Source: Photorhabdus noenieputensis (GTDB lineage Bacteria; Pseudomonadota; Gammaproteobacteria; Enterobacterales; Enterobacteriaceae). From it: 64,000 bases of DNA. Both the position numbers and the translations under genes were made by a program. Every line of letters begins with the position of its first letter. Within the stretch, counting starts at the first letter, position 1. Where the stretch lies: positions 124,001 through 188,000 of the forward strand of contig NZ_RCWC01000001.1 in NCBI RefSeq assembly GCF_018448935.1. The letters run 5' to 3'. Below, one piece after another: positions 1 through 64,000 of the stretch. A model generated the notes under the pieces. That model made no database searches. It saw only the letters and a program-made list of their open reading frames with translations, and was not told where the DNA came from.

Positions 1-2
1 AT

Positions 3-251
3 GATAATCCGCGTAATGAAGAACCACAGGCAATTGTTGCTGACATTCTGACGGGTTTTCTTGATCCGGGGAGGGTGATAGCGGTTCATGGCCGTGTTGA
101 AGCAGTAACCAGCGCTATTATGCAGGCAAAAGCAGATGATGTTGTATTGATAGCGGGTAAAGGCCATGAAGATTATCAATTGGTCGGCCATCGTCGCTTG
201 GATTATTCGGATCGGTTAACTGTTGCTCGGTTATTAGGGGTGATTGCATGA
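3..251 (+). CDS. murE: UDP-MurNAc-tripeptide synthetase MurE, 3' end only
   Basis: C-terminal 82 residues of MurE, the cytoplasmic ligase that adds meso-diaminopimelate to UDP-MurNAc-L-Ala-D-Glu. The 5' part lies outside the window. The fragment opens with DNPRNEEP, the conserved DNPR motif that contacts meso-DAP in Gram-negative MurE, and continues through [10 protein letters not shown], a family signature near the C-terminus. The stop codon TGA (249-251) overlaps the murF start in an ATGA quartet, as expected for translationally coupled dcw genes. Identity is secure from the motif and the position directly before murF. Confidence 0.95.
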
Positions 252-1627
252 TTTCCCTCACTTTGCAACAACTGGCACAAGTCACGAATGGCGTATTGAA
301 TCAGGTGACTGAACAGCAGGCAGCAAATATTTGTATCAGTAATGTGACTACTGACAGCCGTCAGGTTGGAAATGGTAGTCTGTTTATTGCCTTGAAAGGT
401 GAGCGTTTTGATGCTCATGATTTTTTTGCTGATGCAGTAAAAGCCGGTGCCGGTGCTTTGCTTGTCAGCCGTGTGTTGGATGTTAACTTTCCACAGGTCG
501 TGGTTAAAGATACTCGTTTGGCAATGGGTAAATTAGCAGGTTGGGTTCGCCAACAGAGTAATGCTCGTGTCGTTGCGTTGACAGGTTCGTCTGGCAAAAC
601 ATCGGTGAAAGAGATGACTGCGGCGATTTTGCGCCAATGTGGCAACACGCTCTATACCGCAGGTAACCTGAATAATGATATTGGCGTACCGCTGACATTG
701 TTCAGACTAACAGAACAACATGAGTTTGCTGTGGTTGAATTAGGTGCAAGCCATGTTGGTGAAATTGCCTATACCGTAGAAATGGTTCGGCCAGAAACGG
801 CATTAGTTAATAACCTGTTTGCTGCGCATTTAGCGGATTTTGGTTCTCTTGCGAGTATTGCAAAAGCTAAGGGCGAGATTTTTACCGGCCTTACAGAAAA
901 AGGTACGGCGATTATCAATCTGGAAAGCAATGATTGGACTCATTGGCAACAGGTTATTGGTGACAAAACCGTACAGCGTTTTTCCATGCAACAAGCATCA
1001 GGCGCTGATTTTTACGCTACGGATATTCAGGTTAAACAACTGACGACGGATTTTTGTCTGCATACGCCTATTGGCAGCATAGAAATCAACTTGCCGTTGC
1101 CTGGGAAACACAATGTCGCCAATGCGTTAGCGGCCAGTGCGTTGGCAATCTCTGTTGGTGCAACCTTACGAGATATTCGTTCGGGCTTATTGGAGCTGAA
1201 AGCGGTACCAGGGCGATTGTTTCCAATCAATCTGGCAGAAGGAAAATTGCTGCTTGATGACACGTATAACGCCAATGTTGGTTCAATGACCGTTGCGGTT
1301 CAGGTGTTATCACAGATGCCGGGTTACCGAGTGTTGGTTGTTGGCGATATAGGGGCATTAGGTGAACAGTCAGAAGATTACCATCGTCAGATTGGTGAAA
1401 CCGCAGCTTCTTGCGGTATTGATAGTGTGTTCAGTGTCGGCAAATTAAGTGTTCATGTTAGTGAGGCAAGTGGTTGTGGTCAGCATTTTGCGGATAAAGC
1501 CGCATTGATCGCAACATTGGTTCCACTATTACAACAACACAAAGTTATTTCAGTGTTAGTTAAAGGTTCGCGCAATACCACGATGGAAGATGTTGTCTAC
1601 GCATTACAGGAGAGCTTCACATGTTAG
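248..1627 (+). CDS. murF: UDP-MurNAc-tripeptide:D-Ala-D-Ala ligase MurF
   Basis: Cytoplasmic ATP-dependent Mur ligase that adds D-Ala-D-Ala to complete the UDP-MurNAc-pentapeptide. The protein has 459 residues, close to the E. coli length of 452. The N-terminal substrate domain is followed by the ATP-binding motif TGSSGKTSV at 112-120, and later by the Mur ligase motifs [10 protein letters not shown] and [10 protein letters not shown]. The start overlaps the murE stop by 4 bp. The stop (1625-1627) lies inside mraY, whose ATG is at 1621, so the overlap is 7 bp. This tight packing indicates one polycistronic message. Confidence 0.97.
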
Positions 1628-2703
1628 TTTGGCTGGCCGAATATTTGGTCAAATATCACACCGGCTTTAACGTCTTTTCTTACTTGACGTTTAGGGCTAT
1701 CGTCAGCCTGCTGACTGCTTTGGCTATCGCATTGTGGATGGGTCCGCGCATGATCGCCTTCCTGCAAAAATTACAAATTGGGCAGGTTGTTCGCAATGAT
1801 GGGCCGGAGTCTCACTTTAGCAAACGTGGTACGCCGACAATGGGTGGTTTGCTGATCTTACTTTCAATTACGATTTCTACACTGTTGTGGGTACGCTTGA
1901 ATAACCCCTATGTTTGGTGCGTGCTGATTGTGCTGATTGGTTACGGCATTGTTGGTTTTGTGGATGATTACCGCAAAGTCGTGCGCAAAGATACTAAGGG
2001 GTTGATTGCCCGCTGGAAGTATTTCTGGCAGTCCGTTCTGGCATTAGGGGTGGCGTTTGCAATGTACAGCGTTGGTAAAGATACTCCGGCAACGCAATTG
2101 GTCGTGCCATTCTTTAAAGATGTGATGCCGCAACTGGGTGTGCTTTACATTCTGTTGACCTACTTTGTAATTGTCGGAACCAGTAATGCGGTGAATCTGA
2201 CGGACGGATTGGATGGTTTGGCAATTATGCCAACCGTTTTTGTCGCGGCGGGCTTTGCTTTGGTGGCATGGGCAACAGGTAACGTCAACTTTGCTAACTA
2301 TCTGCATATCCCTTATCTGAGTCATGCTGGCGAGCTGGTTATCGTCTGTACTGCGATTGTTGGCGCGGGGTTAGGTTTCTTGTGGTTTAACACTTACCCG
2401 GCTCAGGTTTTCATGGGGGATGTCGGTTCTTTGGCATTAGGTGGTGCACTGGGGACGATTGCTGTGTTGTTACGCCAGGAGTTTCTACTGGTGATTATGG
2501 GTGGTGTATTTGTGGTAGAAACCCTGTCAGTTATTTTACAGGTGGGTTCTTTTAAACTGCGCGGGCAGCGTATTTTCCGTATGGCACCTATTCACCATCA
2601 CTATGAATTGAAAGGCTGGCCAGAACCGCGTGTTATTGTGCGTTTTTGGATTATTTCTCTGATGCTAGTGCTGATTGGCTTGGCAACATTGAAGGTACGT
2701 TAA
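1621..2703 (+). CDS. mraY: Phospho-MurNAc-pentapeptide translocase MraY
   Basis: Integral inner-membrane enzyme that transfers phospho-MurNAc-pentapeptide to undecaprenyl phosphate, giving lipid I. It has 360 residues, the same as E. coli. The catalytic Asp pair is visible in FVDDYRKV (D115, D116). [10 protein letters not shown] and the histidine-rich [15 protein letters not shown] motif also mark the family, and multiple hydrophobic segments span the protein. It overlaps murF by 7 bp, and murD follows after 2 bp. Confidence 0.97.
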
Positions 2704-2705
2704 TC

Positions 2706-4016
2706 ATGGCGGATTATTTGGGTAAAAAAGTCGTCATTATCGGGTTGGGGCTGACAGGTCTCTCCTGTGTTGACTTTTTTATGACACGAGGCGTGATCCC
2801 TCGTGTGATGGATACTCGTGCGGTACCACCCGGCAAGGATAAACTGCCCGATGGTGTTGAGTGTCACAGTGGAAGCCTGAATACGGGTTGGTTGATGGAT
2901 GCTGACTTGATTGTTGTAAGCCCAGGCGTTGCTTTGGCAACGGCGGAATTGCAGGCTGCGGCTAATGCAGGTATCGAAATTGTTGGTGATATCGAGTTGT
3001 TTTGCCGTGAAGCAACAGCCCCAATCGTCGCCATTACGGGCTCTAATGGTAAAAGTACCGTTACCAGTCTTGTCGGTGAAATGGCGAAAGCGGCTAATTG
3101 GCAGGTGGGTGTTGGCGGTAATATTGGCCTGCCTGCATTAGAATTGTTGAAGAAATCTTGTCAGCTTTATGTCTTAGAGCTCTCCAGTTTCCAGTTGGAA
3201 ACCACATATAGCCTGAACGCAGCCGCCGCCGCTGTGCTTAATGTGACTGAGGACCATATGGATCGCTACCCTCAGGGAGTATCTCAGTACCGGGCGGCTA
3301 AATTGAGGATTTATCATCAAGCGAAAAGATGCATTGTAAATGCTCAAGATCCCCTGACACTGCCTGAAACGGGTATGGACAGTCGCTGTGTCAGCTTTGG
3401 TGTCGATTGTGGTGACTACCAGTTGGATAGTGAAAATGCCTGTTTAAAAGTTCACAACCAATCACTGTTGGCGACAAATGAAATTAAGCTGACTGGACGA
3501 CATAACTATATTAATGGGGTGGTTGCATTGGCTTTAGCTGATGTGGTTGGTATTCCTCGTGAAGCTAGTTTGGCAACATTGACGGTTTATCCGGGGCTTA
3601 ACCATCGTTTCCAGCTTGTTCATTTGAACAACGGGGTACGTTGGATTAACGACTCTAAGGCGACCAATGTTGGCAGTACGGTAGCTGCGCTCGATGGTCT
3701 GAACTTGGAGGGCACGCTTTATTTACTGTTAGGTGGTGATGGTAAGTCGGCAGACTTTTCTCCGCTCAACCCTTTCCTTTGTGGGGATAAAATTCGGCTT
3801 TACTGCTTTGGTCGGGATGGGAAACGACTGGCGCAACTACGCCCGGAAATAGCGACTTTAACTGAAACTATGGAACAGGCGATACGTGATATTGCTCCGC
3901 GGCTGGTGGCTGGTGACATGGTGCTGTTATCTCCTGCTTGTGCAAGTCTTGATCAGTTCCGTAATTTTGAACAGCGTGGTCATGAGTTTACTCGTCTGGC
4001 AGAGGAGTTGGGCTGA
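2706..4016 (+). CDS. murD: UDP-MurNAc-L-alanine:D-glutamate ligase MurD
   Basis: Cytoplasmic Mur ligase that adds D-Glu to UDP-MurNAc-L-Ala. An in-frame ATG exists at 2646 inside mraY, but the start at 2706 ([10 protein letters not shown]) gives 436 residues, close to E. coli MurD (438). It also has an AAGGT ribosome-binding sequence just upstream. The Rossmann-like GLGLTG is at the N-terminus, TGSNGKST is at 111-118, and the central motif [10 protein letters not shown] is present. The stop overlaps the ftsW start by 1 bp (TGATG). Confidence 0.96.
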
Positions 4017-5209
4017 TGTCTATTCCGGGATTCAGTAGATTAAAAGACTGGGTTATTGGTGGCCGTGAAACTGATGCCACCAATATGGTGTTGTATGATC
4101 GCACACTGGTTTGGCTGACACTCGGATTGGGAATTATCGGCTTTGTTATGGTGACATCAGCATCAATGCCGGTTGGGCAGCGTCTTGCAGAAGATCCGTT
4201 TCTGTTTGCTAAGCGTGATGCAATTTATCTCTTGCTGGCTTTCGGGGTGTCATTGATCACATTGCGTATCCCGATGGCTTTCTGGCAACGTTATAGCAAT
4301 TTGATGTTGCTTATTTCCGTTATTTTGTTGCTGGTTGTTCTGGTAGTGGGGAATTCAGTCAATGGAGCATCGCGTTGGATTGCCATTGGGCCTTTGAGAA
4401 TTCAACCTGCTGAGTTATCGAAACTTTCTCTATTTTGCTATCTCGCCAGTTATTTGGTACGCAAAGTAGAGGAAGTACGGAATAACTTTTGGGGATTTTG
4501 TAAGCCAATGGGCGTGATGGTTGTGTTAGCGGTGTTACTTCTGGCTCAACCTGACTTGGGAACGGTGGTTGTACTGTTTGTAACAACGTTGGCAATGCTA
4601 TTTCTGGCCGGGGCAAAGTTATGGCAGTTTCTCGCGATTATTGGTTCAGGGGTATTCGCGGTGGTTCTGTTAATCATTGCTGAACCTTACCGTATACGCC
4701 GTGTAACTTCCTTTCTGGACCCTTGGGAAGATCCATATGGCAAAGGTTATCAATTAACGCAATCTTTGATGGCTTTTGGTCGTGGGGAATTTTTAGGGCA
4801 AGGACTAGGAAATTCAATACAGAAACTGGAATACCTGCCGGAAGCACATACTGACTTTATTTTCTCTGTTTTGGCAGAAGAATTAGGCTACGTAGGTGTG
4901 GTTTTGGTGTTGTTAATGATATTCTTCGTCGCTTTTCGCGCAATGACGATAGGTCGTCGCGCATTACAGATGGATCAGCGTTTTTCAGGTTTTCTGGCTT
5001 GTTCGGTAGGTATCTGGTTCAGTTTTCAGGCTCTGGTTAACGTTGGGGCCGCCGCAGGTATGTTACCGACTAAAGGTTTGACTTTACCTTTGATTAGTTA
5101 CGGTGGTTCAAGTTTGCTGATTATGTCGACAGCTATCGTATTGCTATTAAGAATTGATTTTGAGACACGCTTGGCAAAAGCTCAGGCGTTTGTAAGGAGC
5201 CCCCGATGA
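4016..5209 (+). CDS. ftsW: Septal peptidoglycan glycosyltransferase FtsW
   Basis: SEDS-family polytopic membrane protein that polymerises lipid II at the septum together with the transpeptidase FtsI. It has 397 residues (E. coli 414). After a short cytoplasmic N-terminus there are about ten hydrophobic segments. Conserved SEDS motifs include GASRWI, PAELSKL, a large periplasmic loop with EAHTDFIF, and the C-terminal [11 protein letters not shown]. It sits between murD and murG, with 1-bp and 4-bp overlaps. Confidence 0.96.
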
Positions 5210-6273
5210 GTGGCAAAACCCGGCGTTTGATGGTGATGGCAGGTGGAACCGGAGGGCATGTCTTCCCAGGGTTGGCTGTAGCTCATCATTTAAAAGACCA
5301 GGGCTGGGACGTTCTCTGGTTGGGAACAGCGGATCGTATGGAAGCCGATTTAGTACCGAAACATGGTATTGACATTGAATTTATTCAGATTTCTGGTCTG
5401 CGAGGTAAAGGGATCAAAGCATTGTTAGCTGCCCCGGTCCGAATTTTCAAAGCAATCCGTCAGGCAAAGGCGATTATACGTCGCTATCAGCCAGATGTCG
5501 TGCTTGGCATGGGGGGATATGTTTCTGGTCCCGGCGGTATTGCTGCATGGATGTGCGGTATTCCGGTTGTGTTGCATGAGCAGAATGGTATTGCCGGGCT
5601 GACAAACCGGTGGCTGGCTAAAATTGCTACGACTGTTTTACAAGCATTTCCCGGTGCATTTCCGAAAGCACCCGTTGTTGGTAACCCTGTCCGCGAAGAT
5701 GTGTTGGCACTGCCTATACCTAAACAACGTTTGACAGGGCGTGAAGGTCCGATTCGGGTTCTGGTTGTTGGCGGCAGTCAGGGGGCGAGAATTCTGAACC
5801 AGACAATGCCTGAAATTGCTGCCCGTATGGGTGATAAAATGACTCTTTGGCATCAGACAGGCAAAGGGGCTAAAGAAAGTGTGCAGAATGCCTACAACAA
5901 TTCAGTTAAATGCGAACATAAGATTACTGAATTTATTGACGATATGGCACAAGCTTATGCCTGGGCTGATGTGGTGATTTGTCGTTCTGGCGCGTTGACG
6001 GTGAGTGAAGTGTCTGCTGCGGGATTACCGGGGATTTTTGTGCCATTTCAGCATAAAGATCGTCAGCAATACTGGAATGCGTTACCTCTAGAAAAGGTTG
6101 GCGCTGCAAAAATACTGGAGCAACCACAATTTACGGTGGATGCAGTAATCGAATTGTTAACTCAGTGGCAACGGCCACAATTGTTGGAAATGGCGGAAAA
6201 AGCCCGTTCAGCAGCAATTGTTGATGCAACTGAGCGAGTTTCGGCGGCATTAATCGATGCGGCAAAGAAATGA
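5206..6273 (+). CDS. murG: Lipid II synthase MurG (GlcNAc transferase)
   Basis: Membrane-associated glycosyltransferase (GT28, GT-B fold) that moves GlcNAc from UDP-GlcNAc to lipid I on the cytoplasmic face. It has 355 residues, equal to E. coli. The N-terminal glycine-rich loop GGTGGH is at 13-18, followed by the acceptor-site motif HEQNGIAG. The C-terminal donor domain has [10 protein letters not shown] and [10 protein letters not shown]. The ATG overlaps the ftsW stop by 4 bp. A short hairpin follows before murC. Confidence 0.97.
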
Positions 6274-6278
6274 TTTAG

Positions 6279-6298
6279 ACCGCCTTAAAAAGGGCGGT
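6279..6298 (+). other. Intercistronic hairpin between murG and murC
   Basis: Arms ACCGCCTT (6279-6286) and AGGGCGGT (6291-6298) flank an AAAA loop, with one G-U pair if transcribed. There is no T-tract, so it is unlikely to terminate. It occupies the only real gap between murG and murC and may affect message stability or murC translation. The role is inferred. Confidence 0.5.
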
Positions 6299-6328
6299 AA
6301 AGCAAACATATATAGTGAAGAAGAAAAC

Positions 6329-7804
6329 GTGAATACACAACAATTGGCGAAATTAAGAGCTTTCGTGCCTGAGATGAGAAAAGTCAGGCACATCCACTTT
6401 GTTGGCATTGGTGGTGCTGGCATGGGGGGGATCGCCGAAGTGTTGGCTAATGAAGGTTATCAGATTAGTGGATCTGATTTAGCGCCAAACCCGGTAACTC
6501 GGCAACTGACTAAGTTGGGCGCTCAAATTTATTTTAATCATCGTCCTGAAAATATACTGGATGCCAGTGTTGTTGTGGCTTCAAGCGCAATTCAGGCGGA
6601 TAACCCGGAAATTGTTGCAGCTCGTGAGGCCCGAATTCCGGTTATTCGCAGAGCGGAGATGTTGGCAGAACTCATGCGCTACCGTCATGGTATTGCTATT
6701 GCCGGGACTCACGGTAAAACAACGACAACGGCGATGATTTCTAGCATCTATGCACAGGCTGGCTTAGATCCCACTTTTGTTAATGGTGGTTTAGTTAAAG
6801 CAGCGGGAACACATGCTCGTCTTGGCAGTAGCCGTTATTTAATTGCGGAAGCTGACGAAAGTGATGCTTCTTTCTTGCATTTGCAGCCGATGGTGGCGGT
6901 CATTACGAATATCGAAGCTGACCATATGGATACCTATCATGGTGACTTCGAAAACCTGAAACAGACGTTTATTAACTTTTTGCACAATTTACCTTTCTAT
7001 GGGCGTGCAGTTATGTGCATAGATGATCCGGTTGTCAAAGAGTTAGTCCCTCGTGTGGGGCGCTATATCACAACGTATGGTTTTAGTGAAGAAGCAGATG
7101 TCCGAATTACCCATTATGAGCAAAAAGGTGCTCAGGGATATTTTACTGTCAGTCGTCAAGATATGGCGGATCTGAAAGTCGTATTGAATGCACCAGGTCG
7201 CCATAATGCACTGAATGCGGCGGCGGCAGTGGCTGTTGCGACTGAAGAGGGTATTTCTGGCAGTGATATTTTGGCTGCGTTGGCAGGTTTTCAGGGAACC
7301 GGCCGCCGTTTTGATTTTTTGGGCAATTTTTCTCTGGAACATGTTAACGGCAAAAGTGGCAATGCGATGTTGGTTGATGATTATGGTCATCATCCAACGG
7401 AAGTGGACGCAACGATTAAAGCCGCCCGTGCTGGCTGGCCGGATAAACGTATTGTGATGATATTCCAACCTCATCGTTATACCCGAACCCGTGATTTATA
7501 CGATGACTTTGCCAATGTGTTGAATCAGGTAGATGTATTGCTGATGTTGGACGTTTACTCTGCGGGTGAAGCGGTTATTCCGGGGGCAGATAGCCGTTCA
7601 TTGTGCCGTACTATCCGTAGTCGCGGTAAGTTAGATCCGATTTTGGTATCTGATCCGGCGAAGGTAACCGCTGCGTTGGCCCAGGTGTTGGATGGTGATG
7701 ATTTAATTCTGGTTCAAGGGGCCGGCAATATAGGCAAAATAGCGCGTAATCTGGCTGAAACAAAATTACAGCCATCTTTGAATGAGGAAAAACGCAATGG
7801 CTGA
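6329..7804 (+). CDS. murC: UDP-MurNAc:L-alanine ligase MurC
   Basis: Cytoplasmic ligase that adds L-Ala to UDP-MurNAc, the first of the four Mur ligase steps. The start is called at GTG 6329 ([10 protein letters not shown]) rather than the longer ATG frame at 6257. This gives 491 residues, exactly the E. coli length, and removes a leader encoded by the murG-murC hairpin. [10 protein letters not shown] near the N-terminus binds the nucleotide, the P-loop GTHGKTTT is at 126-133, and [10 protein letters not shown] and [10 protein letters not shown] follow. The stop lies 8 bp inside ddlB. Confidence 0.96.
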
Positions 7805-8717
7805 GAAAGTCGCGGTACTGTTGGGGGGAACTTCTGCTGAGCGTGAAGTTTCGCTGTTATCGGGACACGCCGTGTTGGCTGGATTGAGAGAAGCAGGTAT
7901 TGATGCTCATCCAGTTGATACAAAAGATTTTCCTGTGACTCAACTTAAAGATGCCGGATTTGAGAAAGTCTTTATCGCGCTTCATGGGCGCGGTGGGGAA
8001 GATGGTACTTTGCAAGGTGTATTAGAATTTTTGCAGTTGCCCTATACCGGTAGTGGCGTGATGGCCTCCGCATTGTCAATGGACAAATTGCGCACAAAAC
8101 AGTTATGGCAGGGAATTGGATTGACTGTTTCGCCATATGTTTCAATGAATTCTCAGCAATTTGAACGATTGACAGATTTTCAACTCCAAGAATATGTAGC
8201 AGATTTAGGTCTGCCATTAATTGTTAAGCCAAGTCTGGAAGGTTCCAGTGTTGGTATGACTAAGGTTAATGAGATTTCTGAGTTGCGTGGCGCATTAGAG
8301 ACCGCGTTTCGTTATGACGTTGACTTGCTGATAGAAAAATGGTTGTACGGCCCGGAATACACGGTAGCCATCCTTGGTGATACGGCTTTACCTTCTATTC
8401 GTATTCAACCCGCTGCTATTTTTTATGACTATGATGCAAAATATCTGTCTGAAGAAACACAGTATTTTTGCCCAAGTGGCTTAAGTGATGAAAAAGAGCA
8501 GCAATTGGTAGAAATGGCGCTTAAAGCTTATCAATCAGTAGGATGTAGTGGTTGGGGACGGGTAGATGTCATGATGGATACTGATGGTGGTTTCTATTTG
8601 CTGGAGGTGAATACATCGCCAGGGATGACCAGCCACAGCTTGGTACCGATGGCTGCGCGTCAGGCTGGATTAAGTTTTTCACAGTTGGTGGCAAAGATTT
8701 TGGAGTTGGCTGATTGA
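7797..8717 (+). CDS. ddlB: D-alanine--D-alanine ligase DdlB
   Basis: ATP-grasp enzyme that makes the D-Ala-D-Ala substrate used by MurF. The ATG at 7797 ([11 protein letters not shown]) follows GAGGAAAA and gives 306 residues, matching E. coli DdlB. An upstream in-frame ATG at 7782 has no better support. Motifs are [34 protein letters not shown] and the C-terminal metal-binding [17 protein letters not shown]. It overlaps murC by 8 bp and is separated from ftsQ by 1 bp. Confidence 0.96.
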
Positions 8718-8718
8718 T

Positions 8719-9525
8719 ATGTCTCAAGCGGCCCTGAAAGTAAGGGGACGGGATAATGAAAATAGCAGTTCCCGTCCTAGTAACGGCTCTTACCTGGCAG
8801 GGCTTATCTTCTTCCTGATGGTAATTGGGACCATTATTTGGGGAGGTTGGGCCGTCCTTAACTGGATGAAAGATGCGAACAGATTGCCTATTTCAAAATT
8901 GGTGGTAACGGGTGAGCGTCACTACACTACCAACGATGATATCCGGCAGGCAATTTTGTCATTAGGGCAACCGGGAACTTTCATGACGCAGGATGTGAAT
9001 ATCATTCAGCAACAAATTGAACGGATGCCGTGGATAAGGCAAGTCACTGTCCGTAAACAGTGGCCTGATGAACTGAGAATTCATCTGGTAGAATATGTCC
9101 CTTATGTGCGCTGGAATGAAACACAAATGCTGGATGCAGAAGGTCAGGTATTCAGCATGCCGACTGAATGGGAAGTTAAAGGGTATTTCCCGATGCTTTA
9201 TGGCCCACAAGGCAGTGAAAAAGAAGTACTTGATGGTTACCGAGCTATGGCTAAACTTCTCGCTGCCAATAAATTGAAATTAAAAGCGGCGGCAATGACT
9301 GCGCGTCGTTCCTGGCAACTGACGCTGGATAATGGTATCCAGCTAAAGCTGGGAAGAATGGATACAACAGGCCGTATTAAACGTTTTATCGAGCTTTATC
9401 CACTGTTACAGCAGAACACAGAGAAAAGGGTAGATTACGTGGATTTGCGTTATGACAGTGGTGCCGCGGTAGGTTGGGTACCTTTACCAATCGGTGATCC
9501 TAATGCTCCGGCCAAAGGGCAATAA
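8719..9525 (+). CDS. ftsQ: Cell division protein FtsQ
   Basis: Bitopic divisome protein that links FtsA/FtsZ-side components to FtsBL and the septal synthases. It has 268 residues (E. coli 276). A short cytoplasmic tail is followed by one membrane segment at about 25-49. The periplasmic POTRA domain begins near 58 ([13 protein letters not shown]), and the FtsQ beta-domain follows. It starts 1 bp after ddlB. A 41-bp gap to ftsA contains that gene's ribosome-binding site. Confidence 0.95.
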
Positions 9526-9566
9526 ACAATTACTGGCAATAATTATATGAGGCAGGCAGAACAACG

Positions 9567-10823
9567 ATGATCAAATCGACGGACAGAAAATTAGTAGTTG
9601 GCCTAGAGATTGGCACAGCAAAGGTATCTGCCCTTGTTGGTGAAATTCTGCCCGATGGTATGGTTAATATTATCGGGGTGGGAAGCTGTCCATCCCGCGG
9701 TATGGATAAAGGCGGTGTAAACGACCTGGAGTCGGTTGTTAAATGTGTACAGCGGGCTATCGATCAGGCTGAATTGATGGCGGATTGTCAAATTTCCTCT
9801 GTTTATCTGGCGTTATCTGGAAAACATATCAGTTGTCAGAATGAAATCGGGATGGTTCCTATTTCCGAAGAGGAAGTTACTCAGGAAGATGTAGACAATG
9901 TTGTTCATACTGCCAAATCAGTTCGTGTACGTGATGAATACCGAATACTGCATGTTATTCCGCAAGAATATGCCATCGATTATCAGGAAGGCATTAAAAA
10001 TCCGGTGGGGCTTTCTGGTGTGCGTATGCAGGCGAAAGTTCACTTGATTACCTGTCATAACGATATGGCGAAAAATATTGCAAAAGCCGTTGAACGCTGT
10101 GGTTTGAAAGTCGACCAGCTTATTTTTTCCGGGTTGGCTGCCAGTTATGCTGTTTTGACCGAAGACGAGCGTGAATTGGGCGTTTGCGTGGTAGATATCG
10201 GCGGTGGGACGATGGATATTGCGGTGTATACCGGCGGAGCACTGCGTCATACCAAAGTTATCCCTTATGCCGGCAACGTTGTCACCAGTGATATTGCTTA
10301 TGCCTTTGGTACGCCACCAAGCGATGCAGAAACGATAAAGGTACGCCACGGTTGTGCACTAGGTTCGTTAGTCAGCAAAGATGAAAGTGTGGAAGTGCCA
10401 AGTGTCGGTGGGCGTCCACCACGTAGCTTACAGCGTCAGACGTTGGCTGAGGTTATTGAGCCGCGTTACATCGAATTACTGAATTTAGTGAATGATGAAA
10501 TTTTGCGATTGCAGGAACAGTTACGCCAGCAGGGGGTTAAACACCACTTGGCTGCGGGTATTGTCTTGACTGGTGGTGCTGCTCAGATTGATGGCTTGGC
10601 TGAATGCGCTCAGCGTGTGTTCCACGCTCAGGTGCGTATTGGTCAACCTCTTAATATTACTGGTCTGACGGACTATGCGCAGGAACCCTATTATTCAACA
10701 GCAGTAGGGTTGCTGCATTACGGGAAAGCCTCTCACCTTAATGGTGATGCGGATATTGAAAAACATGCTTCAGTGAGTCGCTGGTTTAAGAGAGTCAGTA
10801 GCTGGCTGAAAAAAGAGTTTTAA
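9567..10823 (+). CDS. ftsA: Actin-like cell division protein FtsA
   Basis: Actin-fold ATPase that tethers FtsZ to the inner membrane and recruits later divisome proteins. It has 418 residues (E. coli 420). The N-terminal phosphate-1 motif VVGLEIGTAKV, the 1C subdomain, the central CVVDIGGGTMDIAVY and the C-terminal amphipathic membrane-targeting helix (SRWFKRVSSWLKKEF) are all visible. GAGGCAGG upstream serves as ribosome-binding site. ftsZ follows after 62 bp. Confidence 0.97.
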   Translation: MIKSTDRKLVVGLEIGTAKVSALVGEILPDGMVNIIGVGSCPSRGMDKGGVNDLESVVKCVQRAIDQAELMADCQISSVYLALSGKHISCQNEIGMVPISEEEVTQEDVDNVVHTAKSVRVRDEYRILHVIPQEYAIDYQEGIKNPVGLSGVRMQAKVHLITCHNDMAKNIAKAVERCGLKVDQLIFSGLAASYAVLTEDERELGVCVVDIGGGTMDIAVYTGGALRHTKVIPYAGNVVTSDIAYAFGTPPSDAETIKVRHGCALGSLVSKDESVEVPSVGGRPPRSLQRQTLAEVIEPRYIELLNLVNDEILRLQEQLRQQGVKHHLAAGIVLTGGAAQIDGLAECAQRVFHAQVRIGQPLNITGLTDYAQEPYYSTAVGLLHYGKASHLNGDADIEKHASVSRWFKRVSSWLKKEF

Positions 10824-10832
10824 TTTTATACA

Positions 10833-10854
10833 GAGGCTGCGTTTTTTTAGCCTC
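10833..10854 (+). other. Hairpin between ftsA and ftsZ
   Basis: GAGGCT (10833-10838) pairs with AGCCTC (10849-10854) around a loop containing seven T residues. The T-run is in the loop, not after the stem, so this is not a standard intrinsic terminator. It precedes the ftsZ ribosome-binding sequence (GGAGAGAA) and could modulate the ftsA to ftsZ expression ratio. That role is inferred. Confidence 0.45.
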
Positions 10855-10885
10855 GATATAAAGGCACAAAGCGGAGAGAAACTAT

Positions 10886-12046
10886 ATGTTTGAACCAATA
10901 GAATTAACCAATGACGCGGTGATTAAGGTCATCGGCGTCGGCGGTGGCGGCGGTAACGCTGTTGAGCACATGGTGCGTGAACGCATCGAAGGTGTTGAAT
11001 TCTTTGCAGTAAATACGGATGCTCAGGCATTGCGTAAAACGGCTGTCGGCCAGACTATCCAGATTGGTAATGGTATTACTAAAGGTTTGGGAGCTGGGGC
11101 AAACCCGGAAGTTGGTCGTACTGCTGCTCAAGAAGATCGGGATGCATTGCGCACCGCGCTTGATGGCGCGGATATGGTATTTATCGCTGCCGGTATGGGT
11201 GGCGGTACCGGTACTGGCGCAGCGCCTGTGGTAGCTGAAATTGCAAAAGAGCTTGGAATTCTGACAGTTGCTGTGGTGACTAAGCCTTTCAATTTCGAAG
11301 GTAAGAAACGCATGGCGTTTGCCGAACAAGGGATCACTGAATTGTCCAAGCATGTCGATTCATTGATTACTATCCCTAACGACAAACTGTTGAAAGTGCT
11401 TGGGCGTGGCATTTCATTACTGGATGCTTTCGGCGCAGCTAATGACGTTTTGAAAGGCGCGGTTCAGGGTATCGCTGAACTGATCACGCGTCCAGGTCTG
11501 ATGAATGTTGACTTTGCTGACGTGCGTACCGTGATGTCCGAAATGGGCTACGCTATGATGGGTTCTGGTATCGCACAGGGTGAAGATCGCGCAGAAGAAG
11601 CCGCTGAGATGGCGATTTCCAGTCCATTGCTGGAAGATATCGACTTGTCAGGCGCTCGTGGTGTTCTGGTTAACATTACTGCTGGCTTTGATCTGCGTTT
11701 GGATGAGTTCGAAACAGTGGGTAACACGATCCGCGCATTTGCATCTGATAATGCAACTGTCGTGATCGGTACCTCTCTGGACCCAGACATGAACGATGAG
11801 TTGCGTGTGACTGTGGTTGCCACCGGTATTGGTATGGATAAACGTCCTGAAATTACGTTGGTCACCAATAAGTCTTCTCAGTCAAGTGTAATGGAACACC
11901 GTCATCAGCAAATGTCTGGCGGTATGTCTTCATTGTCTGAAGAAAATAAACCAGCAGCAAAAGTGGTGAATGACCAAAGCGTACAAACTAGCAAGGAGCC
12001 AGATTATTTGGATATTCCTGCATTTTTGCGTAAACAGGCCGATTAA
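10886..12046 (+). CDS. ftsZ: Tubulin-like GTPase FtsZ
   Basis: Forms the cytokinetic Z-ring by GTP-dependent polymerisation. It has 386 residues (E. coli 383). The N-terminal glycine-rich loop [10 protein letters not shown], the tubulin signature GGGTGTG at 105-111 and the synergy-loop residues [11 protein letters not shown] are all present. A variable linker leads to the conserved C-terminal peptide [12 protein letters not shown], which binds FtsA, ZipA and ZapD. zapD (17829-18584) and zapA (56904-57233) are also in this window. Confidence 0.98.
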
Positions 12047-12057
12047 TAGCTAAAAAA

Positions 12058-12085
12058 TTGGATTCTCCGCTTTTTGTGCTAAACT
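12058..12085 (+). promoter_or_regulatory. Candidate lpxC promoter
   Basis: TTGGAT (12058-12063) and TAAACT (12080-12085) with 16-bp spacing resemble sigma-70 -35 and -10 boxes between ftsZ and lpxC. Separate transcription of lpxC is known in E. coli. The assignment here is by sequence only. Confidence 0.45.
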
Positions 12086-12090
12086 TCCCC

Positions 12091-13062
<972 letters not shown>

Positions 13063-13150
13063 CTCTCTAGTGTGCTGAGAATAATTCAATGATATATCAG
13101 TGGGTTATGTTATCAGTGGTTTTGTTCTCGCTGATGTTTTTTACTCAGCG

Positions 13151-13675
13151 TTAGCGCTCTGTTTTAGCTGTACTGGCACTCTCTCCGGCCAGTGCGGCTA
13201 ATCGCTCTAATCTTTCCTTTAGCCTTTTTGGGCTACGGTTTGCCAGTATGATTAATTCTTTCGCGCTCTCCTGACTTAACTGACGTATCGGTAAAATTTT
13301 TTGATCATCACGCATTGTTTTTGCGAAGCTCTGCGCACTATTGTCACGCTTAATCATGAGTGATGGGTTAATCCTGATGTCGATGGATGACAATGATGGT
13401 AGAATTCCGCTTCTTAGTGTAGAAAGCAGCGTTGGCAGCTCGTAACGTAATCTAGTCATCCAACTGGCGTTTCCTGCTTCCAGTACCATAATTTGTTTGC
13501 GATAATTAGCGACCCGACACCACGGATGTAATTGTGCGGGAAGCAAGCTGATAACGGCACGGTTGAGTTTTAACAAAGCGACGGCACGTTGCTGGATAAC
13601 ATGAAGCGGGCTTTTCTCAACGGCAGCGACGTCTTCAAAAAGAACATCTAATGATTGTGGGCGGCTATCGCGCAT
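13151..13675 (-). CDS. DUF721 (DciA-like) protein
   Basis: A 174-residue protein starting MRDSRPQSLD at 13675; an in-frame upstream ATG at 13786 would run into secM. The region from LLPAQLHPWCRVANYRKQ through NASWMTRLRYELPTLL to IDIRINPS matches the DUF721 pattern: a small domain with a conserved Trp and a C-terminal beta strand. In other bacteria this family includes DciA, which helps load the replicative helicase. The C-terminal third is basic and alanine-rich. It lies antisense between lpxC and secM and is divergent from secM. Membership is by eye and the function here is uncertain. Confidence 0.75.
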   Translation of the reverse strand: MRDSRPQSLDVLFEDVAAVEKSPLHVIQQRAVALLKLNRAVISLLPAQLHPWCRVANYRKQIMVLEAGNASWMTRLRYELPTLLSTLRSGILPSLSSIDIRINPSLMIKRDNSAQSFAKTMRDDQKILPIRQLSQESAKELIILANRSPKRLKERLERLAALAGESASTAKTER

Positions 13676-13707
13676 AATAACAGTAGCTCCGGTATGATGA
13701 AGGATTA

Positions 13708-14232
13708 ATGGGTATTCTAAATCTTTGGCGACAATTTGGCAGACGTTATTTCTGGTCACATCTGTTATTAGGGGTGGTCGCGGCAAGTATTGGTGTTCCT
13801 ACTATTTTAGCAGGTGTTACTGATAATATTTCACAAGCGAATACTTCCCCTAGCCAGAGTTGGCAGAATCAAGCTTTATCCGCTTTTGATAATCTATTTT
13901 CATTGCAGAATGTTCAACATCAGCCTGCCAATGGTGTTAATTATTGGCAACAACACGCTGTACGCAATGTGATCAGGCAGCTTTCTTTTGTTTTTTCTGT
14001 TTCCCAACCTATGAACGATGAAACAGCAAAACAAAATACCCGGCTAAGTTCCTCCAGTATTCAGCAGCTTGTACTAGAAACCTTGAGTACACTATTAACT
14101 CAGGAGCCTAAGCCACCGGAACCCATTTCAGATATATCGCTCCTGAATGTTTCATCACAACCTTCTTATACTCCGACGTTTTGGATTGCTAAAGCCCAAG
14201 GTATTCGTGCAGGTCCTGCTGCCTACCTCTGA
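13708..14232 (+). CDS. secM: Secretion monitor SecM (translation arrest peptide)
   Basis: Exported 174-residue regulator whose translation stalls when Sec export is slow, which opens the secA ribosome-binding site. The N-terminus has the long signal sequence typical of SecM (basic start, then hydrophobic HLLLGVVAASIGV). The C-terminal arrest segment is WIAKAQGIRAGP, with W159 and P170 corresponding to E. coli W155 and P166. At the place of E. coli F150 there is Y154, a conservative change. Four residues (AAYL) follow the final proline. secA begins 82 bp downstream after a hairpin. Confidence 0.93.
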   Translation: MGILNLWRQFGRRYFWSHLLLGVVAASIGVPTILAGVTDNISQANTSPSQSWQNQALSAFDNLFSLQNVQHQPANGVNYWQQHAVRNVIRQLSFVFSVSQPMNDETAKQNTRLSSSSIQQLVLETLSTLLTQEPKPPEPISDISLLNVSSQPSYTPTFWIAKAQGIRAGPAAYL

Positions 14233-14282
14233 ATCTTCTTTTTTTTACAAATTCCGAAATAAACAACTATTTGCTGGCTGCG

Positions 14283-14305
14283 AGATAACGGCCTTATCTG
14301 AGATG
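14283..14305 (+). promoter_or_regulatory. secM-secA regulatory hairpin next to secA ribosome-binding site
   Basis: AGATAA (14283-14288) and TTATCT (14294-14299) form a stem with a CGGCC loop. It is immediately followed by GAGATG (14300-14305), the likely secA ribosome-binding sequence 9 bp before ATG 14315. In E. coli a secM-secA stem occludes the secA site until ribosomes stall on SecM. The position and pairing here fit that model. Confidence 0.7.
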
Positions 14306-14314
14306 TAATTAACT

Positions 14315-17026
14315 ATGCTGATTAAATTATTAACAAAGGTTTTTGGTAGTCGTAATGACCGTACACTGCGTCGTATGCGTAAAGTTGTTGATGTGATCAA
14401 CCGCATGGAACCAGAGTTTGAAAAATTGTCTGATGACGAATTGAAGGGTAAAACAGCCGAATTTCGTGCCCGTTTAGCAAAGGGGGAGTCGCTGGAAAAT
14501 TTGTTGCCTGAAGCATTTGCAACAGTACGTGAAGCAAGTAAGCGCGTGTTTGCTATGCGCCATTTCGACGTTCAGTTACTGGGTGGGATGGTTCTGAATG
14601 AACGTTGTATTGCTGAGATGCGTACTGGTGAAGGTAAAACACTAACAGCGACTTTGCCTGCTTATTTGAATGCATTAACAGGGCGTGGTGTTCACGTAGT
14701 CACAGTGAATGATTATTTGGCACAGCGCGACGCTGAAAATAACCGCCCACTGTTTGAATTTTTGGGATTGAGTGTTGGTATTAACCTGCCGGGTATGCCG
14801 GCACCTGTTAAACGCCAGGCATATGCTGCGGATATTACCTATGGTACTAACAACGAATATGGTTTTGACTATCTTCGTGACAACATGGCATTTAGCCCGG
14901 AAGAGCGTGTTCAGCGCAAACTACATTATGCGCTAGTGGATGAAGTTGACTCCATTCTGATTGACGAAGCGCGAACGCCATTGATTATTTCTGGTCCAGC
15001 TGAGGATAGTTCTGAACTTTATATCAAAGTCAATAAGTTGATCCCTAAATTGATTCGTCAGGAAAAAGACGATTCAGAGACTTTCCAGGGAGAAGGGCAC
15101 TTTTCTGTTGATGAAAAATCCCGTCAGGTTAACTTGACGGAACGCGGTTTGGTTTTGATTGAACAATTATTGTCGGAAGCCAAATTGATGGAAGAAGGTG
15201 AATCCCTATATTCACCAACTAATATCATGTTAATGCACCATGTTACGGCTGCGTTGCGTGCTCATGCGCTGTTTACCCGTGATGTTGACTATATAGTGAA
15301 AGATGGTGAAGTCATCATTGTTGATGAACATACTGGCCGTACTATGCAGGGGCGTCGCTGGTCTGATGGGTTGCATCAGGCTGTTGAAGCCAAAGAAGGC
15401 GTAGAAATTCAGAATGAGAACCAAACCCTGGCTTCTATCACTTTTCAAAACTACTTCCGGTTGTATGAAAAACTGGCGGGTATGACCGGTACAGCAGACA
15501 CAGAGGCATTTGAGTTTAGCTCTATTTATAAGCTCGATACCATTGTGGTGCCGACAAACCGCCCAATGATCCGTAATGATTTGCCGGATCTGGTTTATAT
15601 GACCGAAGCTGAAAAAATTGAAGCTATCATTGAAGATATCCGTGAACGTACCGGTAAAGGGCAGCCCGTATTGGTGGGGACTATTTCTATTGAAAAATCT
15701 GAACTGGTTTCCCATGAACTGACTAAAGCGGGTATTGAGCACAACGTACTTAACGCCAAATTCCATGCAATGGAAGCGGATATTATCGCTCAGGCAGGTC
15801 AAATGAGCGCGGTAACCATTGCGACTAACATGGCTGGTCGTGGTACGGATATTGTGCTAGGTGGTAGTTGGCAGGCAGAAATTGCTAAACTGACCGAGCC
15901 AACAGAAGCTCAGATTGAAGAGATTAAATCTGCATGGCAGGAACGGCATGATATGGTTCTAGCCGCAGGCGGTTTGCATATTATCGGTACGGAACGTCAT
16001 GAATCTCGTCGTATTGATAATCAGTTACGTGGGCGTTCCGGTCGTCAAGGGGATGCGGGATCGTCCCGTTTCTATTTATCAATGGAAGACTCACTGATGC
16101 GTATTTTTGCCTCTGACCGTGTCACTGGCATGATGCGTAAATTGGGTATGAAACCAGGTGAGGCGATTGAACATCCGTGGGTGACTAAAGCCATTGCTAA
16201 TGCTCAACGTAAAGTAGAGAGCCGTAACTTCGATATACGTAAGCAATTGCTAGAGTACGATGATGTTGCTAACGATCAGCGCCGCGCTATTTATGCCCAG
16301 CGTAACGATTTGCTGGATGTGAGTGATGTTAGTGAAACCATTGGTAGCATTCGTGAAGATGTATTTAAAGCAACCATTGATGCTTATATTCCCCCTCAAT
16401 CTCTGGAAGAAATGTGGGATGTGGAAGGTTTGCAGCAACGCTTAGTAACTGATTTCGATTTAGAGCTGCCGATCAAAGAGTGGTTGGACAAAGAGCCTGA
16501 ACTACATGAAGAGACGTTGCGTGAGCGTATCCTTGAACAGGCTGTTGAAGTCTATAAACGTAAAGAAGAGATTGTTGGCATTGAAATGATGCGTAACTTC
16601 GAAAAAGGTATCATGTTGCAGACTCTGGATATGCTGTGGAAAGAGCATCTGGCAGCAATGGACTACCTACGTCAGGGTATCCATCTACGTGGTTATGCTC
16701 AGAAAGATCCAAAACAGGAATATAAACGTGAATCTTTTGCTATGTTTGCAAGCATGCTGGAATCACTGAAATATGAAGTGATTAGTACATTGAGCAAAGT
16801 TCAAGTGAGATTGCCGGAAGAAGTAGAGGCATTGGAACAACAGCGCCGGGCGGAAGCTGAACGCTTGGCAAGGCAACAGCAATTAAGCCACGAAGTTGAA
16901 AAAGGCGCATTGATGTCTACAACAGAAGCTCAGATTGCCAGTGGCGCTCGTAAAGTAGGCCGTAATGATCCTTGTCCTTGTGGTTCGGGTAAAAAATATA
17001 AACATTGCCACGGGCGCTTGCAGTAA
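14315..17026 (+). CDS. secA: Preprotein translocase ATPase SecA
   Basis: Motor ATPase that drives unfolded preproteins through SecYEG. It has 903 residues (E. coli 901). Walker A RTGEGKT is near 103-109, and the DEAD-type motif [14 protein letters not shown] and helicase motif GRSGRQGD are present. A charged linker leads to the C-terminal zinc-binding tail [14 protein letters not shown] (C887, C889, C898, H899), which binds SecB and phospholipid. Expression is expected to be coupled to secM. A strong terminator follows 4 bp after the stop. Confidence 0.98.
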
Positions 17027-17030
17027 TGAT

Positions 17031-17054
17031 AAAAAGGCGGGAAACCGCCTTTTT
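17031..17054 (+). terminator. Intrinsic terminator after secA
   Basis: AAAAAGGCGG (17031-17040), a GAAA tetraloop and CCGCCTTTTT (17045-17054) form a near-perfect stem with a T-tract, 4 bp after the secA stop. Confidence 0.9.
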
Positions 17055-17060
17055 ACTGTT

Positions 17061-17108
17061 AGTTTCAAGTAAATTTAGTTTCAAGTAAATTTAGTTTTAA
17101 GTGAATAA
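17061..17108. repeat. Three-unit 16-bp tandem repeat
   Basis: The 16-bp unit AGTTTCAAGTAAATTT occurs exactly at 17061-17076 and 17077-17092, followed by a diverged third copy at about 17093-17108. It lies between the secA terminator and mutT, so it may overlap the mutT promoter region. A short array like this could vary in copy number by slippage. Confidence 0.85.
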
Positions 17109-17170
17109 TGTTGGATATAGTATTTGGTTGTTGAACAGTCAGAAATAATAGATGAAGAAGTAAGAGTAAT

Positions 17171-17563
17171 ATGGAAAAGAAACATTTGCATATAGCCGCT
17201 GGGATTATTAGAAATACACAACATGAAGTTTTTATTACTCAGCGTCATGCTGATGCCCATATGGGTGGTTTCTGGGAATTCCCTGGCGGGAAAGTTGAGA
17301 AAGAGGAAACGCCTGAACAGGCTTTAGTACGTGAATTACAGGAAGAAATTGGTATTACTGTTACTCATTATGAGCTGGTAAAAACGGTTGAACATGATTT
17401 TTCTGACAGGTTAATTACCCTGTATTTCTTCTTGGTCGATGGATGGGAAAATGAACCTTTCGGTAAAGAAGGGCAACTTTCTCGGTGGGTATTACAGAAA
17501 GATTTAATTGCTGATGAATTCCCGCCAGCTAATCGCAGTATTGTTGCATTACTTACCGCTTGA
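17171..17563 (+). CDS. mutT: 8-oxo-dGTP diphosphatase MutT
   Basis: Nudix hydrolase that removes 8-oxo-dGTP from the nucleotide pool and prevents A:T to C:G transversions. It has 130 residues (E. coli 129). The complete Nudix box GX5EX7REUXEEXGU spans 40-62, with catalytic glutamates in RELQEEIG. LEFPGG is replaced by WEFPGG, a common variant. The gene follows secA as in E. coli and ends in a shared bidirectional terminator facing yacG. Confidence 0.95.
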   Translation: MEKKHLHIAAGIIRNTQHEVFITQRHADAHMGGFWEFPGGKVEKEETPEQALVRELQEEIGITVTHYELVKTVEHDFSDRLITLYFFLVDGWENEPFGKEGQLSRWVLQKDLIADEFPPANRSIVALLTA

Positions 17564-17569
17564 GTTGTC

Positions 17570-17598
17570 AATAGCCGCATTATAATAACGCGGCTATT
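17570..17598. terminator. Bidirectional terminator between mutT and yacG
   Basis: Perfect 9-bp arms AATAGCCGC (17570-17578) and GCGGCTATT (17590-17598) with an 11-nt AT-rich loop lie between the convergent mutT and yacG genes. TTATTATTG on the + strand side and TTGACAACTC on the - strand side follow the stem. Confidence 0.75.
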
Positions 17599-17600
17599 TA

Positions 17601-17798
17601 TTATTGCTCTGGTTGTTCACTCCAATCGTCGCTATCAGAGTTTTCACTTTGGCTTGGTATCCGTTTCTCTTCATTTGCCCACCCGCCTAAGTCAATTAAT
17701 TGACAGCGTTTACTGCAAAATGGGCGATATGGGCTTATTTCCCCCCAAACTACGGTTTTACCACATGTTGGACATTCAATCGTTAATAACTCAGACAT
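17601..17798 (-). CDS. yacG: DNA gyrase inhibitor YacG (zinc protein)
   Basis: A 65-residue protein, the same length as E. coli YacG, which binds GyrB and inhibits gyrase. The zinc-binding cysteines are C9 and C12 (CPTC) and C28 and C32 (CSKRC). The following [14 protein letters not shown] is a family signature. The C-terminal tail is acidic and Ser-rich. It is the last gene of the - strand run coaE-zapD-yacG. Confidence 0.95.
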
Positions 17799-17828
17799 AA
17801 TAACTTTCCTAATAATTAGTTCGTAATA

Positions 17829-18584
17829 TTAGCAACGTGCTAATTCAAACGGTAAATGGGCAGGCACGGAGCCTTTTTCACTATCCAATGGTAAAAAACG
17901 GATAGCAAACCGGGTCTTATGACCGGAAATTTGAGGAAACAGTAAAGGTTTTAATGGTAAACGTAATCTCAGTAAATCTGCGCCTTCTGCCGTATTCTGA
18001 TGAAAACCGTTTTTACTGATTTCTGAACGAAAAATAGCAGACTGGCGGATGAGTTCTAAAATACTTTCCAGAGCTTGTTGAAGAGGTAGCAAACTATCAA
18101 TCCAGTATGCGACCATCTTATCCCTTTCTGATTGCGGTAAATGAAGCCATAGATGTAGGGTGGGTAGATCAAAACCGCAACAACCACTTGGAATACTGAG
18201 ACGCTGGCGTACCATGCTAATAATTTTATCTTCTTTTAGGGATTGTCCCAGCCGTGGTGCTTTACTTAATGCGGTAGCTCGCTCTTTCAGTTTTAATCTG
18301 AAGCTATTGACGATATTAATATCAACATCGGGTATTTCAGCCCATTGTTTTAATTTTGCCTGTTGGCGTTCCAATTCTTTTAGTAATTCTGAACGTACCT
18401 CCCCTCGTTCTAGCACTTCAAGTAACTCAGTAACTGTGCGGAAAAAGGCGAGGCTGCTTGCCAGTGAGTCTAAATGGCGTTGACTGGTGAGTTGTTGCAG
18501 AGAAGATTCAATTCTCAACCATGCCCGCATTTTTTCATTCAGTGGGTGTTCAAAAATGACTGTAGAAATTGTGTCACTCATCAT
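17829..18584 (-). CDS. zapD: FtsZ-bundling cell division protein ZapD
   Basis: Cytoplasmic FtsZ-associated protein that cross-links FtsZ protofilaments by binding the FtsZ C-terminal peptide. It has 251 residues (E. coli 247). The N-terminus carries the diagnostic [17 protein letters not shown], followed by a mostly helical body and the C-terminal beta domain ([14 protein letters not shown]). Two adjacent Met codons (18584 and 18581) could both start. It overlaps the coaE stop by 11 bp, so it is co-transcribed. The ORF closes on a single Cys (ELARC). Confidence 0.95.
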
Positions 18585-19197
18585 GATTATCCTGCCTGGC
18601 TGATCTAGCTAACCTTAAATATTGTTGATGTAGTTCGGCAACACGAGGAACAATTGCCTGTACATTATCATGATTTGAGATAATGTCATCGGCATAAGCC
18701 AGCCTCTCGCTACGAGATACCTGGGCAGCCAAAATATTTTCAACCTGTTGGTTGTTAATACCATCACGAGTGGCTACCCGGCTGATTTGTAATTCAGGTG
18801 AAACGTCAACGACTAGAATTCGATCTGCCAGATGCCCCAAATTATTTTCGACTAATAATGGGACAACCCAAATAACATAAGGTGCAGTTATCTGTTTCAA
18901 TTGCCGTTGGGTTTCTTGATGTATTAGAGGGTGAAGCAGTTGATTAACCCACTGTTTTTCTTGTTTGTTTGTGAATATTTTCTGGCGTAACAGTGCTCGG
19001 TTAAGGCTGCCATCGGGTATCAATATGTCATGACCAAAGTGTTCGGTGATGGCTTGTAGAGCAGGAGTTCCAGGAACAACGACTTCTCTGGCAATAATAT
19101 CTGCATCAACAAGAGGAACACCAAGCTCTGCAAAAGCATTGGCGATCGTGGTTTTACCGCTGCCAATCCCACCTGTGAGTGCAATAATATAAGTCAT
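18574..19197 (-). CDS. coaE: Dephospho-CoA kinase CoaE
   Basis: Final enzyme of coenzyme A synthesis; it phosphorylates dephospho-CoA on the ribose 3'-OH in the cytoplasm. It has 207 residues (E. coli 206). The P-loop GGIGSGKT is at 9-16, followed by [10 protein letters not shown] and the lid-region RVATRDG. It is the first gene of the coaE-zapD-yacG run. The 91 bp up to hofC could hold its own promoter. Confidence 0.96.
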
Positions 19198-19288
19198 CCT
19201 ATCCCTTAATATTACTTGATACTATTTTGGGATTGTAACCGAAAGGAGGCAGATGACCTAGAGACAAAGCTATGGAATCATTTTTACT

Positions 19289-20488
19289 TTAGGTGAGTAT
19301 CGTACCTAGCTGAAAAATGGGTAAATACATTGCGAGCAATAGTGCACCGACAATAATCGCTATTATGACTATAAGTATTGGTTCTAGTAACTGGGTCATA
19401 TTATCAGAAATTTCCAATGCTTGTTGTTGGTACCAGTTAGCGAGATTTTCTAATAACAATTCTAGATTGCCAGATTCTTCGCCAACACTGACAAACTGTT
19501 GACACAGAGCAGGAAAACAAGATTGTTGTTTCAGTGTTTCGCTCATTGGTATCCCTTGATTAATTTGAGCTCGTAAAAATTTAGTCGCTTGCAGAAATAC
19601 CGGATGATTTATTGATGCAATAGCACTATCTAACCCTGCGGTGAGTGTCAGTCCAGCTTTTTGTGTCATGAACAGAATATGGAAAAGTTGCCCTAATTGC
19701 TGGCAACTAATTAATTTTGCAATAACGGGTAAACGTAACATTAAGTTTTTTTCACGAGTAATCCAGATTGTATGGCGTTGACGTAATTGTAGGTAAAATA
19801 GAAGAAATATAATTATTCCAGTAACACCATAGCCACCATATTGAATTAGCCAGTTGGAAGTTATTAATAAACTACGGGTAAGTAGGGGAAGTTGTGCGTC
19901 AAATGAATGATAAATATGCTCAAATTCAGGTAGAACAAAAATAAGCATCAATAAAATAATGATGCTGGCAACAACGGTAATAATCAGAGGGTAACGCAGA
20001 GCTTTTGCTATTTTCTTCTGTAATTTATCTTGTTGCTCCTGTTGTTTAACTAATAATTGACAGCAGATTTCTAATTGTCCGGTTAGTTCGCCAACAGTAA
20101 TAAGTTGACAAAATAAAGGCGGAAATAGAAATGGATAATTTTTTAATGAAGATGAAAATGGTTCTCCGCGGGTAATATTTTTACTAATATCTGATAATAC
20201 ACAGTGCCAGAGTGGATGAGCACATTCACGAATAAGAATATTGAGGCAATTTAGTAATGGCATTCCTGATGATAATAGTGTTGCCAATTGACGAATAAAA
20301 TTCAGACGGTAAGCAACTTGTTGTTGATGATAAAATATCAATTTTTCACATTTTATATTATAAGGTTGCAATCCAGAATGAATAAGTTGCTGATATAAAG
20401 ATTTTCGGTTATCACATAGTGATTTCCCTTTTGATATTTCGCCTTTATTGTTCACTGCTTGCCAATTATAAAGATAATGAATTTTCAT
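19289..20488 (-). CDS. hofC: Type IV pilus/T2SS inner-membrane platform protein HofC (GspF family)
   Basis: A 399-residue polytopic protein of the GspF/PilC family, the platform on which a secretion ATPase drives pseudopilus assembly. There are two GspF repeats, each with a signature: RQLATLLSSGMPLLNCL near 65 and LFHILFMTQKAGLTLTAGL near 265. Three strongly hydrophobic segments lie at about 170-195, 215-240 and 370-395. It starts 2 bp after hofB, so it is co-transcribed. E. coli homologues are usually silent. Confidence 0.9.
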   Translation of the reverse strand: MKIHYLYNWQAVNNKGEISKGKSLCDNRKSLYQQLIHSGLQPYNIKCEKLIFYHQQQVAYRLNFIRQLATLLSSGMPLLNCLNILIRECAHPLWHCVLSDISKNITRGEPFSSSLKNYPFLFPPLFCQLITVGELTGQLEICCQLLVKQQEQQDKLQKKIAKALRYPLIITVVASIIILLMLIFVLPEFEHIYHSFDAQLPLLTRSLLITSNWLIQYGGYGVTGIIIFLLFYLQLRQRHTIWITREKNLMLRLPVIAKLISCQQLGQLFHILFMTQKAGLTLTAGLDSAIASINHPVFLQATKFLRAQINQGIPMSETLKQQSCFPALCQQFVSVGEESGNLELLLENLANWYQQQALEISDNMTQLLEPILIVIIAIIVGALLLAMYLPIFQLGTILT

Positions 20489-20490
20489 TA

Positions 20491-21933
20491 TTATTCCTGA
20501 CCTGTGACTTGATAAATTTCTTCTAATGACGTAATGCCTTGTTCCACTAATAAAATACCGGATGAAAGTAAAGTGTCTTTTCTTTGGGACATAATGGTTT
20601 TTTGAACATTTTTAGGATTCTGTTCTGATAATATTTGTTGAATATCATAAGTTATTTCTAAAAATTCATAAATAGCCGTTCGACCATAATAACCGGAAAA
20701 ACAATGTTCACAACCAACGGCCAGCCATTGCTTAATAAATAGAGAATTGTTTTCAATATTAATAACGGTTTCTTCTGTTTGTTGTTTACGGCAATGAAGA
20801 CATAATTTTCTGACAAGCCGTTGGGCGATAATTAATTTGATACAAGAAGCAGCCATATAACCAGAAATACCCAGATTTTGTAGGCGCGATAATGTATCTA
20901 TGGTTGAATTAGTATGCAATGTAGAAAGAACCAAATGACCTGTTTGTGCCGCTTTTACTGAAATTTCGGCTGTCTCGCTATCACGTATTTCTCCCACCAT
21001 AATGACATCAGGATCTTGGCGTAATAGTGCCCGTAATACCTTGGCAAAATTGAGGTCAATTTTGCTATTAGTTTGTGTCTGATTAATGCCATTCAGCGGG
21101 ATCTCTACTGGGTCCTCTACACTGCAAATATTCTTTTTATTCTGGTTCAGATATTGTAAACAGCTATATAAAGTCACTGTTTTTCCGCTACCCGTTGGAC
21201 CAGTCACTAAAATCATCCCTTGTGGTAATGCGAGTTTTTGTCGCAGTTGATTTAACAACGGATCAGGAATACCTAATTGATCTAACGATAATTGCTGCAT
21301 TGTACTTAATATTCTAAGCACAACTTTTTCTCCGTGTATGGTTGGCAAAGTTGCCATACGGATAGCATAGTTATGTCGGGTGTCAGACCAATCAAATTGT
21401 CCATCTTGAGGTAACCTTTTTTCAGCAATATTCAATTTCGCCATTATTTTAAGGCGTGCGGCAATGCTTGCATTCATTTGATAAGATGGAGAGGACAATA
21501 GATGTAATGCGCCATCAACCCGGATACGAATACGATAACCTTGTTGAAATGGTTCAAAATGAATATCGGATGCCCGTCGTTGAATTGCAGTTAATAAAGT
21601 TTGATTAATAAGTTGAATAACGGGCGCATCATTGTCATCTGTATTGGTATCCGCTATAAGTGGTAATAACGCGGGTTCTTCCTCTGGTACATGACTCAGT
21701 GAAATATTTTGATGCAATATTGATTCGATCCTTGCCAGTGGCCAAATTTCTACATTAACAATACATCCGGAAATAAAGCGTAATGCTGATAATAAATCAT
21801 CATTGGGTAATTCGCTGCTGGCAATTGTTATCGTATTATCATCTTTTTTTATCACAACAGATTGGTGGCGTTGACAAATATCATGAATTTCTTTTTCCAT
21901 TAATGTATTTTCCGTTGCTGAAAGTGAGTTCAT
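20491..21933 (-). CDS. hofB: Type IV pilus assembly ATPase HofB (GspE/PilB family)
   Basis: A 480-residue hexameric secretion ATPase predicted to power extension of the PpdD pilin. An N-terminal GspE domain precedes the ATPase core. Walker A GPTGSGKT is at 245-252, the Asp box lies in SVEDPVEI, Walker B is DVIMVGEIRD (309-318), and the His box TGHLVLSTLHTNS follows. The zinc-binding cysteines are C378/C381 and C408/C411. Usual length is about 460. An ERIC repeat separates it from ppdD, which may insert a processing site between the two. Confidence 0.92.
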   Translation of the reverse strand: MNSLSATENTLMEKEIHDICQRHQSVVIKKDDNTITIASSELPNDDLLSALRFISGCIVNVEIWPLARIESILHQNISLSHVPEEEPALLPLIADTNTDDNDAPVIQLINQTLLTAIQRRASDIHFEPFQQGYRIRIRVDGALHLLSSPSYQMNASIAARLKIMAKLNIAEKRLPQDGQFDWSDTRHNYAIRMATLPTIHGEKVVLRILSTMQQLSLDQLGIPDPLLNQLRQKLALPQGMILVTGPTGSGKTVTLYSCLQYLNQNKKNICSVEDPVEIPLNGINQTQTNSKIDLNFAKVLRALLRQDPDVIMVGEIRDSETAEISVKAAQTGHLVLSTLHTNSTIDTLSRLQNLGISGYMAASCIKLIIAQRLVRKLCLHCRKQQTEETVINIENNSLFIKQWLAVGCEHCFSGYYGRTAIYEFLEITYDIQQILSEQNPKNVQKTIMSQRKDTLLSSGILLVEQGITSLEEIYQVTGQE

Positions 21934-21961
21934 TATTGCTTCCTGTGTAAGTGTGTATTGA

Positions 21962-22088
21962 TATACCCGTCATCTTTCAAGTTGCCTCTTTGTTGGCTGC
22001 GCTCGCTCACCCCGGTCACATAGTTATCTATGTTCCTAGGGATTCACTTCTTTGCCGTCGCGATGCATCTTGAAATCCATAGGGTATA
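21962..22088. repeat. ERIC element, copy 1
   Basis: A 127-bp imperfect palindrome beginning TATACCCGTCATCTTTCAAG and ending CCATAGGGTATA. The core contains GCTCACCCCGGTCACATAG and GGGATTCAC, which match the ERIC consensus. It lies between hofB and ppdD. The same family recurs at 23804-23925 (opposite orientation) and 55803-55928. Confidence 0.9.
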
Positions 22089-22100
22089 AGAGTTAATGAA

Positions 22101-22523
22101 TTAAAATTCAAATATTTCCTGACAACGACTTTTTAATGAATTGTTTGTCGATTCACATTTAATATTCCATTTAATTATCCCTGTTTGTGTATTTTGTGTC
22201 GGCTTTAATGTAACACTAAGGTTTTTAAGACTCTGTTTACCGTTAATGGTAACTTCCCCATTTTTAACTGAAATGTTATCGATATATCTGCTGTTATGTT
22301 CTTTTGGAATTGACACTGCTCCTGCATTGCAACCATTGAAATCTTCAGTTTCAAAACCGCAAAGTTCTATACCTGATTTATAAGGTACAATATTTTGTAG
22401 TATATCTGTTAAAGCGGCTTTCTGGATATATCCTTGATAACTAGGAATGCCAATAGCACTTAAGATGGAAATGATAGCAATGGCAACCATGATCTCCATT
22501 AAAGTAAATCCTTGTTGTTTCAT
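22101..22523 (-). CDS. ppdD: Prepilin peptidase-dependent pilin PpdD-like (type IV pilin)
   Basis: Type IV major pilin-like protein of 140 residues, started at 22523 with GGAGA nine bases upstream; the open frame extends further but lacks pilin features. The prepilin leader is MKQQG, followed by FTLMEIMVAIAIISILSAIG, with the conserved Glu at mature position 5 and a cleavage site after G5. Four cysteines (LCGF, NGC, KCES, RCQE) could form disulfides in the globular head. It lies upstream of hofB and hofC, the assembly ATPase and platform. Confidence 0.92.
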   Translation of the reverse strand: MKQQGFTLMEIMVAIAIISILSAIGIPSYQGYIQKAALTDILQNIVPYKSGIELCGFETEDFNGCNAGAVSIPKEHNSRYIDNISVKNGEVTINGKQSLKNLSVTLKPTQNTQTGIIKWNIKCESTNNSLKSRCQEIFEF

Positions 22524-22656
22524 ATTTTTTCTCCGTGTTGTGGTATTGAGGTATAGAGAATGACGGAAAGAGAAAAAAATAAAACAGGATATATGGAGGT
22601 TATGGAATTGACTCGAAAAAAGATTTATGAATTGCAAGGTTTGCAAAAATATTTAC

Positions 22657-22704
22657 GGTGGTGTTCGCAAATTTTCTCGTTACTCATTGCTGATTTACAC
22701 CACC
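22657..22704. other. Long-loop inverted repeat between nadC and ppdD
   Basis: GGTGGTGT (22657-22664) and ACACCACC (22697-22704) are perfect 8-bp arms with a 32-nt loop, positioned between the nadC stop and ppdD on the - strand. It could end nadC transcription or bind a regulator. No clear T-tract; low certainty. Confidence 0.35.
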
Positions 22705-22724
22705 ATCAATATTATTATTGCTAA

Positions 22725-23642
<918 letters not shown>

Positions 23643-23724
23643 TTAATGGTCTTAACATGCTACCCTGTTGCGCAGTGAACAACTACTATCTTGGTTTTGT
23701 TATCTAGATTTAGGATGGGAAAAA

Positions 23725-24110
23725 ATGTGGTTGCATGATGAATTGAGTTAGAAAAATTCTTTCACACGATTTGTGCCCACAGGTGAGCAACCGTTTTATT
23801 AGTTATACCCTATGATTTCAAGATGGATCGCGACGGCAAGGGAGCGAATCCCTGGGAGCACAGAGAACTATGTGACCGGGGTGAGTGCTGCCAACAAAGA
23901 GGCAACTTGAAAGATAACGGGTATATTCATCGTATTAGTTTGTCTCCAGGAAAGCTTTGTTTGTACTGACACAATGGCTTATAGGCAGACCCGGATATAA
24001 AAGAGCATATCACTGGCTATAATGATGTTGTTCTGGGAAAAAAATTGATCTGGGACTTTATTTTCGATTGGACACATTACCAGCAATTATTGCAGGAGCA
24101 GAAAGAATGA
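23725..24110 (+). pseudogene. ampD: Decayed ampD (anhydro-MurNAc-L-Ala amidase) with an internal ERIC element
   Basis: Between nadC and ampE, where E. coli has ampD, only broken AmpD sequence remains. The end is clear: FDWTHYQQLLQEQKE stops at 24108-24110 and overlaps the ampE ATG by 4 bp. Upstream, LTQWLIGR (23966-23989), then in another frame PDIKEHITGYND (23991-24026), fit the AmpD C-terminal half. Expected KTDPGPYF survives as KIDLGLYF in a third frame (about 24039-24062), implying at least three frame changes. The zinc-ligand His of TGH is Tyr. A TAG lies at 23982-23984. An ERIC (23804-23925) replaces the middle. A possible N-terminus MWLHDELS starts at 23725 and meets TAG at once. The C-terminal part is confident; the N-terminal part is tentative. 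Confidence 0.8.
23804..23925. repeat. ERIC element, copy 2, inside ampD remnant
   Basis: A 122-bp element in opposite orientation to copies 1 and 3, starting TATACCCTATGATTTCAAG and ending GATAACGGGTATA. The core GGGAGCGAATCCC and GTGACCGGGGTGAGTG match ERIC. It sits between the putative N-terminal and the recognised C-terminal pieces of ampD. Confidence 0.9.
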
Positions 24111-24961
24111 CTCTCTTTATACTGTTGTTAGTGTTGGCGTGGGAACGGGTTTTTAAAATGGGTGACCATTGGCAATTGGAGCACCGTCTTGAGCCATTGT
24201 TTACCAATTTGAAATCCTTTTCGTTATGGAAAAGCCTTTTAATGACGTTAGTCGTCATGATGATTACATGGATATTAATTGAAGTATTAAATGATTTTAT
24301 GTTCGGGATTCTTGAACTGGTTTTATGGGTGTTCATTTGTTTGCTGTGCATCGGGGCAGGGCGCTTACGGCATGATTATCGTGAATATTTTCGTACTGTT
24401 CATCAGGATAACAGGGAACAACAAAGAGAATATCTTACGCGTCTCGCCATTATTCATGGTTTACCTTCTGATGTTAGCAAAGAGAGTATGTTGCGAGAGA
24501 TACAAAATGCGTTGCTATGGATAAATTTTCGCTATTATCTAGCGCCGATTTTTTGGTTGATTGTAGCGGGCGATTTAGGGCCGGTCGCTTTAATGGGATA
24601 TTGTTTCTTAAGGGCTTATCAGGGATGGTTGGCACAATATGGTACGCCGGTTCAGCGAGCGCAATCTGGCGTTGATGGCTTGTTGCATTGGTTGGATTGG
24701 ATTCCTGTTCGTCTGGCTGGCGTGACTTATGCTTTATTAGGGCATGGTGAGCGAGCTTTACCGGCGTGGGTTGCTTCTCTGAGTGATTTAAGAACCTCAC
24801 AATATAAAGTGCTCTGTCAACTTGCTCAGTTTTCACTAAGTCGCGAACCTCATCTTGATTCAATTCAAACGCCTATTGCTGCGGTGATACTGGCGAAAAA
24901 AGTGACGTTCTCTATTATCGTTGTCGTTGCCTTACTGACAATTTATGGAGCATTGGTTTGA
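24107..24961 (+). CDS. ampE: Inner-membrane protein AmpE
   Basis: A 284-residue integral membrane protein, the same length as E. coli AmpE, associated with beta-lactamase regulation. It is called from ATG 24107 ([19 protein letters not shown]) with AGGAG upstream, rather than the TTG 13 codons earlier. Motifs include [21 protein letters not shown] in slightly varied form, DWIPVRLAG and the C-terminal membrane segment ending IYGALV. The ATG overlaps the ampD remnant stop, so the original operon junction survives although ampD itself is broken. Confidence 0.93.
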   Translation: [284 protein letters not shown]

Positions 24962-25053
24962 TTCGTTGGCTTAATGATTCTGATGAATTCAGGTTTCTTT
25001 CATTCCGTGTATGGCGTTGTTTGACTTAACTTTAGCTATTAGAGCCGGTTTAT

Positions 25054-25073
25054 GCAGCGCCGACTGGCGCTGC
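25054..25073. terminator. GC-rich hairpin between ampE and the fimbrial operon
   Basis: Perfect arms GCAGCGCC (25054-25061) and GGCGCTGC (25066-25073) with a GACT loop lie between the convergent ampE and adhesin genes. No T-tract follows on either strand, so terminator function is inferred from position and stem strength. Confidence 0.45.
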
Positions 25074-25084
25074 AACAATAACAA

Positions 25085-26245
25085 CTAAGCAGAGGGTTCG
25101 ATGAAGTTAACATCCGACCATACAGAAATAACGGCGACAGCCCGGGCTAGCCCGCCAGCACCGTCAGTCTTCAATAGAACCGGTACCACAGACAGTTGCG
25201 TTGAAGCGGTATAACTGTCGTCTCCGAGCTTAACATATCTCGATTCCTCCCCTGTACCTCGGTGCCCGGTACTGAGTGATAAGGGTTTATTGGCAAAATC
25301 GAAGAACGCGAAGGCGACCTGATCTATTGACGAGGCCAGCGCATGCGGTTTGCCCGGCACGAACGGTCCATCGATCCGGTAGAGCAGGCGTGAATTTTGG
25401 AATACCTCGTCATCACCGGAACAGGTGCTGTTTATCCTGATCTGTCTGGCCGATGCCAGTGTATCTCCCGCCTGTTTACCGGCTCTTTTCACCGTTCCCC
25501 AATCCACCGATGACGGAGTAAGAACTACCGCACAGGTGGACGGCTTTTTGACCGGTGAGAGGATGACCGTGGTCCACAGGGGTTTCAGCATGCCGTTGGA
25601 ACCCGATACGGCCGTTGGAGTCCAACCGATCGCGCCAACTGACAAATGACTTCCACCCGGTTTTGCATTGAAATTCCCGTCATTGTCCGGGTAAATTGCC
25701 CCGGTCACCGAGCGGACACTGATATCAACCAGACCGTTGGCATCTGGAACGCAGGGAATGTTAACGCCGGTATTCCCTTTGACCAGACTGGCTGATTGAT
25801 AGGTATTGGGTGAACCATGCGTCTGGCAAGAGAGTGAAGATTGCCCGATATCAACCATAAAATCGCCCGCATTTCCTACCCGGACGCTACTCGGTGAAGA
25901 CAAAGAGATCAATGAGCCGGTTCCCGATCCCACGGTGTAGGCCATCAACTGCGTCCCGGTGGGGACGCGACAAGTTGCCGACCAGTCAAGAGGGCCACTG
26001 GTGGTATAACCCACTATTTCATCCCGTGAATAATCACGCTTATCTTTGTTGTTCGGCATCATGGCATAGCCGGTGACGGTAACATTGCTCACCTTATTCA
26101 CCAGTTCAGTCTCGCAGTCCTGATAATTCTCTGTTGCTTGGAGCGGCAAAGAGGTTAATAAAAAGAGCAATGATACCCCTAGACTCATGATGGTTGGAGC
26201 TTGATTCTCTACATTACCGCCCCATAAATGTTTAGTGTTTAACAT
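25085..26245 (-). CDS. Fimbrial tip adhesin candidate
   Basis: Last gene of the fimbrial operon; 386 residues if started at 26245, where GGAG lies nine bases upstream. The open frame continues to an ATG at 26410 overlapping the usher, but that adds a signal-less basic stretch. A hydrophobic export signal (VSLLFLLTSLPLQA) precedes the mature NYQDCETELV. The N-terminal half is unlike pilins and may bind a receptor. From about residue 250, STCAVVLTPSSVDWGTV starts a pilin-type domain, with a second Cys in NSTCSGDD. The two-domain plan and the position after the usher fit a tip adhesin. The ligand is unknown. Confidence 0.7.
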   Translation of the reverse strand: MLNTKHLWGGNVENQAPTIMSLGVSLLFLLTSLPLQATENYQDCETELVNKVSNVTVTGYAMMPNNKDKRDYSRDEIVGYTTSGPLDWSATCRVPTGTQLMAYTVGSGTGSLISLSSPSSVRVGNAGDFMVDIGQSSLSCQTHGSPNTYQSASLVKGNTGVNIPCVPDANGLVDISVRSVTGAIYPDNDGNFNAKPGGSHLSVGAIGWTPTAVSGSNGMLKPLWTTVILSPVKKPSTCAVVLTPSSVDWGTVKRAGKQAGDTLASARQIRINSTCSGDDEVFQNSRLLYRIDGPFVPGKPHALASSIDQVAFAFFDFANKPLSLSTGHRGTGEESRYVKLGDDSYTASTQLSVVPVLLKTDGAGGLARAVAVISVWSDVNFIEPSA

Positions 26246-26393
26246 CCTTCTTCTCTCCAAATTATTCATCTGTTCAAATCGCTTGTTTAACTTCTGGGAA
26301 TAACATCTCTTTTGGCTATGTCCCAGATGCAAAAGCGATACAGGTGATATTTCACTGGGCATACAGATCATGGTGCCCATATGAGGGTCACGC

Positions 26394-29036
26394 TTATAGA
26401 CATACGGCATCGGCCTGCACCAGTTTCCCGAGGGTATCGGATGACACCTGATAACGGGTGGTGCATTGTTGATCTGTCCCGTTTCCCCATTTAACTTTCA
26501 CATGACCGGCGGACGGCATGCCGCTCAGATAAACCCGGCCGTTATCACCCACAATGCCGCTGCTGGCTTGGGTTGCGTTTCCTGCCAGCGTTGCGGTGGC
26601 ACCAAAGGGCACGGGTTTGCCATGATGTGTCAAGGTCAGCAGCAACTGGCTGCCCAGTCGAACCTGATAATTAGCCAGCGTCACCGCCCCTTTGGTCGGG
26701 TAAACGTTGCGGCTGGTCTGATCAATATCGACCCCTTCCGGCAGGGTGGACGGGTCCAGATTGATGGTGTTTTTGTGGTAGACCGAACCGCCCGGCAGCA
26801 CAGCATAGCCACGCCAGTCGGTCTGTACGTTGCCGTTGCTGACTGTCACCCCTTTCGCCCCGGGTGCGCGAACTAATACCGCAGTATCCCCCAACGAACG
26901 TGACAGCGTTATCCCGTAAGGATGGATCAAAAGGGCACCGGACGTGCCATAGGTAACATGCTGGCTGTTTGCGCTGTCGTTGTAACCCAGATTAACGCTC
27001 CCCTGACTGCCCTGATAACCTAGCGACAGGGACCGGCTGTTTTGCTGGCCGCTGTGCCCCCAGCCTTGTTGGAGGTTATAACTCAGGCGGTTATCCCATA
27101 ACATGCCACTGATGCCGGTCTGCTGAGAGAGGTTACCCTGTGAGTCGCGCGAGGCGGTATAGCGGGTGTAAACGCCCCGTAATGCCGACGATGATCCAAA
27201 GAGACTCAGCGGAACCTGCATATTGAATGATACCTGACGGTTTTCCGGCCAGTGGCCCTCGCCCTTTATACGAGAAATGTTGTAACTCAGGTTATAGCTG
27301 ATCCCCATCAGCATCGCGTTGTAACCCAGACTCAGGTTGTTGTCGGTACGGCCATTCCAATAATCATTACGCGTCCCGGAGGCATAAAGACTGCCCCAGC
27401 GTCCCAGTGTCTGACGCAGGTTCACCTGCCAGGTGTTCTGACGCCGCTCAAGCGCCCACGGCACCTGATATTCATTCAGGCTGTAGCCCATGCTGTTAGC
27501 ATCACTGAAACTGTAGTAATGCTGGGTGGAGTAGCGGTAGGCGGCCAGATCAATGCCGGTGCCGGTACTGATCAAGTTTTTGGAATATTTCACGCGATAA
27601 GACTGGCCGAATTGCCCGCTCTCTTCCTGATCCTTGTTCCCCTGCAACTGTGCGCGGGCCAGCGTCACATCCGCAGACAGTGCGCCGAATGCCCCCAGCG
27701 AAACCCCCGAACCTAATACACCCGACTGGTAGTTGCCAGCGACCAATCCCCCGCCGTACAAGGTGATACTGTTGGGTAAACCATAGACCAGCGTACCCAT
27801 CGCAAATACCGGGGAACGGTTGCCATTGGTCAGGCTGCCGCCGTGATATTGACCGGTCGTTAATTCATATTTAATGCCCCCGGGACGTTGCATCACCGGC
27901 AGGGACGAAGAGGCTATTGTAGAAACACGGGTACGGCCATTTTCCTCTTTGATGGTCACCGTCAGATCGCCCGCACTCCCGGTGGTATAGAGGTCGGTGA
28001 AACGAAACGGCCCCGGAGCCACCGTGGTTTGATACACGATATTGCCATTCTGGGATACCGTCACTTGCGCATTCGAGTTCGCCACACCGGTTATCTCCGG
28101 GGCAAAACCGCGCTGACTGTCGGGTAACATCGCCTCCTCAGAAGCCAGTTTCATACCACGAAATGGGATACTGTCAAAAATATCGCCACCGGTATAGGTT
28201 TCACCCGCCGTGAACTCACTGCGCAGTGAGGGGATATCACGTTGCAGATAGGTATTACTCACCTGCCATTGGGTCTGTGCTGGCGTGGAAAAACCGGAGA
28301 TGCCCTCGTTGCGCTGACGATTGTAACTGTAAGTTTGTGTACTGCGCAGACGCCACGGCCCCAGATTCAACCCGTTACGAAAAGAAGCAAACAGATTACG
28401 GGAATGTGATCCTCCCCAATTTCCCTGACCGTCATAACGCCCTTCCGAACCATTGACGGTGTAATTCATCAAAAAGGCCGGGATGCCGTTATCCCACAGT
28501 GACGGATCAACCATCCCGGAATAGTGGGGTTGCATGGCGACCTGCGGGACACTGAGATCCAGACGCAAACGGGCGAAATCCAGTGTTGCGCGGGCGTGCG
28601 GGATCTGTTTTGTCAGATCGGTGATGAGGCTGTCGTCCGCTTTACCCTTAAAAGCGGGTAATCCGTGGGTATTGACTCCATACCCTTCCAGTTGTGCGAC
28701 GGTTAATACCGGCTGGAGATGGCCGTTAACCAGCCTGAATTCGATCTCGCGGTTGTCCACCTTATTCTGGTTCATGTAGATATCGACCAGATAGCGCCCG
28801 GGTGCGACATAGCCCGCGTTTTCATACGCCGAGAGATCGACATGACTGCGTTCACCATCCGCGCCCATCAGGAATGCGGGATTAAAGTATTCCCGCGCCG
28901 AGGCGGGCAAGGTCGTTGCCGTCAGTGAACACAGCAGACATAGGTATACCGGCCGGGGCCGGAAACTGCCCGGTTGACCGGACGCACGTTGGTTACCCGT
29001 CCGCAGTGCAGACGGAAATAAAGTGTTTATTGCCAT
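26394..29036 (-). CDS. Fimbrial outer-membrane usher (FimD/PapC family)
   Basis: An 880-residue usher that receives chaperone-subunit complexes and forms the outer-membrane pore for pilus assembly. A signal peptide ends TTLPASA, then the N-terminal domain REYFNPAFL ... DLSAYENAG ... GRYLVDIYMN is typical. The barrel contains FRGMKLASEEAMLPDSQRGF and VTVSQNGNIVYQTTVAPGPF with the plug domain. C-terminal domains have GNAT-like repeats of polar beta strands and end in QQCTTRYQ. Length is within the family's 800-900. GC content is visibly higher than in the flanking housekeeping genes. Confidence 0.95.
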   Translation of the reverse strand: MAINTLFPSALRTGNQRASGQPGSFRPRPVYLCLLCSLTATTLPASAREYFNPAFLMGADGERSHVDLSAYENAGYVAPGRYLVDIYMNQNKVDNREIEFRLVNGHLQPVLTVAQLEGYGVNTHGLPAFKGKADDSLITDLTKQIPHARATLDFARLRLDLSVPQVAMQPHYSGMVDPSLWDNGIPAFLMNYTVNGSEGRYDGQGNWGGSHSRNLFASFRNGLNLGPWRLRSTQTYSYNRQRNEGISGFSTPAQTQWQVSNTYLQRDIPSLRSEFTAGETYTGGDIFDSIPFRGMKLASEEAMLPDSQRGFAPEITGVANSNAQVTVSQNGNIVYQTTVAPGPFRFTDLYTTGSAGDLTVTIKEENGRTRVSTIASSSLPVMQRPGGIKYELTTGQYHGGSLTNGNRSPVFAMGTLVYGLPNSITLYGGGLVAGNYQSGVLGSGVSLGAFGALSADVTLARAQLQGNKDQEESGQFGQSYRVKYSKNLISTGTGIDLAAYRYSTQHYYSFSDANSMGYSLNEYQVPWALERRQNTWQVNLRQTLGRWGSLYASGTRNDYWNGRTDNNLSLGYNAMLMGISYNLSYNISRIKGEGHWPENRQVSFNMQVPLSLFGSSSALRGVYTRYTASRDSQGNLSQQTGISGMLWDNRLSYNLQQGWGHSGQQNSRSLSLGYQGSQGSVNLGYNDSANSQHVTYGTSGALLIHPYGITLSRSLGDTAVLVRAPGAKGVTVSNGNVQTDWRGYAVLPGGSVYHKNTINLDPSTLPEGVDIDQTSRNVYPTKGAVTLANYQVRLGSQLLLTLTHHGKPVPFGATATLAGNATQASSGIVGDNGRVYLSGMPSAGHVKVKWGNGTDQQCTTRYQVSSDTLGKLVQADAVCL

Positions 29037-29118
29037 AGCTCATCTCTGCTTCTAATTAAGCTTATGCTGTTAATCTTGAGGTCACTTTGCCGGTACACCG
29101 TCCGCCGATGTGGCGGGT

Positions 29119-29856
29119 TTATAACGGGACGTGGCGATCCTGACTGTCGCCGGGAAAACGCCAGATTAGTGGCCCTTGTACCCCGGCGGTAAACGAATAG
29201 GTTTGTATGCTTTTCGGGGGCACCATCGTTTGGCGTGTGTGGTCATCCGCATGCTGTGTGCCCATTTTCAGGACCGAAAAGGTCAGAAAATAGGGCGTGG
29301 GATTTTCCACTCGCAACTGCGTCCCCTGAAGGGAAAATTTCACCTGTTTTGCCACCGTGGCGTTATCCCGGGCGGGGACGCCTTTAGGGCGATAAAACAG
29401 CCGAATATTCATCTGTAAAGCGACCTGCACTTGTGAGTTTTTGCCAGTTTGGCGCTCAGGTGCGCTCGTGTCCGGTACAGCGACGCCGGGGATAGCCCGT
29501 AACGAGACCACAAAGGCCGATTCCCGATCAGGCGGTAACTGCCCGCCAAGCTGGCGAATACGAAACGAGAATTTCCCGCCAGCCTCAATCCGCTTTAACG
29601 GTGGCAGGACAACAAAAGGGGGAACTTGCCCGGTTTTGGTGTCAAAGCGACCGGTATCGGGGTCCATCGGGCTGACAAATCCCTGCACCAGATAGCCCTG
29701 CGCCGTGTGATTGGTCATACTGAGGATCACACCACTCGGGCTGTCTTTGGCCACATAAGACAACTGCATCGGGGAGAACGATAACCCCTGATTCTCCGCC
29801 GCCTGCGCCTTTAACAGGCCGCCCAGCAGCAGGGCGAGACAAAAAAGGTAAATCAT
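29119..29856 (-). CDS. Periplasmic fimbrial chaperone, third of the operon
   Basis: PapD-like chaperone that donates a beta strand to pilin subunits. The start is placed at 29856 (MIYLFCLALLLGG) because GGTGG lies five bases upstream and a clear signal peptide ending KAQA follows; an ATG 15 codons earlier would add a basic leader. This gives 245 residues. Two Ig-like domains: the first carries RIEAGGKFSFRIRQ and DRESAFVVSLRAIP, and the domain boundary motif is MNIRLFYRPKGVP. It lies between the second chaperone and the usher. Confidence 0.88.
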   Translation of the reverse strand: MIYLFCLALLLGGLLKAQAAENQGLSFSPMQLSYVAKDSPSGVILSMTNHTAQGYLVQGFVSPMDPDTGRFDTKTGQVPPFVVLPPLKRIEAGGKFSFRIRQLGGQLPPDRESAFVVSLRAIPGVAVPDTSAPERQTGKNSQVQVALQMNIRLFYRPKGVPARDNATVAKQVKFSLQGTQLRVENPTPYFLTFSVLKMGTQHADDHTRQTMVPPKSIQTYSFTAGVQGPLIWRFPGDSQDRHVPL

Positions 29857-29931
29857 TGATCCACCGTGTGCTCGTTTGTTCCCGTTACTGACTCTCTTCA
29901 CTTTCTACCTCTGGATAAAACAAGGGCGAAT

Positions 29932-30666
29932 TTAACCCGCCACTTTGGCGGTAAACAGGTTTGAAGCCCCGCCGTAATCATTAATCATCGACCAGCTCAC
30001 CGAGTTTTTGCCCACTTGTCCGACATAGGTCACACAATCCTGCGGCGCTATCATGGAGGGATAGCGGTTCAGATCGAGTGCCTGTCCGTCCAGTGTGAGG
30101 CTGTCCAGCGACAGGAAATACGGCGTGGGATTGCACGCCTTAATGCCATCGGGTTGCGACTGAAATCGCAACTGTCCATACGCCTCTTCCGGCAACATTG
30201 GCAGGCCATGCGGTCGCCAGAAAAACTTGATCCGCATTCCCACGCTCATCGACGCCTGATCCCGAGTGTGCTCACCTGCCATCTGATGGGCGGAGGGGAT
30301 AGCATTCATCTGGACATACCCGAGCGATTCCCGATCCACTGGAAAAGGGGACAGATTAAACGTCGGCAAAATACGCAGGCTGTTCTGACTATTGGCCTCT
30401 AGCCTGAACAGCGGCGGCGTCACCACAAACGCCGGGGCGGTTTTCTCCTGATTTTCAGTGATCCTCACCTGAACCAGCCACGCCTGAGGCGTGGTGTTAA
30501 CCACTGTCAGCGTCTGTGCCCGCAGCCCTTGGGTAAAAATCACCCGGGTTTTATTCAGGCTGATACCGGCTGCCTGACAGGGTTCTGTGTCGGCCATGCC
30601 TAACCCCAGCCAGAATAGTAGTGGCACCAGCCTGTACCGCGTTGTGCGTGCTCGACCTGTTTCCAC
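29932..30666 (-). CDS. Periplasmic fimbrial chaperone, second of the operon
   Basis: A 244-residue PapD-like chaperone. A basic N-terminus (METGRARTTRYR) leads into a hydrophobic signal ending CQA, then AGISLNKTRVIF begins the mature protein. The conserved PPLFRLEANSQNSLRI, DRESLGYVQMNAIP and MRIKFFWRPHGLP are present. It starts 26 bp after the minor pilin and is more like the first chaperone than the third. Probably dedicated to one of the minor subunits, which is inferred. Confidence 0.9.
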   Translation of the reverse strand: METGRARTTRYRLVPLLFWLGLGMADTEPCQAAGISLNKTRVIFTQGLRAQTLTVVNTTPQAWLVQVRITENQEKTAPAFVVTPPLFRLEANSQNSLRILPTFNLSPFPVDRESLGYVQMNAIPSAHQMAGEHTRDQASMSVGMRIKFFWRPHGLPMLPEEAYGQLRFQSQPDGIKACNPTPYFLSLDSLTLDGQALDLNRYPSMIAPQDCVTYVGQVGKNSVSWSMINDYGGASNLFTAKVAG

Positions 30667-30692
30667 AACGCCTCCTGTTACCTGAGCGATAC

Positions 30693-31265
30693 TCAGTGAT
30701 AATCAAATTGAAATTGTATGTGCGCAGTCAGTTCACCGGGGGTGGGGACAGACGTGCCGGATTCACGCCGCATATCCATCTGGAAGGTGATTTGACCGTC
30801 TTTAACGGCGCTACCCGGTGACGCTAAATCCACATAATCGCCATTTTTCAGGTAGCTTCCCAGCTTGCCTCCCGGTGATTGATAGCGCAGGCCAAAACCC
30901 ACGTTTCCCGCCGTAGTGGAGGCTTCATCCCGAAATAACGTCGGGTGGTTTTCCGGCGTGGGGCCGGCTATTTTAATCGCCGGGGTCCGGCCTGCTCTGG
31001 CTGAGTTCGCACAGCCTGACAACGCTAGCGTAACAGGCTTGTTGTCCGCTGCTGCGATATGTTCCGTACTGCGCTGCACTTCGTTAAGCGGTATGGATGA
31101 AAACTCGACATGGGATGTCTGTACATTGAGTTCGCAGGTTGGTTGTTCCAGCGTCAGTGCCAGCATCAGTTCTGCCGTGTTTGAACTGGCTCCCCCGGGC
31201 AGGGAGACGGTACAGAGCAAACCGGCCAGTGTTGTCCGTCTGATAAGAGTCCACGGTTTGCACAT
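30693..31265 (-). CDS. Minor fimbrial subunit
   Basis: A 190-residue pilin-like protein with an export signal (ATG at 31265, basic start, hydrophobic TLAGLLCTVSLPGGASS). The mature part has the pilin disulfide pair, C in LEQPTCELNV and C in LALSGCANS, and a typical C-terminal beta-zipper strand ending FQFDYH. Its start overlaps the upstream chaperone stop by 1 bp. The role as adaptor or terminator subunit is inferred from its position behind the first chaperone. Confidence 0.85.
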   Translation of the reverse strand: MCKPWTLIRRTTLAGLLCTVSLPGGASSNTAELMLALTLEQPTCELNVQTSHVEFSSIPLNEVQRSTEHIAAADNKPVTLALSGCANSARAGRTPAIKIAGPTPENHPTLFRDEASTTAGNVGFGLRYQSPGGKLGSYLKNGDYVDLASPGSAVKDGQITFQMDMRRESGTSVPTPGELTAHIQFQFDYH

Positions 31266-31984
31266 TACGGTATCTCCCCTTTATAGGATGATGATCCTCC
31301 GAGGTCATTAATCACCGTCCAGCTCACTTTGGCCGGGTAATGTACCCCCTTGAGCGGGAAAGACAGCGCTGAGAACGGGGAAACCATGTTCTCTTTCTGT
31401 TGTTTCGTCATCAGCTCCTGTCCGCCCACTTTCAGGGAGGTGAAGGTGATGTAATAGGGTGACGGGTTGGTGACCGTTATCCCCTCGGCTGTTGGTTTGA
31501 AGCGTAGTGAACCAAATCCTTGCTCCGGCGCAACCGACAGTCCGTGTGGGCGATACATCAATTTAATTGTGTTAGCCATAGCAATCTGTATGCCCCCGGT
31601 GACTTGCTGACGGGAGGGATTGTCGATTTCAGGGCTTAACGGGATGGCTTGCGCGGTAAACCAGAACAGGGATTCCCGGTCGGCGGGCAGTGCTTGTCCG
31701 GTTTTGATGATGCGTACTTGATTCTGAGTGTCTGGCTCTAGGCGAAACAGGGGAGGAGTCACTACAAATGGAGCGGCCTTCTTTCGCTCAGGATCGGCAC
31801 TGACCGCCACCTGCATCAAGTAGGCAGCTTTCTTACTGCTATTGCGCACTGAGGTTGACGCTGCGTGGCTGTCAGTCTGGTAGATAATGCGAGTAGTATC
31901 AATACTTACCCCGCCAGCCATAGCATCGGTGACCGTGCAGCCCAGCAGACCGGTCACTATCATCGCTGTCATCAATTTTTTCAT
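31265..31984 (-). CDS. Periplasmic fimbrial chaperone, first of the operon
   Basis: A 239-residue PapD-like chaperone with signal peptide ending DAMA and mature GGVSIDTTRIIYQTD. It has PPLFRLEPDTQNQVRI, DRESLFWFTAQAIP and the linker NTIKLMYRPHGL. The C-terminal Ig-like domain ends WTVINDLGGSS. It follows the major pilin after a 117-bp gap holding a hairpin and overlaps the minor pilin by 1 bp. It is likely the chaperone for the main subunit. Confidence 0.92.
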   Translation of the reverse strand: MKKLMTAMIVTGLLGCTVTDAMAGGVSIDTTRIIYQTDSHAASTSVRNSSKKAAYLMQVAVSADPERKKAAPFVVTPPLFRLEPDTQNQVRIIKTGQALPADRESLFWFTAQAIPLSPEIDNPSRQQVTGGIQIAMANTIKLMYRPHGLSVAPEQGFGSLRFKPTAEGITVTNPSPYYITFTSLKVGGQELMTKQQKENMVSPFSALSFPLKGVHYPAKVSWTVINDLGGSSSYKGEIP

Positions 31985-32025
31985 TGATCCACCTGAAAGT
32001 GTCTGTTTTGGTATTACGTAAACAA

Positions 32026-32049
32026 GAATTGGACTTCCCTGTCCAATTC
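32026..32049 (-). other. Stem-loop between major pilin and chaperone
   Basis: GAATTGGAC (32026-32034) and GTCCAATTC (32041-32049) are perfect 9-bp arms with a TTCCCT loop. In - strand orientation it is followed by TTGTTTACG. Stem-loops here in other fimbrial operons reduce readthrough or protect pilin mRNA, so the pilin is made in excess. The function is inferred here. Confidence 0.65.
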
Positions 32050-32101
32050 CACTGCTATTCTGTTCCTTGCGCCTGACGGCGTTGATTAGCTATAAATTTG
32101 A

Positions 32102-32665
32102 TTATCGAGTAACTAGTTGAAAAGTCAGTGGTACACTGACACTCTCCCCAGTTTTGACTTTCGAAATGTCCTTAGCAACCAGCCCCACGGTAAAATCTTT
32201 TTTCGCACCAACAAAAGGATCACCTAGGTCAGCCAGTTGAACTTTTGCGTCTGTTTCCAGAAGGCCGGGGGTACCCTTCACTTCCAAGCCCACTGCTATG
32301 CTACCGGCAGCGGCACCACCCTTACCAAAGTATTTTTTCCCATCTGCGGTATTTGTCCCCATAATTTTCAAATCAACGTTTCGTTTCATGTTACCTGCTA
32401 GATCGACCTCGGCTGCACAGCCTGTTAGTGAAACAGTGAAATTCTGAGGACTGACTAAGGCGTTGTTGGCAACAAAATTAGCCGATGAAACAGAGCCCAG
32501 TTTGATACCGGGTTTGTCGATGTCGAGTGCACAAGTCGGTGCTCCTATAGAACCTGACACGACTACCGACGCACTATCACCGATATCAGCAGCATGTGCC
32601 ATTCCCATCCCCATACTCAGGAGCACTGCGGCTAATACGCTGGTCTTCAAAATTTGCTTTTTCAT
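32102..32665 (-). CDS. Major fimbrial subunit (FimA-type pilin)
   Basis: A 187-residue type 1-like pilin. ATG 32665 has AAGGA nine bases upstream. The signal peptide ends MAHA, then ADIGDSASVVVSGSIGAPTC begins the mature protein. The disulfide pair is C in GAPTCALDI and C in LTGCAAEV. The C-terminal strand SVPLTFQLVTR fits the penultimate-aromatic beta zipper only loosely. Base composition looks closer to the host than that of the GC-rich genes downstream. Transcription is expected from the putative invertible promoter at 32767-33080. Confidence 0.93.
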   Translation of the reverse strand: MKKQILKTSVLAAVLLSMGMGMAHAADIGDSASVVVSGSIGAPTCALDIDKPGIKLGSVSSANFVANNALVSPQNFTVSLTGCAAEVDLAGNMKRNVDLKIMGTNTADGKKYFGKGGAAAGSIAVGLEVKGTPGLLETDAKVQLADLGDPFVGAKKDFTVGLVAKDISKVKTGESVSVPLTFQLVTR

Positions 32666-32766
32666 TTCATCTATTCCTTATCTACATCTATTTACATACA
32701 TTTTGCCTAAAACAACACCATGACAGATTAAACAGCCGGGCCGCTGAGGCGGTGCGTTTACTGGTC

Positions 32767-32791
32767 ATTTAGAGTTATTTTGTTTGGTTAT
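32767..32791 (+). repeat. Left inverted repeat of the switch element
   Basis: The 25-bp arm begins ATTTAGAGTTATTTTG and ends GGTTAT. It equals the reverse complement of 33056-33080 at 24 of 25 positions; the difference is T32785 opposite a C in the partner. The match ends sharply at both outer and inner ends. Confidence 0.9.
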
Positions 32792-33010
32792 TAACTTGAT
32801 GAAATATATGAATATAAATATTCACTTAATGAGATCACTTGTGACTTATGCCATTTGGTTTCAGGATTTCTGCCTTTGGTATGAGAAAATGAATATTGAA
32901 TTGCTTAAAAAGCGAGCTTTAAACGGGCTGTAATATCCGTAATGAAAGAAATAATTTCCATTTGAAATCAAAAAATTAAGTAATTTTTTACAAAAAAATA
33001 CAAAAAATCT

Positions 33011-33039
33011 CTTTTAAGTGATGAAATTTTCCGTATACT
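33011..33039 (+). promoter_or_regulatory. Candidate promoter inside the invertible element
   Basis: A good -10 box TATACT (33034-33039) lies 17 bp after CTTTTA (33011-33016), a weak -35. It directs transcription to the right, away from the pilin. If the element flips it would face the pilin and give a leader of about 135 nt. Confidence 0.5.
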
Positions 33040-33055
33040 GCCCCGGCGGTTGAAG

Positions 33056-33080
33056 ATAACCGAACAAAATAACTCTAAAT
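33056..33080 (-). repeat. Right inverted repeat of the switch element
   Basis: Begins ATAACCGAACAAAATAAC and ends CTCTAAAT; it pairs with 32767-32791 with one mismatch. It defines the right boundary of the 314-bp element. Confidence 0.9.
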
Positions 33081-33395
33081 ATTCGGTTTTTTGTCCCATA
33101 TCAGAAACTGGTGTCATTCAAAGCCACACCACCACTTTTAGTAACGTTTTTCCTCACTCTTACACCTTTTCACCCTTGCGCAGAAACACGAATCTCCAGA
33201 ATCGCAAAAGCATTACATTAATTATTTTTATCAATTTCGATATTGAAGGAATTGATTGAGGACTGATATCAGGTTCGTTTTGAGCCATCATCTTCAATTC
33301 ACTCTGTATTGAAATTGACCGGCATTGTGCGGACATATTGAGTTGAGTTTTGAAAGGTGCCCTGAGTAAGTTGTTCTGTGTTTGTCATACAATCT

Positions 33396-33539
33396 TCACA
33401 ACAAACTATCGTGGTAAACCATGCGACGGCGGGATGATAGAACAATGGCCAGTGGCTGTTTATCGCCGTAGCGGATAAATTGCTTGGGGGAATAATCGTT
33501 TTTTTCTTTTTCTATCAATAAATTAATGATAGCGTTCAA
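33396..33539 (-). CDS. Possible short gene or gene remnant, 47 codons, no ATG
   Basis: An open frame starting at TTG 33539 and ending at TGA 33396-33398 reads as a natural-looking peptide, with SPKQFIRYGDKQPLAIVL and SSRRRMVYHDSLL. No ATG is present before the late MVYHD and no convincing ribosome-binding site is seen. It could be the 3' remnant of a regulator lost between the fimbrial switch and the DUF2975 gene. I do not recognise the family. The rest of 33081-33673 shows no supported gene. Confidence 0.3.
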   Translation of the reverse strand: MNAIINLLIEKEKNDYSPKQFIRYGDKQPLAIVLSSRRRMVYHDSLL

Positions 33540-33673
33540 TGATTATCACTCTGATTTATCTATCACCTTGAAGCATAATCTGTCTATTTAGTGATAAAAA
33601 ATTATTGTAATACGATAATTTTTGAAGTACTTTAACGAAAGTTTAGTTAAACATGTATATGGAATGACACAAA

Positions 33674-34252
33674 ATGTGTGGTGAACAGGAGTTTGTAACT
33701 AATCCCAGAATCAAGCTACTCAGCTTTCTGGCTATTATTATTGCTTCCATTATGATAATTGGTGATTTGGGGTTCCATATTATTTCTTGGTCGTTAGAGT
33801 ATGATGCCACTCGCCAGGCCGTTCTTCAGGCATATAGCGATCTTATGCCTGCATTGACTGCAAAAGGATTTAAGCAATCTTTATTAAGTCAGGTGCTTTA
33901 TATTTCGTTGGATACGATACCTTTAATCATATCGACCGCTTCTTATATATTAATAGGAATTTTATTTTTCCGGCTTGCGAAAGGTGAAATATGGAGTGAC
34001 CGTAATATTTCCGCTTCATTTATTATTGGTTTCCTGATGATTCTAGAGCAACTCCTCTACCCTGTGATTAATATGTTACAAGGAATGGCATTATCTGTAG
34101 ATTTGGTAAAAGGACAACGGGTGTTTAGTTTCTCATTTGGTGTTAATTCAGAGTCTTTGTTTATTATTATGTTTGGTGTATTCCTCCTGATATTTAGCTT
34201 AATTATGCGTGAATCTAAGAAAATAAGCGATGAGCAGCGTTATTTTATCTGA
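33674..34252 (+). CDS. DUF2975-type integral membrane protein
   Basis: A 192-residue protein with four hydrophobic segments at about 14-38, 72-98, 112-135 and 160-184. The pattern FFRLAKGEIWSDRNISA between helices two and three is the kind seen in DUF2975 proteins, which are often encoded beside a small Xre-type regulator. That is the case here: the HTH gene begins 8 bp after this stop. The region is AT-rich. The function is unknown; the family call is by pattern. Confidence 0.7.
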   Translation: MCGEQEFVTNPRIKLLSFLAIIIASIMIIGDLGFHIISWSLEYDATRQAVLQAYSDLMPALTAKGFKQSLLSQVLYISLDTIPLIISTASYILIGILFFRLAKGEIWSDRNISASFIIGFLMILEQLLYPVINMLQGMALSVDLVKGQRVFSFSFGVNSESLFIIMFGVFLLIFSLIMRESKKISDEQRYFI

Positions 34253-34260
34253 GAACCATC

Positions 34261-34482
34261 ATGAGTATTATAATAAGATTGGATGTAATCTTAGCGAAAA
34301 GGAAAGTGAAGTCTAAAGAGTTGGCTGCAATTATTGGTATTACTGAGCAAAATTTATCATTGCTGAAAAATGGCAAAATAAAAGGTATCCGCATCGAGAC
34401 GCTGGAAAAAATTTGTAAACATTTACAGTGTCAGCCGGGAGATATATTGGAATATGTGGAAGATGGAGAAGATAACCGCTAA
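34261..34482 (+). CDS. Small Xre-family (YozG-like) HTH regulator
   Basis: A 73-residue DNA-binding protein. The helix-turn-helix covers about 16-45 (SKELAAIIGITEQNLSLLKNGKIKGIR), followed by IETLEKICKHLQCQPGDILEY, the compact single-domain Cro/C1 layout. It follows the DUF2975 gene by 8 bp and is probably co-transcribed. Such pairs are common in Firmicutes and enteric genomes. The target is unknown; autoregulation is a reasonable inference. Confidence 0.85.
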   Translation: MSIIIRLDVILAKRKVKSKELAAIIGITEQNLSLLKNGKIKGIRIETLEKICKHLQCQPGDILEYVEDGEDNR

Positions 34483-34560
34483 TACAATAAATGAAGTCAT
34501 TGTGTATCTTTTGGTATCTTATAAGATGGAACTTTATATTCATTAGCCAGTATTAACTAC

Positions 34561-34755
34561 ATGAAAATATTAATTATTTCATGTTTTTTATCTAGCCTGT
34601 TGCTCTTCGGTGTTAATGGAACGCCAATAAAGCAGGTTTCTCCTGGCGGTAAGAATATATATTTCTCTCTGGGAGAATATTGTTCTAATATTCCTTGGAA
34701 TGCCAGAAAGATAAAATGCATATTTAGATATTATTTACTCGATCATAAGAAATGA
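34561..34755 (+). CDS. Hypothetical small exported protein
   Basis: A 64-residue frame with a plausible signal peptide (MKILIISCFLSSLLLFGVNG) and a short basic mature part holding two cysteines (EYCSN, IKCIF). No strong ribosome-binding site is seen. Low GC like its neighbours. It sits between the HTH gene and two lipoprotein genes, which supports it being real, but I do not recognise it. Confidence 0.45.
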   Translation: MKILIISCFLSSLLLFGVNGTPIKQVSPGGKNIYFSLGEYCSNIPWNARKIKCIFRYYLLDHKK

Positions 34756-34826
34756 TCTCTCTTTTTATATGGTTTTTCATTTAAGTTAAATTTTTATAAA
34801 AAAATAGCAATTCAAGGATGTTAACA

Positions 34827-35102
34827 ATGAATAAATTTTTTATTGCTTTATTCTCAATATTTGTGATTACAGGATGTTCTTCTATGCCGCGGCTTACTGA
34901 TGGCTATATTTCAACCTGTGGTTATTTTGAGTGTAATGTCAAGGATATAGTTTCAGGCAGTGAAGTTAAAGTAGATAATATACCGTCTATTCCTGATATT
35001 TACCGGGATATCTCAAGCCAAGACAGACAAATTATACAATCTGGTGGAAGGCCATCTTTTGAAGATAAGAGTTACCGTATTAGGGGGACTTTTAAATTCT
35101 AA
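34827..35102 (+). CDS. Hypothetical small lipoprotein
   Basis: A 91-residue protein called from ATG 34827 (MNKFFIALFSIFVITGC), with AAGGA about eight bases before it; an ATG three codons earlier is less well placed. The lipobox VITGC predicts acylation at Cys17. The mature part has two further cysteines (STCGYFECNV). No family recognised. The frame lies in the AT-rich patch between the HTH gene and a second lipoprotein gene. Confidence 0.6.
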   Translation: MNKFFIALFSIFVITGCSSMPRLTDGYISTCGYFECNVKDIVSGSEVKVDNIPSIPDIYRDISSQDRQIIQSGGRPSFEDKSYRIRGTFKF

Positions 35103-35149
35103 TTTAATTTCTTTGGTTATTTCTTTATTTTTAATTAAGGTATTGTTAT

Positions 35150-35515
35150 ATGAATTTTATAAGAAAAATAGCTGTTATCCCTTTATTTACCTTATTTACT
35201 GGATTGGCGGGTTGTACATCGTGGGAAAAACCGGGAGCAACTAAGTATGAAAGAGACAGGGATTACGCTGAATGTAAAGCATTGGGGTATTCTCAATTAC
35301 CATCAGACTGGACCAGCGAAGTCGTTCATTCTTTCGAGACAAAACATCTTTCCTGTAAAGATAAAGACGATGATGATAAATCCTGTCATCATGACGTTAT
35401 TTTGCCAAAAACTGAGGTTAAGCGTTGGGATAAAAATGAATCGTCAAGGCGTTGGATAATTTCATCCTGTATGTACAAAAAAGGGTGGAATGAAGTGACG
35501 CGCTATTGGTTTTAA
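35150..35515 (+). CDS. Hypothetical lipoprotein
   Basis: A 121-residue protein with an N-terminal signal and lipobox GLAGC (Cys22). The mature part is charged and has YERDRDYAECKALGY, an acidic run (KDKDDDDKSC) and a C-terminal SSCMYKKGW. This layout, a short lipoprotein with a DYAEC-like start and a GW end, recalls small enterobacterial lipoproteins of unknown function. It ends the accessory patch; the pdhR upstream region follows. Confidence 0.7.
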   Translation: MNFIRKIAVIPLFTLFTGLAGCTSWEKPGATKYERDRDYAECKALGYSQLPSDWTSEVVHSFETKHLSCKDKDDDDKSCHHDVILPKTEVKRWDKNESSRRWIISSCMYKKGWNEVTRYWF

Positions 35516-36111
35516 TGTAGTCCATTTTTTCCATCAGCAGGAGTTGCGTGTAACTGTTGCTGGTGGTTCCTCACATATTTGTCATTATTCCTTTCTAATT
35601 GCCAGTTTTCGTCCTTCGGTTTTATTGATTTGGGCTACATTTATAACCTGATGGTATGCAGTTATATTTAAAATCAACAGGTGATGATTTGGTCACTATA
35701 TTTTTTATAAAAATTCAACTATTTTATTGCTGTAACGATTCAATATGCCCATTTATATGTTTAAAAAGGTTGGTTAAAATATTATCTTAGGATGTTTATT
35801 AACCTACAGGTTATCAGCTTTTGCTAATTTTTAAAAAAAATTGTTAAAACTTGCAGGTTTTTATGATTTAGCACAAGGTCTTTATGGACAGTTGGTGAAT
35901 ACTTTGTTACTTTTATGGCCCGGTAGTTTAAATTGGTATTACCAATTTACTTCGGCGAAGATCGAAATAATGTTTATCCATATAAGTATTTGCCTTAAGT
36001 AGGCGTTATTGATGCAGGCTGTTTGAGCGCTGCCCAGATTCGAAACGACAAATAAAATAGCCTAATGAGATAGGTTCTAACGGGCTTGGTTCTAACTGAC
36101 TTATAGTAAAT
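35516..36111 (+). promoter_or_regulatory. Long upstream region of pdhR, no gene seen
   Basis: 596 bp without a supportable coding frame. A possible terminator lies at 35531-35566 (CCATCAGCA and TGCTGGTGG, 9 bp with one G-U) for the lipoprotein genes. The region holds the PdhR operator at 35929-35949. A weak candidate promoter is TTGTTA (35904-35909) and TTTAAA (35927-35932) with 17-bp spacing, overlapped by the operator. The aroP gene found here in E. coli is absent. Confidence 0.6.
35929..35949. promoter_or_regulatory. PdhR operator
   Basis: A perfect 21-bp palindrome with half-sites TAAATTGGT (35929-35937) and ACCAATTTA (41-49 of the same block) around ATT. It contains the ATTGGT-N3-ACCAAT core known for PdhR in E. 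coli. It lies 163 bp before pdhR and fits autorepression of the pdhR-aceEF-lpd operon relieved by pyruvate. Confidence 0.85.
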
Positions 36112-36876
36112 ATGGCTTATAGCAAAATCCGCCAACCAAAATTATCAGATGTCATTGAGCAGCGTCTTGAACATCTCATCCTTGAAGGATCTGTGCGTCC
36201 AGGGGAGAAGTTGCCGCCTGAACGTGAGTTGGCGAAACAGTTTGATGTGTCACGCCCTTCACTGCGCGAAGCCATTCAGCGGTTAGAAGCTAAAGGTTTT
36301 CTTTTTCGCCGTCAGGGTGGGGGGACGTTTGTTCAGAGTAACCTCTGGCAAAGTTTTAGTGATCCACTGGCACAACTACTGGCTGGTCACCCAGAATCTC
36401 AATTTGACCTCCTTGAAACCCGCCATGCTTTGGAAGGTGTCGCTGCCTATTACGCGGCACTGCGTGGAACTGACGAAGATTTTGCACGTATTCGGCAATA
36501 TCACCTTGTTATTCAACAAGCTCAGGAAAGTGGTGATGTCAATGCGGAATCCGAATCTGTTTTGCAATATCAGCTTGTCGTTGCCGAAGCCGCGCATAAT
36601 GTGGTTCTCCTTCATTTATTACGCTGTATGGCACCTATGCTGGAACAAAATATCCGGCAGAATTTTGAGTTTTTGTATACCCGCCGAGAAATGTTGACGG
36701 CTGTCAGCGATCATCGGGCGAAGATTTTTGAAGCGATAATGGCGAGGCAACCAGAGAAAGCCCGTGAGGCATCCCATCGCCATTTAGCTTTTATTGAAGA
36801 TGTCTTATTGGATCTTAGCCGCGAGCACACTCGCCGCGAGCGATCATTACGACGTCTTCAACAGCATCAGGAATAA
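36112..36876 (+). CDS. pdhR: Pyruvate-responsive GntR-family repressor PdhR
   Basis: A 254-residue repressor, the same length as E. coli, that controls pyruvate dehydrogenase and some respiratory genes and is released by pyruvate. The N-terminal winged helix (about 8-75) has [22 protein letters not shown] and [10 protein letters not shown]. The C-terminal FadR-type ligand domain has [15 protein letters not shown] and the metal-site-like HRHLAFIED. Its operator is 163 bp upstream, so it is autoregulated. Confidence 0.97.
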
Positions 36877-36878
36877 AA

Positions 36879-36921
36879 TTAGCTGTGTGGATCTTGAAGT
36901 TTGCTGCGTCTGCACAGCTAA
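36879..36921 (+). other. First hairpin of the aceE leader
   Basis: TTAGCTGTG (36879-36887) and CACAGCTAA (36913-36921) are perfect 9-bp arms with a 25-nt loop, just after the pdhR stop. It is the first of two stems that fill the pdhR-aceE gap. Confidence 0.65.
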
Positions 36922-36965
36922 GTTGAGTCCCTTTACTGAGGGCGCTAGCGGCAACAACAGTGAGG

Positions 36966-37021
36966 GCCTATCTTCCAGTCATGACCGGCTGAACGTCAAA
37001 GGGTATGACGGGAAGATAGGC
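36966..37021 (+). promoter_or_regulatory. Second, long stem of the aceE leader
   Basis: GCCTATCTTCC (36966-36976) pairs with GGAAGATAGGC (37011-37021). After one A-G mismatch a 5-bp extension GTCAT (36978-36982) and ATGAC (37005-37009) follows, leaving a 22-nt apical loop. It lies 44 bp before the aceE ATG. No T-tract, so probably an RNA stability or processing structure rather than a terminator. Confidence 0.7.
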
Positions 37022-37065
37022 TCCAAAACAATCATTAGAAACAGATAACAGATAAGGAATACACC

Positions 37066-39729
37066 ATGTCAGACATTTTGAAAAATGACGTGGATCCGAT
37101 CGAAACTCGCGACTGGTTACAGGCGATCGAATCGGTCATCCGTGAAGAGGGTGTTGATCGTGCCCAGTTCTTGATTGATCAGGTACTGAACGAAGCACGT
37201 AAAGGTGGCGTGAATGTTGCAGCCGGTGCTGCTAACCGCGATTATATCAATACCATTGCTGTTGAGGATGAGCCTGCTTACCCTGGCAATCTGGATTTGG
37301 AGCGCCGTATTCGCTCTGCTATTCGTTGGAATGCTGTGATGACCGTGTTGCGGGCGTCCAAAAAAGATCTGGAATTGGGTGGTCACATGGCTTCATTCCA
37401 GTCTTCAGCAACCATGTATGAAGTTTGTTTCAACCATTTCTTCCGTGCCCGTAATGAAAATGACGGCGGTGACTTGGTTTATTTCCAAGGTCACATCTCT
37501 CCAGGTGTCTACGCTCGTGCTTTCCTTGAAGGCCGTTTAACTGAAGAGCAGATGAATAATTTCCGCCAGGAAATTCATGGCAATGGTCTCTCTTCTTATC
37601 CGCATCCGAAATTGATGCCTGAATTCTGGCAGTTCCCAACTGTTTCAATGGGATTGGGGCCAATCGGTGCGATTTATCAGGCTAAGTTCCTGAAATACCT
37701 GGAACATCGAGGTCTGAAAGATACTTCCAAGCAGACCGTTTATGCCTTCTTGGGCGACGGTGAAATGGATGAGCCAGAATCCAAAGGGGCGATCACTATC
37801 GCAACCCGTGAAAAACTGGATAACTTGGTATTTGTTATCAACTGTAACCTGCAACGTCTGGATGGCCCGGTTACAGGCAATGGCAAAATCGTTAATGAGC
37901 TGGAAGGCATTTTTGATGGTGCTGGCTGGCAAGTGATTAAAGTGCTTTGGGGCGAGCGTTGGGATGAACTGCTGCGTAAAGATACCAGCGGTAAATTGAT
38001 CCAAGTGATGAACGAAACTCTGGATGGTGATTACCAGACGTTCAAATCCAAAGATGGTGCTTATGTACGTCAGCACTTCTTTGGCCGTTACCCAGAGACT
38101 GCTGAATTAGTCAAAGATATGACTGATGACCAGATTTGGGCGTTGAACCGTGGTGGTCATGATCCTAAGAAAGTCTTTGCCGCTTTGAAAAAAGCGCAGG
38201 AAACTACCGGCAAACCAACGGTTATCCTAGCCCAAACTATCAAAGGTTACGGTATGGGTGATACGGCGGAAGGTAAAAACATCGCTCATCAGGTTAAGAA
38301 GATGAATATGGAAGGCGTTCGCCATTTCCGTGATCGTTTCAATGTGCCTGTGGCTGATGAGCAACTCGAAAATCTGCCGTATGTGACTTTTGATAAAGAT
38401 TCTGAAGAGTACAAATATTTGCACGAGCGTCGTGCAGCGTTGGGTGGCTATCTGCCAAGCCGTCGTACTCATTTTGAAGAGAAGCTGGAACTGCCAACGC
38501 TGGAAGATTTTGGTGCGTTGCTGGAAGAACAAAACAAAGAAATTTCTACTACTATCGCTTTCGTTCGTGCTTTGAACGTGATGTTGAAGAACAAGTCAAT
38601 CAAAGATCGTCTGGTTCCAATCATTGCTGATGAAGCGCGTACTTTTGGTATGGAAGGTCTGTTCCGTCAGATCGGCATCTACAGTCCTAACGGCCAGCAG
38701 TATACTCCGCAGGACCGTGAGCAGGTTGCTTACTATAAAGAAGACGCTAAAGGCCAGATTCTGCAAGAAGGCATCAATGAACTGGGTGCTGCTTCATCGT
38801 GGCTGGCGGCGGCAACGTCTTACAGCACTAATAACCTGCCAATGATTCCGTTCTACATCTATTACTCTATGTTCGGGTTCCAACGTATTGGCGACATGTG
38901 CTGGGCAGCAGGTGACCAACAGGCTCGTGGTTTCTTGATTGGGGGTACTTCTGGTCGTACAACCTTGAATGGTGAAGGTCTGCAACACGAAGATGGGCAC
39001 AGTCACATTCAGTCTCTGACTATCCCTAACTGTATCTCTTACGATCCGGCATTTGCTTATGAAGTTGCTGTGATTATGCATGATGGTTTGGAGCGTATGT
39101 ATGGTGAGAAGCAAGAGAACATTTACTACTACATCACCACGCTGAACGAAAACTACCACATGCCGGCGATGCCAAAAGGTGCAGAAGAAGGTATCCGTAA
39201 AGGTATCTACAAGCTGGAAAGCTTGGAAGGTAGTAAAGGTAAAGTTCAGCTATTGGGTTCTGGTTCTATTCTGCGTCATGTTCGTGAAGCAGCACAGATT
39301 CTGGCTAACGATTATGGTGTGGGTTCTGATGTGTACAGCGTGACTTCATTCACTGAACTGGCTCGTGACGGTCAGGATTGTGAACGTTGGAACATGTTGC
39401 ACCCAACAGAAACGCCACGTGTACCTTATGTTGCTCAGATCATGAATGAAGCACCGGCAGTAGCTTCTACTGACTATATGAAGCTGTTCGCAGAACAAAT
39501 TCGTAACTTCATCCCTGCAAGCGAATTCCGCGTATTGGGTACTGACGGTTTCGGTCGTTCCGATAGCCGTGAAAACCTGCGTCATCATTTTGAAGTTGAT
39601 GCTTCTTACGTGGTAGTTGCTGCTTTGGGTGAACTGGCTAAGCGCGGCGAAATCGACGTGAGTGTTGTGGAAGAAGCGATCAAGAAATACAACATTAACC
39701 CAGAAAAAGTTAACCCGCGTCTGGCATAA
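37066..39729 (+). CDS. aceE: Pyruvate dehydrogenase E1 component AceE
   Basis: Thiamine diphosphate-dependent E1 of the pyruvate dehydrogenase complex; it decarboxylates pyruvate and acetylates the AceF lipoyl groups. It has 887 residues, equal to E. coli. The ThDP motif [12 protein letters not shown] ... FVINCN is near residues 228-260. The C-terminal half holds [11 protein letters not shown] and [11 protein letters not shown] (active-site loop). Encoded 189 bp after pdhR and 14 bp before aceF. Confidence 0.98.
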
Positions 39730-39743
39730 GAGGTAAAGAATCA

Positions 39744-41348
39744 ATGGCTATCGAAATTAAGGTACCGGATATCGGTGCGGATGAAGTTGAAGTCACCGAA
39801 ATCATGGTGAAAGTTGGCGATACAGTAGAAGCTGACCAATCGCTGATTACCGTGGAAGGTGATAAGGCTTCTATGGAAGTTCCATCCCCTCAGGCGGGTG
39901 TTGTTAAAGCGATCATCATTGCGGTTGGCGATAAAGTTGAAACTGGCAAACCGATTATGATTTTTGATTCCGCGGAAGGGGCTGTAGAAGCTGCGCCAGC
40001 GGAAGAGTCAGCAGCGGTAACATTGTCTTCGCGTATGGCAGAGTCAGAACCAGTCGCTTCTGCGGCTATGAATGTTCATGTACCGGATATCGGTGGTGAT
40101 GAAGTCGAAGTTACCGAAGTGATGGTGAAAGTTGGCGACGCAGTGGAAGCTGAACAATCGCTGATCACCGTAGAGGGCGATAAAGCCTCTATGGAAGTAC
40201 CAGCGCCATTCGCAGGTATCGTCAAGGAAATCAAAATCAAAGCCGGTGATAAAGTGGAAACCGGTTCTATGATCATGATATTCGAAGTCGCGGGTGCAGC
40301 GCCTGCTGCTCCGGCAGCCTCAGCTCCAGCTCCAGCGCCAGTGGCTGAACCAGAGAAAGCGGCAGCACCGGTTATTGCTAGCAGAAGTTTCGTAGAAGAA
40401 GACAAAAATGATTTCGCTGAAAATAGCGCTTATGTTCATGCAACGCCGGTGATCCGTCGTCTGGCGCGTGAATTCGGCGTTAACTTGGCTAAAGTGAAAG
40501 GTACAGGGCGTAAAGGCCGTGTTCTGCGTGAAGACGTTCAGGCTTACGTGAAAGACGCGGTTAAACGTGCTGAATCTGCTCCTGCATCAGCCGGTGGTGG
40601 TCTGCCTGGTATGCTGCCTTGGCCGAAAGTTGATTTCAGCAAATTTGGTGAAATTGAAGAAGTTGAACTGGGCCGTATTCAGAAAATCTCTGGTGCTAAC
40701 CTGAGCCGTAACTGGGTGATGATCCCTCATGTTACTCAGTTCGACGAAACGGATATCACTGAAGTTGAAAACTTCCGCAAACAGCAGAATCAGGAAGCGG
40801 AGAAGAAACAGCTTGGCGTGAAGATTACTCCGCTAGTATTCATCATGAAAGCGGTAGCAAAAGCGCTGGAAGAGATGCCGCGCTTTAACAGCTCTATCTC
40901 GGAAGATGGCCAGAAACTGACGCTGAAAAAATACATCAACATTGGTGTGGCGGTTGATACGCCTAATGGTCTGGTGGTTCCAGTGTTCCGTGACGTTAAT
41001 AAGAAAGGCATCATTGAATTGTCTCGTGAGCTGACTGAAATGTCTAAGAAAGCTCGTGCTGGCAAACTGACTGCATCCGATATGCAGGGTGGATGCTTCA
41101 CTATTTCAAGCCTGGGCGGTATCGGCGGCACAGCATTTACGCCAATCGTTAATGCACCAGAAGTGGCTATCTTGGGCGTATCTCGCTCATCAATGAAGCC
41201 GGTATGGAATGGTAAAGAGTTTGTACCACGTTTGATGTTGCCTCTGTCGCTCTCCTTCGATCACCGAGTGATCGATGGCGCTGATGGTGCGCGTTTCATC
41301 ACATTTATTAATCATGCGATGAGCGATATCCGCCGTCTGGTGATGTAA
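39744..41348 (+). CDS. aceF: Dihydrolipoyl acetyltransferase AceF (E2), two lipoyl domains
   Basis: Core E2 of pyruvate dehydrogenase. It has 534 residues, shorter than E. coli (630) because there are two lipoyl domains instead of three. The lipoylated lysines lie in EGDKASMEV at K41 and K147, joined by Ala/Pro-rich linkers. The E1/E3-binding domain is near 230-270 ([16 protein letters not shown]). The catalytic domain ends [12 protein letters not shown] with His507 and Asp511. A hairpin follows before lpd. Confidence 0.97.
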
Positions 41349-41354
41349 TCTCAA

Positions 41355-41375
41355 AGGCCGGCCATGTGCCGGCCT
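41355..41375 (+). terminator. GC-rich hairpin after aceF
   Basis: Perfect arms AGGCCGGC (41355-41362) and GCCGGCCT (41368-41375) with a 5-nt loop, followed only by GATTGTTATT. Probably a partial terminator or 3' end stabiliser, so lpd can be expressed separately. Confidence 0.6.
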
Positions 41376-41554
41376 GATTGTTATTGCGGTGACAGAGGAA
41401 CTACTTACATCTGGTGAGTTTGTTGCGAGTTCTGTCACGTTAACGCGCTTTTCAGGTTATTAACAATTCTGTAAACTGCTCGCGGTGTGTAGGTCCCGGT
41501 GGAATATATCGTTTTTGGTGCCTGACCCACCGGACAAACAATTAAGAGGTCATG

Positions 41555-42982
41555 ATGAGTACTGAAATTAAAACCCAGGTTGTGGTGCTTGGGGCAGGTC
41601 CAGCAGGGTATTCTGCTGCTTTTCGTTGCGCGGATTTAGGTTTGGAAACCGTCCTGGTGGAACGTTACTCTACCTTAGGTGGTGTTTGTCTTAACGTTGG
41701 TTGTATCCCTTCTAAGGCATTGCTGCATGTAGCAAAAGTGATTGAGGAAGCTAAAGCGCTGGCAGATCATGGCATCGTTTTTGGTGAACCTAAAACAGAC
41801 ATCGAAAAAGTCCGTGTTTGGAAAGAAAAAGTTATTAATCAGCTAACCGGTGGCTTGGCTGGTATGGCTAAAGGCCGTAAAGTTAAAGTGGTTAATGGTT
41901 TTGGTAAATTTACGGGAGCTAACACGCTGGTTGTTGAAGGTGAAGGTGGCGCAACAACGATTAATTTTGATAACGCCATTATTGCCGCGGGTTCCCGTCC
42001 TATTCAACTGCCATTTATTCCTCATGATGACCCGCGCGTTTGGGATTCTACCGATGCTTTGGCGCTGACAACGGTTCCTGGCCGTTTGTTGGTCATGGGC
42101 GGAGGTATTATCGGTCTGGAAATGGGAACCGTTTACCACGCTCTGGGCTCTCAGATTGATGTCGTTGAAATGTTGGATCAAGTGATTCCTGCGGCTGATA
42201 AAGACGTGGTGAAAGTCTTTACCAAACGTATCAGCAAACAATTCAATCTGATGCTGGAAACCAAAGTTACCGTGGTAGAAGCTAAAGAAGATGGTATCTA
42301 CGTCACGATGGAAGGCAAAAACGCACCGGCAGAACCACAGCGTTATGACGCGGTTCTGGTTGCCATCGGTCGTGTACCTAACGGTAAAATGCTGGATGCA
42401 GGTAAAGCCGGTGTTGAAGTTGACGACCGTGGCTTTATCCATGTTGATAAGCAAATGCGCACCAATGTACCGCACATCTTTGCTATTGGCGACATCGTTG
42501 GTCAGCCTATGTTGGCGCATAAAGGTGTTCACGAAGGTCACGTTGCGGCGGAAGTTATTTCCGGTAAGAAACACTACTTTGATCCAAAAGTGATTCCATC
42601 TATTGCTTACACTGAACCAGAAGTTGCATGGGTTGGCTTGACTGAGAAAGAAGCGAAAGAGAAAGGTATTAGCTATGAAACGGCAACTTTCCCGTGGGCA
42701 GCTTCTGGCCGCGCAATTGCTTCTGATTGTGCTGACGGTATGACCAAACTGATTTTCGATAAAGAAAGCAATCGTATTATCGGTGGTGCTATTGTTGGTA
42801 CTAACGGTGGTGAACTGCTAGGTGAAATTGGTCTGGCAATTGAGATGGGTTGTGATGCGGAAGATATCGCGTTGACCATTCATGCTCACCCAACGTTGCA
42901 TGAATCGGTAGGTCTGGCTGCTGAAATCTTTGAAGGCAGTATTACTGATTTGCCAAATGCGAAAGCAAAGAAAAAGAAATAA
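41555..42982 (+). CDS. lpd: Dihydrolipoyl dehydrogenase Lpd (E3)
   Basis: FAD flavoprotein that reoxidises lipoyl groups with NAD+ for pyruvate and 2-oxoglutarate dehydrogenases and the glycine cleavage system (gcvT and gcvH are in this window). 475 residues from ATG 41555; a second ATG at 41552 sits too close to GAGG. VLGAGPAGYSA is the FAD Rossmann site, the redox disulfide is GGVCLNVGC (C45, C50), and the NAD site is GGGIIGLEMG. The C-terminal HAHPTLHE carries the catalytic His-Glu pair. Confidence 0.98.
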   Translation: MSTEIKTQVVVLGAGPAGYSAAFRCADLGLETVLVERYSTLGGVCLNVGCIPSKALLHVAKVIEEAKALADHGIVFGEPKTDIEKVRVWKEKVINQLTGGLAGMAKGRKVKVVNGFGKFTGANTLVVEGEGGATTINFDNAIIAAGSRPIQLPFIPHDDPRVWDSTDALALTTVPGRLLVMGGGIIGLEMGTVYHALGSQIDVVEMLDQVIPAADKDVVKVFTKRISKQFNLMLETKVTVVEAKEDGIYVTMEGKNAPAEPQRYDAVLVAIGRVPNGKMLDAGKAGVEVDDRGFIHVDKQMRTNVPHIFAIGDIVGQPMLAHKGVHEGHVAAEVISGKKHYFDPKVIPSIAYTEPEVAWVGLTEKEAKEKGISYETATFPWAASGRAIASDCADGMTKLIFDKESNRIIGGAIVGTNGGELLGEIGLAIEMGCDAEDIALTIHAHPTLHESVGLAAEIFEGSITDLPNAKAKKKK

Positions 42983-43014
42983 TTTCTTAAATCGATTAAT
43001 CTAATTTACTCAAG

Positions 43015-43045
43015 CGGCCTCCATTTATATGGGGGCCGTTTTTTA
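43015..43045 (+). terminator. Intrinsic terminator after lpd
   Basis: CGGCCTCC (43015-43022) pairs with GGGGGCCG (43031-43038) with one G-U pair and an 8-nt loop, then TTTTTTATT. It ends the pdhR-lpd operon. Confidence 0.9.
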
Positions 43046-43444
43046 TTCTGGTATGACCTGTTTGAAGAAACACGGCATAAAAAGTATGGATTTTGTGGGT
43101 GTTACTGGCAAAAATCAGCGGAATAATCTGTTTTAATAGCTTTGTCTGCTGTTAATTCAGAATATTACTATCAGTTAATGTTACTTTTATGTGAACGAAT
43201 TAACATCGCATTCAAATTTTGGTATGCTGGATGCCCGAAGCTGGGCATAACTTGTTTGTACTTACTAAGTTATGCCGGCAATCCTCTGACCTGGCACCCG
43301 GAACCATAATTAACAACCTGTCCCTGGAGGGGCTATTGTTGCGAAAACACATGTTGTTACGCAAAGATTATAGCTTGCGAGGCAGGTTCCAAGGCGGGTG
43401 CAGAGCCGGGTAGATAAAATGACAATGAGAGCGAGGAGAAAGTC
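43046..43444 (+). promoter_or_regulatory. acnB upstream region, no gene
   Basis: About 400 bp between the lpd terminator and acnB. No frame is well supported; one of 64 codons at 43219 lacks a ribosome-binding site and any recognisable pattern. The acnB promoter and 5' leader must lie here. GCGAGGAG sits before the GTG start. Confidence 0.5.
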
Positions 43445-46042
43445 GTGCTAGAAGAATACCGCAAGCACGTAGCCGAGCGTGCAGCCCAAGGCGTCGTCCC
43501 TAAACCATTGGACGCGACACAAGCGGCGGCGCTGGTTGAGTTACTGAAGAGCCCACCAACAGGTGAAGAAGATTTTCTGTTAGATCTGCTGATTAACCGT
43601 GTTCCCCCTGGCGTTGACGAAGCGGCGTATGTAAAAGCCGGTTTTCTTGCCGCCATTGCGAAAGGCGAAACTATTTCACCACTAATCACGCCAGAAAAGG
43701 CGATTGAACTGCTTGGAACGATGCAAGGCGGTTATAATATTCATCCTTTGATTGATGCTCTGGATAATGAAAAACTGGCTCCAATTGCAGCTAAAGCGCT
43801 CTCTCATACTTTGTTGATGTTTGACAACTTCTATGATGTAGAAGAAAAAGCAAAAGCAGGTAATCCACAAGCCAAACAAATTATGCAATCTTGGGCTGAT
43901 GCGCAGTGGTATCTGGAACGCCCTGAATTGGCAGAAAAAATTACAGTCACGGTATTTAAAGTGACGGGTGAAACAAACACTGACGATTTATCTCCCGCGC
44001 AGGATGCATGGTCACGCCCTGATATTCCGCTGCATGCTTTGGCAATGTTGAAAAATGCTCGCGAAGGAATTGTCCCGGATCAAGCTGGTGTTATTGGTCC
44101 AATCAAACAGATTGAAGAACTGAGTAAGAAAGGCTATCCGCTGGCTTATGTCGGTGATGTTGTGGGTACAGGTTCTTCCCGCAAATCGGCCACTAACTCA
44201 GTGTTGTGGTTTATGGGCGAAGATATCCCCTTTGTGCCAAACAAACGTGGTGGTGGCGTTGTTCTGGGCGGTAAAATTGCGCCAATCTTCTTCAATACAA
44301 TGGAAGATGCCGGTGCACTGCCAATAGAGATGGATGTAACCAAATTAAATATGGGTGATGTGATTGATGTCTACCCATATAAAGGGGAGGTGCGTCACCA
44401 CGAAACCAATGAGCTATTGGCTGAATTTGGACTGAAAACAGATGTATTGTTGGATGAAGTTCGTGCCGGTGGCCGTATTCCACTGATTATTGGTCGCGGT
44501 TTGACCAGTAAGGCGCGTGAGTCTCTTGGTTTACCTCCCAGTGATGTCTTCCGTCAGGCGAAAGCGGTTGAGGAAAGTAGTCGCGGTTTCTCCTTGGCTC
44601 AGAAAATGGTTGGCCGGGCATGTGGCACGGCGGGTATTCGTCCAGGTGAGTACTGTGAACCTAAAATGACCTCTGTTGGTTCTCAGGATACAACTGGCCC
44701 AATGACCCGTGACGAACTGAAAGATCTGGCGTGTTTGGGTTTTTCTGCGGATCTGGTTATGCAGTCATTCTGCCATACGGCTGCTTATCCTAAGCCAGTT
44801 GATGTCACCACTCACCATACCTTGCCTGACTTCATTATGAATCGTGGCGGTGTTTCTCTGCGTCCGGGTGATGGCATCATTCACTCATGGCTGAACCGTA
44901 TGTTGCTACCTGATACGGTTGGTACCGGTGGTGATTCCCATACCCGTTTCCCAATTGGTATTTCTTTCCCGGCAGGTTCTGGCTTGGTGGCGTTTGCTGC
45001 CGCGACGGGGGTGATGCCTTTGGATATGCCAGAATCGGTGTTGGTTCGTTTTAAAGGGCAGATGCAGCCCGGTATTACTTTGCGTGATTTGGTTCATGCG
45101 ATTCCTTACTATGCGATTCAGCAAGGTCTTTTGACGGTTGAAAAGAAAGGCAAGAAAAACATCTTCTCTGGCCGTATCCTCGAAATCGAAGGTTTGCCAG
45201 ATCTGAAAGTTGAGCAGGCGTTTGAGCTGGCGGATGCTTCTGCGGAGCGCTCTGCGGCGGGCTGTACCATTAAATTGGATAAAGCACCGATTATTGAATA
45301 CCTGCAATCCAATATTGTGTTGCTGAAATGGATGATTGCCGAAGGTTATGGTGACCGTCGTACACTGGAACGCCGTGTAACGGGTATGGAAAACTGGCTG
45401 AAAGATCCTCAACTGCTGGAAGCCGATGCTGATGCAGAATACGCAGCGGTTATCGAAATCGATCTGGCCGAAATTAAAGAGCCTATTCTGTGCGCACCGA
45501 ATGATCCCGATGATGCTCGTTTACTGTCTGATGTAGCTAACAGTAAGATTGATGAAGTTTTTATCGGTTCTTGTATGACTAACATTGGTCATTTCCGTGC
45601 AGCCGGTAAATTATTGGATCAACATAAAGGTCAATTACCGACTCGTTTGTGGGTTGCTCCGCCAACGAAAATGGATGCGGCTCAACTCACAGAGGAAGGT
45701 TATTACAGTATCTTTGGTAAGAGTGGAGCACGGGTTGAAATTCCTGGTTGTTCCTTGTGTATGGGTAACCAAGCACGTGTTGCTGACGGTGTAACTGTGG
45801 TTTCCACTTCGACTCGTAACTTCCCAAATCGTCTGGGAACGGGGGCGAATGTTTACCTGGCATCGGCTGAACTGGCTGCTGTAGCTTCTCTATTGGGACG
45901 CCTGCCTACACCGGAAGAGTACCAGCAATTTATGGCTAAAGTTGATGAGACCGCGGAAGATACTTACCGTTATCTCAATTTTGATCAACTGAACCAATAC
46001 ACTGAAAAAGCGGATGATGTGATTTTCCAAACCGCGGTGTAA
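43445..46042 (+). CDS. acnB: Aconitate hydratase B AcnB
   Basis: Major TCA-cycle aconitase that interconverts citrate and isocitrate; apo-AcnB can bind mRNA. It has 865 residues, the same as E. coli, from GTG 43445 with GAGGAG upstream. An N-terminal HEAT-like domain ([12 protein letters not shown]) and the swivelling domain precede the catalytic core. Cluster ligands lie in [11 protein letters not shown] (near 710) and [10 protein letters not shown] (near 769-772). It follows the pdh operon as in E. coli. A clear terminator follows. Confidence 0.98.
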
Positions 46043-46066
46043 TTGCGATATATTGCAATATGAACG

Positions 46067-46092
46067 AATGGGAGGTAAAAACCTCCCATTTT
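46067..46092 (+). terminator. Intrinsic terminator after acnB
   Basis: AATGGGAGGT (46067-46076), AAAA loop, ACCTCCCATT (46081-46090), then TT. The 10-bp stem is 24 bp after the acnB stop. Confidence 0.85.
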
Positions 46093-46240
46093 AGATTGCT
46101 GGTTTTTAACGTTTCGATTATCACTGCTGAGTTTTTATCAATGATAAAACAAGTATTAAGAAAAGTTGTTTTTTGCTTATCAGTGTGGTTTTAGCATTTG
46201 GAAAAAAGACAAGCATATCGTTAAAAAGCAGATAAAAACT

Positions 46241-46280
46241 TTAATCACTAAAGGTAAAAAGTAGTGATTAACGATTTTTT
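46241..46280 (+). terminator. Terminator-like hairpin in gene-free region
   Basis: TTAATCACTA (46241-46250) and TAGTGATTAA (46262-46271) are perfect arms with an 11-nt loop, followed by CGA and TTTTTT (46275-46280). No gene lies immediately upstream on the + strand apart from acnB, which has its own terminator, so it may end a small RNA or be a relic. Confidence 0.6.
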
Positions 46281-46600
46281 AAAGTGGGTAAAAATGCGAT
46301 GTTATAGCTGACATGAAAAGAGGAAACATCAGGGAAAACGGATTTTAAATTGATTAATCAGGGGGCGGAATAACAATATTAATCGTGTTGATAAAATTAT
46401 CAGCGAAAAGAATAAAAACGTTTTTCAGCATTAAAAGCTATTAAAGAAACTGGCTTTGATTTTAATATTATTAATAAACCTGTTGCTCTTTTTGGTTTTA
46501 AACTTAAAAAATAAAAACAAAAAAACCTAATTATCGGCATAAAAAATCACAAATAAATGATTTTATACCACATGAATCGGGTTATTTTCAGTGTTATTAC

Positions 46601-46627
46601 ATTGCATTTTTTATGTAAAAATGCAAT
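46601..46627. other. Perfect 11-bp inverted repeat
   Basis: ATTGCATTTTT (46601-46611) and AAAAATGCAAT (46617-46627) with a 5-nt loop. A stem of this kind could terminate on either strand. Confidence 0.55.
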
Positions 46628-46919
46628 ACCTTAAATATGTCGGTTTACACTGTTTTAACTCGTTCGGTCGCTATAATATTTTAGTCTATTTTCAATGACA
46701 TAAAAAATACTTTCCTTTTTTAAATGGGTTTTCGGCAGCCTAAAAGGGAGTTAAAATCCGCCATTTTATTATCTCATTATCTTTTATAAATGATGTTGAT
46801 TTTACAGCGAGCTATCATTAAATAGGCGTGGTTAAAAACTTTTTATGTAGTATTTAATTATTGATTAAATATTTAAATTTACCATGAGAATCCGCGTAAT
46901 TCTATTTCTACCGATAATC

Positions 46920-46947
46920 GGCGCGTCTAATTATTCTTAGGCGCGCC
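46920..46947. other. GC-rich hairpin downstream of the Dabb gene
   Basis: GGCGCGTCTAA (46920-46930) pairs with TTAGGCGCGCC (46937-46947) with one T-G pair and a 6-nt loop. It lies 59 bp past the stop of the - strand Dabb gene and may end its transcript; no T-tract. Confidence 0.5.
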
Positions 46948-47005
46948 AGCAATATTCGTCATGTTGAATATTGGTTAGCTGATAGTTATTTCCAAAGAAT
47001 GAAAG

Positions 47006-47302
47006 TTACACTTCATAATCAAAGACGATGATATCGTCGGCAGAATCTATAAGCAGATCTTTTAATTTGTCATGCTTAGGGTGAGACAAATAATTTGAAA
47101 TAGCCTTTTGATCATCAAATGTCATGGTGATGGCATGTGTAAAACCTTTATTTTTATTTTCACTACTTACATTACCTCCCCATTCAACAGCAGAAATACC
47201 TGTGATTTGATGCTGCATAGAAATTGCGGTATCTCTTATCATCATTAATTGTTGTTCTTTTATTTCGGGTGTGAATTTTAACAAAAGAATATGACGTATC
47301 AT
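47006..47302 (-). CDS. Stress-responsive alpha/beta-barrel (Dabb) domain protein
   Basis: A 98-residue protein from ATG 47302 with AGGAG eight bases upstream; the open frame upstream of it is spurious. MIRHILLLKF at the start, then VEWGGNVSSENKNKGFTHAITMTF and YLSHPKHDKL, are the Dabb layout (dimeric ferredoxin-like fold). The C-terminus IIVFDYEV completes the barrel strand. Physiological role not known. No counterpart lies here in E. coli. Confidence 0.85.
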   Translation of the reverse strand: MIRHILLLKFTPEIKEQQLMMIRDTAISMQHQITGISAVEWGGNVSSENKNKGFTHAITMTFDDQKAISNYLSHPKHDKLKDLLIDSADDIIVFDYEV

Positions 47303-47677
47303 AATAATAGCTCCTAAGAAGTGGCTTTGTTTTTCCAGACAAGATAGAAAATAACTGGTTGTACTGCAAGACTCTTGAATATACCTCATCGATTAGTGGG
47401 CGAGTGTTCGATTTTGCTGTTTTTGTTTCTCTGAGATATTATTAATTATAGTGTATTTGTCTATATTTGCACTGAGGCTGAACTCTTCTCCGATGAAAGC
47501 CATAGCGGACACAAACTTCAAGGATAGCTTAGAGTGGACATTTCGGTTATCCAGGTGCAAACCATATCGTTGTGTCAGCATAGAGGCGTTAATCTCACTT
47601 CTTGTCAGTTTGTGGGCTGATTCTGGGGCGGAATTGCTAGGAAATTTAGAACGGAAAGAACGCACCGGAGGTTAATG
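47303..47677. other. Gap between Dabb gene and yacL
   Basis: About 375 bp. Two overlapping short frames on opposite strands (47393-47665 and 47451-47675) lack ribosome-binding sites and family resemblance, so no gene is called. Divergent promoters for the Dabb gene and yacL are expected here. GGAGG (about 47667-47671) precedes the yacL start. Confidence 0.5.
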
Positions 47678-48046
47678 ATGGACTACGAATTTTTGCTGGA
47701 TGTTACTGGGAAGGTGACTAGCCGATTCTCAATGGATCATGAAGCTATTGGTCAGTGGCTGAATGAAGAAGTTAATGGTGATTTAACAGTGATAGATAAA
47801 GTTGCCGCAGCACTGGCTGAAATTAAAGGTAGTGAACGTCAATGGCAACTTGTGGGTCACGAATATACGCTGCTAATGGATGACGAAGAGGTTATGGTTC
47901 GTGCTAATCAGCTTGAGTTTGAAACTGATTCGATGGAGGAGGGCATGAGCTATTACGATAATGAGAGCCTGTCTTTTTGTGGTACCAAGGATTTTCTTGA
48001 TATGTTGACTGATTATCGGGACTTTATTTTAAAAAACGATTGGTAA
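47678..48046 (+). CDS. yacL: UPF0231 family protein YacL
   Basis: A 122-residue protein (E. coli 120) from ATG 47678; an ATG three bases earlier sits too close to [49 protein letters not shown] and [17 protein letters not shown] define the family. The protein is small and acidic and its function is unknown. It remains linked to acnB as in E. coli, though separated by 1.6 kb. Confidence 0.93.
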
Positions 48047-48181
48047 AAAGCTGTATATAGGCAAAAAGAACTCTCTGGCACGATAGGTTTTTTTCTTACT
48101 GTTAATGGTTGCTATGAAGGATAGTCATTGAGTCATTTTACTCAATGATAGTTGAATAGCTAAAGAATCAAGGTGGTTTTA

Positions 48182-49054
48182 ATGGAAGATATCAATCTGT
48201 CTGGTGGCATTAATGAAGCTACAAGCTGGCTTATTAATCATCAGGATTTAATTATTCAATATCTGGTCAATACTGTTGCTGCTATTCTGATTCTTGTTCT
48301 GGGGTTGATGGCGGCGAAACTCATTAGTAAGGGCGTGAGAAGAGTTATGTCATTGCGGGGCATTGATGTAACGGTATCAGATTTCTTGGCTGCGATCGTT
48401 CGTTATTCGATTATTGCGTTTACTATTATTGCCGTTCTGGGCAAATTAGGTGTTCAGACGGCTTCTGTCATTGCGGTTATCGGTGCTGCTGGTTTGGCTG
48501 TTGGTTTGGCTTTACAAGGTTCTTTATCCAACTTTGCCGCAGGGGTATTGCTGGTGGCTTTTCGTCCAATCCGTGCGGGCGAATATGTTATTCTGGGCGC
48601 AGTTGAGGGCACGGTTGTTCAGGTGCAGATTTTCTCTACTACATTGCGTACAGCGGATGACAAGATCATCGTAATCCCGAACGGGAAAATTATTGCTGAT
48701 AATGTTATTAATACCAGCCGTGAACCGAATCGCCGAACCCAGATTATGGTCGGTGTTGCATATAATGCGGATATTGATGAAGTTAAAAAAGTATTAGGTG
48801 ATGTTATTGCCGCAGACAACCGTATTCAGCATGATAAAGGCGTGACGATTCGTTTGCATGAAATGGCACCTTCTTCACTGAATTTTGTTGTGCGTGTATG
48901 GACAACCAATGGTGATGCTTGGGAGGTTTATTGGGATTTGATGGAGAATTTTAAACGTACATTGGATAAACACAATATCAGCATTCCTTATCCACAAATG
49001 GATGTTTATTTGCATCAGAACCAAGCTATGGCGCGGAATAAGATGAGTGATTAG
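48182..49054 (+). CDS. mscS: Small-conductance mechanosensitive channel MscS
   Basis: Inner-membrane heptameric channel that opens at high membrane tension and protects against hypo-osmotic shock. 290 residues (E. coli 286) from ATG 48182 with AAGGTGG upstream. Three N-terminal membrane helices; the pore helix is [31 protein letters not shown] with the alternating Gly/Ala pattern. The cytoplasmic vestibule has [15 protein letters not shown] and [12 protein letters not shown] downstream bidirectional hairpin ends it. Confidence 0.96.
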
Positions 49055-49119
49055 TCAGAGGTCATTGGATAATAACCATCTGATAGTGTGAATGGAATGT
49101 AAATTTTCACCGGTAAATT

Positions 49120-49147
49120 AGCGCCGCGTTATTCATAGCGCGGCGCT
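49120..49147. terminator. Bidirectional terminator after mscS
   Basis: Perfect 9-bp arms AGCGCCGCG (49120-49128) and CGCGGCGCT (49139-49147) with a 10-nt loop lie between convergent mscS and the 49166 gene. Confidence 0.75.
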
Positions 49148-49165
49148 CTGTTCTCCTGACTTATT

Positions 49166-49546
49166 TTATTGACATAAGGTATTAAAGTTGTTTTTGATGA
49201 AATCATCGTTGATATCTTCTGTCAGTGCTATTTTCTTGTTATCAGATAAGCAAAGGACAGCGGATGAAACATCTGAAGTATGGAAATTAATATCAGCAGT
49301 GACTATCCCATCACCTTTTTCACCTTGTATTTTTAGAATAAAACGTTCACAGCCTTTTTTACACAAGAAAGGCTGATAATGACTGAGCTCTACGTCTGTA
49401 ATATTTGCTGTACCAATATAATATCCAATTATTTCATAGTGGTTTAATGTCTTTTCAACATCATTTCGCAGCAAATAGTAGTTTCTGATAGTAAGAGTAG
49501 CAATAATAATGATGACTAATAGCATGAAACCGGTAATTTTTTTCAA
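49166..49546 (-). CDS. Hypothetical membrane-anchored protein
   Basis: A 126-residue protein with TTG start at 49546, supported by AGGAAGAG seven bases upstream. An N-terminal hydrophobic anchor (MKKITGFMLLVIIIIATLTI) precedes a mostly soluble part with CKKGCERFILKI and two more cysteines (VLCLSD, NTLCQ), so a periplasmic disulfide-bonded domain is plausible. AT-rich and unlike its neighbours. No family recognised. It is inserted between mscS and argO, which are adjacent in E. coli. Confidence 0.6.
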   Translation of the reverse strand: MKKITGFMLLVIIIIATLTIRNYYLLRNDVEKTLNHYEIIGYYIGTANITDVELSHYQPFLCKKGCERFILKIQGEKGDGIVTADINFHTSDVSSAVLCLSDNKKIALTEDINDDFIKNNFNTLCQ

Positions 49547-49781
49547 AATAATCTCTTCCTCTTATTTTCATGGCATTGATAGATTCATTAACGCTTTTAG
49601 TGTGTATTAGCTTGATTTTCTTTGAATTAATCAAATGGTTTTCCTATAAAAATCTGCTTTTTGGTTGGTTATTAAAATTTCTTATGATCAATTAGAAGCA
49701 TTTATTTCCTCTAATGAGCTATTCTTCTTAATATTCTGAACATTGAAATAGCAAAGTGAATAATTATTGAGGAGTTTTTTT

Positions 49782-50405
49782 ATGTTATCGACATTTGTGC
49801 AGGGTTTTTTTCTTAGCGCAGCAATGATTTTGCCTCTTGGTCCACAAAATGCCTTTGTTATGCAACAAGGTAGCAAGAGACAATTTCATTTGATGAGCGC
49901 AACTTTGTGCGCGATCAGTGATGGTTTTCTGATTGGTGTCGGTGTATTTGGTGGCAGTGCATTACTTAGTCAGTCAACTTTACTCTTGCAATTTGTCACC
50001 TGGGGGGGTGTTGCTTTTTTATTCTGGTATGGATGGGGGGCTTTACGTGTAGTTTTGTTTGCCAATATTGAACAAGTGCAGGCGAGTAGTACAGCAAAAA
50101 ACCGTTGGCGGGTCATTGCGATTATCTTTGCGGTCACTTGGTTAAATCCGCATGTTTATTTAGATACCATTGTTGTTCTGGGTAGTATTGGTGGTCAGTT
50201 ATCTTCCGAACTCAGGCCCTGGTTTACTTTTGGTGCGGCAAGCGCTTCTGTTAGTTGGTTTTTTTCTCTGTCATTGCTGGCCGCATGGTTTTCTCCTGTG
50301 CTAAATAAGCCGCTTTCTCAGCGGATTATTAATGGGTTTATCTGTGTCATTATGTGGTATATCGCATGGCAACTTGCTAAGCAGGGATTACTAATTTCTG
50401 ATTGA
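49782..50405 (+). CDS. argO: Arginine exporter ArgO
   Basis: LysE-family inner-membrane exporter of arginine and canavanine. 207 residues (E. coli 211) from ATG 49782 with GGAG upstream. Six hydrophobic segments; the conserved first-helix motif [15 protein letters not shown] and the loop [13 protein letters not shown] are present. Induced by ArgP in E. coli, and argP lies 0.8 kb downstream on the opposite strand. Confidence 0.95.
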
Positions 50406-50447
50406 GCTGGACACTTCTTTGCATGCAGTCTCTGTGTTAGTGTTTTA

Positions 50448-50485
50448 TTCATCCCATATATATTTCGGTTTTTCCGTGGGATGAA
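50448..50485. terminator. Hairpin after argO
   Basis: TTCATCCCA (50448-50456) and TGGGATGAA (50477-50485) are perfect 9-bp arms with a 20-nt loop, then CATTTTCTG. A probable argO terminator; the loop is long. Confidence 0.45.
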
Positions 50486-50518
50486 CATTTTCTGTAACAG
50501 GTTTTCTTCGGAGGTTGT

Positions 50519-51241
50519 GTGAAATTGAAATCATTAGGGTTGGCCGCCATGTTAAGTGCCGGGGTGCCACTTGCTGCACAGGCTGCTGATTTACCCGGAG
50601 TCCCTCATGTTATTACTTCTGGTAATGCGGTAGTGAAAGCTGAACCGGATATAGCAACATTGATGATTAACGTCAATATTTCTGCTAAAGATGCATCTGG
50701 GGCTAAAAAGCAGGTTGATGAGTTGGTTGCTAAGTATTTTGATTTTCTGAAAAAGAGCGGTATTGAAAAGAAAGATATTAATGCCGCGAATCTGCGTACT
50801 CAGCCTGATTATGAGTACGATAATGTATCTGGCAAATCGGTGCTGAAAGGCTATCGTGCGATCCGTTCAGTGGAGGTGAAGGTTCGTAAGTTAGATCAAC
50901 TTAATGATCTGCTAGATGGTGCATTAAAAGCGGGTTTGAATGAAATAGTATCTGTTCAGTTTGGGGTGGACAATCCGCAAAAATATCGTGATGAAGCCCG
51001 CCAGAAAGCCATTGAAAATGCGATTGAACAAGCTGATGCATTGGCGAAAGGCTTTAATAGCAGTGTTGGTTCGATATACAGTATCAATTACCGAGCGCCA
51101 GAGGTAATTGACCATATGAAGTATCGCAATGCTGATGTGATGATGGCGGGAGGTGCTGCTGCTGGAGTGGGTGAAACTTACCAGCAGGATAGCATCAATT
51201 TCAGCGATCAGGTTGATGTTGTGTTTGAACTAAAACCTTAA
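50519..51241 (+). CDS. yggE: SIMPL-domain periplasmic protein YggE (oxidative stress defence)
   Basis: A 240-residue periplasmic protein from GTG 50519 with CGGAGG upstream (E. coli 246). The signal peptide ends LAAQA before ADLPGVPHV. The DUF541/SIMPL core runs through [26 protein letters not shown] and [24 protein letters not shown]. Linked in E. coli to lower oxidative stress. Its stop overlaps the convergent argP stop by 4 bp. Confidence 0.94.
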
Positions 51242-52140
51242 TCAGTGTCATCTTGTCTTAACATCTGACGCCCAAATTTCAACAGGGCGTCAGTCACTTT
51301 TTTCATAGTCCTGCTTTCCGGTGCGAAACGATGCCAATAGAGCATCCGGCGCTGACATAGACCCGGTGTCAGGTCAATCAGTTCACCATTTTTCAATTCC
51401 TGATCAATCTGTAAATGGGGGATCATACAACAGGTGGAACCCTGCTTTGCCAGTTGTACAAAGGCTTCAGATGAATTGACGATATGACATGGAACGCTAC
51501 CCGGAGACAACTCGAAATTCTGTTGTAAAAATGCCTGATGCATATCATCCAGATGGTCGAATGCAACCGCAGGGGCTTTTAGTAACGCCGAACGGGTAAC
51601 GCCATTTGGGAAATAACGGGCAGCAAATTCTGGTGAGGCGACAAACAGATAATCCAGTGCGCCTAATTTATCGACCAGACAACTGGGTAAGGGTTGTGGT
51701 TGAATACTGACCGCACCAACGACTTCACCTCTTCTCAACTGTTCCTGAGTCCGAGTTTCATCTTCAACTTGAATATTGAGTCGGATAGGCAAATCAGAGA
51801 GTACCGGGTGTAGTGCCGGTAACAGCCAGGTTGCTAAGCTGTCAGCGTTGACGGCCAGTGAAAGCAGCAATGGAATATCTGTACCCTGTTCATCGCCTAG
51901 CCATTGTTCTTCCAACAACTCTACCTGATGTAATAGAGCCAGTAATTTTTGTCCTTGTTCGGTGGGGCGCGGAGGAACGGTGCGTACTAGCAGAGGTTGA
52001 CCGAACAGATTTTCCAACTGTTTGATACGTTGAGAAACTGCGGATTGAGTGATACAGAGTTTCTGGGCAGCACGCTCGAAGCCGCGTTCTCGGATCACCG
52101 CATCCAAGGCTTGCAGTGTTCGGTAGTCAGGGCGTTTCAT
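51238..52140 (-). CDS. argP: LysR-type regulator ArgP (IciA)
   Basis: A 300-residue LysR regulator (E. coli 297) from ATG 52140 with GGAGA nine bases upstream. The N-terminal winged helix covers about 3-60 ([27 protein letters not shown]). The effector domain binds arginine or lysine, and ArgP activates argO with arginine in E. coli. The near-identical DNA-binding domain suggests conserved operators. Its 3' end overlaps yggE by 4 bp. Confidence 0.97.
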
Positions 52141-52543
52141 TGTAGAAAGATTCTCCACTTATTTTGCTGAGTAGCACTATTTATTTTTCTGAATATCACT
52201 ATGCCATATTTTCTTGATGGATGAGGCAATTTATCTGGTGGGTCGTAAAATCCTACCTTCCAGAAATTACTCATGTTATACCCAATTTGGATAAATTTTT
52301 GTTGGTTAGTCGCCTTTGGGAAGGTGGTTCCATTTTTGAAGACTAAGTTTGTTGATGTGGTTGAATAGGCGATATGCTCAGGCGAAAGCATCGGGTGAGG
52401 CTGTTTTTGTTAGCTTAATAGTTAATTTTTGATTGAACTCGGGATTGTTTACATGTTTCGCTTAGGTGTGGCTTTTTTATAAAGTTGTTCAAAAAGCGTG
52501 ACTTTGGGCTATTTAATAACAATGTAAGTAAGGTTGTTTTGTT
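52141..52543. other. Region between argP and the 52544 gene
   Basis: About 400 bp with no supported gene. It must carry the argP promoter and that of the divergent 52544 gene. A frame of 84 codons on the - strand (52137-52391) lacks a ribosome-binding site and family resemblance. Confidence 0.45.
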
Positions 52544-53098
52544 ATGCTGTCGCTGAAGCATGTTGCACAATTAACATACAATACTTTGCAGTTATATATG
52601 GATCAGAGAGGAATAGATTTGGCGGTTGGTCCTATCTCTGACAGCGACGCAAATATGCTAACAGGAGCATATGGTGAGCTAAACTGGGACTATTATATTA
52701 CAGAGGTTGGTAATCGACATGATTGTTTCAGCTTATGTATAAAATTTGTCATATCAAGGGAAAATCTCCAAATTGAATCTGCTCCGGCTGGAGTCGCTTT
52801 GTCTACATATGATTTGAATGATAAGAGTTTTAACATTCATGTATTGGAAAATTTTGTGAAGGATATAGAAAATCATCCATTGCATCGGAAGATGCTTTTG
52901 TATACTCTGTATGCAACATTGATTTTTATGGATATGTCTGGTGGTGAAGACATCAGGATTCATGAACCCGTTAGGGATAAAATAGCTTACTATCGTTCGT
53001 TTGGTTTTGAGTTAGAGCGCTGTGGATATGTAATGTCGTGTGATATTAAGACATTAACGGCAAAATTGAAAAGTAGGTCTAAGGAGTTAGCTTTCTGA
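52544..53098 (+). CDS. Uncharacterised protein with GNAT-like C-terminus
   Basis: A 184-residue cytoplasmic protein with no signal peptide. TAAGG lies about ten bases before ATG 52544. The C-terminal third (IHEPVRDKIAYYRSFGFELERCGYVMSCDIK) resembles the last strand-helix-strand of acetyltransferases, where a Y(Y/F)xxxGFE turn is usual. No acetyl-CoA loop (RxxGxG/A) is visible, so it could be a degenerate or distant GNAT. AT-rich, and absent from this position in E. coli, where rpiA follows argP directly. Confidence 0.6.
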   Translation: MLSLKHVAQLTYNTLQLYMDQRGIDLAVGPISDSDANMLTGAYGELNWDYYITEVGNRHDCFSLCIKFVISRENLQIESAPAGVALSTYDLNDKSFNIHVLENFVKDIENHPLHRKMLLYTLYATLIFMDMSGGEDIRIHEPVRDKIAYYRSFGFELERCGYVMSCDIKTLTAKLKSRSKELAF

Positions 53099-53286
53099 CA
53101 TCTCTGCGTTTCTATGCTCGTTATAGTGCCCAAGTAGACTAGGTAGAACGAACCGAGTGTAAAATAGCTATTTTGTTCATTTGGATTTGTTGCGATGGTC
53201 ATAACCAAGAGATTTTGTCGGGAATTTTTTGTCCTGTATGACGAAATCAGTTCAGTAATGTGAAGTTGTTTTATGAGGTGTTGCTA

Positions 53287-53448
53287 ATGAGAACACAAAA
53301 AGAACCGATGTTCGATACCATTCAAACGTATAAAAAAGCTGGAGAGACCTTGGATTTTCTCATGAAAGTAGGTCCGGTTTTGGAAGAACATGCACAGGCA
53401 CCAAGCCAAGAAAAGCAAGGTCGTCGTCGCAACAAAGAAGCAGCATAA
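53287..53448 (+). CDS. Small uncharacterised protein, 53 residues
   Basis: ATG 53287 has GAGGT about eight bases upstream and gives MRTQKEPMFDTIQTYKKAGE, followed by TLDFLMKVGPVLEEHAQA and a basic Arg/Lys tail (GRRRNKEAA). An upstream ATG at 53260 is in the same frame but lacks a ribosome-binding site. A clear terminator 22 bp after the stop supports an expressed unit. No family recognised; the basic tail might suggest nucleic acid contact. Confidence 0.6.
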   Translation: MRTQKEPMFDTIQTYKKAGETLDFLMKVGPVLEEHAQAPSQEKQGRRRNKEAA

Positions 53449-53469
53449 ACATCACTTTTTTGTCGCCCG

Positions 53470-53495
53470 CCGCCATATGGATATGGCGGGTTTTT
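53470..53495 (+). terminator. Intrinsic terminator after the 53-residue gene
   Basis: CCGCCATAT (53470-53478) pairs with ATATGGCGG (53481-53489), then GTTTTT (53490-53495). The loop probably opens to four bases. It lies 22 bp after the stop at 53448. Confidence 0.85.
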
Positions 53496-53626
53496 GGCGT
53501 CATTTAATCTTATATTTCCCGTGACTTATCCTATCCAACTTTAATTGAATTGCGGTTTCTTTGTTGTCATCAAAGTTTATACTAGTCGAGGTCTTTCCTT
53601 GTAACTGATATAGGCAATGAATTGAT

Positions 53627-54286
53627 ATGACTCAGGACGAACTAAAAAAAGCAGTAGGTTGGGCAGCACTCGAATTTGTTACGCCAGGAACAATTGTGGG
53701 TGTGGGGACAGGTTCAACGGCTTCACATTTTATTGATGCCCTCGGTTCCATTAAAGATCAAATTGAAGGGGCAGTATCCAGCTCTGAGGCTTCTACTGAG
53801 AAGTTAAAAAGCTTGGGAATTCCTGTATTTGATTGTAATGAAGTGGATTCCCTTGATATCTATGTTGATGGTGCGGATGAAATCAATGGCAATATGCAGA
53901 TGATTAAAGGTGGTGGAGCTGCATTAACGCGTGAAAAAATCATTGCTGCAATAGCAAAAAAATTCGTTTGTATTGTTGATGCTTCTAAAAAAGTTGATGT
54001 ATTGGGTAAATTTCCTCTGCCGGTTGAAGTGATTCCAATGGCTCGCGCCTATGTTACTCGTGAATTGGTTAAGTTAGGGGGAGCACCAAAATATCGTCAG
54101 AATGTTGTGACGGATAACGGCAATGTGATCCTTGATGTGCATAATCTAGCCATACTCAATCCTGTTGAGTTAGAGAATAAAATTAATCGCATCTCCGGCG
54201 TGGTGACTGTGGGCCTATTTGCTAACCGTGGTGCGGATATTATATTGATGGGAACACTTGATGGAGTGAAAACCATCACCCAATAA
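53627..54286 (+). CDS. rpiA: Ribose-5-phosphate isomerase A RpiA
   Basis: Constitutive pentose phosphate enzyme that interconverts ribose-5-phosphate and ribulose-5-phosphate. 219 residues, identical in length to E. coli. [13 protein letters not shown] holds the phosphate loop, VDGADEIN and [12 protein letters not shown] carry the catalytic residues (the Glu of TREK is the base), and [10 protein letters not shown] follows. It ends in an intrinsic terminator before serA. Confidence 0.97.
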
Positions 54287-54298
54287 TATTATTCATAG

Positions 54299-54330
54299 AG
54301 GGCGGAGTTCTTCGCCCTTAAAAATTTTTT
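54299..54330 (+). terminator. Intrinsic terminator after rpiA
   Basis: AGGGCG (54299-54304) and CGCCCT (54313-54318) with an 8-nt loop, followed by TAAAAATTTTTT (54319-54330), 13 bp after the rpiA stop. Confidence 0.85.
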
Positions 54331-54559
54331 CACTTTTAAAATAGGTGAAGAATTTAGTGATATATTTCATAGCCATGATTGTTATTTAATCTAAATCCTG
54401 ATTTTGTTCTTTTTCAGATCATTTTATTCCGCATAATAACTACTTTATTAAGATTTATGTGACGGGAATAGCAATCGTTTATATTGCTGTGTTCGTTTTT
54501 TTTGTTATGTTGAGAGAATGAGTCTTAAATGTAACGAAGCGTAACAATAGGCAGGATAA

Positions 54560-55801
54560 ATGGTTAAGGTATCTCTGGAAAAAGATAAGATTAAATTTTT
54601 GCTATTGGAAGGTGTGCATCAGAGCGCGGTAGAAAATCTGCGGGCAGCCGGTTATAGCAATATCGAATATCATAAGGGAGCATTAGATTCTGAAGAGTTA
54701 AAAGAGGCAATTCGTGATGCCCATTTTGTTGGTATCCGTTCCCGCACACAACTGACCGAAGACATTTTTCAGGCAGCCGAAAAATTGGTTGCTGTAGGTT
54801 GTTTCTGTATTGGCACTAATCAGGTTAATCTGAAAGCGGCTGCGAAACGTGGTATCCCTGTCTTTAATGCGCCATTTTCTAATACCCGTTCTGTTGCTGA
54901 AATGGTCCTTGGTGAATTGTTGTTATTGCTGCGTCGTATCCCTTTAGCAAATGCGAAAGCTCATCGAGGGGTATGGGATAAGCAGGCTAAGGGCTGCTAT
55001 GAAGTGCGTGGGAAGAAACTGGGTATCATCGGTTACGGCCATATTGGCACTCAGCTTGGTATTCTGGCTGAAAATATCGGTATGGATGTCTACTTTTACG
55101 ATATTGAAAACAAATTGCCATTAGGTAATGCCCATCAGGTACGTCATTTGTCAGAATTACTGAATATGAGTGATGTGGTTAGTTTGCATGTACCGGAAAC
55201 GCCATCAACTAAAAATATGATTGGTGCAACCGAACTTACCCTGATGAAACCGGGTTCTATCTTGATCAATGCTTCACGTGGGACGGTGGTGGATATCCCG
55301 GCATTATGTGATGCGTTGGAAAGTGAACATCTGTCAGGGGCGGCTGTGGATGTGTTCCCTGTTGAACCGGCAACCAATAATGATCCGTTTGAGTCACCGC
55401 TGTGTAAATTTGATAATGTGTTGCTGACGCCACATATTGGCGGCTCTACTCAGGAAGCGCAAGAAAACATTGGTTATGAAGTAGCAGGAAAGCTAGCGAA
55501 ATACTCTGATAATGGTTCTACCTTATCAGCAGTAAACTTCCCAGAAGTGTCTCTTCCTGTTCATGCTGATGATACCAACCGGTTTTTGCATATTCATGAA
55601 AATCGTCCGGGTATATTGAACAGTATTAACCAAGTGTTTGCTGAACAGGATATCAATATTGCCGCTCAGTATCTGCGTACCAGTGGGGACATGGGTTATG
55701 TGGTTATTGATATTGTGACTGAAAACCCGGCTCAAGCTGAAATGGTATTTCAGAAACTGAAAGCACTGCCGGGTACTATCCGTTCTCGTCTGCTTTACTG
55801 A
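54560..55801 (+). CDS. serA: D-3-phosphoglycerate dehydrogenase SerA
   Basis: First enzyme of serine synthesis; it oxidises 3-phosphoglycerate and is feedback-inhibited by serine. 413 residues (E. coli 410). The N-terminal substrate domain, then the Rossmann motif GYGHIGTQLG, the catalytic RGTVVDIPAL arginine region and HIGGSTQEAQ (catalytic His) are present. A C-terminal ACT domain begins near 340 (HIHENRPGILNSINQVF). AGGA lies five bases before ATG 54560. An ERIC element follows at once. Confidence 0.97.
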   Translation: MVKVSLEKDKIKFLLLEGVHQSAVENLRAAGYSNIEYHKGALDSEELKEAIRDAHFVGIRSRTQLTEDIFQAAEKLVAVGCFCIGTNQVNLKAAAKRGIPVFNAPFSNTRSVAEMVLGELLLLLRRIPLANAKAHRGVWDKQAKGCYEVRGKKLGIIGYGHIGTQLGILAENIGMDVYFYDIENKLPLGNAHQVRHLSELLNMSDVVSLHVPETPSTKNMIGATELTLMKPGSILINASRGTVVDIPALCDALESEHLSGAAVDVFPVEPATNNDPFESPLCKFDNVLLTPHIGGSTQEAQENIGYEVAGKLAKYSDNGSTLSAVNFPEVSLPVHADDTNRFLHIHENRPGILNSINQVFAEQDINIAAQYLRTSGDMGYVVIDIVTENPAQAEMVFQKLKALPGTIRSRLLY

Positions 55802-55802
55802 T

Positions 55803-55928
55803 TATACCCGTTATCTTTCAAGTTGCCTCTTTGTTGGCTGCGCTCACTCACCCCGGTCACATAGTTTGCTATGCTCCCGGGGATTCGCTCCTTGCCGTCG
55901 CGATGCATCTTGAAATCCATAGGGTATA
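55803..55928. repeat. ERIC element, copy 3
   Basis: A 126-bp element beginning TATACCCGTTATCTTTCAAG and ending AATCCATAGGGTATA, nearly identical to copy 1 in orientation and sequence. It lies directly after serA and before the serA/fau terminator, so it may be the 3' untranslated part of serA mRNA. Confidence 0.92.
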
Positions 55929-55940
55929 TTTTGATATGTC

Positions 55941-55975
55941 AAAAATGGGTGCTTTGTGTGAGGCACCCATTTTTT
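55941..55975. terminator. Bidirectional terminator between serA and fau, overlapping the fau stop
   Basis: AAAAATGGGTGC (55941-55952) pairs with GCACCCATTTTT (55963-55974) around a 10-nt loop. The - strand arm carries the TAA stop of fau in its T-run (55974-55976). One structure therefore serves both convergent genes. Confidence 0.85.
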
Positions 55976-56570
55976 ACTGCCATTGCCAGATTTTTTCAGG
56001 TGTGATGATTTCTGGTAATGGGATATCCCATTCGGCTGTTGGCAGTGTATCAACTAACTGGCAGTTATGTGCCAAACCTATCGGATAGAAGTTTTTCTGT
56101 TGCCACTGGCTCAGTGTACGATCATAAAAACCACCACCCATGCCAAGCCGCTGCCCTGTGCGGTCAAAAGCAACCAGTGGGACCATCATAATATCCAGCT
56201 CTGATAATGGTAAAACCTGTTCAACATTCAGTGGTGGCTCTTCTATATTGAAGCGGTTTCTGACAAGCGGGGTATTGGGTTGATAGTTTAAAAACAGCAG
56301 ATGGTGATGACGGAAAGGATGTAATACGGGCAGATAGATCTGCTTATTTTGTTGCCAGAGTTGGTTAATCAGTGGGCGGGTATCGAGTTCACCATCAAAC
56401 GAAAGAAATAGCGCGATTTTGTTGGCTTGGTGAATTCTGGGGTGGTTGATTGCTCGCTCAGCAGCCTGTCTTGCAAAAAACAATTGTTGTTCAGGGGTGA
56501 GTTCACGGCGTTGCTGGCGTATTTTCTTTCTAATGCTTTGTCTGAGTGATAATAGAGACTTTGATTGCAT
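55974..56570 (-). CDS. fau: 5-formyltetrahydrofolate cyclo-ligase (YgfA/Fau)
   Basis: Cytoplasmic enzyme that converts 5-formyl-THF to 5,10-methenyl-THF using ATP; implicated in persister survival in E. coli. 198 residues (E. coli 182); the N-terminal MQSKSLLSLRQSIRKKIRQQR may be longer than needed. Motifs are ALFLSFDGELDTR, GRFNIEEP-like NRFNIEEPP, and MGGGFYDRTLS (nucleotide/metal site). It lies downstream of 6S RNA (ssrS) on the same strand, the E. coli arrangement, so it may be transcribed from the ssrS promoter. Confidence 0.94.
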   Translation of the reverse strand: MQSKSLLSLRQSIRKKIRQQRRELTPEQQLFFARQAAERAINHPRIHQANKIALFLSFDGELDTRPLINQLWQQNKQIYLPVLHPFRHHHLLFLNYQPNTPLVRNRFNIEEPPLNVEQVLPLSELDIMMVPLVAFDRTGQRLGMGGGFYDRTLSQWQQKNFYPIGLAHNCQLVDTLPTAEWDIPLPEIITPEKIWQWQ

Positions 56571-56607
56571 AGAACCTGCGTTGGATAGCAGCAGCGATTA
56601 AGGTTGA

Positions 56608-56793
56608 GATTCTCCAAGATGCCGTTACAGGTAGTAACCCTTGAACCCTTGGTTCAAGGTGAACGCAGCGTCGCAGCTTTAAGGCTTCTCGGCCGAACCG
56701 AGCATGCACACCAGACTACGGAGCACCACATTCTATAATGTATGAAATATCGGCTCAGGGGACTTTCCCCGTTCACGAACATCTCAGAGAAAT
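56608..56793 (-). ncRNA. ssrS: 6S RNA
   Basis: RNA polymerase-binding regulator of about 186 nt that sequesters sigma-70 holoenzyme in stationary phase. Read on the - strand it begins ATTTCTCTGAGATGTTCG at 56793, almost exactly the E. coli start. It contains GAACCAAGGGTTCAAGG, CATGCTCGG and CCGAGAAGCCTTAAA blocks and ends near GCATCTTGGAGAATCTC (56606-56623). Ends pair as the closing stem (TCTCTGAGATG with GCATCTTGGAGA). It sits between zapA and fau as in E. coli. The exact 3' end is uncertain by a few bases. Confidence 0.93.
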
Positions 56794-56903
56794 TTATTCA
56801 GCGCTTGTAAGCAACTTTGTGACACCTATTGTATGAAACTAAATACAGAAAGCAACTAATTCTCGAATGATTCACTCACTAATGTATGATTTATCAATAG
56901 AAT

Positions 56904-57233
56904 TCATTCATTTGGCGAAATGGTGCTCTCTGTGATGCGACCTTGTTCCACTAATGCTTGTTCTATAGTCTGTTGGAGCATCTTTATTTTCTGTTCCATA
57001 TTATAGGCATAGTCACGGGTTTTCACTTTTTCTTGTGCCAATTCGTGACAGATATTCAGTGCCACAATAAAAATCAGTTGTTCAGTATTGGTTACTCTGG
57101 TGCGCTCTTTTAAATCTTCTAAACGTTGCTCAAGTTCCACAGCCGCAGCCAGTAATGCTTCTTTTTGCTCTGATGGACAATTGACACGTAGTGACCGCCC
57201 AAAAATCTGGATATCTACCGGTTGTGCAGACAT
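56904..57233 (-). CDS. zapA: Z-ring-associated protein ZapA
   Basis: A 109-residue FtsZ bundling factor, the same length as E. coli. It cross-links FtsZ filaments as a tetramer. The N-terminal head ([22 protein letters not shown]) leads to a C-terminal coiled coil from about 60 ([42 protein letters not shown]). It is upstream of ssrS and divergent from ygfB. Confidence 0.96.
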
Positions 57234-57418
57234 GACCCCTTCCTGACTTATTACTGCGCGTCGGTTTTAATTCTGGATTGTAGAATTGAAACCGGCGCCA
57301 ATCATTGTAACGCGATACCGACAGGCAACTAACGATTAGCTAGGTTGTTGTCTGGTATAGCGACTCCCCTTGGTGGTAGCATAGCATGAACTTACACCGT
57401 CAACGATGACCAATACAC

Positions 57419-57994
57419 ATGTCTATACAGAATTCATTACCAGATTATCAATCTTTTGACGAAATATTGCATCAACAGTCAGTGGCGCTGACAGCAGCGG
57501 AGATGCATGGGTTGATTAGCGGCCTGCTGTGCGGCGGTAATCGCGACAGTAGTTGGCAGGTCTTAGTTCATGACTTAGCGAATGATGGGTTAGCTTTTTC
57601 CCATCCATTAGCTCAACAATTGCGTGAATTACGTGAAATCACATTTGAATCATTGGATGACAGTAATTTTGCATTCAGTTTATTGCTGCCAGATGAGGAC
57701 GATAATGTGTTTGAACGAGCAGATGCATTAGCGGGATGGGTTAACCATTTTTTACTGGGATTAGGTGTTGCTCAACCGAAGTTCGCGGATAGAAAAGAGA
57801 TCGGTGAGATTATTGGTGATTTGCGCAATATCGGTCTGCTTGGTTATGAAGAAGGTGATGATCAAGAAGAGTTGGCCCAGGCACTGGAAGAGGTCCTTGA
57901 ATATGTGCGAGTGGCCGCACAGCTTTGCTATATCGCCTTTACTGAACCTAAAACCGTTTTAATTGCTAAAAACGACAAACCAACATTGCATTAA
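57419..57994 (+). CDS. ygfB: YecA/YgfB family protein YgfB
   Basis: A 191-residue UPF0149 protein (E. coli YgfB 192), helical and acidic. [15 protein letters not shown] near 30, [15 protein letters not shown] and the acidic [27 protein letters not shown] are family signatures. Function is not well defined in enterics. It leads the ygfB-pepP-ubiH-ubiI run; pepP begins 46 bp after its stop. Confidence 0.92.
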
Positions 57995-58040
57995 TTGGTG
58001 TTTATTGAACGCAAAATAATTATCAGTCGCAGGAGAGGGT

Positions 58041-59357
58041 ATGATCAAACAAGAATATTTATCCCGCCGTCAGGCTTTACTGGCAAAAATGGCTCCGGCC
58101 AGCGCAGCGATTATTTTTTCTGCCCCGCCTGCGCCACGAAATTCAGATAATGAATATCCCTATCGTCAGCATAGCGATTTCCTTTATTTGACCGGGTTTA
58201 ATGAACCGGAAGCGGTGCTGATATTAATTAAGAGCGATGATACACATAATCATAGTGTGCTTTTTAATCGAGCGCGTGATTTGACTGCGGAAATTTGGTT
58301 TGGTCGCCGTCTTGGGCAAGAAGCGGCCCCGGAAAAACTGGGTATTGATCGCGCTTTGCCTTTTGATGATATCAAAGAAGAGCTTTATCTGTTACTGAAT
58401 GGTTTGGATGTGGTTTATCACGCACGAGGCGAATTTGCCTACGCAGATGAAATTGTCTTCCATGCGCTGGATAAATTAAGAGAAGGCGGTCGTCGTAATC
58501 TTTCAGCGCCTTTAACGATAACTGACTGGCACCCTTGGGTACATGAAATGCGGTTGTTCAAATCTAAGGCAGAAATTGAAGTTATGCGCCGGGCAGGTCA
58601 AATCAGTGCGCAGGCCCATATGCGCGCGATGAAAGTTTGCCGCCCAGGAATGTTTGAATATCAATTGGAAGCTGAAATTCATCACGAATTTACTCATCAG
58701 GGGGCTCGCTACCCTGCTTACAACACGATTGTAGGGAGCGGTGAAAATAGCTGTATTCTGCACTACACCGAGAATGAAAGTAGGATGAAAGAGGGGGACT
58801 TGGTGTTGGTTGACGCAGGTTGTGAATATCTGGGTTATGCCGGAGATATTACGCGTACTTTCCCTGTCAATGGCAAGTTTACCCGTGCTCAGCGTGAAAT
58901 TTACGATATCGTCCTGAAAACACTCAATGTCTCATTGGAATTGTATAAGCCGGGGACCAGCATCAACAAAGTCACAGAACATGTCGTTCAGATTATGGTG
59001 GAAGAGTTGGTGAAACTAGGCGTTATGCACGGTGAAGTTGAACATTTAATCGAAACTAAAGCTTATCGCCAGTTCTTTATGCATGGCTTAAGTCATTGGT
59101 TAGGGTTGGATGTGCATGATGTTGGTGACTATGGTGTAGAGCGTGACCGTATTTTGCAACCAGGAATGGTATTGACTGTTGAGCCGGGGATTTATATTGC
59201 ACCGGATGCAGATGTACCGATGGAATATCGTGGTATCGGTATCCGTATTGAGGATGACATTTTGATCACTGAAACAGGTAATGAAAACCTGACAGCCAGT
59301 GTCGTTAAAGAAGCTGATGAGATTGAAGCTCTGATGGCGGAAGCAAAACAGGGTTAA
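58041..59357 (+). CDS. pepP: Xaa-Pro aminopeptidase PepP
   Basis: Cytoplasmic manganese aminopeptidase that releases an N-terminal residue before proline. 438 residues (E. coli 441). AGGAGAGGG directly precedes the ATG. The C-terminal pita-bread domain carries the metal ligands in VDAGCEYLGYAGDITRTFP, HGLSHWLGLDVHDVG, TVEPGIYI and RIEDDILI. Followed 7 bp later by ubiH, so one operon is likely. Confidence 0.96.
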   Translation: MIKQEYLSRRQALLAKMAPASAAIIFSAPPAPRNSDNEYPYRQHSDFLYLTGFNEPEAVLILIKSDDTHNHSVLFNRARDLTAEIWFGRRLGQEAAPEKLGIDRALPFDDIKEELYLLLNGLDVVYHARGEFAYADEIVFHALDKLREGGRRNLSAPLTITDWHPWVHEMRLFKSKAEIEVMRRAGQISAQAHMRAMKVCRPGMFEYQLEAEIHHEFTHQGARYPAYNTIVGSGENSCILHYTENESRMKEGDLVLVDAGCEYLGYAGDITRTFPVNGKFTRAQREIYDIVLKTLNVSLELYKPGTSINKVTEHVVQIMVEELVKLGVMHGEVEHLIETKAYRQFFMHGLSHWLGLDVHDVGDYGVERDRILQPGMVLTVEPGIYIAPDADVPMEYRGIGIRIEDDILITETGNENLTASVVKEADEIEALMAEAKQG

Positions 59358-59364
59358 GTTAAGA

Positions 59365-60543
59365 ATGAACGTGATTATCGTTGGTGGAGGCATGACCGGC
59401 GCGACGCTTGCGCTGGCGATATCTTCCCTGAGTAAGGGGCAGATTCATGTGTCCCTGATTGAAGCAGCAGAGCCGGAGCAGAAACATCCCGGCTTTGATG
59501 CCAGAGCGATAGCACTGGCTTATGGTACTTGTCAGCGTTTACAACAGATTGGCGTTTGGTCTGCTCTGGAAGATTATGTGATACCAATAACTCACGTTCA
59601 TGTTAGTGATCGTGGTCATGCAGGGTTTGTGAACCTTTACGCAAAAGAATATGGCATTCCAGCTCTAGGTAATGTTATCGAATTGTACGATGCAGGGCAG
59701 TGTTTGTTCAAATTACTGAAAAATGCGCCTGGTGTAACGCTATATTGTCCATCCAAGGTTATGGCTGTTGAAAGAACCCTATCATCGGTCGCTGTCACTC
59801 TGGACAGTGGTGAACGTCTGCAAGGCGAGTTGCTGGTAGCGGCAGATGGCAGCCATTCTGCCATTGGTCACGCTTGTAATATTCAGTGGCAGCGGCGCGC
59901 TTATGAACAGGTTGCCGTGATTACCAATGTACTGACTTCAGAGCATCCGCGAGGCAGTGCATTTGAACGTTTCACAGAACATGGTCCACTTGCTTTGTTG
60001 CCAATGTCTGGGGGGCGGAGTTCGCTGGTCTGGTGCCATCAGTTGGCGCGGAAAAAAGAGATAGCGAGTTGGAATAATGAGCAATTTCTTAAGCAGTTAC
60101 AGCGAGCATTTGGCTGGAGACTGGGGAAAATATTGGAGACTGGTCAGCGTCATCGCTATCCATTGGTTCTATCCACTGCAAATCAACAAATTAGCCACCG
60201 ATTAGCATTGGTGGGAAATGCCGCGCAAACATTACATCCGATTGCCGGTCAGGGTTTCAATCTTGGTATGCGAGATGTCATGACACTGGCTCAGATTGTT
60301 TCTGCGGCTTTTGCTGCGGGTCAGGATATTGGTACTTACCCGGTTTTGGCTAACTATCAACAGCAACGGGTTTTAGATCGGGAAAACACCATCGATATTA
60401 CCGATGGATTGATACGGATATTTGCCAATCGTTATTTTCCATTACAAGCCGGGCGTAACTTCGGCCTGATGGTGATGGAAAAATGCTCTCCTATGCGGGA
60501 TATACTGGCCCGTCAGACTCTGGGTTGGGTCGCCCAAAGATAA
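59365..60543 (+). CDS. ubiH: Ubiquinone hydroxylase UbiH
   Basis: FAD monooxygenase of the UbiH/COQ6 family that hydroxylates the ubiquinone ring. 392 residues, the same as E. coli. GGGMTGATLALAI is the N-terminal FAD dinucleotide fold, AADGSHSAIG the GD-like motif, and GNAAQTLHPIAGQGFNLGMRD the second FAD motif. It begins 7 bp after pepP, and ubiI, a paralogue, follows 38 bp later. Confidence 0.95.
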   Translation: MNVIIVGGGMTGATLALAISSLSKGQIHVSLIEAAEPEQKHPGFDARAIALAYGTCQRLQQIGVWSALEDYVIPITHVHVSDRGHAGFVNLYAKEYGIPALGNVIELYDAGQCLFKLLKNAPGVTLYCPSKVMAVERTLSSVAVTLDSGERLQGELLVAADGSHSAIGHACNIQWQRRAYEQVAVITNVLTSEHPRGSAFERFTEHGPLALLPMSGGRSSLVWCHQLARKKEIASWNNEQFLKQLQRAFGWRLGKILETGQRHRYPLVLSTANQQISHRLALVGNAAQTLHPIAGQGFNLGMRDVMTLAQIVSAAFAAGQDIGTYPVLANYQQQRVLDRENTIDITDGLIRIFANRYFPLQAGRNFGLMVMEKCSPMRDILARQTLGWVAQR

Positions 60544-60581
60544 CCGCAGATTAAGCAGACAAAATAAGAGGACGTTATATT

Positions 60582-61814
60582 ATGCAATCATTTGACGTGG
60601 TTATCGCTGGTGGCGGTATGGTTGGTTTAGCGCTTGCCTGTGGCTTACAAGGCAGTGGCTTGCGGGTGGCTGTAGTGGAGAGCTATCCGCCTACTCATCC
60701 CGTTACTGCTGGAGAAGAGTATGCTTTGCGGGTTTCTGCGATTAATGCAGCCAGTGAGCGCTTATTACAGCATCTTGGTGTGTGGCAACAGATCTTGGAT
60801 ATGCGCACCAGTCCTTATCAGGAAATAGAAGTTTGGGAGCGGGATAGCTTTGGCCGTATTCAGTTCAGCGCGGCTGAATATGGGTTGGAATATCTTGGTC
60901 ATATCATTGAAAACCGAGTTATTCGTGAAACATTATGGAAAAAAGCGGATAGCTTATCTGATGTGACCATTTTGGCACCGGCGGCTTTGAAACAGGTTGC
61001 CTGGGGTGAAAATGAAGCTTTTATGACTTTATCCGATGGTCGCATGTTAACTGCCCGTTTAGTGGTTGGTGCTGATGGCGCTCATTCATGGTTGCGTCAA
61101 CATGCTGATATCCCTCTCACATTTTGGGATTATGAACATCATGCATTGGTAGCCACTATTCGCATCGAAGAGCCGCATGGTCGGGTTGCCCGTCAGGTCT
61201 TTTATGGTAATGGTATTTTGGCGTTTTTGCCCCTTGCCGATCCTCATTTGTGTTCTATCGTCTGGTCACTACCGGGTGAAGTTGCCGAACAGTACAAACA
61301 GCTTGATCATCAGCGTTTCAACCAGCAATTGGCGGTAGATTTTGATCTGCGCCTTGGTCAATGTGAATTGATGGGTGAACGTCTGACAATTCCACTAACC
61401 GGTCGCTATGCCCGTAATTTTGCGGCTCATCGTCTGGCCCTGTTGGGAGATGCCGCTCATACTATTCACCCATTGGCAGGTCAGGGAGTGAATTTGGGCT
61501 TTATGGATGTCGCTGAATTGATAGGTGAATTGCGTCGTCTGCATGGTCAGGGAAAAGATATTGGTCAGCACTTTTATTTACGTCGCTATGAGCGCCGACG
61601 TAAACATGGGGCTGCGGTGATGCTGGCTGGAATGCAAGGTTTTCGTCAATTATTTGATGGCAATAATCCAGCGAAAAAACTTTTGCGGGATGTCGGGTTA
61701 TCTCTGGCAGATAATTTACCGGGAGTTAAACCTAAATTACTTCGTCAGGCAATGGGTTTGAATGACTTGCCGGATTGGCTCTGCTCTGAATCCCATTCGG
61801 CTGAAAAAATCTAA
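60582..61814 (+). CDS. ubiI: Ubiquinone C5-hydroxylase UbiI (VisC)
   Basis: FAD monooxygenase paralogous to UbiH; it hydroxylates C5 of the ubiquinone precursor. 410 residues (E. coli 400). AGAGGA lies about nine bases before the ATG. GGGMVGLALACGLQ is the FAD fold, VGADGAHSWLR the central motif, and GDAAHTIHPLAGQGVNLGFMD the C-terminal FAD motif. A downstream 14-bp inverted repeat probably ends the operon. Confidence 0.95.
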   Translation: MQSFDVVIAGGGMVGLALACGLQGSGLRVAVVESYPPTHPVTAGEEYALRVSAINAASERLLQHLGVWQQILDMRTSPYQEIEVWERDSFGRIQFSAAEYGLEYLGHIIENRVIRETLWKKADSLSDVTILAPAALKQVAWGENEAFMTLSDGRMLTARLVVGADGAHSWLRQHADIPLTFWDYEHHALVATIRIEEPHGRVARQVFYGNGILAFLPLADPHLCSIVWSLPGEVAEQYKQLDHQRFNQQLAVDFDLRLGQCELMGERLTIPLTGRYARNFAAHRLALLGDAAHTIHPLAGQGVNLGFMDVAELIGELRRLHGQGKDIGQHFYLRRYERRRKHGAAVMLAGMQGFRQLFDGNNPAKKLLRDVGLSLADNLPGVKPKLLRQAMGLNDLPDWLCSESHSAEKI

Positions 61815-62172
61815 TTTAGCCTCTGCTTATCGATAACTTTTTCTCATATCTTGCTGAAATATGAATAGGTGATTTTATTCATATTTCAGTTAGCTTGTAA
61901 CAGAAAATGGGTGTTTTCTAAAGTTAATTGTTAATTTTGAGTATTATGACTCATTTTAATAGTTGAAAATTCTGCATACTCATAACACGTTTTTTGATGG
62001 TCACTGGATTGAACCCTATTTTTACTTATGGTTCATTTTGGTTTTCAGTGATAACTTTCATTTTAAGATATCGTTTGCGTCGCGTTTTTTAGCCGCTTTT
62101 TGTTCATGATTCACAGTATCTGTCGGTTAATACGCGGTATGTTTTCATGTAGGAAATGAAAAGAGGGAAATA
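61815..62172 (+). promoter_or_regulatory. ubiI-gcvT intergenic region
   Basis: 358 bp without a supported gene. After the ubiI terminator-like repeat at 61854-61889 the AT-rich remainder should hold the gcv promoter. In E. coli gcvTHP is controlled by GcvA, PurR and Lrp; no operator can be assigned by eye. GAGGG precedes the gcvT ATG. Confidence 0.5.
61854..61889 (+). terminator. Perfect 14-bp inverted repeat after ubiI
   Basis: CTGAAATATGAATA (61854-61867) and TATTCATATTTCAG (61876-61889) with an 8-nt loop. The stem lies 40 bp after the ubiI stop; the T-tract is weak (TTAGCTTG). Confidence 0.6.
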
Positions 62173-63267
62173 ATGGCAAAACAAACCCCATTGTATGACC
62201 AGCATCTGGCTTGTGGTGCACGTATGGTAGATTTTCATGGCTGGATGATGCCTTTGCATTATGGTTCACAAATGGATGAGCATCATACTGTCCGCACTCA
62301 TGCCGGTATGTTTGATGTTTCCCACATGACGATTGTGGATCTGCATGGTACTGGTTGCCGTGATTTTCTGCGTTATTTGCTGGCAAATGACATTGCTAAA
62401 CTGACAGAAAAGGGTAAAGCCCTATACACCGGGATGCTTAATGCTTCTGGCGGTGTAATTGATGACCTGATTGTTTATTACCTTAGCAATGATTTTTATC
62501 GATTGGTGGTCAATTCTGCGACTCGTGAGAAAGATCTGGCTTGGATTAATGAACATGTAGCCAGTTACCAGGTTGATATTCAGGTTCGTGATGATCTGGC
62601 ATTAATTGCGGTTCAGGGGCCTGAAGCTCAGGTAAAAGTGCAGTCTCTATTGAATGATGAACAAAAACAGACTATTGCCGGAATGAAACCTTTCTTTGGT
62701 GTGCAGGCGGGGGATCTGTTTATCGCAACAACGGGTTATACCGGTGAAGCGGGTTATGAAGTGGCATTACCAAAAGAGCAAGCAGCGGATTTCTGGCAAA
62801 AATTGCTGAGTGTCGGCGTAAAGCCTGCGGGATTAGGTGCGCGTGATACGTTACGGCTTGAAGCCGGTATGAACCTCTATGGACAGGAAATGGATGAAAC
62901 CATTTCTCCCCTTGCGGCTAACATGAGTTGGACAATCGCTTGGAAACCGGAAGATCGCCAGTTTATCGGTCGTGAAGCGCTAGAAAAACAGCGTGAAGAG
63001 GATACTGAGCAGTTAGTTGGCTTGGTGATGAGAGAAAAGGGTGTGTTACGCGGTGGTTTAATAGTTAGTTTTACTGATGAGATGGGTGCCTTACATTCTG
63101 GCGTTATTACCAGTGGTACGTTCTCTCCAACATTAGGATTCAGTATTGCCCTTGCCCGTGTGCCGCAGGGAATTGGTGAACAGGCGGTTGTCCAAATCCG
63201 CAATCGTGAAATGCCGGTTCAGGTAGTCAAACCTAGCTTTGTACGGGCGGGTAAACCTCTCGTATAG
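62173..63267 (+). CDS. gcvT: Aminomethyltransferase GcvT (glycine cleavage T protein)
   Basis: T protein of the glycine cleavage system; it releases ammonia from aminomethyl-GcvH and makes 5,10-methylene-THF. 364 residues, equal to E. coli. [24 protein letters not shown] and [14 protein letters not shown] are diagnostic folate-binding family segments. The C-terminal part has [26 protein letters not shown]. gcvH follows after about 120 bp. Confidence 0.97.
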
Positions 63268-63388
63268 TCATTTTTATCGAATAATAACTTGATGAGTAAA
63301 TAGCAATTTATCCCAGTAGGCATGATTGGTGCAGGAGCACAACATAGCCTAATAGGGGTAGATTCTAGGATTGAAGGAGATGATGGTA

Positions 63389-63781
63389 ATGAGTAATGTA
63401 CCCGCAGAATTAAGATATGCCCAATCACATGAGTGGGTTCGTGCAGAAGGTAATGGTGAATACACGGTAGGCATTACCGCGCATGCACAGGAGCTGCTAG
63501 GCGATATGGTTTTTGTTGATTTGCCGGAAGTAGGTAATGAAATCAATCTTGGTGATGATTGCGCGGTTGTTGAATCAGTGAAAGCGGCTTCCGATATCTA
63601 TGCACCACTGGGTGGTGAAATTATTGCCGTTAATGAAGCGCTAAATGACTCGCCTGAATTGGTTAACAGTGAGCCTTATAACGAAGGTTGGCTGTTCCGT
63701 ATTAAAGCCTCTGATGAAAGTGAACTTTCGGGTTTGCTGGATGCCGAAGGATATCAGGCACTTCTGGACGAAGAAGAATAA
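63389..63781 (+). CDS. gcvH: Glycine cleavage H protein GcvH
   Basis: Lipoyl carrier that shuttles the aminomethyl group between GcvP, GcvT and Lpd (lpd is also in this window). 130 residues (E. coli 129) from ATG 63389 ([10 protein letters not shown]); in-frame ATGs up to six codons earlier lie in the AAGGAGATG stretch. The lipoylated lysine is K65 in [12 protein letters not shown], in the hybrid lipoyl fold. A strong terminator follows 12 bp after the stop. Confidence 0.96.
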
Positions 63782-63793
63782 TATGCTTACCGT

Positions 63794-63829
63794 CGCCCTG
63801 TTTCACATTGTGAGCAGGGCGTTTTTATT
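63794..63829 (+). terminator. Intrinsic terminator between gcvH and gcvP
   Basis: CGCCCTG (63794-63800) and CAGGGCG (63815-63821) with a 14-nt loop that contains a further TCAC/GTGA pairing, then TTTTTATTT. It is 12 bp after gcvH and 40 bp before the gcvP ATG. It may cut gcvP expression relative to gcvTH. Confidence 0.85.
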
Positions 63830-63868
63830 TGTATGCCATTTCTGGCCGGCTTCAGGAATTAGTAACAA

Positions 63869-64000
63869 ATGACCCAGACATTAAGCCAACTCGAAAATCA
63901 GGGCGAGTTTATCCGCCGTCATATTGGCTCTTCCGCCGAACAGCAAAAAGAGATGCTGGCGACAGTGGGGGCGAGTTCCCTCAATGATTTAACACAGAAA
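63869..64000 (+). CDS. gcvP: Glycine dehydrogenase (decarboxylating) GcvP, 5' end only
   Basis: First 44 codons of the P protein, the PLP enzyme that decarboxylates glycine onto Gcv[11 protein letters not shown] then [17 protein letters not shown] match the GcvP N-terminus. The remaining 900 or so residues lie beyond the window end. It is separated from gcvH by 87 bp with a terminator. Confidence 0.93.

Follow-up and report, generated by a model that had tools for sequence, protein, structure and literature searches.

The window, that is, the whole stretch of 64,000 nucleotides of Photorhabdus noenieputensis DNA analysed here, carries a pair of long inverted repeats just upstream of the major pilin gene of a fimbrial operon. 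In our estimation (probability about 0.8), the element that they delimit represents a promoter-inversion phase-variation switch of a seven-gene chaperone-usher operon, the invertase being encoded elsewhere; judging from its sequence, it is probably a functional switch, separate from mad and mrf, and resting mostly in the OFF state.

The mechanism that we infer would be the following. A FimB-type tyrosine invertase from elsewhere in the genome would recombine the two arms of 25-26 bp. As assembled, the putative promoter near the right arm would face away from the pilin, and the OFF transcript would probably end at a hairpin and T-run across that arm; inversion would move the -10 box to about 32808-32813 (by arithmetic), facing the pilin (ON), with a leader of ~136 nt. 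An earlier note on this DNA had proposed an invertible promoter in front of the operon: its account of the layout, of the OFF state and of the distinction from mad is borne out, whereas the inversion itself is something that we infer.

The inverted repeat and the fimbrial operon

The element is located between the fimbrial operon, transcribed leftward, and a rightward gene of 192 aa with no Pfam match; translations inspected by eye suggest nadC and ampE as the neighbours at one end of this interval, with pdhR and aceE at its other end. The features are listed below (positions in the window).

25085..26410, minus strand: tip protein, probable from its position, of at most 441 aa
26394..29036, minus strand: outer-membrane usher, 880 aa
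29119..29901, minus strand: periplasmic chaperone 3, 260 aa
29932..30666, minus strand: periplasmic chaperone 2, 244 aa
30693..31265, minus strand: minor pilin, 190 aa
31265..31984, minus strand: periplasmic chaperone 1, 239 aa
32102..32665, minus strand: major pilin, first gene, 187 aa
32741..32752, minus strand: CCGC-loop-GCGG motif in the presumed pilin leader, in 10/10 loci, loop variable (alignment by eye)
32767..32791, plus strand: left arm, pilin side, ATTTAGAGTTATTTTGTTTGGTTAT (repeat detection, alignment)
32792..33055, no strand: inner segment, 264 bp, lowest conservation in its left part (86/159 columns invariant)
32966..32978, plus strand: IHF-like match AATCAAAAAATTA, at position 175 of the inner segment
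33005..33040, plus strand: conserved promoter-like block with TATACT (33034-33039), 29/36 columns invariant, no clear -35
33056..33080, plus strand: right arm, ATAACCGAACAAAATAACTCTAAAT (repeat detection, alignment)
33058..33092, plus strand: hairpin AACCGAA...TTCGGTT, then a T-run, in the right arm and its outer flank (alignment, folding)

The two arms, of 25 nt each, are complementary at 24 of 25 positions (96%) and enclose 264 bp, for a whole element of 314 bp; the repeats had been described in the earlier note with exactly these positions. What is found is, in other words, the arrangement of the fimS kind, with near-perfect inverted repeats flanking a short intergenic segment 5' of a pilin gene. 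The repeat score of 22 is the best within the surrounding 2 kb; 500 dinucleotide-preserving shuffles of these 2 kb averaged 10.1 and never exceeded 15, and the second-best pair of the whole 64-kb window scores only 14; the repeat thus exceeds chance by far. At eight other scanned loci, the repeat has one extra C at its start.

All seven reading frames of the operon are open and encode, from 5' to 3', a pilin, a chaperone, a minor pilin, two chaperones, the usher, and the tip protein, the three chaperones being of the PapD type. Neither Pfam nor NCBIfam gave a match to the tip protein (at 0.001), and nor, at 1e-10, did 118 other genomes of the family (one per genus). The window contains no invertase, as none of the 13 PF00589 matches of the genome falls there; an invertase gene beside the switch, a usual (not required) feature, is absent, and this, in turn, implies that inversion would have to act in trans. 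The gene content attributed to the operon at the outset (seven genes, three of them for chaperones, and no recombinase in the window) was reproduced in every respect.

The TATACT box lies on the plus strand, 16 nt ahead of the right arm, and points away from the pilin. What the segment contains by way of a promoter is a conserved block around this box, without a clear -35 (no good one was seen by eye), without a match at the block in the consensus promoter scan, and with a scan at chance level over positions 31900-33700 (four matches, against a mean of 4.8 in shuffles). The position and direction of the -10 box claimed in the earlier note are therefore confirmed, but a -35 and the promoter scan do not lend it support. 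The box reads TATACT in nine of the ten known copies of the element (that of the window among them); P. heterorhabditis has TATACC. Within the inner segment, AATCAAAAAATTA matches the IHF consensus, WATCAANNNNTTR; the match is full in four of eight loci, AATCAA is present in all eight, and no full match was found in the mad-type or mrf-type segment of the same genome.

At the other side of the right arm, the sequence directly outside it (TTCGGTTTTTT) is invariant in 10/10 loci and is kept by P. heterorhabditis although its flank farther out has diverged. The hairpin formed there has a folding energy of -6.1 kcal/mol in the window copy, against -10.7 to -15.3 in the other nine copies; position 33081 is A in the former and G in the latter. 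Against shuffles, the window-copy hairpin is not significant (z -0.5 and -1.1), whereas those of two relatives, the sole two tested, stand out (z -3.3 and -4.2). The terminator scan, which covers loops of 3-8 only, returned no hairpin at the right arm, and no comparable partner was seen in the left flank. The hairpin might act as an OFF-state terminator, as paired recombinase half-sites, or as both: its symmetry can alternatively be read as that of a pair of invertase half-sites in inverted arrangement (AACCGAAC and GTTCGGTT). The T-run that follows it favours a terminator, with which the half-site reading is compatible.

The mad-type and mrf-type loci and the candidate invertases

The genome harbors six usher loci, three of which have such a repeat pair; in the 18-20 kb around each of the remaining three, two have no repeat pair and one has an AT-rich pair with 15 matches. 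The mad switch of Photorhabdus was reportedly described by Somvanshi et al. in 2010 and 2012, and we take a GrlA-like gene, madJ, to be the mark of mad; the name that we give to the locus on contig C20 rests on this feature. The C20 mad-type operon has a CaiF/GrlA-type gene ~10 kb from its switch and an adjacent invertase, and its arms (TTAGGACCATTTTGACTATCAAAATA, beginning with TTAGGACCATTTTGAC) enclose 265 bp, for a total of 317 bp. The CaiF/GrlA-type gene occurs once per genome in 12/12 genomes of the genus, each time ~10 kb from the mad-type switch; the invertase side of the locus matches in 12/12 and the arm pair was found in 11/12, with inner parts of 258 bp (genome G007) to 268 bp at these 11 loci. 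In PMC5903667, the size of the mad element is printed in two ways, as 257 bp and as 266 bp without the repeats.

The third repeat pair belongs to a locus on contig C32, with an arm AAACCAAACAAAATGCACCAAACTGT whose partner differs slightly, 267 bp between the two (319 bp in total), and an adjoining invertase. By its features, this is presumably mrf, the locus of the mannose-resistant fimbriae of Photorhabdus, whose invertase is MrpI-like. G007 has a second mrf-like locus at 448 kb (L107, 7834-8972), complete with a repeat pair and a 190-aa invertase of its own; a match of this kind occurs in 4/12 genomes.

The arm size and spacing of the window element match those of the mad-type and mrf-type elements; the layout, which the earlier note likened to fimS and mad, holds. 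We give hardly any credence to the possibility that the element is the mad switch itself or a copy of it, and we rejected this identity. The layout is the same, the size is nearly equal, and mad is the known fimbrial switch of Photorhabdus, but the CaiF/GrlA-type locus is a separate one in 12/12 genomes, its arm pair, a different one, was found in 11/12, and the ushers are 49% identical, even if equating C20 with mad leans on madJ being GrlA-like. At the window element, the mad arm sequence TTAGGACCATTTTGAC is absent and the operon includes no GrlA-like regulator; the difference in gene set from mad, already claimed in the earlier note, is that from a separate C20 locus with arms, an invertase and a CaiF/GrlA-type gene of its own. 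Likewise, an adjacent MrpI-type invertase and the mrf operon are absent from the window element, the mrf-type locus being on C32.

A genome-wide search for FimB/FimE-type recombinases, as advised in the earlier note, yielded three FimB-type invertases, none of them near the window element: those on C20 (mad) and C32 (mrf), which pass the NCBIfam cut-off for 'tyrosine-type DNA invertase', and one on C12 (L045, 9767-10387). The latter is 75% identical to the C20 enzyme, has no likely switch repeat beside its gene, and has matches in 12/12 genus genomes. A PF00589 gene on C19 was discarded as a FimB-type invertase, being 24-28% identical to the other three.

The arms of the window element were compared with the mrf and mad arms of the same genome, against 5000 shuffles. 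On the other strand of the left arm, a 13-bp half-site, AACCAAACAAAAT, recurs unchanged within the mrf left arm; the likeness to this mrf arm was equalled in 9/5000 shuffles for the window left arm and in 66/5000 for the right one, that to the other mrf arm in 1694/5000 (left) and 182/5000 (right), and that to the mad arms in 1235-1666 of 5000. Since the likeness to mrf is not uniform and several comparisons were made, it is suggestive only; through the shared half-site, it would make the mrf invertase the lead candidate, with the C12 and mad invertases as alternatives. The presence or absence of the candidates does not separate them, because mad-type and mrf-type matches occur in 12/12 genomes. 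The relatives of these invertases in other genera (22 loci, nine of them with any repeat pair, best half-site likeness 10/13) brought no confirmation. Invertases of this kind act on distant switches in E. coli CFT073, according to PMC6083910. A tentative extension, rather doubtful as it stands, is that the mrf invertase drives two switches, whose shared 13-bp half-site and different central bases would permit common flipping without recombination between them, the OFF state of the second being sealed by a terminator made of arm and fixed flank.

Distribution, conservation and orientation in Photorhabdus

Eight of the 12 genus genomes match the 701-bp query in some part, and six (the one under study included) harbor the element with both arms, at eight loci. 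The exact arm pattern was present in nine stretches of named genomes; five were taken as already counted (P. luminescens DSM 3368, CRCIA-P01, two in P. namnaonensis, and P. caribbeanensis) and two were new (P. heterorhabditis SF41 and P. akhurstii DSM 15138), which brings the total to ten distinct loci in eight genomes. The other two stretches are single-arm matches (L058 and L059) on Pelagibacteraceae and Betaproteobacteria contigs, and are probably due to chance. Another site resembling the arms, on contig C17 of the genome under study, was rejected, as it sits within a reading frame of 457 aa.

In the alignment of eight loci, each arm has 23/25 invariant columns and the TATACT block 29/36, compared with 164/264 in the inner segment, 74/100 in the left flank, and 73/188 in the far right flank; conservation is concentrated on the arms and the promoter block. 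The element is retained where the operon sits elsewhere, in G007 at 897 kb and on contig C79 of G009. Between nadC and pdhR, the genome under study, G001, G004, and G008 have a full-length copy; those of G007 and G009 at this place have short frames for pilin and usher, a full copy being elsewhere in the genome, and the full copy of G007 directly follows an mrf-type operon. P. akhurstii lacks a full pilin frame in its copy. In G005, a 252-bp usher remnant (L108, 5785-6036) lies between the 192-aa gene and ampE and shows decay of the operon at its usual place.

In five further full copies (G001, G004, G007 at 897 kb, G008, and G009 on C79), the six non-pilin genes are 78-97% identical to those of the window. 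Pilin identity is only 30-64% where the sequences align, as compared for six other full pilins: those of the five copies plus that of P. heterorhabditis, two of which align only partly; it is as if the surface structure were under diversifying selection, or as if recombinational replacement had occurred, either of which would fit this variability.

A paralogous fimbrial operon was also observed (L037, 16364 onward, and L054; also L016, L019, L020, L021, and L024), in tandem with the full copy in G007 and on other contigs. No repeat pair was found upstream of its pilin, and a partial arm is present in three of six short loci (L020, L024, and L025); it is possibly a locked sister switch.

With respect to its flanks, the inner segment has one and the same orientation in 10/10 copies (one assembly per species); for P. 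heterorhabditis, whose far flank is unaligned, the side was set by the conserved junction and the gene order. This orientation is the OFF one, as the earlier note had maintained, the promoter-like block facing away from the pilin. Two controls help in reading this count. The mrf-type copies have one orientation in 14/16 cases and are inverted in 2/16 (G008 and G011, loci L087 and L092, relative to the main mrf-type locus of ten other genomes); these two assemblies are natural evidence pointing to flipping of the mrf-type switch and imply that the comparison is able to detect an inversion. The mad-type copies also have one orientation in all 11 scorable cases, four of which rest on inner matches shorter than 60 bp, the twelfth copy being unscorable. 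Since mad is reported to invert, a single orientation cannot refute inversion. According to PMC5333078, the ON form of mad is seen during symbiosis only; a switch resting OFF in culture looks fixed in assemblies. The earlier note had advised comparing orientation across related genomes, with a single fixed one counting against inversion: this is literally what the ten copies have, but the 11 mad copies have it too, so that the outcome does not refute inversion.

The same count would also fit a frozen switch, in which an originally invertible promoter had been left without its invertase and was now locked OFF. We regard this as unlikely. In its favour, there is no local invertase, the copies are all in one orientation, the paralogous operon has one partial arm at most, and the short frames in G007 and G009, the incomplete pilin of P. 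akhurstii and the usher remnant of G005 point in the same direction. Against it, the arms and the promoter block are still conserved, as are the six other genes at 78-97% identity, the genome encodes three FimB-type invertases, and mad, reported to invert, is equally uniform.

More improbable still is a static regulatory region, in which the arms would serve as an operator or contribute to a terminator, with the promoter of the pilin outside the segment. It could appeal to a promoter-like pair facing the pilin at 33462-33434 on the minus strand and to the pairing of the right arm with its own flank into a hairpin, but the scan that gave the former is overall no better than chance, and the arm size and spacing match those of the mad-type and mrf-type elements. 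Inversion is favoured by the conservation of the left arm, which lacks an evident reason in a static segment, and by the length of the element, 314 bp compared with 317 bp (mad-type) and 319 bp (mrf-type) in the same genome. Taken together, we keep to an invertible promoter served in trans.

Comparison with known switches

Photorhabdus alternates between insect killing and life with its nematode, and the inversion of mad is reported to accompany this change (PMC5333078). If the window element flips, there would be a further switch, in 6/12 genomes and with no invertase of its own, so that surface states could combine, perhaps coupled via shared invertases; one would expect most cultured cells to keep the window operon silent. 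No report of this switch was found among the matches listed from the open-licence literature (titles and beginnings of abstracts), which does not establish its absence from print.

Like the mad-type elements, that of the window is intergenic, measures about 314-320 bp, has long arms (26-34 nt at mad-type loci), is assembled in one orientation, and has a promoter-like box, recognized by eye, beside the arm far from the pilin; unlike them, it has another arm sequence, and the adjacent 198-aa invertase and the CaiF/GrlA-type gene are both missing from its operon. With mrf, in the same genome, it shares the size and the identical AACCAAACAAAAT of the left arms, but this half-site is outermost in the mrf arm and innermost in the window arm, and the central bases differ; moreover, mrf has an adjacent 190-aa invertase and both orientations among the assemblies.

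As for other bacteria, cwpV of Clostridioides difficile resembles the window element in that, in its OFF state, an intrinsic terminator is predicted at an arm, whereas its transcription starts outside the inverted segment and the window promoter would be inside (PMC2784873). The fimS element of Escherichia coli is likewise an invertible promoter ahead of a fimbrial operon, but its repeats measure 9 bp, and it has fimB and fimE of its own nearby; FimX and IpuA, distant invertases, offer the precedent for action at a distance (PMC6083910).
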